This document shows, piece by piece, positions 1 through 33,276 of a stretch of 33,276 nucleotides of DNA. Position 1 is the first letter of the stretch. The number at the start of each line of letters is the position of its first letter. The notes beneath the pieces were generated by a model, which was not told where the DNA came from, did no database searches, and was given only the letters and a program-made list of their open reading frames with translations. The position numbers and the translations under genes are program-made. Source of the stretch: a virus; IMG/VR virus record IMGVR_UViG_3300025137_000010, positions 1 to 33,276 of that record; one strand, written 5' to 3'.

Positions 1-99
1 GATCTCATTTAGTATTGCTACTATCTGATTTATATCTGTGATCTTAATTTTAAAAGTATCTTTCAGATCTATACCACAAAATATTTCAATCATTTTCTG
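1..99. repeat. Terminal direct repeat, left copy (contig overlap)
   Basis: Bases 1-99 are identical to 33178-33276. The repeat lies wholly inside one coding sequence and the reading frame continues across it. It is therefore best read as the overlap left when a circular or circularly permuted genome is assembled, not as a biological terminal repeat. Confidence 0.9.
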
Positions 100-207
100 T
101 GCTACAAACATTCCGTCACCATTATCCTTTTGCACCTTTAAGAATTTCTGATACTGACCAAGTGTCAATTCACTTAATTCTGTTGGTACGTTTACTGAAA
201 GTTTCAT
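1..207 (-). CDS. Tail assembly chaperone, N-terminal part (gene crosses the circular junction)
   Basis: This is the 5' end of a gene that continues across the contig junction into 33177-32725. The ATG at 207-205 reads MKLSVNVPTELSELTLGQYQ and stays open to position 1. Because bases 1-99 equal 33178-33276, the frame joins exactly to the segment at the other end, giving a 219-aa frame-0 product and, after a -1 shift, a 250-aa product. The start is supported by an ATTATATA box three bases upstream and by a terminator behind it, so this gene opens a transcription unit. By analogy with lambda G/GT, such proteins coat or recruit the tape measure during tail assembly. The chaperone assignment rests mainly on the frameshift architecture and on the C-terminal half typical of Bacteroidota phages. 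Confidence 0.85.
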   Translation of the reverse strand, partial: MKLSVNVPTELSELTLGQYQKFLKVQKDNGDGMFVAQKMIEIFCGIDLKDTFKIKITDINQIVAILNEI

Positions 208-210
208 AAG

Positions 211-238
211 TATATAATACCAAATTAAGTATTTTTTA
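211..238 (-). promoter_or_regulatory. Candidate phage late promoter, chaperone gene
   Basis: On the minus strand TAAAAAATA (238-230) is followed by 11 nt, ATTATATA (218-211), three bases and the ATG at 207. The same arrangement precedes four other structural genes. Here a sigma70-like reading is also possible: TTGATA (242-237), 17 nt, TATTAT (219-214). It lies directly behind a rho-independent terminator. A start about 7 nt after the box would make the mRNA nearly leaderless. Confidence 0.6.
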
Positions 239-240
239 TC

Positions 241-276
241 AATAAAAAAAGAGGGACATCTACGAACCCTCTTTAA
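241..276 (-). terminator. Rho-independent terminator after the 76-aa gene
   Basis: On the minus strand AAAGAGGG (274-267) pairs perfectly with CCCTCTTT (255-248) across an 11-nt loop and is followed by a T run. It ends transcription coming from 534-304 and from the terminase direction, just before the chaperone promoter and gene. Confidence 0.85.
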
Positions 277-303
277 CTCGACTAACTAATATGAAATGAA
301 CTT

Positions 304-534
304 CTATGTAGATGTAATCTCTTGCTTTATTATTTCAAAATTAATCTTGTGTTTCTCTAATTGGTAACTTATATGTAAGTGTGGATCATTAAATGCGTCT
401 TGAATAAACAGATCTTCTAGTTGTGACACATCTAACAGCTTTAAGAAAGTAAGATCGTAATGACCAAATACATATTTTAATGCCATTACCGTTTGTGATA
501 TTGATTTTACTTGTTCTTTTTTTTTAGCTTCCAT
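304..534 (-). CDS. Unknown 76-aa protein
   Basis: I do not recognise this small protein. It starts with the basic stretch MEAKKKEQVK, is predicted mostly helical, and has no membrane segment or Cys motif. It follows the 47-aa gene (761-618) and a hairpin whose 3' arm ends only about a dozen bases before this ATG. A strong terminator follows its stop. Position between the divergent promoter region and the late promoter suggests an accessory or regulatory gene expressed from the promoter near 785-814. Function is not inferable from sequence. Confidence 0.65.
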   Translation of the reverse strand: MEAKKKEQVKSISQTVMALKYVFGHYDLTFLKLLDVSQLEDLFIQDAFNDPHLHISYQLEKHKINFEIIKQEITST

Positions 535-540
535 AATTTA

Positions 541-591
541 TAAAAAGGTGCTGCTCTTTTGACACGTTCTCTATATGAGTTATCAGCACCT
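541..591 (-). terminator. Hairpin with short T tract upstream of the 76-aa gene
   Basis: On the minus strand AGGTGCTG (591-584) pairs with CAGCACCT (553-546) across a 30-nt loop, and a short T tract then runs to 541. It sits between the stop of the 47-aa gene and the ATG at 534. It could be a leaky terminator or a structure occluding the next start. The loop is long and the T tract weaker than in the other terminators here. Confidence 0.5.
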
Positions 592-617
592 GTATTGTTA
601 TTATTTAGTTTGTTTAA

Positions 618-761
618 TTACTTTATTAAACTTTTTAATTCTCTCGATTTAGACGTTCTTCTTTTTTCTAGTTCTGCCATACCTTCTTGTATAAACTGTG
701 ACGAATATACAATCTCACCTTTAATTTGAGAATCTGTCATTTTATTTAAGTTATATATCAT
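618..761 (-). CDS. Unknown 47-aa protein, first gene after the divergent promoter
   Basis: A short reading frame begins MIYNLNKMTDSQIKGEIVYS and ends in a basic segment rich in Lys and Arg before a TAA at 620-618. An in-frame second ATG at 740 would give 40 aa. The leader before 761 is A/T-rich, as usual in this phage. A host-type promoter (TTG, 19 nt, TATATTAG) lies just upstream at 814-785. The product may be helical and DNA- or protein-binding, but no family is recognised. Confidence 0.55.
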   Translation of the reverse strand: MIYNLNKMTDSQIKGEIVYSSQFIQEGMAELEKRRTSKSRELKSLIK

Positions 762-784
762 TTTATTATTTATTAGTTATGAAG

Positions 785-814
785 CTAATATACAACAATT
801 ATTTTAATTATCAA
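785..814 (-). promoter_or_regulatory. Bacteroidota-type promoter, minus direction
   Basis: On the minus strand TTG (814-812) is followed by 19 nt and TATATTAG (792-785). This matches the Bacteroidota -33 TTG / -7 TAnnTTTG pattern with one mismatch and normal spacing. It would drive the 47-aa and 76-aa genes. Confidence 0.5.
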
Positions 815-827
815 TTTTTTTTGATAA
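808..827. promoter_or_regulatory. Operator-like inverted repeat between divergent promoters
   Basis: TTATCAA (808-814) and TTGATAA (821-827) form a perfect 7-bp inverted repeat around TTTTTT. One arm carries the -33 TTG of the minus promoter and the other the -33 TTG of the plus promoter, so a bound repressor could block both. No cognate regulator is identified. Confidence 0.45.
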
Positions 828-847
828 CTTTTTTTTAATTATATTTG
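821..847 (+). promoter_or_regulatory. Bacteroidota-type promoter, plus direction
   Basis: TTG (821-823), 16 nt, TATATTTG (840-847), a perfect TAnnTTTG -7 element, lies just before the plus-strand ATG at 852. The spacer is shorter than usual. The expected start site falls at or near the start codon, implying a very short or absent leader. Confidence 0.45.
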
Positions 848-851
848 TTTT

Positions 852-1562
852 ATGGAAAAAATACACAAAACAGAAAAGTTCTTTTTAGATATTATTGGAA
901 CAGATAAATGGAATCAATTAAAAAGCTCTAACAAATTTAATAACGTTGAGTTTTATGAAACATATAAACATTATAGAAATAAATATAATTTAAAAATTGT
1001 AGCAGGTTCTGATTGGATATATAATAATAAAAGATATAAATATGGATCTATTAAAAAAGAAAATATTTATGTTGATAATAAAAATAATATAAAGTTAAAA
1101 CCAAATACAATATTATACTATCTATTGAGAGATGAAGAAGATGATGGTTTTCAAATCAATATAAGTAAAGCAGCTTTTTGCCCTATATTATATAAACATA
1201 TACCAGATGATGAAATTGATAAAATAAATATAAATTTTAAAGAAGTTAAATTAAAATATACACTACATAATCCATATAAAATGTATAATAACTATCTATT
1301 TTGTCATACACCAGAGAATTATAGTACTGTAATAGATGTAGATGTAATATACCAATTATATAATTTAGGCATATTTGATGAAAGAATTGTTTCTATACAT
1401 AATTGTAAAAATTGTAGAAGTAATTATGTTTACGTATATATTAATAATAAAATAGGCTCTATTAAAGTAAAATCATATGAATTATATAATTATGGTTATG
1501 GTAATACTTTATCTTATTCTTGGCATTCTGATTGTTCTAAATTAGAAAGTATTAACGTATAG
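852..1562 (+). CDS. Unknown 236-aa protein, the only plus-strand gene
   Basis: This is the only gene opposed to the rest of the genome. The protein is rich in Lys, Asn, Tyr and Ile, has no membrane segment, and carries Cys residues near its C-terminus (HNCKNCRSN, then HSDC) that could bind a metal. No family is recognised. Its codons are even more A/T-ending than those of its neighbours, suggesting separate acquisition. It has its own upstream promoter elements and its 3' end overlaps the convergent terminase gene by 11 bp. A moron-type gene (host alteration, superinfection exclusion or anti-defence) is plausible by position only. Confidence 0.7.
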   Translation: MEKIHKTEKFFLDIIGTDKWNQLKSSNKFNNVEFYETYKHYRNKYNLKIVAGSDWIYNNKRYKYGSIKKENIYVDNKNNIKLKPNTILYYLLRDEEDDGFQINISKAAFCPILYKHIPDDEIDKININFKEVKLKYTLHNPYKMYNNYLFCHTPENYSTVIDVDVIYQLYNLGIFDERIVSIHNCKNCRSNYVYVYINNKIGSIKVKSYELYNYGYGNTLSYSWHSDCSKLESINV

Positions 1563-2718
1563 CATACTTACCATAGTTAGGTTTGCTCATTAGAGAATAG
1601 GTTGCGTACCGAGTTGCGTCAGGTAAGTGATCAGCACCATCATTAGGTATGTTTGTTAATCTATTTGCTTTATCTTTTTTCCATCTATAATCTCTAAACT
1701 CTTTTATAGCATTTACAGATGTTTCTGTTATGTGTAGTTTGTATCGCTTTAACAGATCAATACCTGCCATAATACTATTCTGACCTTTTACACTTGGTCT
1801 AATATTATTACCCATTCTTTTAAGCTCATCTATTAAACGTACTTCTGCTGAATCACCAAAGCATAGCTTATTGTCTTTATTATGCTCTAGAAAGAATCTA
1901 TGTATGTCTGCTGTAGTCATCATAGTTCTGTAAAGTAATTCATTAATATATAAGTTGTGATCTTTCTGATATACCTCTACTGCACAAGTAGGATCGTTTG
2001 TATAACCAAAGTCCATACCTATAGATAAGAACTTAGCATCCTCTGGTATTTTATTTATTGTACTAAAACTAAATATTTGTGTTCTTGATAATGCTCTTTC
2101 ACCTAAACCAAATACCTGCCAATATTCATCATCAGTTTCTTTTAGTCTTTCTAGTTCGTGTATTATGTTTTTATCTATGAACGGATTGTCTTTATATGTC
2201 GTCTTATAAAATACAGCATCATCTCTAGTTTCTACTTTATCATATATCCAGTGATTGGATTCACTAGGATTGTAATCTAAAATTATTTGCCCTTCTGTTC
2301 TAAATATTAATTGCTGCCAACTATCCCAATCTATTTCATTACACTCATTAATAAATAATAAGTTTCTCTTTCTACCACGTATCTTAGCAGGTTGATCTAA
2401 TGATATAAACTCTATAGTATTGTTGTTTAGATAGTATTCGCTGTTACTCTTATTATGCTCTTTCTCACTATATAATTCATAGTTTTTTAATATATCTAAA
2501 AAGTCACGCATAACTGTACCACGTAAACTTGGGAATGTTTTACGACATATAGTTATAATATGATTTTGATTTTGAAAGCAGTAATCAAATATTATCCAAA
2601 GTAATATATTAAAAGTTTTACCAGATCTACTTCCTCCTCTTTCTATTAGTATCTTATTATCAGATCTATAAAATTTGTAAGCGTGATTAAATACAACATT
2701 AGTCTGTACTTGGTTCAT
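1552..2718 (-). CDS. terL: Terminase large subunit
   Basis: ATPase-nuclease motor that packages DNA into the prohead through the portal. Visible motifs, in order: Walker A GGSRSGKT (residues 28-35), an arginine-rich stretch before Walker B LLFINE (120-125), then an RNase H-like nuclease with acidic residues in GMDFGYTND (D236), FGDS (D289) and GADHLPDATRY (D363, D367). The length of 388 aa suits compact terminases of the PBSX/Terminase_3-like group. It overlaps the small subunit gene by 20 nt, consistent with coupled translation, and its 3' end overlaps the plus-strand 236-aa gene. Confidence 0.93.
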   Translation of the reverse strand: MNQVQTNVVFNHAYKFYRSDNKILIERGGSRSGKTFNILLWIIFDYCFQNQNHIITICRKTFPSLRGTVMRDFLDILKNYELYSEKEHNKSNSEYYLNNNTIEFISLDQPAKIRGRKRNLLFINECNEIDWDSWQQLIFRTEGQIILDYNPSESNHWIYDKVETRDDAVFYKTTYKDNPFIDKNIIHELERLKETDDEYWQVFGLGERALSRTQIFSFSTINKIPEDAKFLSIGMDFGYTNDPTCAVEVYQKDHNLYINELLYRTMMTTADIHRFFLEHNKDNKLCFGDSAEVRLIDELKRMGNNIRPSVKGQNSIMAGIDLLKRYKLHITETSVNAIKEFRDYRWKKDKANRLTNIPNDGADHLPDATRYATYSLMSKPNYGKYAIR

Positions 2719-2959
2719 TATCTTTTACAACTACTTCGAATAAAGGTGTGTCTTGGTTTAGTGTTATGTCTTGTGTTTCTCTAGGTTTACCATAAAAGTA
2801 ATTTGCATATAGTTGTGCAAACTTATAATCACCATTCTTTAAACCATTGTGTAGTACTTGTATAAATAAATCTTCCATAGGTGATAGCTTGTCTAATAAC
2901 TTAAACTCATCAGCTTTAGACTTTCTACCAGAACCATCTCTTTTACCTCCCCAACTCAT
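2699..2959 (-). CDS. terS: Terminase small subunit-like protein
   Basis: An 86-aa protein beginning MSWGGKRDGSGRKSKADE. Gly/Arg/Lys-rich starts of this type are common in small terminase or related DNA-binding proteins placed just before terL in Bacteroidota phages. The middle (LSPMEDLFIQVLHNGLKNGD, then YFYGKP) looks helical. It starts two bases after the 43-aa basic gene stops and overlaps terL by 20 nt. The role would be recognition of viral DNA to start packaging. Assignment rests on position and composition, not on a decisive motif. Confidence 0.7.
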   Translation of the reverse strand: MSWGGKRDGSGRKSKADEFKLLDKLSPMEDLFIQVLHNGLKNGDYKFAQLYANYFYGKPRETQDITLNQDTPLFEVVVKDNEPSTD

Positions 2960-2961
2960 AA

Positions 2962-3093
2962 TTAATTTCTTTTACCTTGTCCTCTATATTTCTTCTTGTA
3001 ACCTGTTTGTCCTTTACTTGCATTCTTACTGTGTACACCTTTTCGTCTTACTTTTGATTTCCTTATATAGGTGTAAATTGCATTTCTAGCCAC
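2962..3093 (-). CDS. Small basic 43-aa protein with GTG start
   Basis: This frame starts with GTG (3093-3091), reads MARNAIYTYIRKSKVRRKGV, and continues very rich in Lys, Arg, Gly and Ser to a TAA at 2964-2962, two bases before the small terminase ATG. No in-frame ATG exists, and upstream the frame runs into a stop. Small Lys/Arg-rich proteins just before terminase genes are frequent in Bacteroidota phages. A nucleic-acid-binding role is likely but unproven. Confidence 0.65.
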   Translation of the reverse strand: MARNAIYTYIRKSKVRRKGVHSKNASKGQTGYKKKYRGQGKRN

Positions 3094-3103
3094 TTGAAAA
3101 AAC

Positions 3104-3120
3104 TTGATTAATCAAAGATA
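3104..3120 (-). promoter_or_regulatory. Palindrome overlapping a TAnnTTTG -7 element
   Basis: On the minus strand TATCTTTG (3120-3113) fits the Bacteroidota -7 consensus TAnnTTTG exactly, but no TTG lies at the usual distance. It overlaps a perfect 12-bp palindrome TTGATTAATCAA (3104-3115). It is a candidate promoter/operator for the packaging genes. Confidence 0.35.
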
Positions 3121-3147
3121 TAATAAAAAAACAATACTTTTTTAATA

Positions 3148-3570
3148 CTAAAACTCAAATATAATGTTTTCATATTCTTCATCTTTAATCATAGTTTGTA
3201 TTTGTGCTGCCATTTTAAATACTGCTTCATCAGGTAAATAATTTAACTTCATTCTTATATATGCTTTTGCATTAGCTTGATTTTTAAAGTCAGGTATGTC
3301 GAATAATGCACCAAACCAATCGTCCATTCTTTGATTTTTATCCTGATATATTTCAAACATCTTTAGCGAATGACATAAAGTTGCACTATCCATAGCAAAA
3401 CCCATATCATTAAATATTATTATTATATCCTTGTTTCTTAGTTTGTAATAATCTTTTAATATGTGTACAAAAAATGATCTTGCTTCTACATATTCTATTG
3501 CTCGTTTCTTTTTAAAGAAATTTATTCCAGTAATTTTTTTTACGTCTTTTGTTATCTTGTGTGTAAACAT
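3148..3570 (-). CDS. DnaA domain IV-like DNA-binding protein
   Basis: A 140-aa protein. Residues about 20-75 resemble the C-terminal helix-turn-helix of DnaA: a basic helix with VEAR followed by FFVHILKDYYKLRN, then MGFAMDSATLCHSLK where DnaA has its (R)DH(S/T)TV signature and following helix. The downstream half is helical and unassigned. Family knowledge says such proteins bind DnaA-box-like origin sites, so a role in phage replication initiation or regulation is inferred. It lies between the exonuclease-like gene (17 nt upstream) and the packaging genes. Confidence 0.55.
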   Translation of the reverse strand: MFTHKITKDVKKITGINFFKKKRAIEYVEARSFFVHILKDYYKLRNKDIIIIFNDMGFAMDSATLCHSLKMFEIYQDKNQRMDDWFGALFDIPDFKNQANAKAYIRMKLNYLPDEAVFKMAAQIQTMIKDEEYENIIFEF

Positions 3571-3586
3571 AGTATAAAGTTAATGA

Positions 3587-4369
3587 TTATAAATTAATTT
3601 CAATGTAGTAATCGTCTAATTCTACTTCTTCTGTTTCAAAGTATTGCTCGTATATATTTAGTGCATACGCTACCTTATCTCTACCACTTTGTATAAAATC
3701 TTTAGATACTGGTGGACTTATACCTATATCTCTTGAACCTTTATCTATCACAATAAATCTAAAATTAGGTTGATTAAATAATTCTGTATATATATATGCT
3801 TGTACGTCATAGTGAAAATTATAGGAGCTATGCTCAAAGTTTTTTATATTGTTTGTGGTCTTTATATCACATATATAATCTTTATGTAACAAATCTGCTT
3901 TAGCACGAAATGGTTTACCTTGTACCAATCCTACTTCGGGTGTTTCATTCTTACAGTTTTTCATCATTTGCATAGCAGGTTCATTTCTGTAAAAAGCGTC
4001 TGCTAATCTTTCTGCGTCATTCTTTTCTTTCAGTGTGTATACTTCTCCGTGTTCTTCTTTTGCTAATTTATATTTCTTAGTGTTTTTGCTTTGTACATCT
4101 ACAAAAATTTTTTTATCAAACTGCTCAGGTTCTAGTATCATTAAATGAAATAGAAGCCCATCACGCATAGCTTGACTAGTTGATGATCCATACTTCATAA
4201 CATTATAGTATGTCTTAGGTGATTCTAATAGTAATTTGGTTGAAGAACTACTAAATGCAAAAGTATTCATAAAGCCATAATAGAATTCATCATCTAGCAT
4301 TTTAGATAACAGTTCTGTTTTATCATAGTATTTTCCGTCTAATAGTTTTATTTGTTTATTCATAAGCAT
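3587..4369 (-). CDS. PD-(D/E)XK nuclease, RecE/exonuclease VIII-like (DUF3799-type)
   Basis: Probable 5'-3' exonuclease for recombination or DNA processing. The frame extends to a TTG at 4390, but an ATG at 4369 is preferred here (4360 is another). Numbered from the TTG, the protein shows FSSSSTKLLLESPKTYY (47-62), DGLLFHLMIL with His82, the pair KAD (D166) and CDIKTT (D175, K177), and DVQAYIY (Q197, Y199). This is the RecB-like order of H, D, DxK and QxxxY motifs. It follows the DNA methyltransferase and precedes the DnaA-like gene. No RecT-type annealing protein is evident next to it. Confidence 0.75.
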   Translation of the reverse strand: MLMNKQIKLLDGKYYDKTELLSKMLDDEFYYGFMNTFAFSSSSTKLLLESPKTYYNVMKYGSSTSQAMRDGLLFHLMILEPEQFDKKIFVDVQSKNTKKYKLAKEEHGEVYTLKEKNDAERLADAFYRNEPAMQMMKNCKNETPEVGLVQGKPFRAKADLLHKDYICDIKTTNNIKNFEHSSYNFHYDVQAYIYTELFNQPNFRFIVIDKGSRDIGISPPVSKDFIQSGRDKVAYALNIYEQYFETEEVELDDYYIEINL

Positions 4370-4380
4370 ATCTAGTATTA

Positions 4381-5004
4381 TTAAGTCCAAAGTTGTTTTT
4401 GTGATGTATGGTTGTTAAATCTTTTCATAGTTTCTTCATAGTATTCTTTGTCTATCTCATAAGCATCTAAATCATATTTTAAATTATGACAAGCTATTGC
4501 TATTGAACCTGAACCTAAATGAGTATCTAATATTTTATCACCCTCTTTAGAATAGTTCATTAATAGCCACTCATAAAGTTTTACTGGTTTTTGTGTAGGA
4601 TGTATTCTTTTATCTTTATTATGAACGTGTAAATTAACAAAAAGTTTAGCAGGTTTTTTTACATTAGTCCAAGCCTGTTCAACCATTGCAAAACTAAAAT
4701 CTAAAGCATTGCTTTTTTGCCAAATTATAAAATACTCACTTGTAGGTAAATCGAAATTATTGCTACCCCAAATTATTTGATATTTGCTAACTCTAAAAAG
4801 TTCGTTAAAAAATTCTTTATTTGGTTTTATGTTATTCCAATTTTTATTTTTATCTCCAAAAGATTTAATTTTTTTACTGTTACCTCCATCTGAAGCTTTG
4901 AATCTTTCTAAACCATAAGGTGGATCAACAATAGCTAAATCATATTGATTGTCTGCCATATCTTTCATAGCTTCCATACAATCTTTATTATATAAATTTA
5001 TCAT
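4381..5004 (-). CDS. DNA methyltransferase (N6-adenine/N4-cytosine, beta-type motif order)
   Basis: S-adenosylmethionine-dependent DNA base methyltransferase. The catalytic DPPY (residues 27-30) comes first, then TQKP (137-140) and the SAM-binding loop LDTHLGSGS (159-167), giving the order IV then I of the N4_N6 Mtase family (PF01555). At 207 aa it is compact. No restriction enzyme is next to it, so it is an orphan methylase, probably protecting phage DNA or modulating expression. It overlaps the preceding diphosphohydrolase-like gene by one base. Target specificity cannot be read from the sequence. Confidence 0.9.
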   Translation of the reverse strand: MINLYNKDCMEAMKDMADNQYDLAIVDPPYGLERFKASDGGNSKKIKSFGDKNKNWNNIKPNKEFFNELFRVSKYQIIWGSNNFDLPTSEYFIIWQKSNALDFSFAMVEQAWTNVKKPAKLFVNLHVHNKDKRIHPTQKPVKLYEWLLMNYSKEGDKILDTHLGSGSIAIACHNLKYDLDAYEIDKEYYEETMKRFNNHTSQKQLWT

Positions 5005-5312
5005 TATTTAGTTAAGTGTGTGTCTTTGTATTCTTGTAACGCTGCTAATATTCTCCAAGCTGCTTTTGCTAAATGTAACATACCATCCTCATCTATAGGG
5101 TTGTTGCTATGATCTATTATATGTCTTACACCTGCGTCTAAATGATCTTTGCTTTTTGATTTGTCCCAATGCAATTCTTTATCAGGATGATGTTGTTTAT
5201 TGCCTAATTGACTTACCTTACTTATTTCAAATATTGCTGTAGGAAAATATTTAAGTACTCCAGTATAAACTGGCATTTGTTTTCTTTGTTCGTGTTTAGT
5301 CATATTCTTCAT
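5004..5312 (-). CDS. dATP/dGTP diphosphohydrolase N-terminal-like protein (DUF5664-type)
   Basis: A 102-aa protein matching the pattern of the DUF5664 domain: a YFPTAIFEISKVSQLGNKQH segment, then HWDKSKSKDHLDAGVRHI and DEDGMLHLAKAAWRILAAL, which supply the conserved His, Asp and Glu residues of an all-alpha nucleotide-hydrolase-like fold. Phages use related enzymes to alter dNTP pools, but catalytic activity of this short version is inferred. The second Met (position 4) is an alternative start. It overlaps both neighbours by a few bases, consistent with an early operon. Confidence 0.7.
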   Translation of the reverse strand: MKNMTKHEQRKQMPVYTGVLKYFPTAIFEISKVSQLGNKQHHPDKELHWDKSKSKDHLDAGVRHIIDHSNNPIDEDGMLHLAKAAWRILAALQEYKDTHLTK

Positions 5313-5547
5313 ATATCATTCTATATATTAATGTTACGTGCAAATTGTCATTATCTATTAATTGATATTTTTTGTTCTCCATTTGTAACCTAAATATAAA
5401 AGTATATAGTTCTATCTCTACATAACTATTAACTTCAGGTACTGTGTCTAATCTCATCCACAATGTATTAACAGTATCTAATAACTTGTCCTCTACTTCT
5501 TCACTAGGTTGTTGTCCTACAATATCAGTTAAAATGTGAATCCTCAT
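5296..5547 (-). CDS. Unknown 83-aa protein
   Basis: Not recognised. The sequence begins MRIHILTDIVGQQPSEEVED, is acidic overall, and has alternating hydrophobic stretches compatible with a small alpha/beta fold. It overlaps the next gene by 17 nt and the preceding coiled-coil gene by 23 nt, so it is embedded in the tightly packed early operon between the nuclease-like and nucleotide-hydrolase-like genes. No catalytic motif is visible. Confidence 0.6.
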   Translation of the reverse strand: MRIHILTDIVGQQPSEEVEDKLLDTVNTLWMRLDTVPEVNSYVEIELYTFIFRLQMENKKYQLIDNDNLHVTLIYRMIYEEYD

Positions 5548-5833
5548 ATTTCTTTAATTGTTTCTTTGCTTCGTTTCTTTCGTTCACTGCATTATCTCTT
5601 TGGAACTTATATTGCATTACTGCTTTAAGTGCAAGATCTCTATCTCTTTTTAATTCTATTATATGCCATTGTATATCTAAGAAAGATTCGATTACTAATT
5701 TTAATTCTTTATTATCTTCAGCTTTACCTTTCCATTTAGATAATAGTTGTAATACTGTTTGAATATTATTATCGCACTCAAACTCTTTTATTGCGTCTAG
5801 CTTTTTATAAGCATCTATCAAATCCTGATTCAT
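5525..5833 (-). CDS. Unknown 102-aa coiled-coil protein
   Basis: No family is recognised. From about residue 60 to the end it is highly charged and helical (a run of RDRDLALK, RDNAV, RNEAKKQLKKYE), predicting a coiled coil. It overlaps the preceding PD-(D/E)XK-like gene by 29 nt and the following 83-aa gene by 23 nt. An accessory factor for DNA metabolism is plausible from context only. Confidence 0.6.
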   Translation of the reverse strand: MNQDLIDAYKKLDAIKEFECDNNIQTVLQLLSKWKGKAEDNKELKLVIESFLDIQWHIIELKRDRDLALKAVMQYKFQRDNAVNERNEAKKQLKKYEDSHFN

Positions 5834-6251
5834 TATTTATGTAACTTGCTTGTGATTCTTCTAGTAAATATACTTCTTTTTGTTTTTTCTTTTTAGTCCA
5901 TAAAGTTGTATCAGGACAATTCATTTTCTCTAATGATGGCAGATCTAATTTGTTTAACCAAAATATGTACATAGCTTTCGGATCAAAAACTAAATACAGT
6001 TTGTGCACATCTTCATTTATTAACATTAATTTATCATACTTTAATTTTTCAAGCATTTTGGTTTCATAATATGTATGTCTGAATTTCATTTCAATAACAC
6101 ACTTATTATTTTTTGGTGTTAAACCTCTTGCGTCAAAATGTTCGTATGATCCTCCACTCCATTCAAGATCCCAACCGTCTATGTTTAATATTTTAACTAC
6201 TGTTTGTTCCCATCTATGTACTTCCTTTATACCCATTTTTATAAATAACAT
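5805..6251 (-). CDS. PD-(D/E)XK endonuclease-like protein
   Basis: A 148-aa protein with a probable restriction-endonuclease-type core: Asp40 in HFDARG, then Glu54 and Lys56 in VIEMKFR, that is D-x13-ExK, followed by a helix with KLKYDKLML. Such small phage nucleases include Holliday-junction resolvases and VRR-NUC-like enzymes; the exact class is unclear. Met6 is an alternative start. It overlaps the 80-aa gene upstream by 38 nt. The C-terminus is basic (KKKKQK), fitting DNA binding. Confidence 0.6.
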   Translation of the reverse strand: MLFIKMGIKEVHRWEQTVVKILNIDGWDLEWSGGSYEHFDARGLTPKNNKCVIEMKFRHTYYETKMLEKLKYDKLMLINEDVHKLYLVFDPKAMYIFWLNKLDLPSLEKMNCPDTTLWTKKKKQKEVYLLEESQASYINNESGFDRCL

Positions 6252-6456
6252 TTAGCTCATTTACAAACAACTGTATCTGTCCCTTAATATGCTCTCCTCT
6301 ACAAGTGCATAAACTTTCTAATGCGTGGTTAAAATACTTTGCGTGTAAATTTTCGATTAATCTTAGTTCGCTTTCTGCTATTGTGTTGTTTTTTACTCCC
6401 TTAAATTTTGACCATTGATCGTAGTCAATCTTTATCATTTGTACTTTTTGTGTCAT
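6214..6456 (-). CDS. Conserved small phage protein with CTC motif (80 aa)
   Basis: Helical 80-aa protein of unknown function. A segment LRLIENLHAKYFNHALESLC and the CTCRGEHIKGQIQLFVNELN region resemble small proteins commonly found near sigma-like genes in Bacteroidota phages. The closely spaced Cys and His residues could bind a metal. Its ATG overlaps the TGA of the 55-aa gene (ATGA), implying translational coupling. It overlaps the downstream nuclease gene by 38 nt. Confidence 0.6.
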   Translation of the reverse strand: MTQKVQMIKIDYDQWSKFKGVKNNTIAESELRLIENLHAKYFNHALESLCTCRGEHIKGQIQLFVNELNVIYKNGYKGST

Positions 6457-6620
6457 CTTTTAATCTGTATTTTATTTAGATCATCTTTTCGTTTATCGCA
6501 ACCACAATCTTTATATCCAAAAAACTTAGATACAGCTTTTGCAATTCTTTTACCATACCCAAAAGTTACAAAATTAATTATTCTTTCTACTATGTCCCCT
6601 AGTCCAATCGTATTTTTCAT
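6453..6620 (-). CDS. Small conserved phage protein with CGC motif (55 aa)
   Basis: Frame starting at ATG 6620-6618 with MKNTIGLGDIVERIINFVTF, a basic helix (GYGKRIAKAVSKFF), then KDCGCDKRKDDLNKIQIKR and a TGA that overlaps the next ATG. The GLGD start and the CGCD + charged helix + LNK pattern match a small protein I associate with Bacteroidota phages. It overlaps the 3' end of the sigma-like gene by 47 nt in another frame. Function is unknown; the CxC may bind zinc. Confidence 0.75.
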   Translation of the reverse strand: MKNTIGLGDIVERIINFVTFGYGKRIAKAVSKFFGYKDCGCDKRKDDLNKIQIKR

Positions 6621-7131
6621 ATTCTTTTTTTATAAAATCCTTTACTTTAATGTATGTATTTCTTAATGACACATAACTAATATTAGTATCTCTACTTAGT
6701 TCTGATATTTTTCTACCATCAGATATTAATTCAAAGATTGCAATATCATACCATACTAATTTGTTTTCATAACTATCAGTAAATTCTTCAAGTTTGTAAT
6801 CTATAATATTATCATCTATTGTGCTTTTAATTCCATACTGTGCTAATGCTTCACTTAGTGCGAATGTTTCTGTATCGCTAGTAATTATAATATCTTTACG
6901 TTTTTTGTTTATTTGCTTAGTTCTTAGACAAGCGTGAAATATCATCTTATATAAATAATAATAGTTTATATCATTATCTCCATATTTTAAATCTTTACCT
7001 TTCTTTGTTAATTCATCTATCTTAATATACATTTCGGATATAATATCTTGACAATCATCATTCTGACAACCAAAAGATCTACAGATTCTTAACCAGTCTT
7101 TATGCTTTTTATATGCTATTTCAAGAATCAC
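6574..7131 (-). CDS. Sigma-70 family (ECF-like) sigma factor-like protein
   Basis: A 185-aa protein with a region-2-like N-terminus (DWLRICRSFGC, DDCQDIISEMYIKI, residues 12-38) and a C-terminal region-4-like helix-turn-helix (GRKISELSRDTNISYVSLRN, about 139-158, then TYIKVKDFIKK). Proteins of this layout would bind host RNA polymerase core and redirect it to phage promoters. The start is GTG at 7131, overlapping the helicase gene stop; no early in-frame ATG exists. It is the natural candidate to read the ATTATATA late boxes seen in front of structural genes; that link is an inference. Confidence 0.7.
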   Translation of the reverse strand: MILEIAYKKHKDWLRICRSFGCQNDDCQDIISEMYIKIDELTKKGKDLKYGDNDINYYYLYKMIFHACLRTKQINKKRKDIIITSDTETFALSEALAQYGIKSTIDDNIIDYKLEEFTDSYENKLVWYDIAIFELISDGRKISELSRDTNISYVSLRNTYIKVKDFIKKEYEKYDWTRGHSRKNN

Positions 7132-8044
7132 GCTTTTTTACTAAATGTAATAAATTTCTGCCATTTAAACTAAACCCTACATTGTTTGCTAGTGATATAA
7201 ATTCTAGAGGATTTTCTAATGGTGTAGGTCTACCACCACTATCTATCTCTTTAATCTTAATTATAGCTATAAAAGTATTCGTCCAAAATTCAGGATGATT
7301 TGTATACCTATGTAGAATTAAAAAATTGTCAGATTTGTTTAAAAATTTACCACCACCTTCTGCAGATCCTGCACTGGGAGGTTGTATATATCCTTCAAAT
7401 TTATGTCCGTTAGGATGTTTGTGTCTAAGTGCTTCTGTAACTGCGTGTGTTACTAAATATATAGAGCATTTGTTTCGTCTTGTAAACAATCTCATATCAC
7501 TCATAATAGCATAATCGTATTCGTGTGATCCATAAGACCTCATTAATTCTTTATCTCTTATCAATGAATTGTACGGATCTATCACAAAACCGTGAAAGTC
7601 GAACTCTTTTTTTATTACCTCTGCTTTTGCTAATAATTCACTAGATGTAAAAGTTTCATCTATATCTATGTACCTAAAATGATCGTGTACCCATTCAATT
7701 TTTTCTTTCCAAACATTGTCTGCAATTTTATTAAATGGTAATCCTACAAGAAATTCACATAGTTTTTTACTTATACTTGTTGCTTCATTTTCTGCACTAT
7801 AGACCAAAAATTTTAGATCGTACTTACGTGCATAAAGCAAGAGCATATAAAGTAATGTTGTAGTCTTTCCAGTGGAAGCGTGTCCAAGTACCACATTAAA
7901 GCTGTTAAACTTAAATCTCCAGTACTCATCTATTTCATTAATCCCAAGTCGTAAACCTTCCTTTATTTTTCCATTACGAATATCATTTAATCTACTGACT
8001 TGAGATCTTAGTGAAACTGTATTAGAACGGTAGTCCGTCATCAT
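7121..8044 (-). CDS. Replicative helicase, DnaB/Twinkle-type RecA-fold ATPase
   Basis: A 307-aa ATPase without a primase domain. Walker A is GHASTGKTT (54-62), Walker B is FVIDPYN (Asp156), a sensor-like VTH has His200, and SAGSAEGGGKFLNKSDNFLI then LHR (Arg246) is the motif typical of Twinkle and DnaB C-terminal domains. It probably unwinds the phage replication fork as a ring. Two adjacent start Met codons exist. It overlaps the SSB-like gene by 23 nt and the sigma-like gene by 11 nt. No separate primase is recognised in the window, so a host primase may be used. Confidence 0.85.
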   Translation of the reverse strand: MMTDYRSNTVSLRSQVSRLNDIRNGKIKEGLRLGINEIDEYWRFKFNSFNVVLGHASTGKTTTLLYMLLLYARKYDLKFLVYSAENEATSISKKLCEFLVGLPFNKIADNVWKEKIEWVHDHFRYIDIDETFTSSELLAKAEVIKKEFDFHGFVIDPYNSLIRDKELMRSYGSHEYDYAIMSDMRLFTRRNKCSIYLVTHAVTEALRHKHPNGHKFEGYIQPPSAGSAEGGGKFLNKSDNFLILHRYTNHPEFWTNTFIAIIKIKEIDSGGRPTPLENPLEFISLANNVGFSLNGRNLLHLVKKRDS

Positions 8045-8315
8045 CTTCAGTGTTGCGATCGGGACTGTGTTCCTTACTTGTTACTTCCTTATAATTATTG
8101 TTCTCTAGTTTGCTATAAGGTTTACCTGCTTTACTAAGCATTGTAATAAATTTTAAGTAACCTTCGTTCTCCTTAATGTGTTTTATTACATCAGGATCTT
8201 TTAACTGTTCTAAAAACTTTTCTACGTTTAAGCTGTTCTTAGATACTATAAAACTTTTTTCGTTTGTGTATGTATAAAGTCCATTTATAAATACTGTATC
8301 AGATTTTTGTGCCAT
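8022..8315 (-). CDS. Small protein with SSB-like acidic C-terminal tip (97 aa)
   Basis: A 97-aa protein whose end, DDDGLPF, closely resembles the acidic DDDIPF tip by which bacterial SSB recruits replication proteins. The N-terminal half (MAQKSDTVFINGLYTYTNEK, then FIVSKNSLNVEKFLEQLKD) resembles beta-rich single-strand-binding-like phage proteins with this start. The linker is polar and disordered-looking. Its place directly before the helicase, with overlap, supports a role in replication. No full OB fold can be demonstrated by eye. Confidence 0.55.
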   Translation of the reverse strand: MAQKSDTVFINGLYTYTNEKSFIVSKNSLNVEKFLEQLKDPDVIKHIKENEGYLKFITMLSKAGKPYSKLENNNYKEVTSKEHSPDRNTEDDDGLPF

Positions 8316-8316
8316 T

Positions 8317-8862
8317 TTATTGTGGTTTAGTTGTTAATAAATTATAGTATGCAATACTTATCTGTGCTATAGATGTCAGAATTGTTTGCTGTGCTTCTGC
8401 TTGTAATCTTTTAGAAGCAACTTCAACTGTTTCGTTTTCTAATATTTGATCTTTCTTAGCTTTTATTTTTAATGTTTCTTGCCAAGGTGCAGATGTAACA
8501 GTTTCATATCCTAATTTACTAGCAACAGATAATGCAATACTTTGTTGTTGCGTTAAAGTTACATTATTTTGTGGACTTGCTGTCTGTGCAGGTTGTTGAT
8601 CTTCTACTTTTTTCATTTGTTTTCCGTTTTGTTGGATTTTTTTTGTTACTGGATTTAATCTCTCACTTAATAAATATGTGACAACATCACCTTTAGCAAA
8701 TGGATAAACTTTATTTGCAGGATAATTAAATACTGGAATCTCACCATTCTTGAAAGCAACTTTATGTTCTTTCATTTCTGTTCCGTCTTTACCTGACCAA
8801 ACCTTACCTTCTTCTACCCAATCTATAGTAGCTTTTCTTTCTTCGTTTATTGCTAGTGCCAT
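8317..8862 (-). CDS. Hypothetical early protein, possibly OB-fold (181 aa)
   Basis: Unrecognised 181-aa protein. The first 75 residues (WSGKDGTEMKEHKVAFKNG, then FAKGDVVTYLLSERLNP) look beta-rich with a basic linker and could form an OB-like domain. Residues about 85-105 are Gln-rich and flexible, and the C-terminal 75 are helical. It is one base upstream of the SSB-like gene and shares one base with the preceding coiled-coil gene, so all belong to one replication operon. An ssDNA-binding role is a guess from context. Confidence 0.55.
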   Translation of the reverse strand: MALAINEERKATIDWVEEGKVWSGKDGTEMKEHKVAFKNGEIPVFNYPANKVYPFAKGDVVTYLLSERLNPVTKKIQQNGKQMKKVEDQQPAQTASPQNNVTLTQQQSIALSVASKLGYETVTSAPWQETLKIKAKKDQILENETVEVASKRLQAEAQQTILTSIAQISIAYYNLLTTKPQ

Positions 8863-9170
8863 TATTTCTTATTAAAAAAGTTATCGTTAATCTGTATGTG
8901 CTTATCTATAACTGATAATACTTCGTCTGCGTTTGGTAATTCGCCCATATCTTCTTTTAAGGTATCTAATGTAAATACAAAAAGATCTCTTAATTGTTTA
9001 ACGAAATCGCATTCGTTTTTGTATAGCTTTTTATACTTAGCTGTTAGCTCTTTGCTTTTTGCTAAATCTCTTGTTAAATCTTCTATACGTTCTCTACGCC
9101 ATTTTAATTGGTCGTTTACAAAACTGTCAGCGACTGTTTTTGTATTTGTAATCGTGTTTAAAATACTCAT
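8862..9170 (-). CDS. Unknown 102-aa coiled-coil protein
   Basis: Helical, charged protein with a probable coiled coil at about residues 22-65 (RRERIEDLTRDLAKSKELTA and following). No motif or family is recognised. It overlaps the downstream 181-aa gene by one base and lies 18 nt after the NinG-like gene, so it is co-transcribed with replication genes. Confidence 0.6.
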   Translation of the reverse strand: MSILNTITNTKTVADSFVNDQLKWRRERIEDLTRDLAKSKELTAKYKKLYKNECDFVKQLRDLFVFTLDTLKEDMGELPNADEVLSVIDKHIQINDNFFNKK

Positions 9171-9188
9171 AATGTTTTTGTTTTTGTG

Positions 9189-9581
9189 TTATTTATTTGA
9201 TAAAGTTAATAAATCTTTTTTTACTGTGCAAAATATTTCATCTAATTCGTAATTTTCAATCTTAATTGTTTTCTTAGACAATATCATTAATTTATCTGCA
9301 GTACCTTCTCCGTGTATGTTATCAATAGCTTTACCAAACATATACTGATTACCTGCTAACCAATTATTACAGTAAGCACACTGTGGATATACGTTGCGTT
9401 TATCAAACCTAGTTACTAAGAATCTTCTTGATACAAAATGACCTGCGTGTATTTGTCCACTATCCCATATATGTTTTTTACCACAAGTAATACAAGTACA
9501 GTAACCCTTATGATCTGCGTTTTTTAATCTAACATACTTGCTAAATATTCTATCTATTTTTTTTATAAGTTTTCTACGCAT
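9189..9581 (-). CDS. ninG: NinG/Rap-like recombination protein, Zn-HNH type
   Basis: A 130-aa protein with the lambda NinG (Rap) family pattern (PF05766): a basic N-terminus, CTCITCG (Cys28, 30, 33), HAGHFVSRR (His45, His48), and CAYCNN (Cys68, Cys71, Asn72), giving a zinc-stabilised HNH-like nuclease fold. Lambda Rap is a structure-specific endonuclease acting on recombination intermediates. The protein is shorter than lambda NinG but keeps the core. It is the first gene of the early block, after the AT-rich repeat region at 9590-9662, which may hold its promoter. Confidence 0.8.
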   Translation of the reverse strand: MRRKLIKKIDRIFSKYVRLKNADHKGYCTCITCGKKHIWDSGQIHAGHFVSRRFLVTRFDKRNVYPQCAYCNNWLAGNQYMFGKAIDNIHGEGTADKLMILSKKTIKIENYELDEIFCTVKKDLLTLSNK

Positions 9582-9589
9582 AAACCTAT

Positions 9590-9662
9590 TTAATTAAATA
9601 TATATAGTATAGTATATAGTACAATATAGTTTAATACAACATAAATACAATACAATATAGTA
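9590..9662. repeat. AT-rich intergenic repeats between lysis and replication genes
   Basis: Low-complexity stretch of TATAGT and AATACA units. The 11-mer TACAATATAGT occurs at 9620-9630 and again at 9651-9661. On the minus strand a TTG, 19 nt, TATATTGT arrangement could act as a weak promoter for the NinG operon. Iteron-like repeats here could also mark a replication origin. Neither is proven. Confidence 0.4.
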
Positions 9663-10079
9663 CTAAAGTTTTCTTATTTTTTCTAATCCACGAGATCCAA
9701 AATACGCACCATATACTAAGAGCATTAGTTGGTTAATTATATTTAGATCGTATTCCATAAAAAAACCAGTTGCATATACTAAAGTTAGGAATACTAGTGA
9801 TATTGGTCTTACGTTTTTACTAAGCCAAGAATCAGACATAAGATCAGCTTCCCATCTACGAGTAACTGAATCCATCTCCTCAATCTCAATCTCGAGCATT
9901 TTAAGAGCAGTTTCTTTGTCCTCTGGAGGTAAACCCTTATCGTCTACTAAAAGTTTCTTAACGAGTCCCAGAACACCTCGATCAGGAATCGTCTCTGCTA
10001 GTGTCTGAAACACCCCTGATTTCCCTAGTAGGAATTGACCTAGTTTCGTTTCTTTGAACTTTTTTCGGTTTTTGCTCAT
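9663..10079 (-). CDS. Holin, 3TM-type (GTA_holin_3TM-like)
   Basis: A 138-aa protein with an amphipathic N-terminal half, a charged stretch (EIEIEEMDSVTRRWEADLMS), then WLSKNVRPISLVFLTLVYAT and a second hydrophobic segment NQLMLLVYGAYFG near the end. WEAD...SWLSKNVRP is typical of holins beside M15 peptidases in many phages. The role is a timed hole in the inner membrane letting the endolysin reach the cell wall. The start at 10079 overlaps the endolysin gene by 98 nt in another frame, which is large but fits the usual family N-terminus. Confidence 0.75.
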   Translation of the reverse strand: MSKNRKKFKETKLGQFLLGKSGVFQTLAETIPDRGVLGLVKKLLVDDKGLPPEDKETALKMLEIEIEEMDSVTRRWEADLMSDSWLSKNVRPISLVFLTLVYATGFFMEYDLNIINQLMLLVYGAYFGSRGLEKIRKL

Positions 10080-10557
10080 ATTTTACTTTTTTAGGTTGCA
10101 CAGCTTTTGGTTCTGTATACATTTGCATACCTTCTTCTAGCGAATTTTTGTATACTTGTTTTCTGTTTAAACCTTCTACATACGTACAATGTACCCAGTT
10201 AGGTGTGTCTGTACCATATTCCCATATCAATACATCAAAATCTAAATTGTCTTTTATGTAATTAAATATGTCTTTGTTAGAAACATCTGTATTATCATTG
10301 TCTATATCTATAGCTTGTCCAGTAATGTGTTTACTGTGTGATACGCCACCTACCATACTATTTAATCTTTCGCAACGATACATACTAGATACGTATATTG
10401 GTTTCTTAAAATGATCTCGTATAGGTTGGAATAGTTTATCTGCTGTAAGTTTTAAATTGTCTAGTATTATTCCACTAGGTGTATTATTTAAATTTTTACG
10501 CTTTGCAGTTTCAGATCTACACGCTTCTGCTAATGTTAAGTTGTTAGATAATTTCAT
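9982..10557 (-). CDS. Peptidase M15-type endolysin
   Basis: A 191-aa zinc peptidase (Peptidase_M15_3-like) that would cut peptidoglycan peptides at lysis. Metal ligands are visible as SKHITGQAID (His77, Asp84) and NWVHCTY (His123), with Glu113 in IWEYG the likely catalytic acid. No signal peptide is present, so it needs the holin. The tail after about residue 135 is Lys/Arg/Pro-rich and disordered-looking, and its last codons overlap the holin gene in another frame. The start codon overlaps the stop of the 51-aa membrane protein (TAATG). Confidence 0.87.
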   Translation of the reverse strand: MKLSNNLTLAEACRSETAKRKNLNNTPSGIILDNLKLTADKLFQPIRDHFKKPIYVSSMYRCERLNSMVGGVSHSKHITGQAIDIDNDNTDVSNKDIFNYIKDNLDFDVLIWEYGTDTPNWVHCTYVEGLNRKQVYKNSLEEGMQMYTEPKAVQPKKVKYEQKPKKVQRNETRSIPTREIRGVSDTSRDDS

Positions 10558-10712
10558 TATAGAGGATAATATTTATTCATAAACCACTGTAAAAATACTG
10601 TTGCCCAAAACATAGTTAACAATAACCATATTGTTGAGTAAATAACATAAGGTACGTTAAGCCAAAACGCTTCTTTAACACCTTCCCAAATTTTATTTAA
10701 AAAGTTTTTCAT
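10557..10712 (-). CDS. Small membrane protein of lysis cassette (51 aa)
   Basis: ATG at 10712-10710, MKNFLNKIWEGVKEAFWLNV followed by one strong hydrophobic segment at residues about 21-46 (VIYSTIWLLLTMFWATVF) and a short polar tail. The amphipathic N-terminus plus one membrane span suggests a small holin, antiholin or pinholin-like factor. The stop overlaps the M15 peptidase ATG by one base, so they are translationally coupled. No sequence family is recognised. Confidence 0.7.
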   Translation of the reverse strand: MKNFLNKIWEGVKEAFWLNVPYVIYSTIWLLLTMFWATVFLQWFMNKYYPL

Positions 10713-10735
10713 AATTTTTGTTTTAATAAAGTTAA

Positions 10736-10882
10736 TTATTTTTTATTTAATAGGTCTAAAATCTTAAGCATTGTATATACAATAGTTGCTATAATTAATA
10801 GAGCTTGTAATACTTCATTTACTTGTGTCATACTTATTATATAAACGCTAATTCCTATTATTGTTGGTTTAAATCCTTCCAT
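10736..10882 (-). CDS. Small hydrophobic protein of lysis cassette (48 aa)
   Basis: ATG at 10882-10880, four bases after the stop of the 125-aa fibre-region gene. MEGFKPTIIGISVYIISMTQ then VLQALLIIATIVYTMLK gives one or two membrane spans, with a basic end KK. The position between fibre genes and the endolysin suggests a lysis or lysis-timing protein. The internal ATG at codon 18 could give a shorter product, as in dual-start holins; this is speculative. Confidence 0.6.
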   Translation of the reverse strand: MEGFKPTIIGISVYIISMTQVNEVLQALLIIATIVYTMLKILDLLNKK

Positions 10883-10886
10883 TACA

Positions 10887-11264
10887 TTATTCTATTGTAA
10901 GTTCAACTAATTTCCATTCTTGGTTTTCTTCGTCCCAAGCATATATTTTTTCAGGTGATCCATCTTCAGGATAAGGTACAGGTGCTTCCCATTTATAATT
11001 TTCATTTAATGACCAACTTGCAAAAGGTTGTGGTGCATAAAAAGCATCATTATCTTCATCATAAGTATAACCTTGACCTGCAAAATTATATCTTATATTT
11101 CCATTATAAGATGTTTGAACCCAATTCCTGTGACCAAATAATGATTCACAAAAATCTATACCTTTAAATTCTAATTCTTGATCATCAACTGTTATTTCGT
11201 TGTTATGTACAACAATTACTTTTGTTACTATGTTATTTTCATTTAATTCTGCAAAATGTGCCAT
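10887..11264 (-). CDS. Marine-phage conserved fibre-region protein (125 aa)
   Basis: Begins MAHFAELNENNIVTKVIVVH and contains FCESLFGHRNWVQTSYNGNI, GQGYTYDEDNDAFYAPQPFA and PVPYPEDG. This is the pattern of an uncharacterised protein found widely in marine phages, usually with tail-fibre genes. It is probably a structural or adhesin-associated beta-rich protein. It lies between the glycine-rich adhesin and the lysis cassette, each about 5-20 bases away. Confidence 0.7.
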   Translation of the reverse strand: MAHFAELNENNIVTKVIVVHNNEITVDDQELEFKGIDFCESLFGHRNWVQTSYNGNIRYNFAGQGYTYDEDNDAFYAPQPFASWSLNENYKWEAPVPYPEDGSPEKIYAWDEENQEWKLVELTIE

Positions 11265-11281
11265 TTTAATTTATTTTAATT

Positions 11282-12193
11282 TTAACTATGTACGTATGTA
11301 CCACTACCTGTAAATTTTATTATTGTATCACTACCTGATGTTGTTACTGTAGGACTTCCTGTTGTACTTCCTGAATAGTCTGCTGTCGGTAACCTTAATA
11401 TTACAACACCACTTCCACCTGCACCATATTCTCTGTAAGTAGTACCAGGATTTGAACCTCCACGACCTCCAGCACCTAAATTAACTGTACCATCTCTTTG
11501 ACCTATTGAAGAAGATGATGTTCCGTGATACCCACCTCCTCCAGTAGGTTGTGTTGTATCAATCGCACCATTACCACCACCTGCATAAGTTACAGAACTT
11601 CCTGTTATGGATAATGCTAAACCATTTCCACCTTTACCACCAGTATCATCATTATATATAGTTCCAGGATTAGCGTTTGAACCAACTCCTCCTGCTCCAC
11701 CACCTCCTGCTCCACCCCAGTTTCCTCCTGAACCTGATGCCGAACCTCCTGCATAACCTTGATTTGCAGTTCCTGCTCCACCTGAAAACGAACCCCCATT
11801 ATATGATCCTGCTCCACCACCTGAACCTCCTGCATTTCCTGGACCTTGTTCATTTCCTCCTAAATCTCCCCAACCACCACCTAATGAGGTAATTGCAGCA
11901 ACACCAGTAATAGATGAATCAGAACCTTGACCTCCTGAATTATATCCATCAAATCTACCTGTTATTGATCCACCTGCACCAATAGTTATTGTATAAGTTC
12001 CTGCAGACATTATTACACCTGTTTCAGATGATCCTCCACCTCCTGATGTACTACCATAACTTGTTCTTAATCCACCTGCACCTCCACCTGCACCTACATT
12101 TGCACCTCCACCAGCACCCCCTGCTATCACAAGGAAATCTGCTACTACTTCAGCTGCTGCTAATAAACCAAAATTTATACCTTGTCCAAACAT
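11282..12193 (-). CDS. Glycine-rich tail adhesin
   Basis: A 303-aa protein dominated by Gly, Ser, Ala, Thr and Asn. It begins MFGQGINFGLLAAAEVVADF, then has glycine-rich stretches (AGGAGGGANVGAGGGAGGL and similar) expected to form polyglycine-II-like or beta-rich receptor-binding tips. The end GSGVVILRLPTADY then DTIIKFTGSGTYVHS is typical of Gly-rich domain proteins in marine phages. It follows the 177-aa fibre gene by one base. Host-receptor binding is inferred. The low-complexity coding creates many false ORFs on both strands. Confidence 0.75.
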   Translation of the reverse strand: MFGQGINFGLLAAAEVVADFLVIAGGAGGGANVGAGGGAGGLRTSYGSTSGGGGSSETGVIMSAGTYTITIGAGGSITGRFDGYNSGGQGSDSSITGVAAITSLGGGWGDLGGNEQGPGNAGGSGGGAGSYNGGSFSGGAGTANQGYAGGSASGSGGNWGGAGGGGAGGVGSNANPGTIYNDDTGGKGGNGLALSITGSSVTYAGGGNGAIDTTQPTGGGGYHGTSSSSIGQRDGTVNLGAGGRGGSNPGTTYREYGAGGSGVVILRLPTADYSGSTTGSPTVTTSGSDTIIKFTGSGTYVHS

Positions 12194-12194
12194 T

Positions 12195-12728
12195 TTAACT
12201 TGCTATTTGACTAATACTATACCAAAATTCTGTAGCACTTACACACGTTATTTGATATAAATTCTTTTTAGAACCTGTATCATCATATGTACCTGCTATT
12301 TTATTAAACGTACCTGATCCTCCACCTACTTGCCAAGTATCTGCAGTATAACTACTTCCTGCCCCTGTTACTATTAATGTTTTTGTAACTCCTATTTTAG
12401 GGTTGGTTATGTTTAGTGTTGTATTTGCGTTAGGTGTTAAAGTAAATACTTGTGCATCATCAAAATTTACTACAACTGTTGCACCTGCACTTAAAGCATC
12501 AACTGTTGTGAATTCATCAGCTACTTTGTTATAATTTATAGCATTGTCAGCAACCATATCTGTTGCCACTTGTACTTCTGCAATAGTACCTGCACTTGCT
12601 GCACCTAATACTCTATTATTAGTAGACGTATCTTGCATTTTCGCATACGTTACGTTATCGTCGGTTATTTTTGAAGTTGTTACTGCATTGTCTGCTAAGA
12701 CGTTTGTTGTTACTTTAGTTGTTGCCAT
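12195..12728 (-). CDS. Tail-fibre protein sharing a C-terminal domain with the long fibre (177 aa)
   Basis: The N-terminal half carries repeats of the VLADNAVTTSKITDDNVTYA kind, seen in tail fibres. The C-terminal half (FTTVDALSAG, FDDAQVFTLTPNANTTLNI, GTFNKIAGTYDDTG, LYQITCVS) aligns motif by motif with the last 100 residues of the 1060-aa fibre. The two probably form similar trimerising or tip domains. It sits one base before the glycine-rich adhesin and 14 bases after the 334-aa fibre protein. Confidence 0.7.
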   Translation of the reverse strand: MATTKVTTNVLADNAVTTSKITDDNVTYAKMQDTSTNNRVLGAASAGTIAEVQVATDMVADNAINYNKVADEFTTVDALSAGATVVVNFDDAQVFTLTPNANTTLNITNPKIGVTKTLIVTGAGSSYTADTWQVGGGSGTFNKIAGTYDDTGSKKNLYQITCVSATEFWYSISQIAS

Positions 12729-12742
12729 ATTTTTTTATTTAA

Positions 12743-13747
12743 TTAATCAGCTAATCTCCAAGCCATATATATATATTTTTGTCCACTACCATTAGAACTT
12801 CCCCAACGAGGTAATTCAAAACCTGTTGATGTTAAAGCAAATGTATTATAAGTTGCTTCAGTTGCCCCACTATTTGCATATAACACTGTATTGTTTCCTC
12901 TTGCAGTATCAAACATCAACCAATCTTCTGCATTTGCTAATGATTTTACAATTACAAACGCAGGTGCAAACCCTACGTTAATTGTATGTCCTGCAGATCC
13001 TGTACCAGTATATGAATCAAATTTTGAAAATCCTTCAATATCAGCAAAACAATAAGCAATATGTTCCTGTCCATTAGTATTTACATTCCCTGCGTCAGAT
13101 TTAACTGTAAAAACACTTGATGTTGGATCTGTACTATTCCAAGGATTGTTACTTGTAAGTTCTCCGTCTGTACTATTTAATTTAATTCTATATGCTGCAC
13201 TTGTTAATCCTGTGTGATAAACTGCCCAATCACTTGTTTGCCCTAATTTTTTTACAATAATTGTTTTTGGTATAACACTCAATCCGTGACCAATAGTCTG
13301 ATTGCTTGATGAATTCCCAGTATATTTTACGATTGAAAATCCTGCATCTTCGTTTGCTTGAACTGTACTTGTAATACTCCCCGCTGCACTGCTACTAGTC
13401 GATCCTTCATTTGCTCTCCAACACCACGCGACAAAGGTTTTACCATTTCCATTTACATCACCATTACCTGCTAATGTAAATCCATCTGTATCAAAAGATT
13501 GTATTTGGTCGCTTCTTGTTAATTCAGCAGTAGATTCACTTGGGACTATATATTTAGTTGCACCTCTTGTTGAATCTGCTACCATATGAGCGTGAGCTGT
13601 ACTTCTACATTTTATCCATACAAAGTCAGGTTTAAAGCCAACACCTGTGATAGCTTGACTTCCACTATTACCTGTATAAGTAACTACATTAAATGCGTCT
13701 GCTAATGCTGCTGGAGCACCTGTAAAAAGTTTTTTATTTAAGCTCAT
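12743..13747 (-). CDS. Tail-fibre protein with three lectin-like repeats (334 aa, DUF7483-like)
   Basis: Three related units, about residues 19-112, 137-234 and 240-332. Each starts with a YTGN- or YTGTG-containing strand, followed by a GFKPDFVWIK / VIPKTIIVKK / GFAPAFVIVK strand, and ends with FVAWCWRA / IAYCFADI / YIYMAWRL. This matches a concanavalin-like jelly-roll family common in marine phage tail fibres. It probably binds host surface glycans. It overlaps the 154-aa gene by 14 nt. Confidence 0.75.
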   Translation of the reverse strand: MSLNKKLFTGAPAALADAFNVVTYTGNSGSQAITGVGFKPDFVWIKCRSTAHAHMVADSTRGATKYIVPSESTAELTRSDQIQSFDTDGFTLAGNGDVNGNGKTFVAWCWRANEGSTSSSAAGSITSTVQANEDAGFSIVKYTGNSSSNQTIGHGLSVIPKTIIVKKLGQTSDWAVYHTGLTSAAYRIKLNSTDGELTSNNPWNSTDPTSSVFTVKSDAGNVNTNGQEHIAYCFADIEGFSKFDSYTGTGSAGHTINVGFAPAFVIVKSLANAEDWLMFDTARGNNTVLYANSGATEATYNTFALTSTGFELPRWGSSNGSGQKYIYMAWRLAD

Positions 13748-14198
13748 AATTTACTACGTCTGCTTTTTTTGTTAAACTTAATATTTCCATAGTTTGATCG
13801 TTATGGTCATTTAATATAATTGCTCTTTCATCTTCAACGTGTTGTGGCACTTCAATACCTCTATCAATTTTACGAATATAATACCAGTCTGTTTCTTTCA
13901 ATTTACTATAAGTTGTAACGTCTAATTGATTTAATTTACTTTCTTTTAAATGAGGGAGTCCTTCTGACCAAGTTTTTGTCTTTACTTCATAATAATATTT
14001 ATTATCTTCTAAATACAATTCACCTAGCTCCTCTATAGTAGGATCATACTGCGGATCTGCTATTTCATAAAAACCTTCTTCTTCTAACACTTCTGCAGGT
14101 GAACTTCCAAAGCCACCCATATAGTGCTTTTTACCATTCCAAGTAGAAGGTAATTTGTTAAATACTTTTATTTCTCCGTTAATTTCTATTGCTCTCAT
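13734..14198 (-). CDS. Tail-fibre assembly-like protein (154 aa)
   Basis: Soluble mixed alpha/beta protein. The segment LKETDWYYIRKIDRGIEVPQ followed by HVEDERAIIL resembles the C-terminal part of tail-fibre assembly and XkdW-like proteins (an L..TDWY.IR...G..VP pattern then a helix). It sits right after the 1060-aa fibre and before another fibre gene, where such chaperones usually lie. Function is inferred from motif and place. Confidence 0.55.
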   Translation of the reverse strand: MRAIEINGEIKVFNKLPSTWNGKKHYMGGFGSSPAEVLEEEGFYEIADPQYDPTIEELGELYLEDNKYYYEVKTKTWSEGLPHLKESKLNQLDVTTYSKLKETDWYYIRKIDRGIEVPQHVEDERAIILNDHNDQTMEILSLTKKADVVNYELK

Positions 14199-14203
14199 AA
14201 TTA

Positions 14204-17200
14204 TTATGGTGTTGGATCACTTGCGTAAGGTTGTACTGAATACATATAAATTGGATTTGCAGAATCATTAGTACATACTATTTGTATTAAATTATTCGTG
14301 CTTCCATCATAATCAGTAGATCCTACTTTATTAAATGTTGCGTTCGTTTGACTAAATGTTTGGGTATGATTACCTGATAAAATTAGATCAATTACTTGAC
14401 CTTGTTTTGCATTACTAAATGTAAAAGTTGCATTACCGTTTGATGTTGCTGTAAATGTTGTTGCTGCACTAAAATCTAAAGCAAAAGATGATGCAGTACC
14501 TAATGCACTTAATGCAGTATATCTGTTTTCTAGCTTATCAAAAGTTACGTTATTATCTGCTATATGTACTGTGTCTATAGAACCATCTACATACTGATTA
14601 GAATCTACAGAATTTGCTGCCATCATAGAATTTGCAACTGTACCTGTATCACCAGTTCCTACTAAGTTTCCTGAAGCTGTTGGCAATACTAATACTGCAC
14701 TACTTGCAGCACTATGAGGTGCAGCTTTTAATGTTTGATAATGAGCATTACTAACTTCACAATAGAATCTCATTTCTGCTACATTACTTGTACCAGTTCT
14801 AATTTGTATAGATCCATCAGCAATAGTTACACCACCTGATGATCCATTACCACCCATTGTAAATGCGTTTGGCGTTGCAGAAGATAAACTTAATGTTACA
14901 TCACCTGTACCTGCTGAAGCAGTTATACCGTCACCACCTGTTATGCTTTCTACTACATTACTAAGATTAACAGCTACTAAATGTTGTACTTCAATGCTTG
15001 TTCCATTAGGTACGTTTGTATCAAAAGTTAGCGTAGTTCCTGATACTGCGTATGAACTATGTAATTGGTAAACTCCATCAAAATAAACTGATAACTCGTT
15101 TTCGCTACTAGCAGAATTACTTAATGTATATGCTGCAGTACTACCGTTTCCAGTATAAGTATCTATTGCTATTGTGTTTGCTCCCGCTGTCGCTGCTATA
15201 GTTAATGTGTCAGTACCTGCATTTGTAGTTATACTTACATTAGATCCTGCAGCTATAGTTAATGTATCATTTGTACTATCTGCTGCTATTGTTGTCTGAC
15301 CTGATACTGCTATATTACCAAAAGCGTTTGCACCTACAGCTGTGTTTGATATTGTAATTGCACCATCTGCATTTGCTATACCTATACCAGTACCTGCAGT
15401 TAATAATGCGTTTTCAAATATAGAATTTGTATTATCATATATTAATACGTGTCCTGCTGCAGGAGATGTAATTGTTGTGTCTGTTAAATTATTTAAACCT
15501 GCATTTAAACTAAAAGTTGTTCCACCTAAAGCTAATCCTGTTCCTGCACTATAGGTAGTGTTTGTATCTGTAGCTGCTATAGTTAGTGTATCGCTTCCTG
15601 CTGCAGTTGTAAGTGTTACGTTACTACCTGCTGCCATTGTCAATGTATCAGTAGAACTATCTGCTACTAAATCACTTTGACCTGAAACAGATATTGTTTT
15701 AAAACTGTCAGTTTGTGTATCAGTTGCTGCAAAAGTTATAGTATCTGATCCTGCTGCTGTTGTTATAGTAACATTACTTCCACCTACAAGAGTTAAAGTG
15801 TCTGTTGAACTATCAGCTACAACGTCAGTTTGTCCACTTACAGATATAGTTTTGAATGAATCTGTTTGTGTGTCTGTAGCAGCTATTGTAAAGTTCGGAT
15901 AAGTACCACTAACTGCTATATTACTACCTGCTGTTAAAGCAACTGTCTGATCAGGTGCTGAATTTGTTATTGTAAAATTAGGATATGTACCTGATGTTGT
16001 TATTCCAGTACCACCAGTCAATGCAACCGTTTGGTCAGGTGCTGTATTAGCAATCGTTAATGTACCTGCAGCGTCATCATAGGTTTTACTAATTGAAGCT
16101 CCTGCTACAACTAAATTTGCTACTCTATCATCTACTCTTTCGTCTGTAAAATATAAATTAGATCCTTCTGTTAAATTTGCAGTAGTTTTTGTAGCTAATG
16201 CAGTAGTAAATCTTGCTGTTGTGTAATAAAGGTTACTACTACCTTCCCCAATATCATCTGTATCTAATGTAATATTAGCACTACCGTTAAATGATACACC
16301 ATTTATATTTCTAGCTGTTGCTAAAGTTGAAGCTGTGGACGCAGCAATACCTAAACCATCAACATAGGATTTTGTTATATGTGCTTGTACATCTGACGCA
16401 CTTGCACCAGTGTACGTAATAACACCTGTCGAATTATTGTATGCTAAAGATCCATCACCACCTGCGTCTGTTACGCTTATCAATCCTCTAACATCTGAAT
16501 TCGAAGCACCAGTGTACGTGAAAGCACCTGAACTATTATTATAACTAAAACTTCCTAATCCCCCTGCGTCCGTTGCAGATAAATCTGATAAACTTATACC
16601 TGAACCACTATTTGCTATTGTAAAATTTGGGTACGTTCCAGAAATACCAATACCTGATCCTGCAGTTAAACTTACTGTTTGGTCAGGAGCAGCATTCGTA
16701 ATTGTAAAACTTGGATAAGTACCAGTTATAGAAATACTTGTACCCCCAGTTAGTGCCACAGTTTGATCAGGAGCACTATTTGTTAATGTTAAAGTACCTG
16801 CACCGTCATTATATGCTTTTGTAAGTCCAGTACCAACTTGTAATAAAGTATTTACTTGATCATCTACACGTTCATTTGTATAATACTTATTTGTTGCTTC
16901 TGTTATGTCGTCTGTGTCTAGTGAAATATTTGCTGTACCATTAAAGCTAACACCTGCTATTGTTCTTGCAGTTTCTAAAGCTGTTGCAGTCGCAGCATTT
17001 CCTGTTGTAGATCCTGATGTACCACTTACATTTCCAGTTACGTTACCTGTTAAATTACCTGTAATATTTCCTGTTACATTTCCAGTAATTGTTCCACTAG
17101 CTGTTATCGTTCCTACAGATATGTTTGGTGTACCAGTTAAATTAGAAGCTAAACTTGCAGTACCAGTTAAGTTACCAGTAACATTACCAGTTAATGCACC

Positions 17201-17386
17201 TGCAAAAGCATTTGCTGTTATAGTTCCAGTAGCAGTAAGATCACCACCTGTGTTCATACTTAATCCACTACTGTTTCCTGAACCATCTGTAATAGCTTGT
17301 AAAGCTGCTGCTAATGCTCCATTATCTCCAACCTTAATTAAGCTAGGATAAGTGCTACTTATTGAATTTCCAGTTAACGCTGCCAT
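14204..17386 (-). CDS. Long repetitive tail fibre (1060 aa)
   Basis: The longest fibre. N-terminal region (MAALTGNSISSTYPSLIKVG) then GNVTGN/GNLTG repeats, NKYYTNERVDD-type motifs seen in marine phage fibres, several DQTVALTGGT...GTYP.FTI repeats, and two nearly identical 51-aa units (TDTQTDSFKTISVSGQ...) around 15570-15877, with a divergent third. The C-terminal about 100 residues match the 177-aa fibre protein. The protein is beta-rich and probably trimeric, binding the host surface. The upstream 72 bases are A/T-rich without a clear promoter, though TATATAAATA preceded by an A-tract occurs there. Confidence 0.85.
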   Translation of the reverse strand: MAALTGNSISSTYPSLIKVGDNGALAAALQAITDGSGNSSGLSMNTGGDLTATGTITANAFAGALTGNVTGNLTGTASLASNLTGTPNISVGTITASGTITGNVTGNITGNLTGNVTGNVSGTSGSTTGNAATATALETARTIAGVSFNGTANISLDTDDITEATNKYYTNERVDDQVNTLLQVGTGLTKAYNDGAGTLTLTNSAPDQTVALTGGTSISITGTYPSFTITNAAPDQTVSLTAGSGIGISGTYPNFTIANSGSGISLSDLSATDAGGLGSFSYNNSSGAFTYTGASNSDVRGLISVTDAGGDGSLAYNNSTGVITYTGASASDVQAHITKSYVDGLGIAASTASTLATARNINGVSFNGSANITLDTDDIGEGSSNLYYTTARFTTALATKTTANLTEGSNLYFTDERVDDRVANLVVAGASISKTYDDAAGTLTIANTAPDQTVALTGGTGITTSGTYPNFTITNSAPDQTVALTAGSNIAVSGTYPNFTIAATDTQTDSFKTISVSGQTDVVADSSTDTLTLVGGSNVTITTAAGSDTITFAATDTQTDSFKTISVSGQSDLVADSSTDTLTMAAGSNVTLTTAAGSDTLTIAATDTNTTYSAGTGLALGGTTFSLNAGLNNLTDTTITSPAAGHVLIYDNTNSIFENALLTAGTGIGIANADGAITISNTAVGANAFGNIAVSGQTTIAADSTNDTLTIAAGSNVSITTNAGTDTLTIAATAGANTIAIDTYTGNGSTAAYTLSNSASSENELSVYFDGVYQLHSSYAVSGTTLTFDTNVPNGTSIEVQHLVAVNLSNVVESITGGDGITASAGTGDVTLSLSSATPNAFTMGGNGSSGGVTIADGSIQIRTGTSNVAEMRFYCEVSNAHYQTLKAAPHSAASSAVLVLPTASGNLVGTGDTGTVANSMMAANSVDSNQYVDGSIDTVHIADNNVTFDKLENRYTALSALGTASSFALDFSAATTFTATSNGNATFTFSNAKQGQVIDLILSGNHTQTFSQTNATFNKVGSTDYDGSTNNLIQIVCTNDSANPIYMYSVQPYASDPTP
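15570..15877. repeat. In-frame tandem repeat in the long fibre gene
   Basis: Two consecutive 51-codon units encode TDTQTDSFKTISVSGQ(T/S)D(V/L)VA and following residues with few changes. The DNA copies differ mainly at third positions, showing purifying selection after duplication. Boundaries are approximate. Confidence 0.7.
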
Positions 17387-17458
17387 CTTTTTTTAATTTA
17401 GTATTTATATATTTTTTTAATTTTTTTAAATTTTTGTCTTTGATTTTATATTTTCTTA

Positions 17459-17959
17459 TCATAATACCCACCCATTAAATAAATTATCTTTATCAGGGTA
17501 AACGTCTTCATTTGTGTTTGAGTTATACTCTGGAAAATTATCATTATTAAAACTTAAATAATCTATCATTCTTCTTATATAATATTCTGCAAACTCTCTT
17601 TCTTTATTAACTAGATAATCTACTTCTGATTTTGATACGCTTTCAGCATTTTCGCTTACGTGCTTATATACTCCTGCATTTTTTACTTGATATGCAGCAA
17701 ATGGTAGGTAATCCATCATAGCATAATGTATTAATGCAGGTTGCACATAATTATTGACTAATGTCAAATAGTGTCCTGCTAAATCGTTGTTTGTTATTTT
17801 TGTTTCTATTTTTTCATATAATTTTGTACCAAGAAAGTTTTGTATGTGTATTTCTTGCGATATTTTTATATAGGGCAATATTTTATCCACATCTACGTTA
17901 CCGTCTATGATTGTATTTTTCTTTAAGTCCTGTACTTTTATAAATAATACTTGTGCCAT
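17459..17959 (-). CDS. Head-tail connector (DUF6712-like)
   Basis: A 166-aa protein beginning MAQVLFIKVQDLKKNTIIDG with NVDVDKILPYIKISQEIHIQ and FLGTKLYEKI, then a helical middle and an acidic end (SNTNEDVYPDKDN). This matches the DUF6712 pattern of Bacteroidota phages, adaptor-like proteins joining the portal ring to the tail. It starts two bases after the portal gene ends, in the usual order portal then connector. Confidence 0.7.
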   Translation of the reverse strand: MAQVLFIKVQDLKKNTIIDGNVDVDKILPYIKISQEIHIQNFLGTKLYEKIETKITNNDLAGHYLTLVNNYVQPALIHYAMMDYLPFAAYQVKNAGVYKHVSENAESVSKSEVDYLVNKEREFAEYYIRRMIDYLSFNNDNFPEYNSNTNEDVYPDKDNLFNGWVL

Positions 17960-17961
17960 TT

Positions 17962-19731
17962 TTAAAATGCTTTACCTTTCGGTGTTTTAAAATCTTTCTT
18001 TTTATCAAAACCCCTGTTAACCATATCTCTAGGTCTTGTTGCTACTTTTTTATTGTTAGTTTCAGGTGTAAAACCTTCTTGTTTTGCTTTACTAACACTT
18101 GACTTTGATCTAGGATTTTTAGGATCAGGGCTTACTGTTTTACTCATATAAACTCTACGTTCCCAGTAGTGTCTACAAGATCCACCACCTTTATATAACC
18201 ATATATCATAAGTATCTGCTCCACCTTTTCCCCAACCTTTGTTAACTGGCTTACTAGTTAACTGTTGTATATCTTCTTTTCTATATATCTTATTAGCTTG
18301 TACCATTTTTCTACAAAACTCTCTTGTATCACCGTCAAATTCTTGTGGTGCATATTGGTATCTTACTTTATACTTCCAACCTTTTTTATTTTCACCATCT
18401 TGATCACTTTTTGCCATAGGTCTTGCAGATCCAGTAGAAGCTAATTCTAACTTTTTATTTAAGTCATCATCTATGTCATAATCTACTGGTGCTGATTCTA
18501 CTAATTCCCATTCTTCTAAATCTTCTTCTTCTCCTAAAGCAATAAACTCACCTAATGCAGTTACTTCAGATAACTCGTTTTTATCTGTCTCTACTCCTGT
18601 TTCTTCTTCTCTAGTTTCATCATCTACAATATTACCTTCTAAATCTGTAAATTCTAAAGGTTGTAATGTTTTAAAATATAAGTTTAGAGAAATATTATTA
18701 AAAGCTAGTATAGAATCTAATGCGTCTAATATATATTCTTGCTGTACTCTTATTACCATATTATCAAAGAGTATACTTGCTTGTTTTAACTCATCTGCGT
18801 TTGATCCTAAGCCATTATTTCCTGTTCTAATACCTAATAGTAGTGGCGAAGATAATCTGTGTCCTACAAGGATTTTATTTGTAGATTCATCACTTAAAAA
18901 TTGATATTGATTGTGTGCGTCAGATAATTGTACAGGATCTACAGTTGCAGCACTTTCAGAATTGTCATTAAATGCTAATATAAATTTACCAGCGTTACTA
19001 GTTCCACTAAACTTTTCATATATTCTTCTTTCTATTAATTCTCTAGCTTCTTCATCAGGAGTACCATTGTTAAAATTTAATAACATAGTGGGACTTAGTC
19101 CTGTTTGTATATTATTAATATGATAGTTTGCAACTTCTGCTTCTAACTCACAATATGGTAACGCACCTTGATATGTAACTGGTGTGTAGTAAAAATAACC
19201 TGCTCTATATGGTTTAATACACAAAATCTCTATTGCATTATTACCACTACCAAATGCAGGTATTCTTTTTGCTTCGTCTCTAGGTGTATATTTTGACCAA
19301 TCGTGGAAATAATAGAAACCTTTTATCTCACCATTTTTATCAGCTTTTTCTGCACGTAAAGTTTGTACTGGGAAATGTTCTACTTTCACAATTTTACTAC
19401 GGTCTACATTATAGTATACTTGTAATGTAGCTTGTCCTAATAAATAAAAATCAGAACATATTTTTTTTAACTCATCTTTTTTAAATAATGTTACTGCTTC
19501 TGCATAAGCCAATGGCTTTTTATTGCTGTTTGTTGCAGCTAAACCTTTACCGTATATCATTTCAGTTATACCATTAATAATTGCATTATTTGTAGGACTT
19601 CCTTGATATTGGTCTATTAGGAATTGGTAATAATTATTATCTTCACCGTATGCTACAAACTTATCTCGTTTGTTTTCTGTAATCTTTGGTGCTGTATATG
19701 TATTTAAATTTACTACTCTAATTTTGCTCAT
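17962..19731 (-). CDS. Portal protein with extra C-terminal domain
   Basis: A 589-aa protein. The N-terminal ~380 residues (FVAYGEDNNYYQFLIDQYQG, then SPTNNAIINGITEMIYGKGL, later LSSPLLLGIRTGNNGLGSNA) are portal-like: a dodecameric ring at the capsid vertex through which DNA passes. After an acidic linker rich in Glu and Asp (about 375-430), a second domain has FCRKMVQANKIYRKEDIQQL, YDIWLYKGGGSCRHYWERRV and a basic tail. Similar Cys/His-containing tails occur in portal or minor-head proteins of Bacteroidota phages. It overlaps the 143-aa gene by one base. Confidence 0.8.
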   Translation of the reverse strand: MSKIRVVNLNTYTAPKITENKRDKFVAYGEDNNYYQFLIDQYQGSPTNNAIINGITEMIYGKGLAATNSNKKPLAYAEAVTLFKKDELKKICSDFYLLGQATLQVYYNVDRSKIVKVEHFPVQTLRAEKADKNGEIKGFYYFHDWSKYTPRDEAKRIPAFGSGNNAIEILCIKPYRAGYFYYTPVTYQGALPYCELEAEVANYHINNIQTGLSPTMLLNFNNGTPDEEARELIERRIYEKFSGTSNAGKFILAFNDNSESAATVDPVQLSDAHNQYQFLSDESTNKILVGHRLSSPLLLGIRTGNNGLGSNADELKQASILFDNMVIRVQQEYILDALDSILAFNNISLNLYFKTLQPLEFTDLEGNIVDDETREEETGVETDKNELSEVTALGEFIALGEEEDLEEWELVESAPVDYDIDDDLNKKLELASTGSARPMAKSDQDGENKKGWKYKVRYQYAPQEFDGDTREFCRKMVQANKIYRKEDIQQLTSKPVNKGWGKGGADTYDIWLYKGGGSCRHYWERRVYMSKTVSPDPKNPRSKSSVSKAKQEGFTPETNNKKVATRPRDMVNRGFDKKKDFKTPKGKAF

Positions 19732-20162
19732 TAGCTTATTATTATATAGTCATCATCAGGATAACTTGTTGTTTCTGTATATACTCCGTTGTTAATTGTG
19801 TAATAGTCATTGTTTGATTGATCTATTGTTTGATCAGTACAAAATACTTTATCTAAATATACATCATTTTCAGATGAAATTATATTTTCCCAATTTTCTG
19901 TAGCTGCTTCCCATTTAGTTGTAAATTGATTCCACAAAGCACCAATACCTTCTATAATTTTTAAATCATAAAACCTACCTTCTACTAATGTGTATGTAGT
20001 AGATACTGTTGCATTGTCTTTTACTCTTGTTAATGTTACGTTTTGTGTTCTAGTAGTAGTATTAGTGCTGTTATCTCTTATAGATACAGTAACACTTGAC
20101 GGATATGCTCTCGGTGTAAATGTTAATGTTTGTGCAGCAGCACTAGTTGTTAGAATCTTCAT
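19731..20162 (-). CDS. Structural protein upstream of portal (143 aa)
   Basis: Beta-rich protein starting MKILTTSAAAQTLTFTPRAY, with Thr-rich strands (SIRDNSTNTTTRTQNVTLTR) and an acidic Tyr-rich end. Proteins like it lie next to portal or tail genes in Bacteroidota phages and are probably virion components; function unknown. It is the first gene after a terminator and has the A-tract / ATTATATA / ATG late-promoter arrangement, so it opens the portal transcription unit. Confidence 0.65.
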   Translation of the reverse strand: MKILTTSAAAQTLTFTPRAYPSSVTVSIRDNSTNTTTRTQNVTLTRVKDNATVSTTYTLVEGRFYDLKIIEGIGALWNQFTTKWEAATENWENIISSENDVYLDKVFCTDQTIDQSNNDYYTINNGVYTETTSYPDDDYIIIS

Positions 20163-20165
20163 AAT

Positions 20166-20193
20166 TATATAATAAAAAAAAACTTATTTTTTA
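20166..20193 (-). promoter_or_regulatory. Candidate phage late promoter, portal unit
   Basis: TAAAAAATA (20193-20185), 11 nt, ATTATATA (20173-20166), three bases, ATG at 20162 on the minus strand. It begins only a few bases after the T tract of the terminator at 20198-20229. Same architecture and spacing as the copy before the chaperone gene. Confidence 0.65.
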
Positions 20194-20197
20194 CATA

Positions 20198-20229
20198 ATA
20201 AAAAAGGGAGATTATAAAACCCCCCTTTC
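20198..20229 (-). terminator. Rho-independent terminator after the major tail protein gene
   Basis: On the minus strand AAAGGGGGG (20228-20220) pairs with TCTCCCTTT (nine pairs, two of them G-U) across a short A/T loop, followed by a T run. It lies 24 nt after the major tail protein stop and just before the next candidate late promoter. Confidence 0.85.
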
Positions 20230-20253
20230 TAAACACACAAAAACAAAAAACTG

Positions 20254-20826
20254 TTATGCTGTTGGATCTATTTGCGTTGAACTTTCTAACGCAGTAACTA
20301 CCGATCCAGTTATAAATAACGGTGGTATTACTTCCGTTGCAGTAAACGTCAATGTGAAACCACTTAAATCTGCATATGCTGCACCACTAACAATAGTTCC
20401 TGCAGTTAATTCAGCTCCTTGATGGAATCCGATCATAAAATGATTAGCACTATTATCTGTGTCAGGATTAACACTAGAACTCATTACTCTATTGTTGTCC
20501 TGTACTACAATGTGTGGTCTTGCAGCTGCTATTAGTTTTATTTCTTCTTGCGTTGCTGCGTCTAAATGTGTAAACGTCAATTCTAAAGTTGTTTCATAAA
20601 CTGTAGTACCAGTATCTCTTGAACTAATAATGTTAGTTGTCATAGAACTAGTAGCACCTTTTAAGTCATATTGAAAAAATACAGGTGTACCTGATAATGC
20701 AGATATATTTCCTGATGAAATACTTGCAGCACCTAATGTACCGTATTTTGCCATATATACTTTGCCTAATCCACCTACTGATTGTTTACAAGGTATTTTT
20801 CTTCCTGTTGTTAATGTACAAGCCAT
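20254..20826 (-). CDS. Major tail (tube) protein
   Basis: A 190-aa protein beginning MACTLTTGRKIPCKQSVGGL, with VYMAKYGTLG, GTPVFFQYDLKG, a TTVYETTLELTFTHLDAATQ segment and IVSGAAYADLSGFTLTFTAT near the end. This is the pattern of the major tail protein of Bacteroidota siphophages: a beta-rich subunit whose hexamer rings stack into the tail tube. Strong terminators before and after isolate it as its own high-expression unit, as expected for an abundant structural protein. Confidence 0.78.
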   Translation of the reverse strand: MACTLTTGRKIPCKQSVGGLGKVYMAKYGTLGAASISSGNISALSGTPVFFQYDLKGATSSMTTNIISSRDTGTTVYETTLELTFTHLDAATQEEIKLIAAARPHIVVQDNNRVMSSSVNPDTDNSANHFMIGFHQGAELTAGTIVSGAAYADLSGFTLTFTATEVIPPLFITGSVVTALESSTQIDPTA

Positions 20827-20835
20827 ATCTTATTT

Positions 20836-20877
20836 TTTTAAAAAAAAAGGTAGATAGTATAATGCCACCTACCTTTT
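20836..20877 (-). terminator. Rho-independent terminator after the major capsid gene
   Basis: AAAAGGTAG (20877-20869) pairs perfectly over nine bases with CTACCTTTT (20853-20845) on the minus strand, followed by a long T run. It separates the major capsid gene from the major tail gene. Confidence 0.87.
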
Positions 20878-20896
20878 ATTGTTATACAATTATTTA

Positions 20897-21826
20897 TTAT
20901 GAATAAAGAACAATATCAGATCCGATACCGTGCTGTATTCCTGCTGTAAATCTCATTACAACTCTTACGTTTTGAGATCCATCAATGTCTGCCATATCAA
21001 TTACTTTTACTTGGTTTTGATCTGACATTAGACCAGTTCCAAAGAATAAGTTTGATTTTTGAGCAGCTACCATAGTATCACTTGCTAATCCAGAAGCTAA
21101 TATAATTTGTAAACCATCATAACTTAAAGCGTTAGCATTTGAATACCACTGTGTTCCTTTAGAGTCAGTACCTGCAGCACCTAATCCGTTAGCAGCGAAT
21201 CCACCTAATGCTCTAATATAGTTTCTATAAATATTACTAGGTAGATATATAGCTAAATCTTCATTACCATAAACACTTGATGGAATAGCGTCTGCTATTT
21301 TACCAATCTCTGCGATAACGTTTGCTGCAGTACTTGCTTGACCTGCAACATCCACTACATCACCGTCTGCTAGTAGTGTTGTTCTAAATCCATCAAATTC
21401 ACCTGCGTTAGCGTTTGTACCATTCCAAATGTTTTGCTCCATTTTTTGTGCTACCTTATCTGCAACGTGTGCGATTAAAAAGTCACTAAATTGTGGAGGT
21501 AAATTATCAAATGCTGAGTAACCCATTTGTACTGCTTCCCAATCTGATTGGAAATCTTGCTTACATAACTGTAGATTTACTTGAAATTCTTCAGGTTGTA
21601 ATATTCTCTCTGTTAGAGTAAGTGTAGATGTAGGATCAAAGTCACAGCTAGAATTTTTTACAATTCCGTCTGTTGCTACTTTTTTCATTACTTGCTTAAA
21701 CTTTACATTAGGAACTACTGTAATATTTCCTTCAGCTAAAGTTTTACCACTCAATAATGCTGCCGAGATATACTTTCCTGCAAACTCACCTGCATATGTT
21801 GTTGTTAAATTATTAGTTGTTGCCAT
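20897..21826 (-). CDS. Major capsid protein
   Basis: A 309-aa protein (MATTNNLTTTYAGEFAGKYI) with features of HK97-fold capsid proteins of Bacteroidota phages: an N-arm, a long-helix region around VADKVAQKMEQNIWNG, a segment DLAIYLPSNIYRNYIRALGG, and a closing MADIDGSQNVRVVMRFTAGI then QHGIGSDIVLYS. It assembles the icosahedral shell. It is flanked by the decoration-like gene (24 nt upstream) and a strong terminator, and follows scaffold and protease genes, the usual head-module order. Confidence 0.87.
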   Translation of the reverse strand: MATTNNLTTTYAGEFAGKYISAALLSGKTLAEGNITVVPNVKFKQVMKKVATDGIVKNSSCDFDPTSTLTLTERILQPEEFQVNLQLCKQDFQSDWEAVQMGYSAFDNLPPQFSDFLIAHVADKVAQKMEQNIWNGTNANAGEFDGFRTTLLADGDVVDVAGQASTAANVIAEIGKIADAIPSSVYGNEDLAIYLPSNIYRNYIRALGGFAANGLGAAGTDSKGTQWYSNANALSYDGLQIILASGLASDTMVAAQKSNLFFGTGLMSDQNQVKVIDMADIDGSQNVRVVMRFTAGIQHGIGSDIVLYS

Positions 21827-21850
21827 TTTAAATTTTATTATTTATTATTA

Positions 21851-22267
21851 TTATAGTTCCCCTACTGTTATTGATGAAGCTGCGTTACCATTACCTGATA
21901 AATAAAAGCTAGTACCATCACTTGATATATTTACGTGATCTCCAATGCTTTCTGCACCATCTTCAAAAGTTACTTGATCTACTGCGTCAGCTTCTACGAT
22001 TGCACCGTTTACAATCACACCACCGTTTAGAATATCTCTATTGTCAGCAGGTGTTTGTACAACACAATCAGTTGAAAATGCAGCAGCTACGATAAACTTT
22101 GCACTCCATCCTGCTGTAGGAGCAGGTAATGTTACAGTATAACCTGTACCACTTATTAGGAATGTCTTTCCTGAATCTGCAGCAGCTAATGTTGTTGCAG
22201 CAGTTAGCGTTTCTTGTTTAGAGAAAATTCTACTAACGTCATTTGAAATAGTTGTTGTTGTTGACAT
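21851..22267 (-). CDS. Capsid decoration / head-fibre-like protein (138 aa)
   Basis: Small, Ala/Thr/Gly-rich beta protein (FSKQETLTAATTLAAADSGK, FLISGTGYTVTLPAPTAGWS). Proteins of this composition placed just before the major capsid gene in marine phages are usually decoration or head-fibre proteins on the capsid surface. The A-rich leader TTTAAAATG resembles that of the capsid gene. Assignment rests on position and composition. Confidence 0.6.
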   Translation of the reverse strand: MSTTTTISNDVSRIFSKQETLTAATTLAAADSGKTFLISGTGYTVTLPAPTAGWSAKFIVAAAFSTDCVVQTPADNRDILNGGVIVNGAIVEADAVDQVTFEDGAESIGDHVNISSDGTSFYLSGNGNAASSITVGEL

Positions 22268-22286
22268 TTTAAATTGATTTTAATTA

Positions 22287-22910
22287 TTATTTAGTTATTG
22301 CTTGTAATACTCTATTGTAAGTAGTATTCTGATTTGAATTCGTAGCATATCTTGCACCAAGTTTTGTATCTTCTGTTTCAGGAGAATGTTTAATTCCTTC
22401 TGAAGCAGGTTTAGACAATTCTTCTTGCTTTGCCATTTCTTCTTTTTCTTCTTTCTTATCCATCATTTTTTCAATGATTTCGTTTAGTTGTCCCTTAACT
22501 TCTTCCACAGATTCTGCTAAAGCTGTAAGTTCGTCCTTAGTTGCATAATTCATTTCTGATTTTTCTTCTTCTTCTTGAATTGGTGCTTCTTCTAAATTAG
22601 TATCTTCTACTGCAGTATCTGCTGTATCTTCTACTACTTCTGAATTTTTGATTTCTTCAATCATACCTTCTGTTTTAACGATTAATATTCTATTGTCTGA
22701 TAACTCATATTCTCCTATTGGTAAGGGTACATCTTCGTCATCTGTTTTAATAAATACTTCATTACCTGTTTCAAATTTGTCAGCAGATAATACTGTACCA
22801 TTCTCTAAAGTAATTTCTTCTAAAGAAACACTTTCTAGCTTTACGTCTACATTACTAGGATCAACTCCTAATAAAGTTTTGACCTTTGATAATATCTCTG
22901 TAGCATTCAT
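22287..22910 (-). CDS. Scaffold / head assembly protein (207 aa)
   Basis: Acidic protein with a small beta domain at residues about 1-85 (LENGTVLSADKFETGNEVFI, LPIGEYELSDNRILIV), a Glu-rich linker, a coiled coil (TKDELTALAESVEEVKGQLN, about 123-160) and a polar end. The domain order matches head-assembly scaffolds before the capsid gene in Bacteroidota phages. It would guide capsid assembly and be degraded by the prohead protease. The ATG has the ATTATATA box three bases upstream, so it opens the capsid transcription unit. Confidence 0.72.
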   Translation of the reverse strand: MNATEILSKVKTLLGVDPSNVDVKLESVSLEEITLENGTVLSADKFETGNEVFIKTDDEDVPLPIGEYELSDNRILIVKTEGMIEEIKNSEVVEDTADTAVEDTNLEEAPIQEEEEKSEMNYATKDELTALAESVEEVKGQLNEIIEKMMDKKEEKEEMAKQEELSKPASEGIKHSPETEDTKLGARYATNSNQNTTYNRVLQAITK

Positions 22911-22913
22911 AAC

Positions 22914-22941
22914 TATATAATGAATAGAGTAATTTTTTTTA
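22914..22941 (-). promoter_or_regulatory. Candidate phage late promoter, scaffold/capsid unit
   Basis: TAAAAAAAA (22941-22933), 11 nt, ATTATATA (22921-22914), three bases, ATG at 22910 on the minus strand. Same layout as four other copies in this genome. Confidence 0.6.
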
Positions 22942-22960
22942 TATTTTCAAACCGTATTTT

Positions 22961-23098
22961 TTAAACACGACCTATTCCTTGTGCTTGTATAGATCCATCA
23001 CAGCATTTACGACTATACGTATTGTCAGGGCATAGACAAGCACGTTTACTGCTTTTAGGTGATGTTCTACTAGGTGTTTTATTTGGTTTCTTTGGCAT
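22961..23098 (-). CDS. Small Cys-rich phage protein (45 aa)
   Basis: ATG at 23098-23096: MPKKPNKTPSRTSPKSSKRA, then CLCPDNTYSRKCCDGSIQAQ and GIGRV before a TAA. The basic N-terminus plus CLC...CC...QGIG is a pattern I associate with small proteins in the head modules of Bacteroidota phages. The four Cys may bind zinc. The ATG overlaps the stop of the 11-codon ORF (TAATG). Function is unknown. Confidence 0.72.
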   Translation of the reverse strand: MPKKPNKTPSRTSPKSSKRACLCPDNTYSRKCCDGSIQAQGIGRV

Positions 23099-23133
23099 TA
23101 CTTACAAATACAAAAATCGCAGTTACAGTTCAT
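23098..23133 (-). CDS. Eleven-codon Cys-rich mini-ORF
   Basis: ATG at 23133 encodes MNCNCDFCICK then TAA. It starts three bases after the protease gene stop and its own stop overlaps the next ATG, so it sits exactly as a coupled translated unit would. The two CxC pairs could hold a metal. It may equally be just a coupling leader for the 45-aa protein. Confidence 0.4.
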   Translation of the reverse strand: MNCNCDFCICK

Positions 23134-23136
23134 AGT

Positions 23137-24312
23137 TTATCTTTTTATTGGTACACAGTTAGGAACTCTCTTACCATTCTTCATTTTAGTTCCATACATT
23201 TCATATCCTGCTTGACAAGGTTTCTTAAGTTCTTCTTCTTCATTGTGTGTTTTGCAGGGCATATACCAATCTTGATCTTCAAAGTTATGTACGTGGTGTC
23301 CTTCACAACCTATACTCTTTGCTATTTCATCTGCTTTTTCAGGAGTACTATATGCTAAACGGTCATCTATTATAGCAAACTCATCATTTATCTTTTGTGA
23401 ATATAATTTAAGTTCATTCATTTTACCTCTTGCCCAATTCTTTGCAGACAGTCCACCCCATAATAAGTATGAAATAGTACCACAAGACTTAGAATCATTT
23501 GGATCATAATATTCTTCTGCTCTAGATAAGTAGCTGTACATTCTTTTAATTGTATCTACGCTTATCTTTTCTCCCTTTGCTAATTGCTGTGCTCTAATCT
23601 TACCTACATCTGTTGCACATTTATTATTTATACTTTCATTTAGCTTAATACCTCTTTTAGCATTATTCTTTACAGATTGTGGATAATCGTTGTATGATTC
23701 TAGTGTAACTCTAACTCCTGAAACTATATCTTTTATGTTTGCTAATAAATATTCAGCTTCTTTCATTTCTATAGCTGATAAATTAGATTCTTTTTTTGCA
23801 GACTTATCTTGAAAATAACCTTCTATTGAAAAACCTTTTACTGCACCTGTTTTAACAAACTCCTGCCATACCTTATCAGAATGTACTTTTACAGATCCTA
23901 CCCAAGTACCTACTGGATATTTTAATCCGTAGAATGCAGTCTTATCTTTTTCTGTATCTTCTACAATCCAAGATTCTACTAAGCTTAAACCTTTTAATTG
24001 CATTTGGTGTTCTAGTGTTGCATTGTTTTGGTTACCTTCCATTAAATACAACTCACTTGCTTTACGCACAGTATCTTTAGAAAAGTATATGTAATACTCA
24101 CCTTCTTCACCCATACGTAAAATAGGTTTATTAGGTATTAGTAATGCACCTAACAATATGCGTTTCTCATCATCTACTTCAGCTAATTTATATTCTACTT
24201 CTTTATTAAGTGTAATGAAATCTTCTTCTATTGCAGGTTTCTCTACTATTGATATAGCTTCTATACCTGAATACTCTTGTTCTTCGTCTAAAATAAGTTC
24301 TACAATTCTCAT
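23137..24312 (-). CDS. Prohead protease, XkdF-like, with C-terminal extensions
   Basis: A 391-aa protein. The N-terminal ~165 residues (MRIVELILDEEQEYSGIEAI, SIVEKPAI) match the phage serine protease XkdF type (Peptidase_S78_2), with likely catalytic His102 in ATLEHQ and Ser162 in VKGFSIEGYF. Then comes a helical domain (ATDVGKIRAQQLAKGEKISV, YLLWGGLSAKNWARGKM) often fused to phage proteases or portals, and a Cys/His-rich end (GCEGHHVHNFEDQDWYMPC) with NGKRVPNCVPIKR. It would process scaffold and capsid precursors. The ATG has the ATTATATA late box three bases upstream. Confidence 0.82.
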   Translation of the reverse strand: MRIVELILDEEQEYSGIEAISIVEKPAIEEDFITLNKEVEYKLAEVDDEKRILLGALLIPNKPILRMGEEGEYYIYFSKDTVRKASELYLMEGNQNNATLEHQMQLKGLSLVESWIVEDTEKDKTAFYGLKYPVGTWVGSVKVHSDKVWQEFVKTGAVKGFSIEGYFQDKSAKKESNLSAIEMKEAEYLLANIKDIVSGVRVTLESYNDYPQSVKNNAKRGIKLNESINNKCATDVGKIRAQQLAKGEKISVDTIKRMYSYLSRAEEYYDPNDSKSCGTISYLLWGGLSAKNWARGKMNELKLYSQKINDEFAIIDDRLAYSTPEKADEIAKSIGCEGHHVHNFEDQDWYMPCKTHNEEEELKKPCQAGYEMYGTKMKNGKRVPNCVPIKR

Positions 24313-24315
24313 AAT

Positions 24316-24343
24316 TATATAATAATTTAATTTATGTTTTTTC
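24316..24343 (-). promoter_or_regulatory. Candidate phage late promoter, protease gene
   Basis: GAAAAAACA (24343-24335), 11 nt, ATTATATA (24323-24316), three bases, ATG at 24312 on the minus strand. The A-tract touches the stop codon of the tape measure gene, so the promoter fills the whole intergenic gap. Confidence 0.6.
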
Positions 24344-26115
24344 TAAATTCCACTTTCACTAATAATATTTCTATCTAATTGTTGTGCTGTTGTTACATCA
24401 CCTGACACTACAAAAGCTTTAACTGGTTGTTGGTTGTTTAGTGTTTCTGCTATTTGGTTTAACGGTGACGATCCTACGACATTAAACGCAGGTGCTTGTA
24501 CTGATGGTATTGAAGCTGCTGCTCCTTGCACACCTGATGATCCTGCTCCAGTTGGTGTTTTTGTACCTACTATACCTTTAACTGCAGAAAACCCTGCTGT
24601 TAATGCTGTAGCAAATCCTATTAAACCTAATGGAAAAAATGGTTTACTATCTAATGCTGTAGTCGCTGCTTTGTAAGTACTCATTATAGCTTCTGCTGTT
24701 AATGCTGCTTTTGCTGCTACACTATTTTTATTTAACGCACCTGCTATTGCATTTAAACCTTCTTTAGCTAGATTAAATTTCATATCTGCTAATTGTTTGT
24801 CTAGTAATGCTTCTTCTGCATTTGATTCTTTTACAAGTTTATTTTTCTCTTTTTGTGCTTCTTTAAATTTAGCTGAATCTTTTTCTAACAATTCTTCTTG
24901 CTTAGCAAATACATCTAGTGCTAATTGTTTTCTTGCTTCTGCTGCTGCTTTTTGTATTTCTAATTTTTTAAATTCATTGTCTGTTAAATTAATTGCTGAC
25001 TGTCTTTCTATTTCTTCTGAATCAAATTTTTGTTGTAATAAAACAGTTTCAAGATCTAATTTTTCTTGTATTAAACTTATTTCATTAACTAATTGTTCAG
25101 ATCTTTGTCCACCTAATCTTTCTTCTATTTCTGCAACTGCTGCTAATGCTCTTATCTGTTCAGCTTGTAATTTAATATCTTTTTCATTGTTTGCAAGTGC
25201 TGCATCTGCTGCTGCCAACGCTACTTCTGCTAATGTTTTTTCTTGTAATATACCTTTTTCTAATATTTTCCCTAATTCTTGATTGGCTTTTATTCTTACA
25301 TCAATATCTTTACTAACATCATCTCTTATTTGTCTTTGTTCTTCAGCTGATTGTAAATTTGTTATTCTAAGTCGTTCTTGATTTGCAGCTGCTAACTCGG
25401 CAGCATTTGCAAGTCTTACTTGTGCTGTAGCTCCTTTTATTGCTTCTTCTGTAACTTGTTTTATTGTAGATGCTACTTTTTTTGTTACATCAGCTACTTT
25501 ATCAAACGTTCCATCAACACCAGTAAAAGTATCAATTAATTCTTTACCTGCTTCTTTTGCTGATTCTGCTGCTCCTGCAAAATCTCCTTGAAACACTTTT
25601 TGTATTGCATCTCCTAAAAATCCTATTGCTTCTAATGCAGATTCAAACTTTTCTATAATGTTTGCTTTAATTGCAGCACCTAAATCTTTAACACTTTGTA
25701 ACGGATCTTCAAATATTGATTTAAAAAACCCTACAACTTTATCTGAGTTATCTAAAACAAAATTAACAAATACCGTAAAAACATTTTTTACTGATTGTAA
25801 AGCTATAGCGTAAGCATCAGCAACTTCTTGATTACTAAAGAATACATCTTTCAAAACATCAAATGCTTCTTGTGCTAGTTTTACTGGTATGCTTTTAAGT
25901 GCTAAAGCAACTCCTGAAAATCCTTTTTTTACTTTTTCAACAGTACCTTGAAGATTTTTAAAACCTTTTGCAGTATTACTTGCTGTTTTTTTTGCACTAT
26001 CTTCTACACTTTCAACAGATTTTTTTAAATCAGTAAACTGTTCACGTATGTCTTGTATGTCTTGTTGTGCTTTCTTAAGATCTACTTCTAGTTCTATTGT
26101 TTTTTTGACTGCCAT
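24343..26115 (-). CDS. Tail tape measure protein
   Basis: A 590-aa, mostly helical protein. N-terminal coiled coil (LEVDLKKAQQDIQDIREQFT), hydrophobic segments at about 70-180, a long Ala/Glu/Lys-rich helix at about 230-450, a hydrophobic Gly/Ala segment (FFPLGLIGFATALTAGF), and an end (SVQAPAFNVVGSSPLNQIAE, then VSGDVTTAQQLDRNIISESG) characteristic of Bacteroidota phage tape measures. It sets tail length and may aid DNA ejection. Its ATG lies inside the 50-aa gene (22-nt overlap). The size is modest, suggesting a fairly short tail. Confidence 0.82.
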   Translation of the reverse strand: MAVKKTIELEVDLKKAQQDIQDIREQFTDLKKSVESVEDSAKKTASNTAKGFKNLQGTVEKVKKGFSGVALALKSIPVKLAQEAFDVLKDVFFSNQEVADAYAIALQSVKNVFTVFVNFVLDNSDKVVGFFKSIFEDPLQSVKDLGAAIKANIIEKFESALEAIGFLGDAIQKVFQGDFAGAAESAKEAGKELIDTFTGVDGTFDKVADVTKKVASTIKQVTEEAIKGATAQVRLANAAELAAANQERLRITNLQSAEEQRQIRDDVSKDIDVRIKANQELGKILEKGILQEKTLAEVALAAADAALANNEKDIKLQAEQIRALAAVAEIEERLGGQRSEQLVNEISLIQEKLDLETVLLQQKFDSEEIERQSAINLTDNEFKKLEIQKAAAEARKQLALDVFAKQEELLEKDSAKFKEAQKEKNKLVKESNAEEALLDKQLADMKFNLAKEGLNAIAGALNKNSVAAKAALTAEAIMSTYKAATTALDSKPFFPLGLIGFATALTAGFSAVKGIVGTKTPTGAGSSGVQGAAASIPSVQAPAFNVVGSSPLNQIAETLNNQQPVKAFVVSGDVTTAQQLDRNIISESGI

Positions 26116-26246
26116 TTAATTTCAGTTTTAAATTGGTTATACGCTTCCTTTATACTATTAGGTAGTTTGTATTTACCTTTAGCAATCTGCACTATCTCAC
26201 TTTTGCTCTTAGAATATTTTAATAATTCTATTATACTATGAATCAT
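26094..26246 (-). CDS. Small 50-aa gene directly before the tape measure
   Basis: ATG at 26246-26244: MIHSIIELLKYSKSKSEIVQ, then a basic helical remainder ending KWQSKKQ. It overlaps the tape measure start by 22 nt in another frame. It carries the A-tract / ATTATATA / ATG late box. Function is unknown; the position suggests a small tail-assembly helper. Confidence 0.6.
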   Translation of the reverse strand: MIHSIIELLKYSKSKSEIVQIAKGKYKLPNSIKEAYNQFKTEIKWQSKKQ

Positions 26247-26249
26247 ATC

Positions 26250-26277
26250 TATATAATAACTTTAATTTGTTTTTTTA
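26250..26277 (-). promoter_or_regulatory. Candidate phage late promoter, tape measure unit
   Basis: TAAAAAAAC (26277-26269), 11 nt, ATTATATA (26257-26250), three bases, ATG at 26246 on the minus strand. The A-tract includes the TAA stop of the 1427-aa gene. Confidence 0.6.
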
Positions 26278-29200
26278 ACAACTTGCATAATTAGATACTA
26301 CACCTGTGCTACTTATTTGTGCTCTATAATTATTTTCAAACTTATACCAGTTTCCACCACCATTAAATTTATTATTAGCAGTACTTGCTCCTGCGTCTCT
26401 AGAATCTGTATATAATACTGTACTATTGCCTAGAGTTGTTTCATCATAATAAACTATAGTGCTTGGTGTTGTAGAACAAGCAGTTGCTGCATTACTACTT
26501 CCTGTACTAGATATTTTTATTCCAGATAAACCTGCAGTACTAGGGTTTTGACTATCATAATAAATATTGCCATTACCATAGTTCCAATAAACTATTTCTA
26601 AATAACCGTTACTATCTAATTGATAAAACTGTGTATATTGAGATATATAATCGTACCATTGTTGCGTACTTGTATTATATCTTTGAATTTTAGCTGCAAA
26701 AAATGCTTGATCAGGATAACGTAAATATAAATAATCCTGTGGATAAGTATGCATAGTTTTATAAGTACCTAAACCATATGATACTGGTGTTGTTAGGTTT
26801 TCATCTGTATACATCCTACTACCTGATCCAATAGGTATAGTTGTCCATAAAAATTTAGTTGTGCTTAATGTAGAATTAAATGCAGTAGTTATATCATAAA
26901 AGTTTGTACTTGGATATGCTGTTGTTATTCTTAATCTTTGTACATCTAAATTACAATTTATTTCTGCACCTAAGACACCATTACCACCACTTATTTGATG
27001 ATTTTTATTTGGATTATACCTATAAAAACCGTTAGGTGCTAAAGTTGTAGCTGCTGAATTAGTGTATAAGGTTATTCCAGCTGCAAAACTTGATGATGTC
27101 GAATAGTATGTAGTCGTCACGCTTGTTACACACGCATAATAAGAACTTCTAGTATCATTATAAACTAGATAAGAATATGTTTGTACTGGCGTTATTACTG
27201 TTTCGTATGAGCTAGATATTGCTGTACCTGCACTATTAGTAGCTGATCCCCAATAATAATAAGTTGTGTTAGGAGTTAGACTTGTAAAGTTATTTGATAT
27301 AACGCCAGTTGATGTTGTTGATATTGAATATTGAGTATTTCCTGTTGCGTTATAAGCTGAATTATTAGTACCCATCCATATTGCAGCACCTGTTATACTT
27401 GCACCGTTATCTGCAGTTATGTTTATATTACCAGTAAAACTTGTAGCTGTTACACTACTTTCAGTTTGTGTTGCTACACTTGGAGCACTTGCTGCTGCAC
27501 CTGTTACAACTGTTTCATATGAACTTGAAACACCTTTTGTGGCACTATATGTATTTGTTGCTGTTCCCCAATAATAATAAGTTGTTGACGCTGATAAACC
27601 AGTAAATGCTCTACTCTTATTTCCTATACTTGTTGGTGCAGGAGATATATCATAATGAATATTACCTGAAGCTGTAGGTGAAGCATTATTAGTACCCATA
27701 TAAAACCCTGCTCCGTTTATTGTTTGTCCACCATCATTACTAATATTTAAGTTAGCTGTAAATGATGTTTCTGCAATATTTGTTTCTGCTTGTGCTGTAA
27801 CTGTTGGTGCGTTTGGAGCTGCACTTGTTGCAAAACTTACAGTAGTTCCTACTCCTTCTGCGTGTTGATTTTTACCAAAAGCTGTTACATAATATGGTGT
27901 ACCTGCTACAATTCCTGATGTTTTACTTAATAAAAAACTACCAGTACTTGTTCCTGAAACAACTTCTCTTGTATTATTTGCATATGAAGCATTAACTCCC
28001 CAATAAAAACCTTTATCTATAATAGTTCCATTTGTAACATCTAAACTACCATTTAATGTAAAAGAACTATAAGTTACATTAGTTGTTGTACTTGTAGTTA
28101 CTGTAGGTGATAATGTAGGACACGGATTGTAGTTAGATATATAACCGTTACTATCTATAGTTGCATAATAATTACTAGGGAATCTATGATAATTTCCTGA
28201 TCCAGTATACGCTGTTGTTAATCCATTTGTTGTAAATAATCTAGTAGTATTACCTAGAGATCCACTATAATATACTGTAGTGTTTAATGTAAGTCCACAC
28301 GCAGTACTTGCATTTGCATTATTTGTAGATGATATTGTTGTACTTACTGTACCTGATCCAGTTGCTGCTACTGTTTCTTTACCATTTAATAATTCTAATG
28401 AAGATTCTCCAGTTTGTAAATTAGTTGTTATTGTGTTTATTCTATATGTAAGATCATTTATTTGTACTTCATCTGCTAGACTATAATTCTGTAAAAACTT
28501 TAAAGGTAATTTTGCTTTTATTTTTGTTAATCTTTCATTAGATCTGAATACGTTAACAATATATGATTTGTAATATTTTTCAAATAATGAATCTGTCCAA
28601 GTAGTATCAGGAGCATTCCATTCATTTACTTCTAATCCAAAATGTATTGTTTCAGGATAACCAGTGTCATTGTTTAATAATGCAGGTGTATTGCTTGGAA
28701 TCCAATATGCTGATTGTGATGCATCTGTGTCATTAGATCCTGCGTCATATCCAATTATTTCTGTTATTAAATTAAATGCTTGTGGTGATGATATTTCAGT
28801 AGTATGAATTGGATAAAATAATACTGGTTTTCCTAAATACGCTTCTTGTTTATCATCTAATAAATGTCCTACTTGTATATTTAAAGCTGTTGATCCATTC
28901 AGCAATCTTTCAAACTTCATATGCTGAAACGGTGCTATTATTTCATAATTAACATTGTTGCTATCTAAAGATCCATCATCATTATATCCTACGCTTCCCC
29001 ATTCTGATTGAAATACTTCATTGTGTTGTTTAGCTAATATGTTTCCAGTATCTTCATATTTAAAATTAATTGATCTATAGGGTAATGCTTTATCTACTGT
29101 TTTTGTTGTATTGTCTACAAACTCTGTTATATCTCTCAATGTTCCACCAGTATAAAAACTATTTAATGTATCTATAGTAGTAAGACCATTTTTAGTTGTA

Positions 29201-30558
29201 GCTGTAAGATTAAATATTTTAAATAATCCTGCTAAAAAATCCACTATCTTTATATCAGGTATATTACTACGTAAAGCAAATCCACCACTAGGAATATCAA
29301 ACGGACCATCAACAGCACCAGTTGCTATACTTGTTGTACTGTTTGTTGCAAATGTATCTATAAGGTTTATACTAAAACTTGTAACTGTTTGTGCTGCACT
29401 ACTTCTAAATTTTAATTGATATGTTCCATTTCCTATTTGATAACTTCTTGTTCCACCAGTTTGACTAGTTGTATATGTGAATGTAGTTTCTAATCTATTG
29501 CTTGTAACTTCAATTAAGTCAACATAAATTGTATCACTTATTGTTCCAAAGTTTACGGTTAATTCAAATTGAAATAATTGCCCTGTTGTTAACCCATATG
29601 GTCTTATAGTGGAATTTGTTAATTGTAAATTCAACTCGTGAGCTGCTGCTAAATTGCCGTCAATATACCCTCTGTTTGCTTGTTGATTAGGTGTGTATGA
29701 ATCTCCAAATCCTTCTAAAATCTTTCCTGCATTTCTTTGGCATAACATATATAAATTATAGAAACCTACATTTGTCGTATTAAAAAAGTCATCACTAAAT
29801 ACAATTTGTTTGTTACCGTTTACATCTTTTGTTATGCTTGAATTTTCAATCGCTTTTATTATTATATATAATCTTATACTAAATGTTAGATCCTTCCAAT
29901 AATATCCTGATAAATTACCATTAGCTGTGTTTATGTTACCACCTGATTTGTTAACCTCTTGTGTTGTAGTGTTGTAATATGCAGGTGTTGTTGAACTGCT
30001 GTAATACGCTCTCATTGAATTACCAATAAGTGCAGTAACTAGTGGTGCAGGATAAGCTACGCTGTCAACTGTAACCGATCCTGTACCATCACTCGATAAA
30101 CCATCAATAATTTTAGCTGATGTATATGTTGTGTCAAAATTAGATAGCCAATCTAAATCTTGTAATTTAAGATCTCCTAATATAGCTTTTAAATTCTGTG
30201 CTCCAAAGAATGTAATTTTATATGTATCTGCTTTACCATTTTTTAAATCTACTCCTTCTAATCTTATACTACCTTTTTGAAATGGCAAACTGTTTAATTC
30301 TATTTTTGCGTCTACTTTTTTTCTAGCATCAAAAGAAAAACTTAAACTTTGCGTAAAATTTTCATAATGCTTAAAAAATTTGTTGTTTGTTTTACTAGCA
30401 GGTATACTAAATGTTTTAGAAAAATCAGTAAATACTTTAGCAGGATCTTTAACATCTTGAATAACTTGTGTTAATGATATTGTTTCATCTTTAAATAAAT
30501 CTAACCTAGTAAAATTTAAATCGTTAGGTAGTTTAGCGTGTAACTCAATATTGTTCAT
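26275..30558 (-). CDS. Large tail/baseplate protein with Fn3-like and repeated Cys-bounded modules (1427 aa)
   Basis: The largest gene. The N-terminal ~480 residues (LFKDETISLTQVIQDVKDPA, FSKTFSIPASKTNNKFFKHY) match a tail or baseplate protein recurrent in Bacteroidota phages. Residues about 818-1124 hold Fn3-like repeats with shared GFYMGTN/WMGTNN and TTYYYWG(T/S)ATN motifs. Three more modules bounded by Cys (about 751-817, 1126-1200 and 1357-1427) share a VYY...T.LYT...Y.F...G core. The C-terminal parts probably face outward and bind host glycans. It overlaps the 351-aa gene by one base. Confidence 0.75.
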   Translation of the reverse strand: MNNIELHAKLPNDLNFTRLDLFKDETISLTQVIQDVKDPAKVFTDFSKTFSIPASKTNNKFFKHYENFTQSLSFSFDARKKVDAKIELNSLPFQKGSIRLEGVDLKNGKADTYKITFFGAQNLKAILGDLKLQDLDWLSNFDTTYTSAKIIDGLSSDGTGSVTVDSVAYPAPLVTALIGNSMRAYYSSSTTPAYYNTTTQEVNKSGGNINTANGNLSGYYWKDLTFSIRLYIIIKAIENSSITKDVNGNKQIVFSDDFFNTTNVGFYNLYMLCQRNAGKILEGFGDSYTPNQQANRGYIDGNLAAAHELNLQLTNSTIRPYGLTTGQLFQFELTVNFGTISDTIYVDLIEVTSNRLETTFTYTTSQTGGTRSYQIGNGTYQLKFRSSAAQTVTSFSINLIDTFATNSTTSIATGAVDGPFDIPSGGFALRSNIPDIKIVDFLAGLFKIFNLTATTKNGLTTIDTLNSFYTGGTLRDITEFVDNTTKTVDKALPYRSINFKYEDTGNILAKQHNEVFQSEWGSVGYNDDGSLDSNNVNYEIIAPFQHMKFERLLNGSTALNIQVGHLLDDKQEAYLGKPVLFYPIHTTEISSPQAFNLITEIIGYDAGSNDTDASQSAYWIPSNTPALLNNDTGYPETIHFGLEVNEWNAPDTTWTDSLFEKYYKSYIVNVFRSNERLTKIKAKLPLKFLQNYSLADEVQINDLTYRINTITTNLQTGESSLELLNGKETVAATGSGTVSTTISSTNNANASTACGLTLNTTVYYSGSLGNTTRLFTTNGLTTAYTGSGNYHRFPSNYYATIDSNGYISNYNPCPTLSPTVTTSTTTNVTYSSFTLNGSLDVTNGTIIDKGFYWGVNASYANNTREVVSGTSTGSFLLSKTSGIVAGTPYYVTAFGKNQHAEGVGTTVSFATSAAPNAPTVTAQAETNIAETSFTANLNISNDGGQTINGAGFYMGTNNASPTASGNIHYDISPAPTSIGNKSRAFTGLSASTTYYYWGTATNTYSATKGVSSSYETVVTGAAASAPSVATQTESSVTATSFTGNINITADNGASITGAAIWMGTNNSAYNATGNTQYSISTTSTGVISNNFTSLTPNTTYYYWGSATNSAGTAISSSYETVITPVQTYSYLVYNDTRSSYYACVTSVTTTYYSTSSSFAAGITLYTNSAATTLAPNGFYRYNPNKNHQISGGNGVLGAEINCNLDVQRLRITTAYPSTNFYDITTAFNSTLSTTKFLWTTIPIGSGSRMYTDENLTTPVSYGLGTYKTMHTYPQDYLYLRYPDQAFFAAKIQRYNTSTQQWYDYISQYTQFYQLDSNGYLEIVYWNYGNGNIYYDSQNPSTAGLSGIKISSTGSSNAATACSTTPSTIVYYDETTLGNSTVLYTDSRDAGASTANNKFNGGGNWYKFENNYRAQISSTGVVSNYASC

Positions 30559-31613
30559 TATCTAATATTACTTATAAAGTCAAAAGCGTATTCTGCTGTT
30601 ATTGTATACTGTATTACTTTATCATTTAAACCTGTCTTTATTGTTTGCTGATTACTTGTTATAATAATTGGTACTGTTTGTTCTGATCCACCCATTACTT
30701 TTCTAATCCAAACCTGTTCGCTAACTAGTAATTGTTTCATACTTTCATTAACACTATCGTAACTCATAGGTGGCGTATTCAATATAAGACCTTCGTTTGC
30801 TAATGTGTTAAATTGTTTTATACTATGTTTTTGCTTGTCATACTCAAAACTTGTATTATTAATGTTTCTTTTAAACTTTGTTGTGCTTACTTTAATATCT
30901 TCTGTAGTCTTTCCGTTAAAGTAAAAATCTTGTAATGCTCCGTACTTGTTTACAAATGTGACCTTATATGCTGTATGTTTATTACAAACTCTATTAATAA
31001 CAAAGACTGTACTAATAACAGTAGCTGTTGTAGCAGTTGCAGTAAAAGAACTATATACTATTGTTGATCCGTCCCAATATGGTATCTGCCCTGCTGTGTT
31101 ATCAGGATAATATAATTGTACTGTATTTCCTGTAGGTGGATTATTGCGTGATGTTGTTAAGGTTGTGTCTATAAGTAAATCGTTTTGTGCTATAGTTTTT
31201 GCACTATTCTGACCAGTTCCTGTGCCTTCCATAAATTCATAGTAACCATCTAAACCTTTATGTGCTATTGATACAGAATTTCCTACTTGTGTTGCAGTTT
31301 GTCCTGTATTAATTTCATCTACTGTTTTATTTTTAAAAACAAGTGATCCAGTAATTGAAATAAATTGTGGTGTGTATGAGTTGTTAAATGTAATATCTAA
31401 ATAATCTCTACATAAATCTGCTATCTCAAAACTTATTGTTCCAGTTTCCTGATTTGCCGTACTGGTTGCAGTTAGTACAGTATCTTTACTCATCTCACTA
31501 ATTAATGTTCCCCCAACAGATAAAGTTATCGTTGCACTTTTCGCTACATTAGGACTTGCGTATGGTTGACTGTGTGTTTCGTAATAAGGTGATCTTAATA
31601 ATATTGTTGCCAT
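30558..31613 (-). CDS. Conserved tail structural protein (351 aa)
   Basis: Beta-rich protein starting MATILLRSPYYETHSQPYAS, with SATITLSVGGTLISEMSKDT, FEIADLCRDYLDITF and NKYGALQDFYFNGKTTEDIK. This layout is common for an uncharacterised tail protein located just before the large baseplate-like gene in Bacteroidota siphophages. It shares single bases with both neighbours, so the three are translated together. Exact function is unknown. Confidence 0.65.
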   Translation of the reverse strand: MATILLRSPYYETHSQPYASPNVAKSATITLSVGGTLISEMSKDTVLTATSTANQETGTISFEIADLCRDYLDITFNNSYTPQFISITGSLVFKNKTVDEINTGQTATQVGNSVSIAHKGLDGYYEFMEGTGTGQNSAKTIAQNDLLIDTTLTTSRNNPPTGNTVQLYYPDNTAGQIPYWDGSTIVYSSFTATATTATVISTVFVINRVCNKHTAYKVTFVNKYGALQDFYFNGKTTEDIKVSTTKFKRNINNTSFEYDKQKHSIKQFNTLANEGLILNTPPMSYDSVNESMKQLLVSEQVWIRKVMGGSEQTVPIIITSNQQTIKTGLNDKVIQYTITAEYAFDFISNIR

Positions 31614-32188
31614 TATATATTTTTTATTAATCCTGCTTCAATCATTTGTTCTATCATATCTATTACTAAGTCATCACTAAATATGTTTTGTAAATCTTGT
31701 GGTAATTTTTTAAACTCATTAACAAATGGTATTGTAAAAAAATTGTTAGCCCTTATACCTTTCTCATATATTGATCTAGCAATTACATAACCAATAGCAT
31801 TATACTTACCTTTTGCAAACTTACCTTTCGTATCTCTAAATCTTATGTTCTTAGCTTTTGCCCACGATCCTATTGCAGAACTTGGTGGTGGTTTACTTTT
31901 AAACTTGAATGGTGTGTTCTTGTTTACTCTATAGTTACTCTTAGTACCTTTTACTCCTTTATCTATGTAATCTCCATAATCTTCCATAAATAAACCATAA
32001 GCTATCTGCCCATTATTCTCTAATAACTTTTGATACTTAATACTATTGTATAATCTTTTTGTGTTGTTTATAGGTCGCTTCTTTCTTTGCAGTTTTGTAC
32101 CCTTACTTAAATTCTGTCTAGCTTGTTTTTGTACTGCTTTAAAAAACTCTACTAACCTTTCATTAATTTTGTCTGATACTACTAACAT
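31613..32188 (-). CDS. Neck / tail completion-like protein (191 aa)
   Basis: Basic protein with a helical N-terminus (FFKAVQKQARQNLSKGTKLQ), then GLFMEDYGDYIDKGVKGTKS, PPSSAIGSWAKAKN and IGYVIARSIYEKGIRANNFF. The YIDKGVKG and IARSIYEKGI...FF..PF pattern resembles HK97 gp10-like neck proteins of Bacteroidota phages. It probably helps close the tail or join it to the head. It overlaps the upstream gene by seven bases. Confidence 0.6.
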   Translation of the reverse strand: MLVVSDKINERLVEFFKAVQKQARQNLSKGTKLQRKKRPINNTKRLYNSIKYQKLLENNGQIAYGLFMEDYGDYIDKGVKGTKSNYRVNKNTPFKFKSKPPPSSAIGSWAKAKNIRFRDTKGKFAKGKYNAIGYVIARSIYEKGIRANNFFTIPFVNEFKKLPQDLQNIFSDDLVIDMIEQMIEAGLIKNI

Positions 32189-32655
32189 ATATTTTGATCA
32201 TTAGGTATTTCTATATTTAAATCTGCATTCCAACCTGCTAGATTATTTTCAAACCTATCTACAAATGGTTCACAGCTAGGATCATTAGTTAACTTATATC
32301 CTTGTGTAGATAAATCTCCAAACCTTAGTTTTTGTATTAATAAATTTAAAACTCCTAATTGTGTGTTAAGTATATCTTGTTCGTCTGTATTCTTTCTGAA
32401 CTTATCAACTTCTTTGTATTTACTTGTGTCTTTAATATCCATAACTAATACAGTTATATTATATACAAGTGTCTGTTGTGTTGATACTACGCTGTTTACA
32501 ATAAAGTGTGCTAAGGGAAATATAGTTTGTTTACCTAGATCTACTTCTGTTACATCACCTATTGTTACTGTCTTTGTAATATTGTTACTTAATAATGAAC
32601 TTTCTAATAATTCACTTATTTTGTAATACGATCTAATTGCTATGTTTCCTTGCAT
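32182..32655 (-). CDS. Tail terminator/completion-like protein (157 aa)
   Basis: Contains FIVNSVVSTQQTLVYNITVL, MDIKDTSKYKEVDKF, TDEQDILNTQLGVLN and SCEPFVDRFENNLAGWNADL ending in IPNDQNIC. This combination is a well-conserved pattern in Bacteroidota phages beside tail genes, usually a minor tail or terminator protein. Its ATG lies inside the -1 frame of the chaperone extension (23-nt overlap), so ribosomes finishing the frameshift product pass this start. Confidence 0.65.
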   Translation of the reverse strand: MQGNIAIRSYYKISELLESSLLSNNITKTVTIGDVTEVDLGKQTIFPLAHFIVNSVVSTQQTLVYNITVLVMDIKDTSKYKEVDKFRKNTDEQDILNTQLGVLNLLIQKLRFGDLSTQGYKLTNDPSCEPFVDRFENNLAGWNADLNIEIPNDQNIC

Positions 32656-32908
32656 TTGATTTTAATTCTGCTTTTTCTACTTCACCTTTTTCTTTAATGT
32701 ATAATAATACAGTTAATGCTTTTGTTAATTTCTCCCTAGTGATATTCTCGAATTCTGTAATACTTCCTTTAGCGAGTTCGTAAATTGCTGAATACCACCC
32801 CCACCTTTTATGGAATTGAGCTGTTCTGTCGAAAGATTCTCCATCTCCTGATCCGTTAAATAATCCATCATATTGCTCGACAATTCGATTCCTAAATTGT
32901 AAAAAAAA
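32633..32908 (-). CDS. Frame -1 extension of the tail assembly chaperone (programmed frameshift)
   Basis: A slip on T-TTT-TTT (32908-32902, within a run of nine T) moves ribosomes into a -1 frame that had a TAG only five codons earlier, in TTTTAGTTC, and is then open for 89 codons to a TAG at 32635. The extension includes FDRTAQFHKRWGWYSAIYEL, then AKGSITEFENITREKLTKAL, typical of the second half of tail assembly chaperones in this phage group. The full product would be 161 + 89 = 250 aa. The arrangement parallels lambda G/GT. Confidence 0.8.
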   Translation of the reverse strand, partial: FFLQFRNRIVEQYDGLFNGSGDGESFDRTAQFHKRWGWYSAIYELAKGSITEFENITREKLTKALTVLLYIKEKGEVEKAELKSNARKHSN

Positions 32909-33276
32909 ACCACTGAACTAAAACAAACATCTAATGGCATATCTTTCATAGTATCACTTTCTAATCCTTCGTAGTCAACTATGTTATACTTCTCCTTATG
33001 TTTTTGTGCTATTGGTCTATAGAGCACGTTCATAGCTTTGTGCATTTCGTCCCAATTTTGCATAAAGGTTTCTATGTCTACGTATTCTCCTAATGATATA
33101 TCTTCTAACACTGGTATAAAACCATACTCTAAGTTGTTTAGTTTAAACTTATGTATTAAGTCAGGTTTAATTTCTAAGATCTCATTTAGTATTGCTACTA
33201 TCTGATTTATATCTGTGATCTTAATTTTAAAAGTATCTTTCAGATCTATACCACAAAATATTTCAATCATTTTCTG
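32725..33276 (-). CDS. Tail assembly chaperone, frame-0 C-terminal part (open at window end)
   Basis: Continuation of the gene that starts at 207; in this copy the 5' end runs off the window. Codons MPLDVCFSSVVFFYNLGIEL contain the T9 slippery run at VVFFY. Without slipping, translation ends GGGGIQQFTNSLKEVLQNSR followed by a short tail, giving 219 aa in all. The internal Met at 33270 is not the true start, since the frame is open through it. The ratio of short to long product normally matters for tail assembly. Confidence 0.85.
   Translation of the reverse strand, partial: QKMIEIFCGIDLKDTFKIKITDINQIVAILNEILEIKPDLIHKFKLNNLEYGFIPVLEDISLGEYVDIETFMQNWDEMHKAMNVLYRPIAQKHKEKYNIVDYEGLESDTMKDMPLDVCFSSVVFFYNLGIELSSNMMDYLTDQEMENLSTEQLNSIKGGGGIQQFTNSLKEVLQNSRISLGRN
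33178..33276. repeat. Terminal direct repeat, right copy (contig overlap)
   Basis: Exact copy of bases 1-99. Removing one copy gives a circle of about 33,177 bp in which the chaperone gene is intact. The 99-base length resembles an assembly k-mer overlap; this is an inference. Confidence 0.9.

Follow-up and report, generated by a model that had tools for sequence, protein, structure and literature searches.

Phage-encoded sigma factors for late genes are already known. The late promoters of phage T4 carry the A+T-rich -10 octamer TATAAATA, which is read by the sigma factor gp55 together with the host core RNA polymerase; they have no -35 element and require the sliding clamp and gp33. The M. 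tuberculosis sigma factor SigH recognizes a -35 element GGAAYA at -34 to -29 and a -10 element composed of G-11, T-10 and T-9, with a best spacer of 17 bp (PMC6411747). In F. psychrophilum SM6, a CGT box at -10 was attributed to host ECF sigma factors and belongs to a host regulon with leaders mostly present (PMC9723704). The late promoters of phage AR9 (AACA-6N-TA/G) are read by a phage multisubunit RNA polymerase and give rise to leaders of 26-491 nt (PMC5312081). A literature search in open-licence papers returned no description of the promoters presented here, which depart from the known kind in being ECF-like in layout, locked to the start codon and spelled in parallel dialects.

The DNA analyzed in this study, referred to as the window, comprises the 33,276 nucleotides of the IMG/VR virus record IMGVR_UViG_3300025137_000010, which was checked to be a virus contig. 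The first and last 99 bp of the window are identical and form a direct repeat, indicating that the genome is circular or terminally redundant and that the gene starting at position 207 spans both ends. Judging by the relatives of the phage, the host belongs to Flavobacteria-type bacteria.

In this genome, an A-tract and the octamer ATTATATA precede five start codons at a fixed distance. The arrangement resembles T4 late promoters in the A+T-rich -10 octamer and in the proposed use of a phage sigma factor with the host core RNA polymerase, but the octamer is not TATAAATA and a -35-like part is conserved. Likeness to SigH and to SigR of S. coelicolor is provided by a two-domain sigma-like phage protein of 159-216 aa and, in clade B of the related phages and in Nonlabens phage P12024L, by an AAC-type -35 element located 16-18 nt ahead of GTT, which falls at -11 to -9 if the A of the ATG is taken as +1. 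This combination of an AAC -35 and a GT-type -10 element, which marks ECF-type promoters, was found in clade B and P12024L but not in the window copies, since the clade of the window has TAAAAAA as -35 and ATTATATA as -10 element (G-11 changed to A). The phage system differs further in that +1 would coincide with the start codon and in that the protein is only remotely related to ECF sigma factors. The CGT(T) -10 box of P12024L and contig G025 is shared with F. psychrophilum SM6, as is the host phylum, whereas in the phages the spacing between element and ATG is fixed and the dialects are their own. AR9 likewise has an AACA element ahead of phage late genes, but with a multisubunit RNA polymerase as reader, an element close to the start site and long leaders. 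The cultured relatives are the Nonlabens (Persicivirga) phages P12024L and P12024S of the genus Inhavirus, with a major capsid protein that is 31% identical, the same layout before seven genes and the Sigma70_r2 protein gp35; they differ by the dialect AAAACAAA...CGTTAATATA and by a sigma protein with ~14% identity, and the promoters are unannotated in their record.

The bipartite element in the window

The original prediction had placed the octamer ATTATATA at -11 to -4 of the ATG and an A-tract 9-mer at -31 to -23 of five minus-strand starts (207, 20162, 22910, 24312 and 26246), and a check of the sequence confirmed all five boxes and all five 9-mers at these offsets. The putative promoters and the adjoining terminators are as follows:

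211..238, minus strand: putative late promoter P1, TAAAAAATA (238-230), 11 nt, ATTATATA (218-211), 3 nt, ATG at 207
20166..20193, minus strand: putative late promoter P2, TAAAAAATA (20193-20185), ATTATATA (20173-20166), ATG at 20162
22914..22941, minus strand: putative late promoter P3, TAAAAAAAA (22941-22933), ATTATATA (22921-22914), ATG at 22910
24316..24343, minus strand: putative late promoter P4, GAAAAAACA (24343-24335), ATTATATA (24323-24316), ATG at 24312
26250..26277, minus strand: putative late promoter P5, TAAAAAAAC (26277-26269), ATTATATA (26257-26250), ATG at 26246
240..282, minus strand: intrinsic terminator with an 8-bp stem and a U-run, directly upstream of P1 (-10 kcal/mol, z -2.4)
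20201..20230, minus strand: intrinsic terminator directly upstream of P2 (-15.1 kcal/mol, z -3.6)

P1 is located at the beginning of a head-completion and tail unit that includes the 207 gene across the ends of the window and continues from 32655 to 26275. P2 precedes a gene encoding a 143-aa protein, the portal gene (17962-19731) and tail genes, and P3 precedes a gene encoding a 207-aa protein, the gene at 22267 and the major capsid gene (20897-21826). P4, the A-tract of which overlaps the 3' end of the preceding gene, is followed by the gene of an XkdF-like (Peptidase_S78_2) protease (23137-24312), and P5 by a 50-aa gene and the gene of a 590-aa virion protein (24343-26115). The start at 26246 belongs to the 50-aa ORF 26246-26094 (phrog_32183); since this ORF overlaps the large gene 24343-26115, P5 would serve both. 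Terminators were indeed detected directly ahead of two sites, as had been claimed, and those abutting P1 and P2 leave ~30 nt for a restart of transcription before the ATG. An Rfam scan of the window revealed no RNA family.

When 8-mers were counted without bias over all offsets, the one recurring most often at a fixed position was ATTATATA at -11 (5 of 45 starts). After 400 rounds of shuffling the upstream regions of these 45 ORF starts with dinucleotides preserved, no 8-mer reached more than 3 of 45 starts at any single offset. The record contains six copies of ATTATATANNNATG, of which five are at the minus-strand gene starts; the plus-strand copy at 1481-1494 lies inside an ORF, is devoid of an A-tract and was discarded as a chance match. 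Allowing up to one mismatch, 15 matches to ATTATATANNNATG were obtained compared with 4.9 +/- 2.0 expected, and this number was reached in none of 100 shuffles. The shuffled control that had been suggested for the motif was passed in this way, and a chance origin of the five-start motif is excluded. Scans for generic sigma-70 hexamers were uninformative, with sites no commoner than in the shuffles.

The arrangement had been reported to occur at no other gene start. This has to be amended, because a dyad search without the requirement for an ATG uncovered a sixth copy before the terminase genes (3144-3117):

3117..3144, minus strand: sixth copy, TAAAAAAGT (3144-3136), 11 nt, ATTATATC (3124-3117)
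2962..3093, minus strand: 43-aa basic ORF, GTG-started, at the head of the terminase unit, as read from the sequence
1552..2959, minus strand: terminase genes terS (small subunit, 2699-2959) and terL (large subunit, 1552-2718), putatively served by the sixth copy

The assignment of terL rests on homology to phage terminases, and that of terS on its position and on orthology. At +3 of the sixth copy there is no start codon; the GTG-started ORF follows 23 nt further on, and its start codon is ATG, GTG or TTG in the relatives. Accordingly, the element is not defined by an adjoining start codon. The copy is kept in five related contigs (G003, G004, G012, G021 and G022). In the window it is followed by the conserved leader TTGATTAATCAAG; the relatives continue with TTGATWAATCAAGTTTTTTCAAG, or in two of them with TTGAATAATCAAG, ahead of the start of the homologous small protein. 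The palindrome-like leader TTGATTAATCAAG folds no better than shuffled sequences.

Conservation and dialects in related phages

A set of 80 viral contigs fetched with the capsid protein provided 925 ORF starts, and the ORFs were assigned by homology to the genes of the window. ATTATATA was detected at -11 of 105 of these starts, and at other offsets 25 times at -37, 10 times at -19 and 7 times elsewhere. The box at -11 was present in 44 of 49 orthologs of 20162, in 33 of 73 orthologs of 24312, in 28 of 76 orthologs of 22910 and in 16 of 45 orthologs of 26246; in the 80 relatives it was absent from -11 of all further ORFs with a counterpart in the window, including those encoding the major capsid protein, the portal and the 590-aa virion protein. 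The search in related phages that the original prediction had called for therefore returned the box at -11 only at orthologs of the matching window genes. The orthologs of the box-bearing genes align from the first residue, which indicates that the annotated starts are genuine, and the ortholog of 207 keeps the dyad in G004, G012, G021 and G022.

The fetched loci contained 71 distinct dyads of A-tract and ATTATATA, with the ATG following 3 nt on in 51 and 5 nt on in 5 of them, whereas a control with seven permuted octamers behind the A-tract gave an ATG at +3 in 1 of 115 cases. The five dyads with the ATG 5 nt on belong to 26246 orthologs; in five contigs (L012, L016, L019, L045 and L056), the A-tract and the box are shifted together by 2 nt. 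Approximately 12 matches to A-tract plus box inside coding sequence of the relatives were set aside as chance hits caused by the loose A-count rule. The clade L114-L120 yielded no clear copy of the motif; its contigs hold few late genes, and its sigma-like proteins are ~40% identical, with the exception of L119.

Many relatives without ATTATATA contain a matching pair in the identical register before orthologous genes. In G006-G019, this pair consists of GGAACA/AAACA with GTTATATA or GTTATTTA. Relatives carry AAACAAAATA...GTTATTTA upstream of the protease gene, and GGAACAATA or GAACAATAAT...GTTATATA ahead of a small gene behind a terminator-like T-run. The window pair TAAAAAATA / ATTATATA can be aligned with AACAAAATA / GTTATATA, from which it differs at -31, -29 and -11. 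In P12024L, AAAACAAA and CGTTAATATA-like boxes are located before gp01, gp05, gp08, gp37, gp42, gp45 and gp46, the pairs reading AAAACAA and then CGTTAAT or CGTTATT; gp01 occupies the protease position, gp05 lies ahead of the portal gene and gp37 shortly before terL. Contig G025 has CAAAATA...CGTTATAT at three starts. The dialects of P12024L and G025 were recovered by the unbiased positional count with no prior, and the distance between box and ATG is nearly constant over all dialects.

A comparison of clade A with clade B gives ~80% identity for the major capsid protein and ~22% for the sigma gene. The idea that the sigma gene alone switches with the dialect was rejected, since a gene-by-gene table revealed divergence of terL and portal between the clades as well, with the capsid gene standing out as the exception. 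The dialect thus follows the whole genome backbone, and its correlation is not specific to the sigma gene.

A sigma-like protein as putative reader

The proposed reader of the element is encoded in the window itself:

6574..7131, minus strand: 185-aa sigma-like protein with two helical domains, a disordered linker and a putative C-terminal HTH

A search of 25 contigs found relatives of this protein in 17; the remaining 8 are short or partial, and the gene is present in all near-complete relatives examined. The size of 185 aa lies within the range of a two-domain sigma factor consisting of regions 2 and 4 and a linker (~160-200 aa). The window protein stayed below every Pfam cut-off without a convincing family match (10.8 bits for PF04542, cut-off 24). 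Its counterpart gp35 of P12024L passes the Sigma70_r2 cut-off of 24 with 25.2 bits and the relative in L119 stays below it with 21.4 bits, while Sigma70_r4_2 matches the relatives in L112 and L114 below cut-off only; of 15 family members, 7 have a match to phrog_1740, annotated as 'RNA polymerase sigma factor'. A tblastn search of the phage collection with the sigma-like protein gave no match, even at E 0.1. The predicted structure is of middling quality (pLDDT 72, pTM 0.43) and shows helices at residues 2-75 and 92-173; residues 77-103 form a linker of low confidence. ECF sigma factors are the leading Foldseek matches of the model, with E-values of 0.025 or worse, and residues ~98-175 can be aligned with region 4 of sigma factors such as SigE and AlgU over 70-78 residues with an rmsd of 2-5 and with Z scores of 8-9, a Z range that is common for helical folds.

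Among PDB profiles the best match is to the sigma factor entry 1h3l, and the conserved segment NxxYxYxxxxNxxxD falls on the 1h3l segment AWLYRILTNTFIN. This alignment is consistent with the residues W81, I85, N88, I91 and N92 named for SigH, of which N92 contacts the -11 base pair (PMC6411747). At the position equivalent to N92, each of the eight phages with A at -11 has R or H, and the eleven phages with G at -11 have D (8), S (2) or T (1). The covariation is suggestive and fits a sigma factor and its promoters changing together, but it may reflect a single evolutionary event, since terL and portal diverge along the same clade split.

We consider it likely, from these sequence comparisons, that the A-tract and ATTATATA constitute a late-gene -35/-10 pair that is read by the phage sigma-like protein on the host core RNA polymerase. 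The protein (6574-7131) would be produced by early or middle transcription, join the host core RNA polymerase and direct it to the six sites. Acting as a two-domain ECF sigma factor, it would read the A-tract (-31 to -23) as -35 element with region 4, and melt and read ATTATATA (-11 to -4) as -10 element with region 2. The six sites would open five units comprising most virion genes plus the terminase unit. The comparative evidence, i.e. the dialects, the conserved sites and the gene in all near-complete relatives, points to the sigma-like protein as the best-supported reader, as had been suggested from the window.

With the A of the ATG counted as +1, the GTT of the phage relatives is located at -11 to -9; if the SigH register is common to the phage sigma factor, transcription would start at the A of the ATG. 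Such a start agrees with the terminators ending ~30 nt before the ATGs of 207 and 20162, and with the consideration that the genes would be disrupted if transcription began beyond their ATG. Five of the six late mRNAs should hence be leaderless, with their 5' end at the A of the ATG, as predicted from the ECF register and the terminator positions, and the terminase mRNA should begin with a leader of ~20 nt. The claim of transcription starting at or near the ATG would accordingly apply to the five sites but not to the sixth copy. Five leaderless units would be unusual, since leaderless mRNAs are a minority among the probable hosts and account for only 5.5% in F. psychrophilum (PMC9723704); in F. 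johnsoniae, 87% of the leaders are longer than 10 nt (PMC6847099). The Bacteroidota sigma-A promoter TTTG / TAnnTTTG is matched by none of the six copies, in line with the originally noted difference from the host promoter. A perfect match to TTTG / TAnnTTTG is present elsewhere in the window, at 821-847 on the plus strand before gene 852.

Alternative explanations and implications

The same late promoters might be read by a host ECF sigma factor, or by sigma-A with the help of a phage co-activator. Flavobacteria possess several ECF sigma factors, one class of promoters in F. psychrophilum is of the ECF type with CGT as its -10 box (PMC9723704), and the dialect tracks the entire phage genome instead of the sigma gene alone. 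We nevertheless regard a host reader as unlikely, because the box misfits the host TAnnTTTG element, the sigma-like gene is the only regulator found in every group, and the dialects vary between phages but are consistent within each of them, which suggests a reader travelling with the phage.

That the element acts in translation initiation, as an A-rich unstructured 5' UTR with an AU-rich start context in the SD-less style of Bacteroidota, is very improbable. The fixed distance to the ATG and the A-rich sequence would suit this role, and SD motifs are absent in Bacteroidota, where A-rich upstream positions aid initiation (PMC6847099). The sixth copy without a start codon at +3 is, however, a strong argument for a promoter; the other genes of these operons, including the major capsid gene, never carry the element. 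Together with the sixth copy, the position of the element between terminator and ATG at two genes and the joint 2-nt shift of A-tract and box relative to the ATG argue for a DNA promoter. Any regulator could bind a conserved bipartite site, and the element might thus be the operator of a phage repressor or activator acting over ordinary promoters. The dyad is asymmetric and has a single fixed orientation to the gene, its layout fits -35/-10 spacing, the short stretch behind the terminators shows no further conserved promoter beside it, and a scan of proteins recognised no additional DNA-binding protein, all of which makes an operator highly unlikely.

Returning to the phage sigma-like protein as reader, we lean towards the view that these phages represent a lineage of small marine phages, flavobacterial as judged by the host of the cultured relative, expressing most virion genes from leaderless mRNAs, with ATG-locked promoters, a phage ECF-like sigma factor, at least four co-drifted dialects and a joint change of base -11 and a sigma residue. 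The motif is usable for finding late operons in uncultured marine phage contigs, and the question is testable since P12024L has a cultured host. The dialects provide a natural series for studying the joint change of a sigma factor and its promoters. If the proposal is true, the combination of a compact ECF-like sigma factor with start-codon-locked leaderless promoters would be a distinct expression strategy in a phylum with rare leaderless mRNAs.

Genome ends and gene copies

The first 99 bp of the window are identical to the last (1-99 and 33178-33276), and the genome unit of 33,177 bp is therefore circular or terminally redundant. In the related viral contig G025, the 143-aa gene corresponding to that starting at 20162 in the window is present twice, at 2295-2714 and 35713-36132, with one late-type promoter in front of each copy, possibly representing a terminal overlap or a duplication.

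The major capsid gene and the terminase leader

20845-20877, minus strand: strong terminator behind the major capsid gene
3091-3116, minus strand: leader TTGATWAATCAAGTTTTTTCAAG behind the terminase promoter

Since the next gene after the capsid terminator (20826) lacks a late promoter, this terminator may be leaky and thereby determine how much capsid is made relative to the product of the downstream gene. The major capsid gene itself (20897-21826) is mosaic: its deduced protein shares 75-83% identity with those of the relatives G006-G019, whereas divergence between these clades is far higher for the portal protein (46-57% identity) and TerL (24-29%). The leader is strikingly conserved in the window and in the related contigs G003, G004, G012, G021 and G022; its predicted folding was no better than that of shuffled sequences.

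Host-type promoters

821-851, plus strand: region with a host-type promoter TTG-N16-TATATTTG, a perfect match (821-847), before the gene 852-1562

The ATG of this gene, the sole large plus-strand gene of the window, is located 4 nt past the promoter end. According to the F. johnsoniae promoter numbering, which places the G at -5 (PMC6847099), its transcript would be leaderless too. A matching arrangement is present at 20428-20463 in the related cultured Nonlabens phage P12024L. Moreover, the late promoters of gp05 and gp08 of P12024L overlap head-to-head (2980-3031 and 5365-5412) with apparent host-type promoters (TATATTTG) belonging to the small antisense genes gp04 and gp07. This switch-like layout resembles that of an early/late switch.

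Follow-up and report, generated by a model that had tools for sequence, protein, structure and literature searches.

A conserved nine-T run and two overlapping reading frames in a probable tail gene of Bacteroidota-type phages

Frame switching in phage tail genes is already known, as is slippage at T runs in bacterial genes. The tail assembly chaperones gpG and gpGT of phage lambda depend on the slip site G_GGA_AAG. Gene E of phage P2 is annotated with a translational -1 shift at T_TTT_TTG. Many tailed phages use ribosomal -1 shifts in their tail chaperone genes, and the passages cited from PMC5009743 describe frame switching in such genes as ribosomal. Transcriptional realignment includes, in the cited part of PMC3711429, a class written as 'Tn, n > 8', which the run described below fits. 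The site itself is unreported in the portions available of the literature found on transcriptional or polymerase slippage in tail genes and on phages of Bacteroidetes or Flavobacterium. What is new here is the combination of both phenomena in a large phage family, with a rule of run length replacing the heptamer.

Layout of the locus

The window, that is, the whole 33,276-bp viral record analysed, carries a 99-bp direct terminal repeat (positions 1-99 equal 33178-33276), an indication that the genome is probably complete and either circular or circularly permuted. The gene of interest spans the joint at this repeat. Its start is the ATG at minus 207, so the true start lies across the repeat, 38 codons further upstream than the ORF visible in the window, and the frame-0 product has 219 aa (Table 1). 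Close relatives have the same start and N terminus of the two-product gene on contiguous DNA.

The original prediction had read the site correctly. On the minus strand, frame 0 is GTG GTT TTT TTT TAC with the heptamer T_TTT_TTT in frame, and the -1 frame has a TAG five codons upstream of the run. Past the site, 89 codons are open in the -1 frame, which terminates 23 bases into the next gene (TAG at 32635-32633, next ATG at 32655). Beyond that prediction, frame 0 was found to continue for 57 codons past the run, to a TAA at 32727-32725 (minus strand). The distance from the upstream -1 stop to the run varies from 4 to 27 codons in the aligned relatives. Runs of eight or more Ts are not rare in this window of 31% GC (16 matches, against 15 expected from shuffling), so the evidence lies in the conservation of the run and not in the run alone.

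Table 1. Positions of the two-product gene and its neighbouring features in the window
Feature	Positions	Strand	Remarks
First 38 codons of the gene (MKLSVNVPTELSELTLGQYQ...)	94..207	-	Open frame between the ATG at minus 207 and MIEIFCG, via the 99-bp repeat into 33270
Frame-0 ORF visible in the window	32725..33270	-	181 aa from MIEIFCG; full product 219 aa
T9 run, slip site (NTT TTT TTT TNN)	32901..32909	-	Read directly; nine or more Ts in all 341 distinct sequences
Frame-0 tail past the run	32725..32900	-	57 codons, dual-coding with the -1 frame
-1 extension (FFLQFRNRIVEQY...WGWYSAIYELAKG...)	32633..32908	-	Stop included; 89 codons from LQF; WGWY domain conserved
Next gene, 157 aa	32182..32655	-	ATG at 32655; -1 extension overlaps 23 bases; phrog_30964, unknown function
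Terminator-like hairpin, then T run	251..271	-	Upstream of the gene; sequence reading only

The genetic context analysis placed the terminases, followed by a 76-aa ORF, upstream of the two-product gene on the same strand. Downstream lie ORFs of 157, 191, 351, 1427 and 50 aa, a 590-aa protein that is the probable tape measure, and then the protease, capsid and portal genes; the tape-measure and capsid names are partly inference. The 157-aa next gene is a probable tail or neck gene. In the Nonlabens phage P12024L, the counterpart gene directly follows the large terminase. The hosts or sources named among the relatives are the Nonlabens phages and one contig of a Bacteroidetes MAG.

Several other features of the window were recorded. 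An AT-rich, promoter-like stretch (199-228, minus strand) lies between the terminator-like hairpin and the ATG of the gene, and a TATTATATAATTATG leader similar to the one before the two-product gene also precedes the ORF at 19731-20162. On the plus strand, an ORF of 236 aa (852-1562), without a Pfam match, is situated between the terminase and the 76-aa gene in a stretch that is otherwise coded on the minus strand, and it is possibly an inserted gene. T9 runs also occur on the minus strand at 20174-20182 and 20840-20848, both between ORFs, the latter after a hairpin-like repeat and terminator-like in appearance. An A9 run at 517-525 falls within codons four to six of the minus-strand 76-aa gene (ATG GAA GCT AAA AAA AAA GAA), where it stands despite the depletion of such runs in the coding sequence of these phages.

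Conservation of the run and coding in both frames

Seven collection searches, two Nonlabens records and the window together provided 477 sequences, which were reduced to 341 distinct ones by removing only exact duplicates around the site before counting; the representative sets used below depend on greedy clustering. The run was uninterrupted in all 341, with nine Ts in 289, ten in 51 and twelve in one, and frame 0 and the -1 frame had the same mutual relation in every one of them. The most distant relatives with the site were the Nonlabens phages, at 27% protein identity; the site of P12024L reads CTT TTT TTT TAT CAT TTA GGG, and its -1 WGWY domain is annotated as a separate ORF. Sixty-eight distinct sequences were found only by a search with patterns that do not touch the site, and at least nine Ts were present in each of the 68. 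Relatives that lack the run or carry stops in the -1 frame, which would have spoken against the original prediction, were looked for among these sequences and none was found.

The codon phase of the run was not fixed: it starts at codon position 2 in 320 of the distinct sequences, at position 1 in 17 and at position 3 in four. In L336, L340, L368 and L395, one 5' T is lost through a first codon GGT, GGT, GCT or GAT, and the two following TTT codons are succeeded by TTG, TTT, TTC and TTG, which brings the run back to nine or ten. These four sequences are mutually diverged (N-terminal identities of 35/94 to 42/98), and the chance of four such 3' compensations is, by a rough hand estimate and not a computed test, about 1 in 10,000, given that TTN makes up roughly 11% of the codons there. 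L128, with TTT TTT TTT CTG, is compensated in the opposite direction. The usual 5' T (V, L, I and F codons) and 3' T (Y, W, F, L, S and C codons) could partly reflect residue preference, against which the compensated sequences, five only, argue. As read from the aligned sequences, conservation extends beyond the heptamer to an unbroken stretch of nine or more Ts, which occurs in each of the three codon phases.

Judged by codon statistics, both frames are under selection. When the frame-0 protein was fixed and synonymous codons were redrawn, the -1 frame of the window was open over the 57-codon overlap in 0.3% of 20,000 draws, and the mean of the same draw in 35 diverse sequences was 1.9%; a chance overlap of the frames was ruled out by this test. 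With the -1 protein fixed, frame 0 was open as far as observed with a median P of 0.011, and P was below 0.05 in 91% of 80 sequences. Third-position differences per site fell from 0.34 to 0.21 in the overlap within the clade of the window (15 sequences). The mean pairwise identity of 80 representatives was 45% in the N-terminal stretch before the run, 48% in the -1 domain and 37% in the frame-0 tail. In 35 of 35 representatives, the first stop of the third frame came 0 to 5 codons past the run.

Among 80 relatives examined, the ATG of the next gene was found in 75; in 64 of these it is overlapped by the -1 stop, usually by four bases or one. In 111 of 132 distinct sequences, the stretch from the last -1 stop to the WGWY motif contains no ATG, GTG or TTG, and conservation of the -1 frame begins directly at the run; its likely use is therefore in a fused product. 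The annotations of P12024L (P12024L_41) and P12024S instead imply two separate genes, with the WGWY domain made alone from an internal start and no fusion produced. Since the -1 frame is open and conserved from the run onwards and a start codon is absent in those 111 sequences, the internal start was rejected and this arrangement is very improbable. An equally poor prospect is phase variation at the DNA level, in which gain or loss of a T in the genome would toggle the fusion between phages. Long homopolymers mutate easily, but there was no in-frame fusion allele among the WGWY-anchored sequences (146 distinct and 78 new distinct), on which ground genomic phase variation was rejected; the sole sequence with an open -1 frame exceeding 40 codons upstream is L278 (48), in which frame 0 is open for 164 codons upstream. 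The sequences give good support to a gene with two products that share an N-terminal domain. Of the programmed switch put forward in the original prediction, the conserved change of frame, which would append the WGWY domain to the shared N-terminal domain in 341 of 341 sequences, was upheld; the action of the ribosome at the heptamer is the less favoured mechanism.

Polymerase or ribosome at the slip site

In a ribosomal programmed -1 frameshift, two Phe tRNAs on TTT TTT would slip back one base at T_TTT_TTT. The precedents in tailed phages and the P2 annotation cited above speak for it, as does the in-frame heptamer in 341 of 341 distinct sequences. Every nine-T run contains an in-frame T_TTT_TTT, which accounts for that count, and the sequence alone is compatible with the ribosome. 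Against the ribosomal mechanism, the heptamer needs only seven Ts, whereas runs of seven or eight are absent among the 341 and none is shorter than nine, and the codon phase of the run varies with compensation.

A further argument comes from silent sites. At the last base of the heptamer, C could replace T without altering either protein (Phe TTC; Leu CTA or CTG), but in 97 representatives below 70% identity C was found there at 0 of 80 suited sites, in comparison to 30 of 103 control doubly silent sites downstream. The Fisher p was 4e-9 at 70% identity, 7.8e-6 at 60%, 0.014 at 50% and 0.12 at 45%, the last (11 vs 0, control 12 vs 4) not being significant, and these values are inflated by kinship because the control-site test, like the codon-usage tests, treats related sequences as independent. 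TTC just before TAC or TAT does occur, in the class with a run of ten; as the second Phe codon, where it would be doubly silent, it never shortens the run.

Long runs were depleted elsewhere in these phages. Across the 1,029 other genes of the same contigs, T8 was seen 5 times against 38.2 expected and T9 or longer twice against 16.8, and A9 or longer 8 times against 53.9. T7 was depleted at least as strongly in the phase that lacks the heptamer (7 vs 24.0 expected) as in the phase that contains it (40 vs 82.5), and there was hardly any depletion of A7 in the A_AAA_AAA phase (115 vs 124.7). DNA replication errors or assembly could also cause this depletion of long runs.

Signals that could assist a ribosome were also sought. 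The mean z of downstream structure just after the run was -0.26 and -0.18 in 47 representatives, in a search to which some pseudoknots are invisible, and the RNAalifold consensus past the run in the same set was empty; a structure-stimulated shift, which left no signal in this set, was dropped. The site had no match in Rfam, and no column was conserved at 95% in the 15 bases upstream of the run. According to the cited part of PMC9976891, Shine-Dalgarno sequences are not recognised by Bacteroidia ribosomes, so a stimulator of that kind is unlikely. The passages cited from PMC5009743 report ribosomal shifts without stimulators in some tailed phages and describe U_UUU_UUU in E. coli as far less shift-prone than A_AAA_AAG. 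Taken together, a length rule free of codon phase and the lack of any stimulatory structure in the search favour slippage by RNA polymerase over ribosomal slippage, short of proof. On balance, slippage of the polymerase, alone or as the main cause, is probable from the sequence pattern, and a ribosomal -1 frameshift is possible but somewhat improbable.

We propose that the gene stands first in the probable tail module of a phage of Bacteroidota type. The majority of messages would be read in frame 0 to give the shared helical domain with a short, probably flexible tail of 57 residues. On the nine-T/nine-A template, the host RNA polymerase would slip and leave a minority of messages with one extra U; these would be read in the -1 frame, yielding the shared domain with a WGWY domain of about 80-90 residues fused to it. 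The ribosome may also slip by -1 on these Us and raise the yield, and the two products would probably act as the lambda gpG/gpGT pair does in tail assembly. We assign a probability of about 0.58 to this proposal as a whole, namely a two-product gene with polymerase slippage on T9 and a gpG/gpGT-like role in tail assembly.

If so, three kinds of message would arise from one gene: the frame-0 message, the message with one extra U, which encodes the fusion, and one in the third frame, stopping soon after the run. Slippage by the polymerase would fix the product ratio during transcription, and these genes, which the only named relatives found show as a pair of hypothetical ORFs, would need re-annotation. 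That hundreds of related phages keep a signal ruled by length and not by codon phase points to the polymerase. There is an even chance that a widespread, uncultured Bacteroidota phage family sets the ratio of its two tail-chaperone-like proteins by polymerase slippage on T9, and not through the ribosome, in hosts whose ribosomes make no use of Shine-Dalgarno sequences. The Nonlabens phage P12024L offers a cultured system, so the question is directly testable.

Identity of the protein and comparison with known systems

The designation of the gene as a tail assembly chaperone in the original prediction is likely in view of its architecture, but the sequence and fold comparisons do not establish this identity, and the 590-aa tape-measure candidate is not adjacent, as the five ORFs listed above precede it. 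For the latter reason, the gene is not filed as a member of the gpG/gpGT type but only as one that works like that pair, which it quite probably does.

The frame-0 model of the relative L010, built with 49 sequences, had pLDDT block means of 82-96 for residues 1-160, followed by 77 falling to 37, and the helix holding the slip site runs through it. The -1 domain alone was modelled as helical with low confidence (mean pLDDT 58.9), so its fold search carries little weight. In a Foldseek search of the N-terminal model against BFVD, 39 rows reached E 0.001 or better, and all of them lacked a functional name; the tail assembly chaperone in row 45 (E 0.031) and the tail assembly protein in row 47 (E 0.19) were both weak matches. 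The PDB sequence and fold searches gave nothing significant, with no row at E 0.001 or better, and there was no significant match in Pfam; Pfam and PHROGs yielded only families of unknown function for the gene and the -1 domain. Matches to phrog_166 ('tail protein') with E values up to 1 were obtained for 19 of 49 members, the best at 1.8e-4, and P2 gpE also matched this family. This link was dropped because L059 and gpE fall on different parts of the profile (positions 134-194 vs 14-97; one family alignment position) and because the direct comparison of the family profile with gpE by hhalign failed (E 0.42 over 14 columns). Klebsiella phage rows from tblastn (E 0.8-3) were weak and were also dropped. 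As a separate observation, the 258-aa viral protein A0A516L611 in BFVD was matched by both the N-terminal and the -1 domain models; possible explanations are a fusion in frame or a joined product that was annotated as such.

The frame switch could also be real in a gene that is no tail assembly chaperone, for instance one encoding a neck or head-completion protein of two lengths, a reading compatible with any mechanism. The position of the gene, after the terminase region and five ORFs ahead of the probable tape measure, agrees with this, as does the want of significant PDB and Pfam matches. Nevertheless, tail chaperones typically show two-product switching that adds a -1 domain, the downstream ORFs appear tail-like, and the two weak BFVD rows point to tail assembly, which makes a role other than that of a tail assembly chaperone rather unlikely.

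Among the described systems, lambda gpG/gpGT is alike in its shared N-terminal domain, its -1 switch and an extension that runs into the beginning of the next gene, as in the overlap of lambda T and H. The present gene differs from it in having a nine-T run, in a frame 0 that extends 57 codons past the site and in a next gene that is not the tape measure, and no homology was found in the comparisons made. Gene E of P2 (E/E+E') likewise has a -1 switch at a T-rich site, annotated as translational, but that site contains six Ts. The Shigella genes mxiE and spa13, examples of programmed transcriptional realignment described in the cited parts of PMC5009743 and PMC3711429, have in common with the present locus an uninterrupted T or A run at or above a length threshold, and in spa13 also a C-terminal extension overlapping the next gene; in contrast, they are bacterial secretion genes with measured slippage, whereas slippage here is proposed from the sequence. 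The direct relatives are ORFs 40/41 of Nonlabens phage P12024L and 38/39 of P12024S, which share the CTT TTT TTT TAT site and the -1 domain, while being annotated as two hypothetical proteins and having a shorter frame-0 tail.
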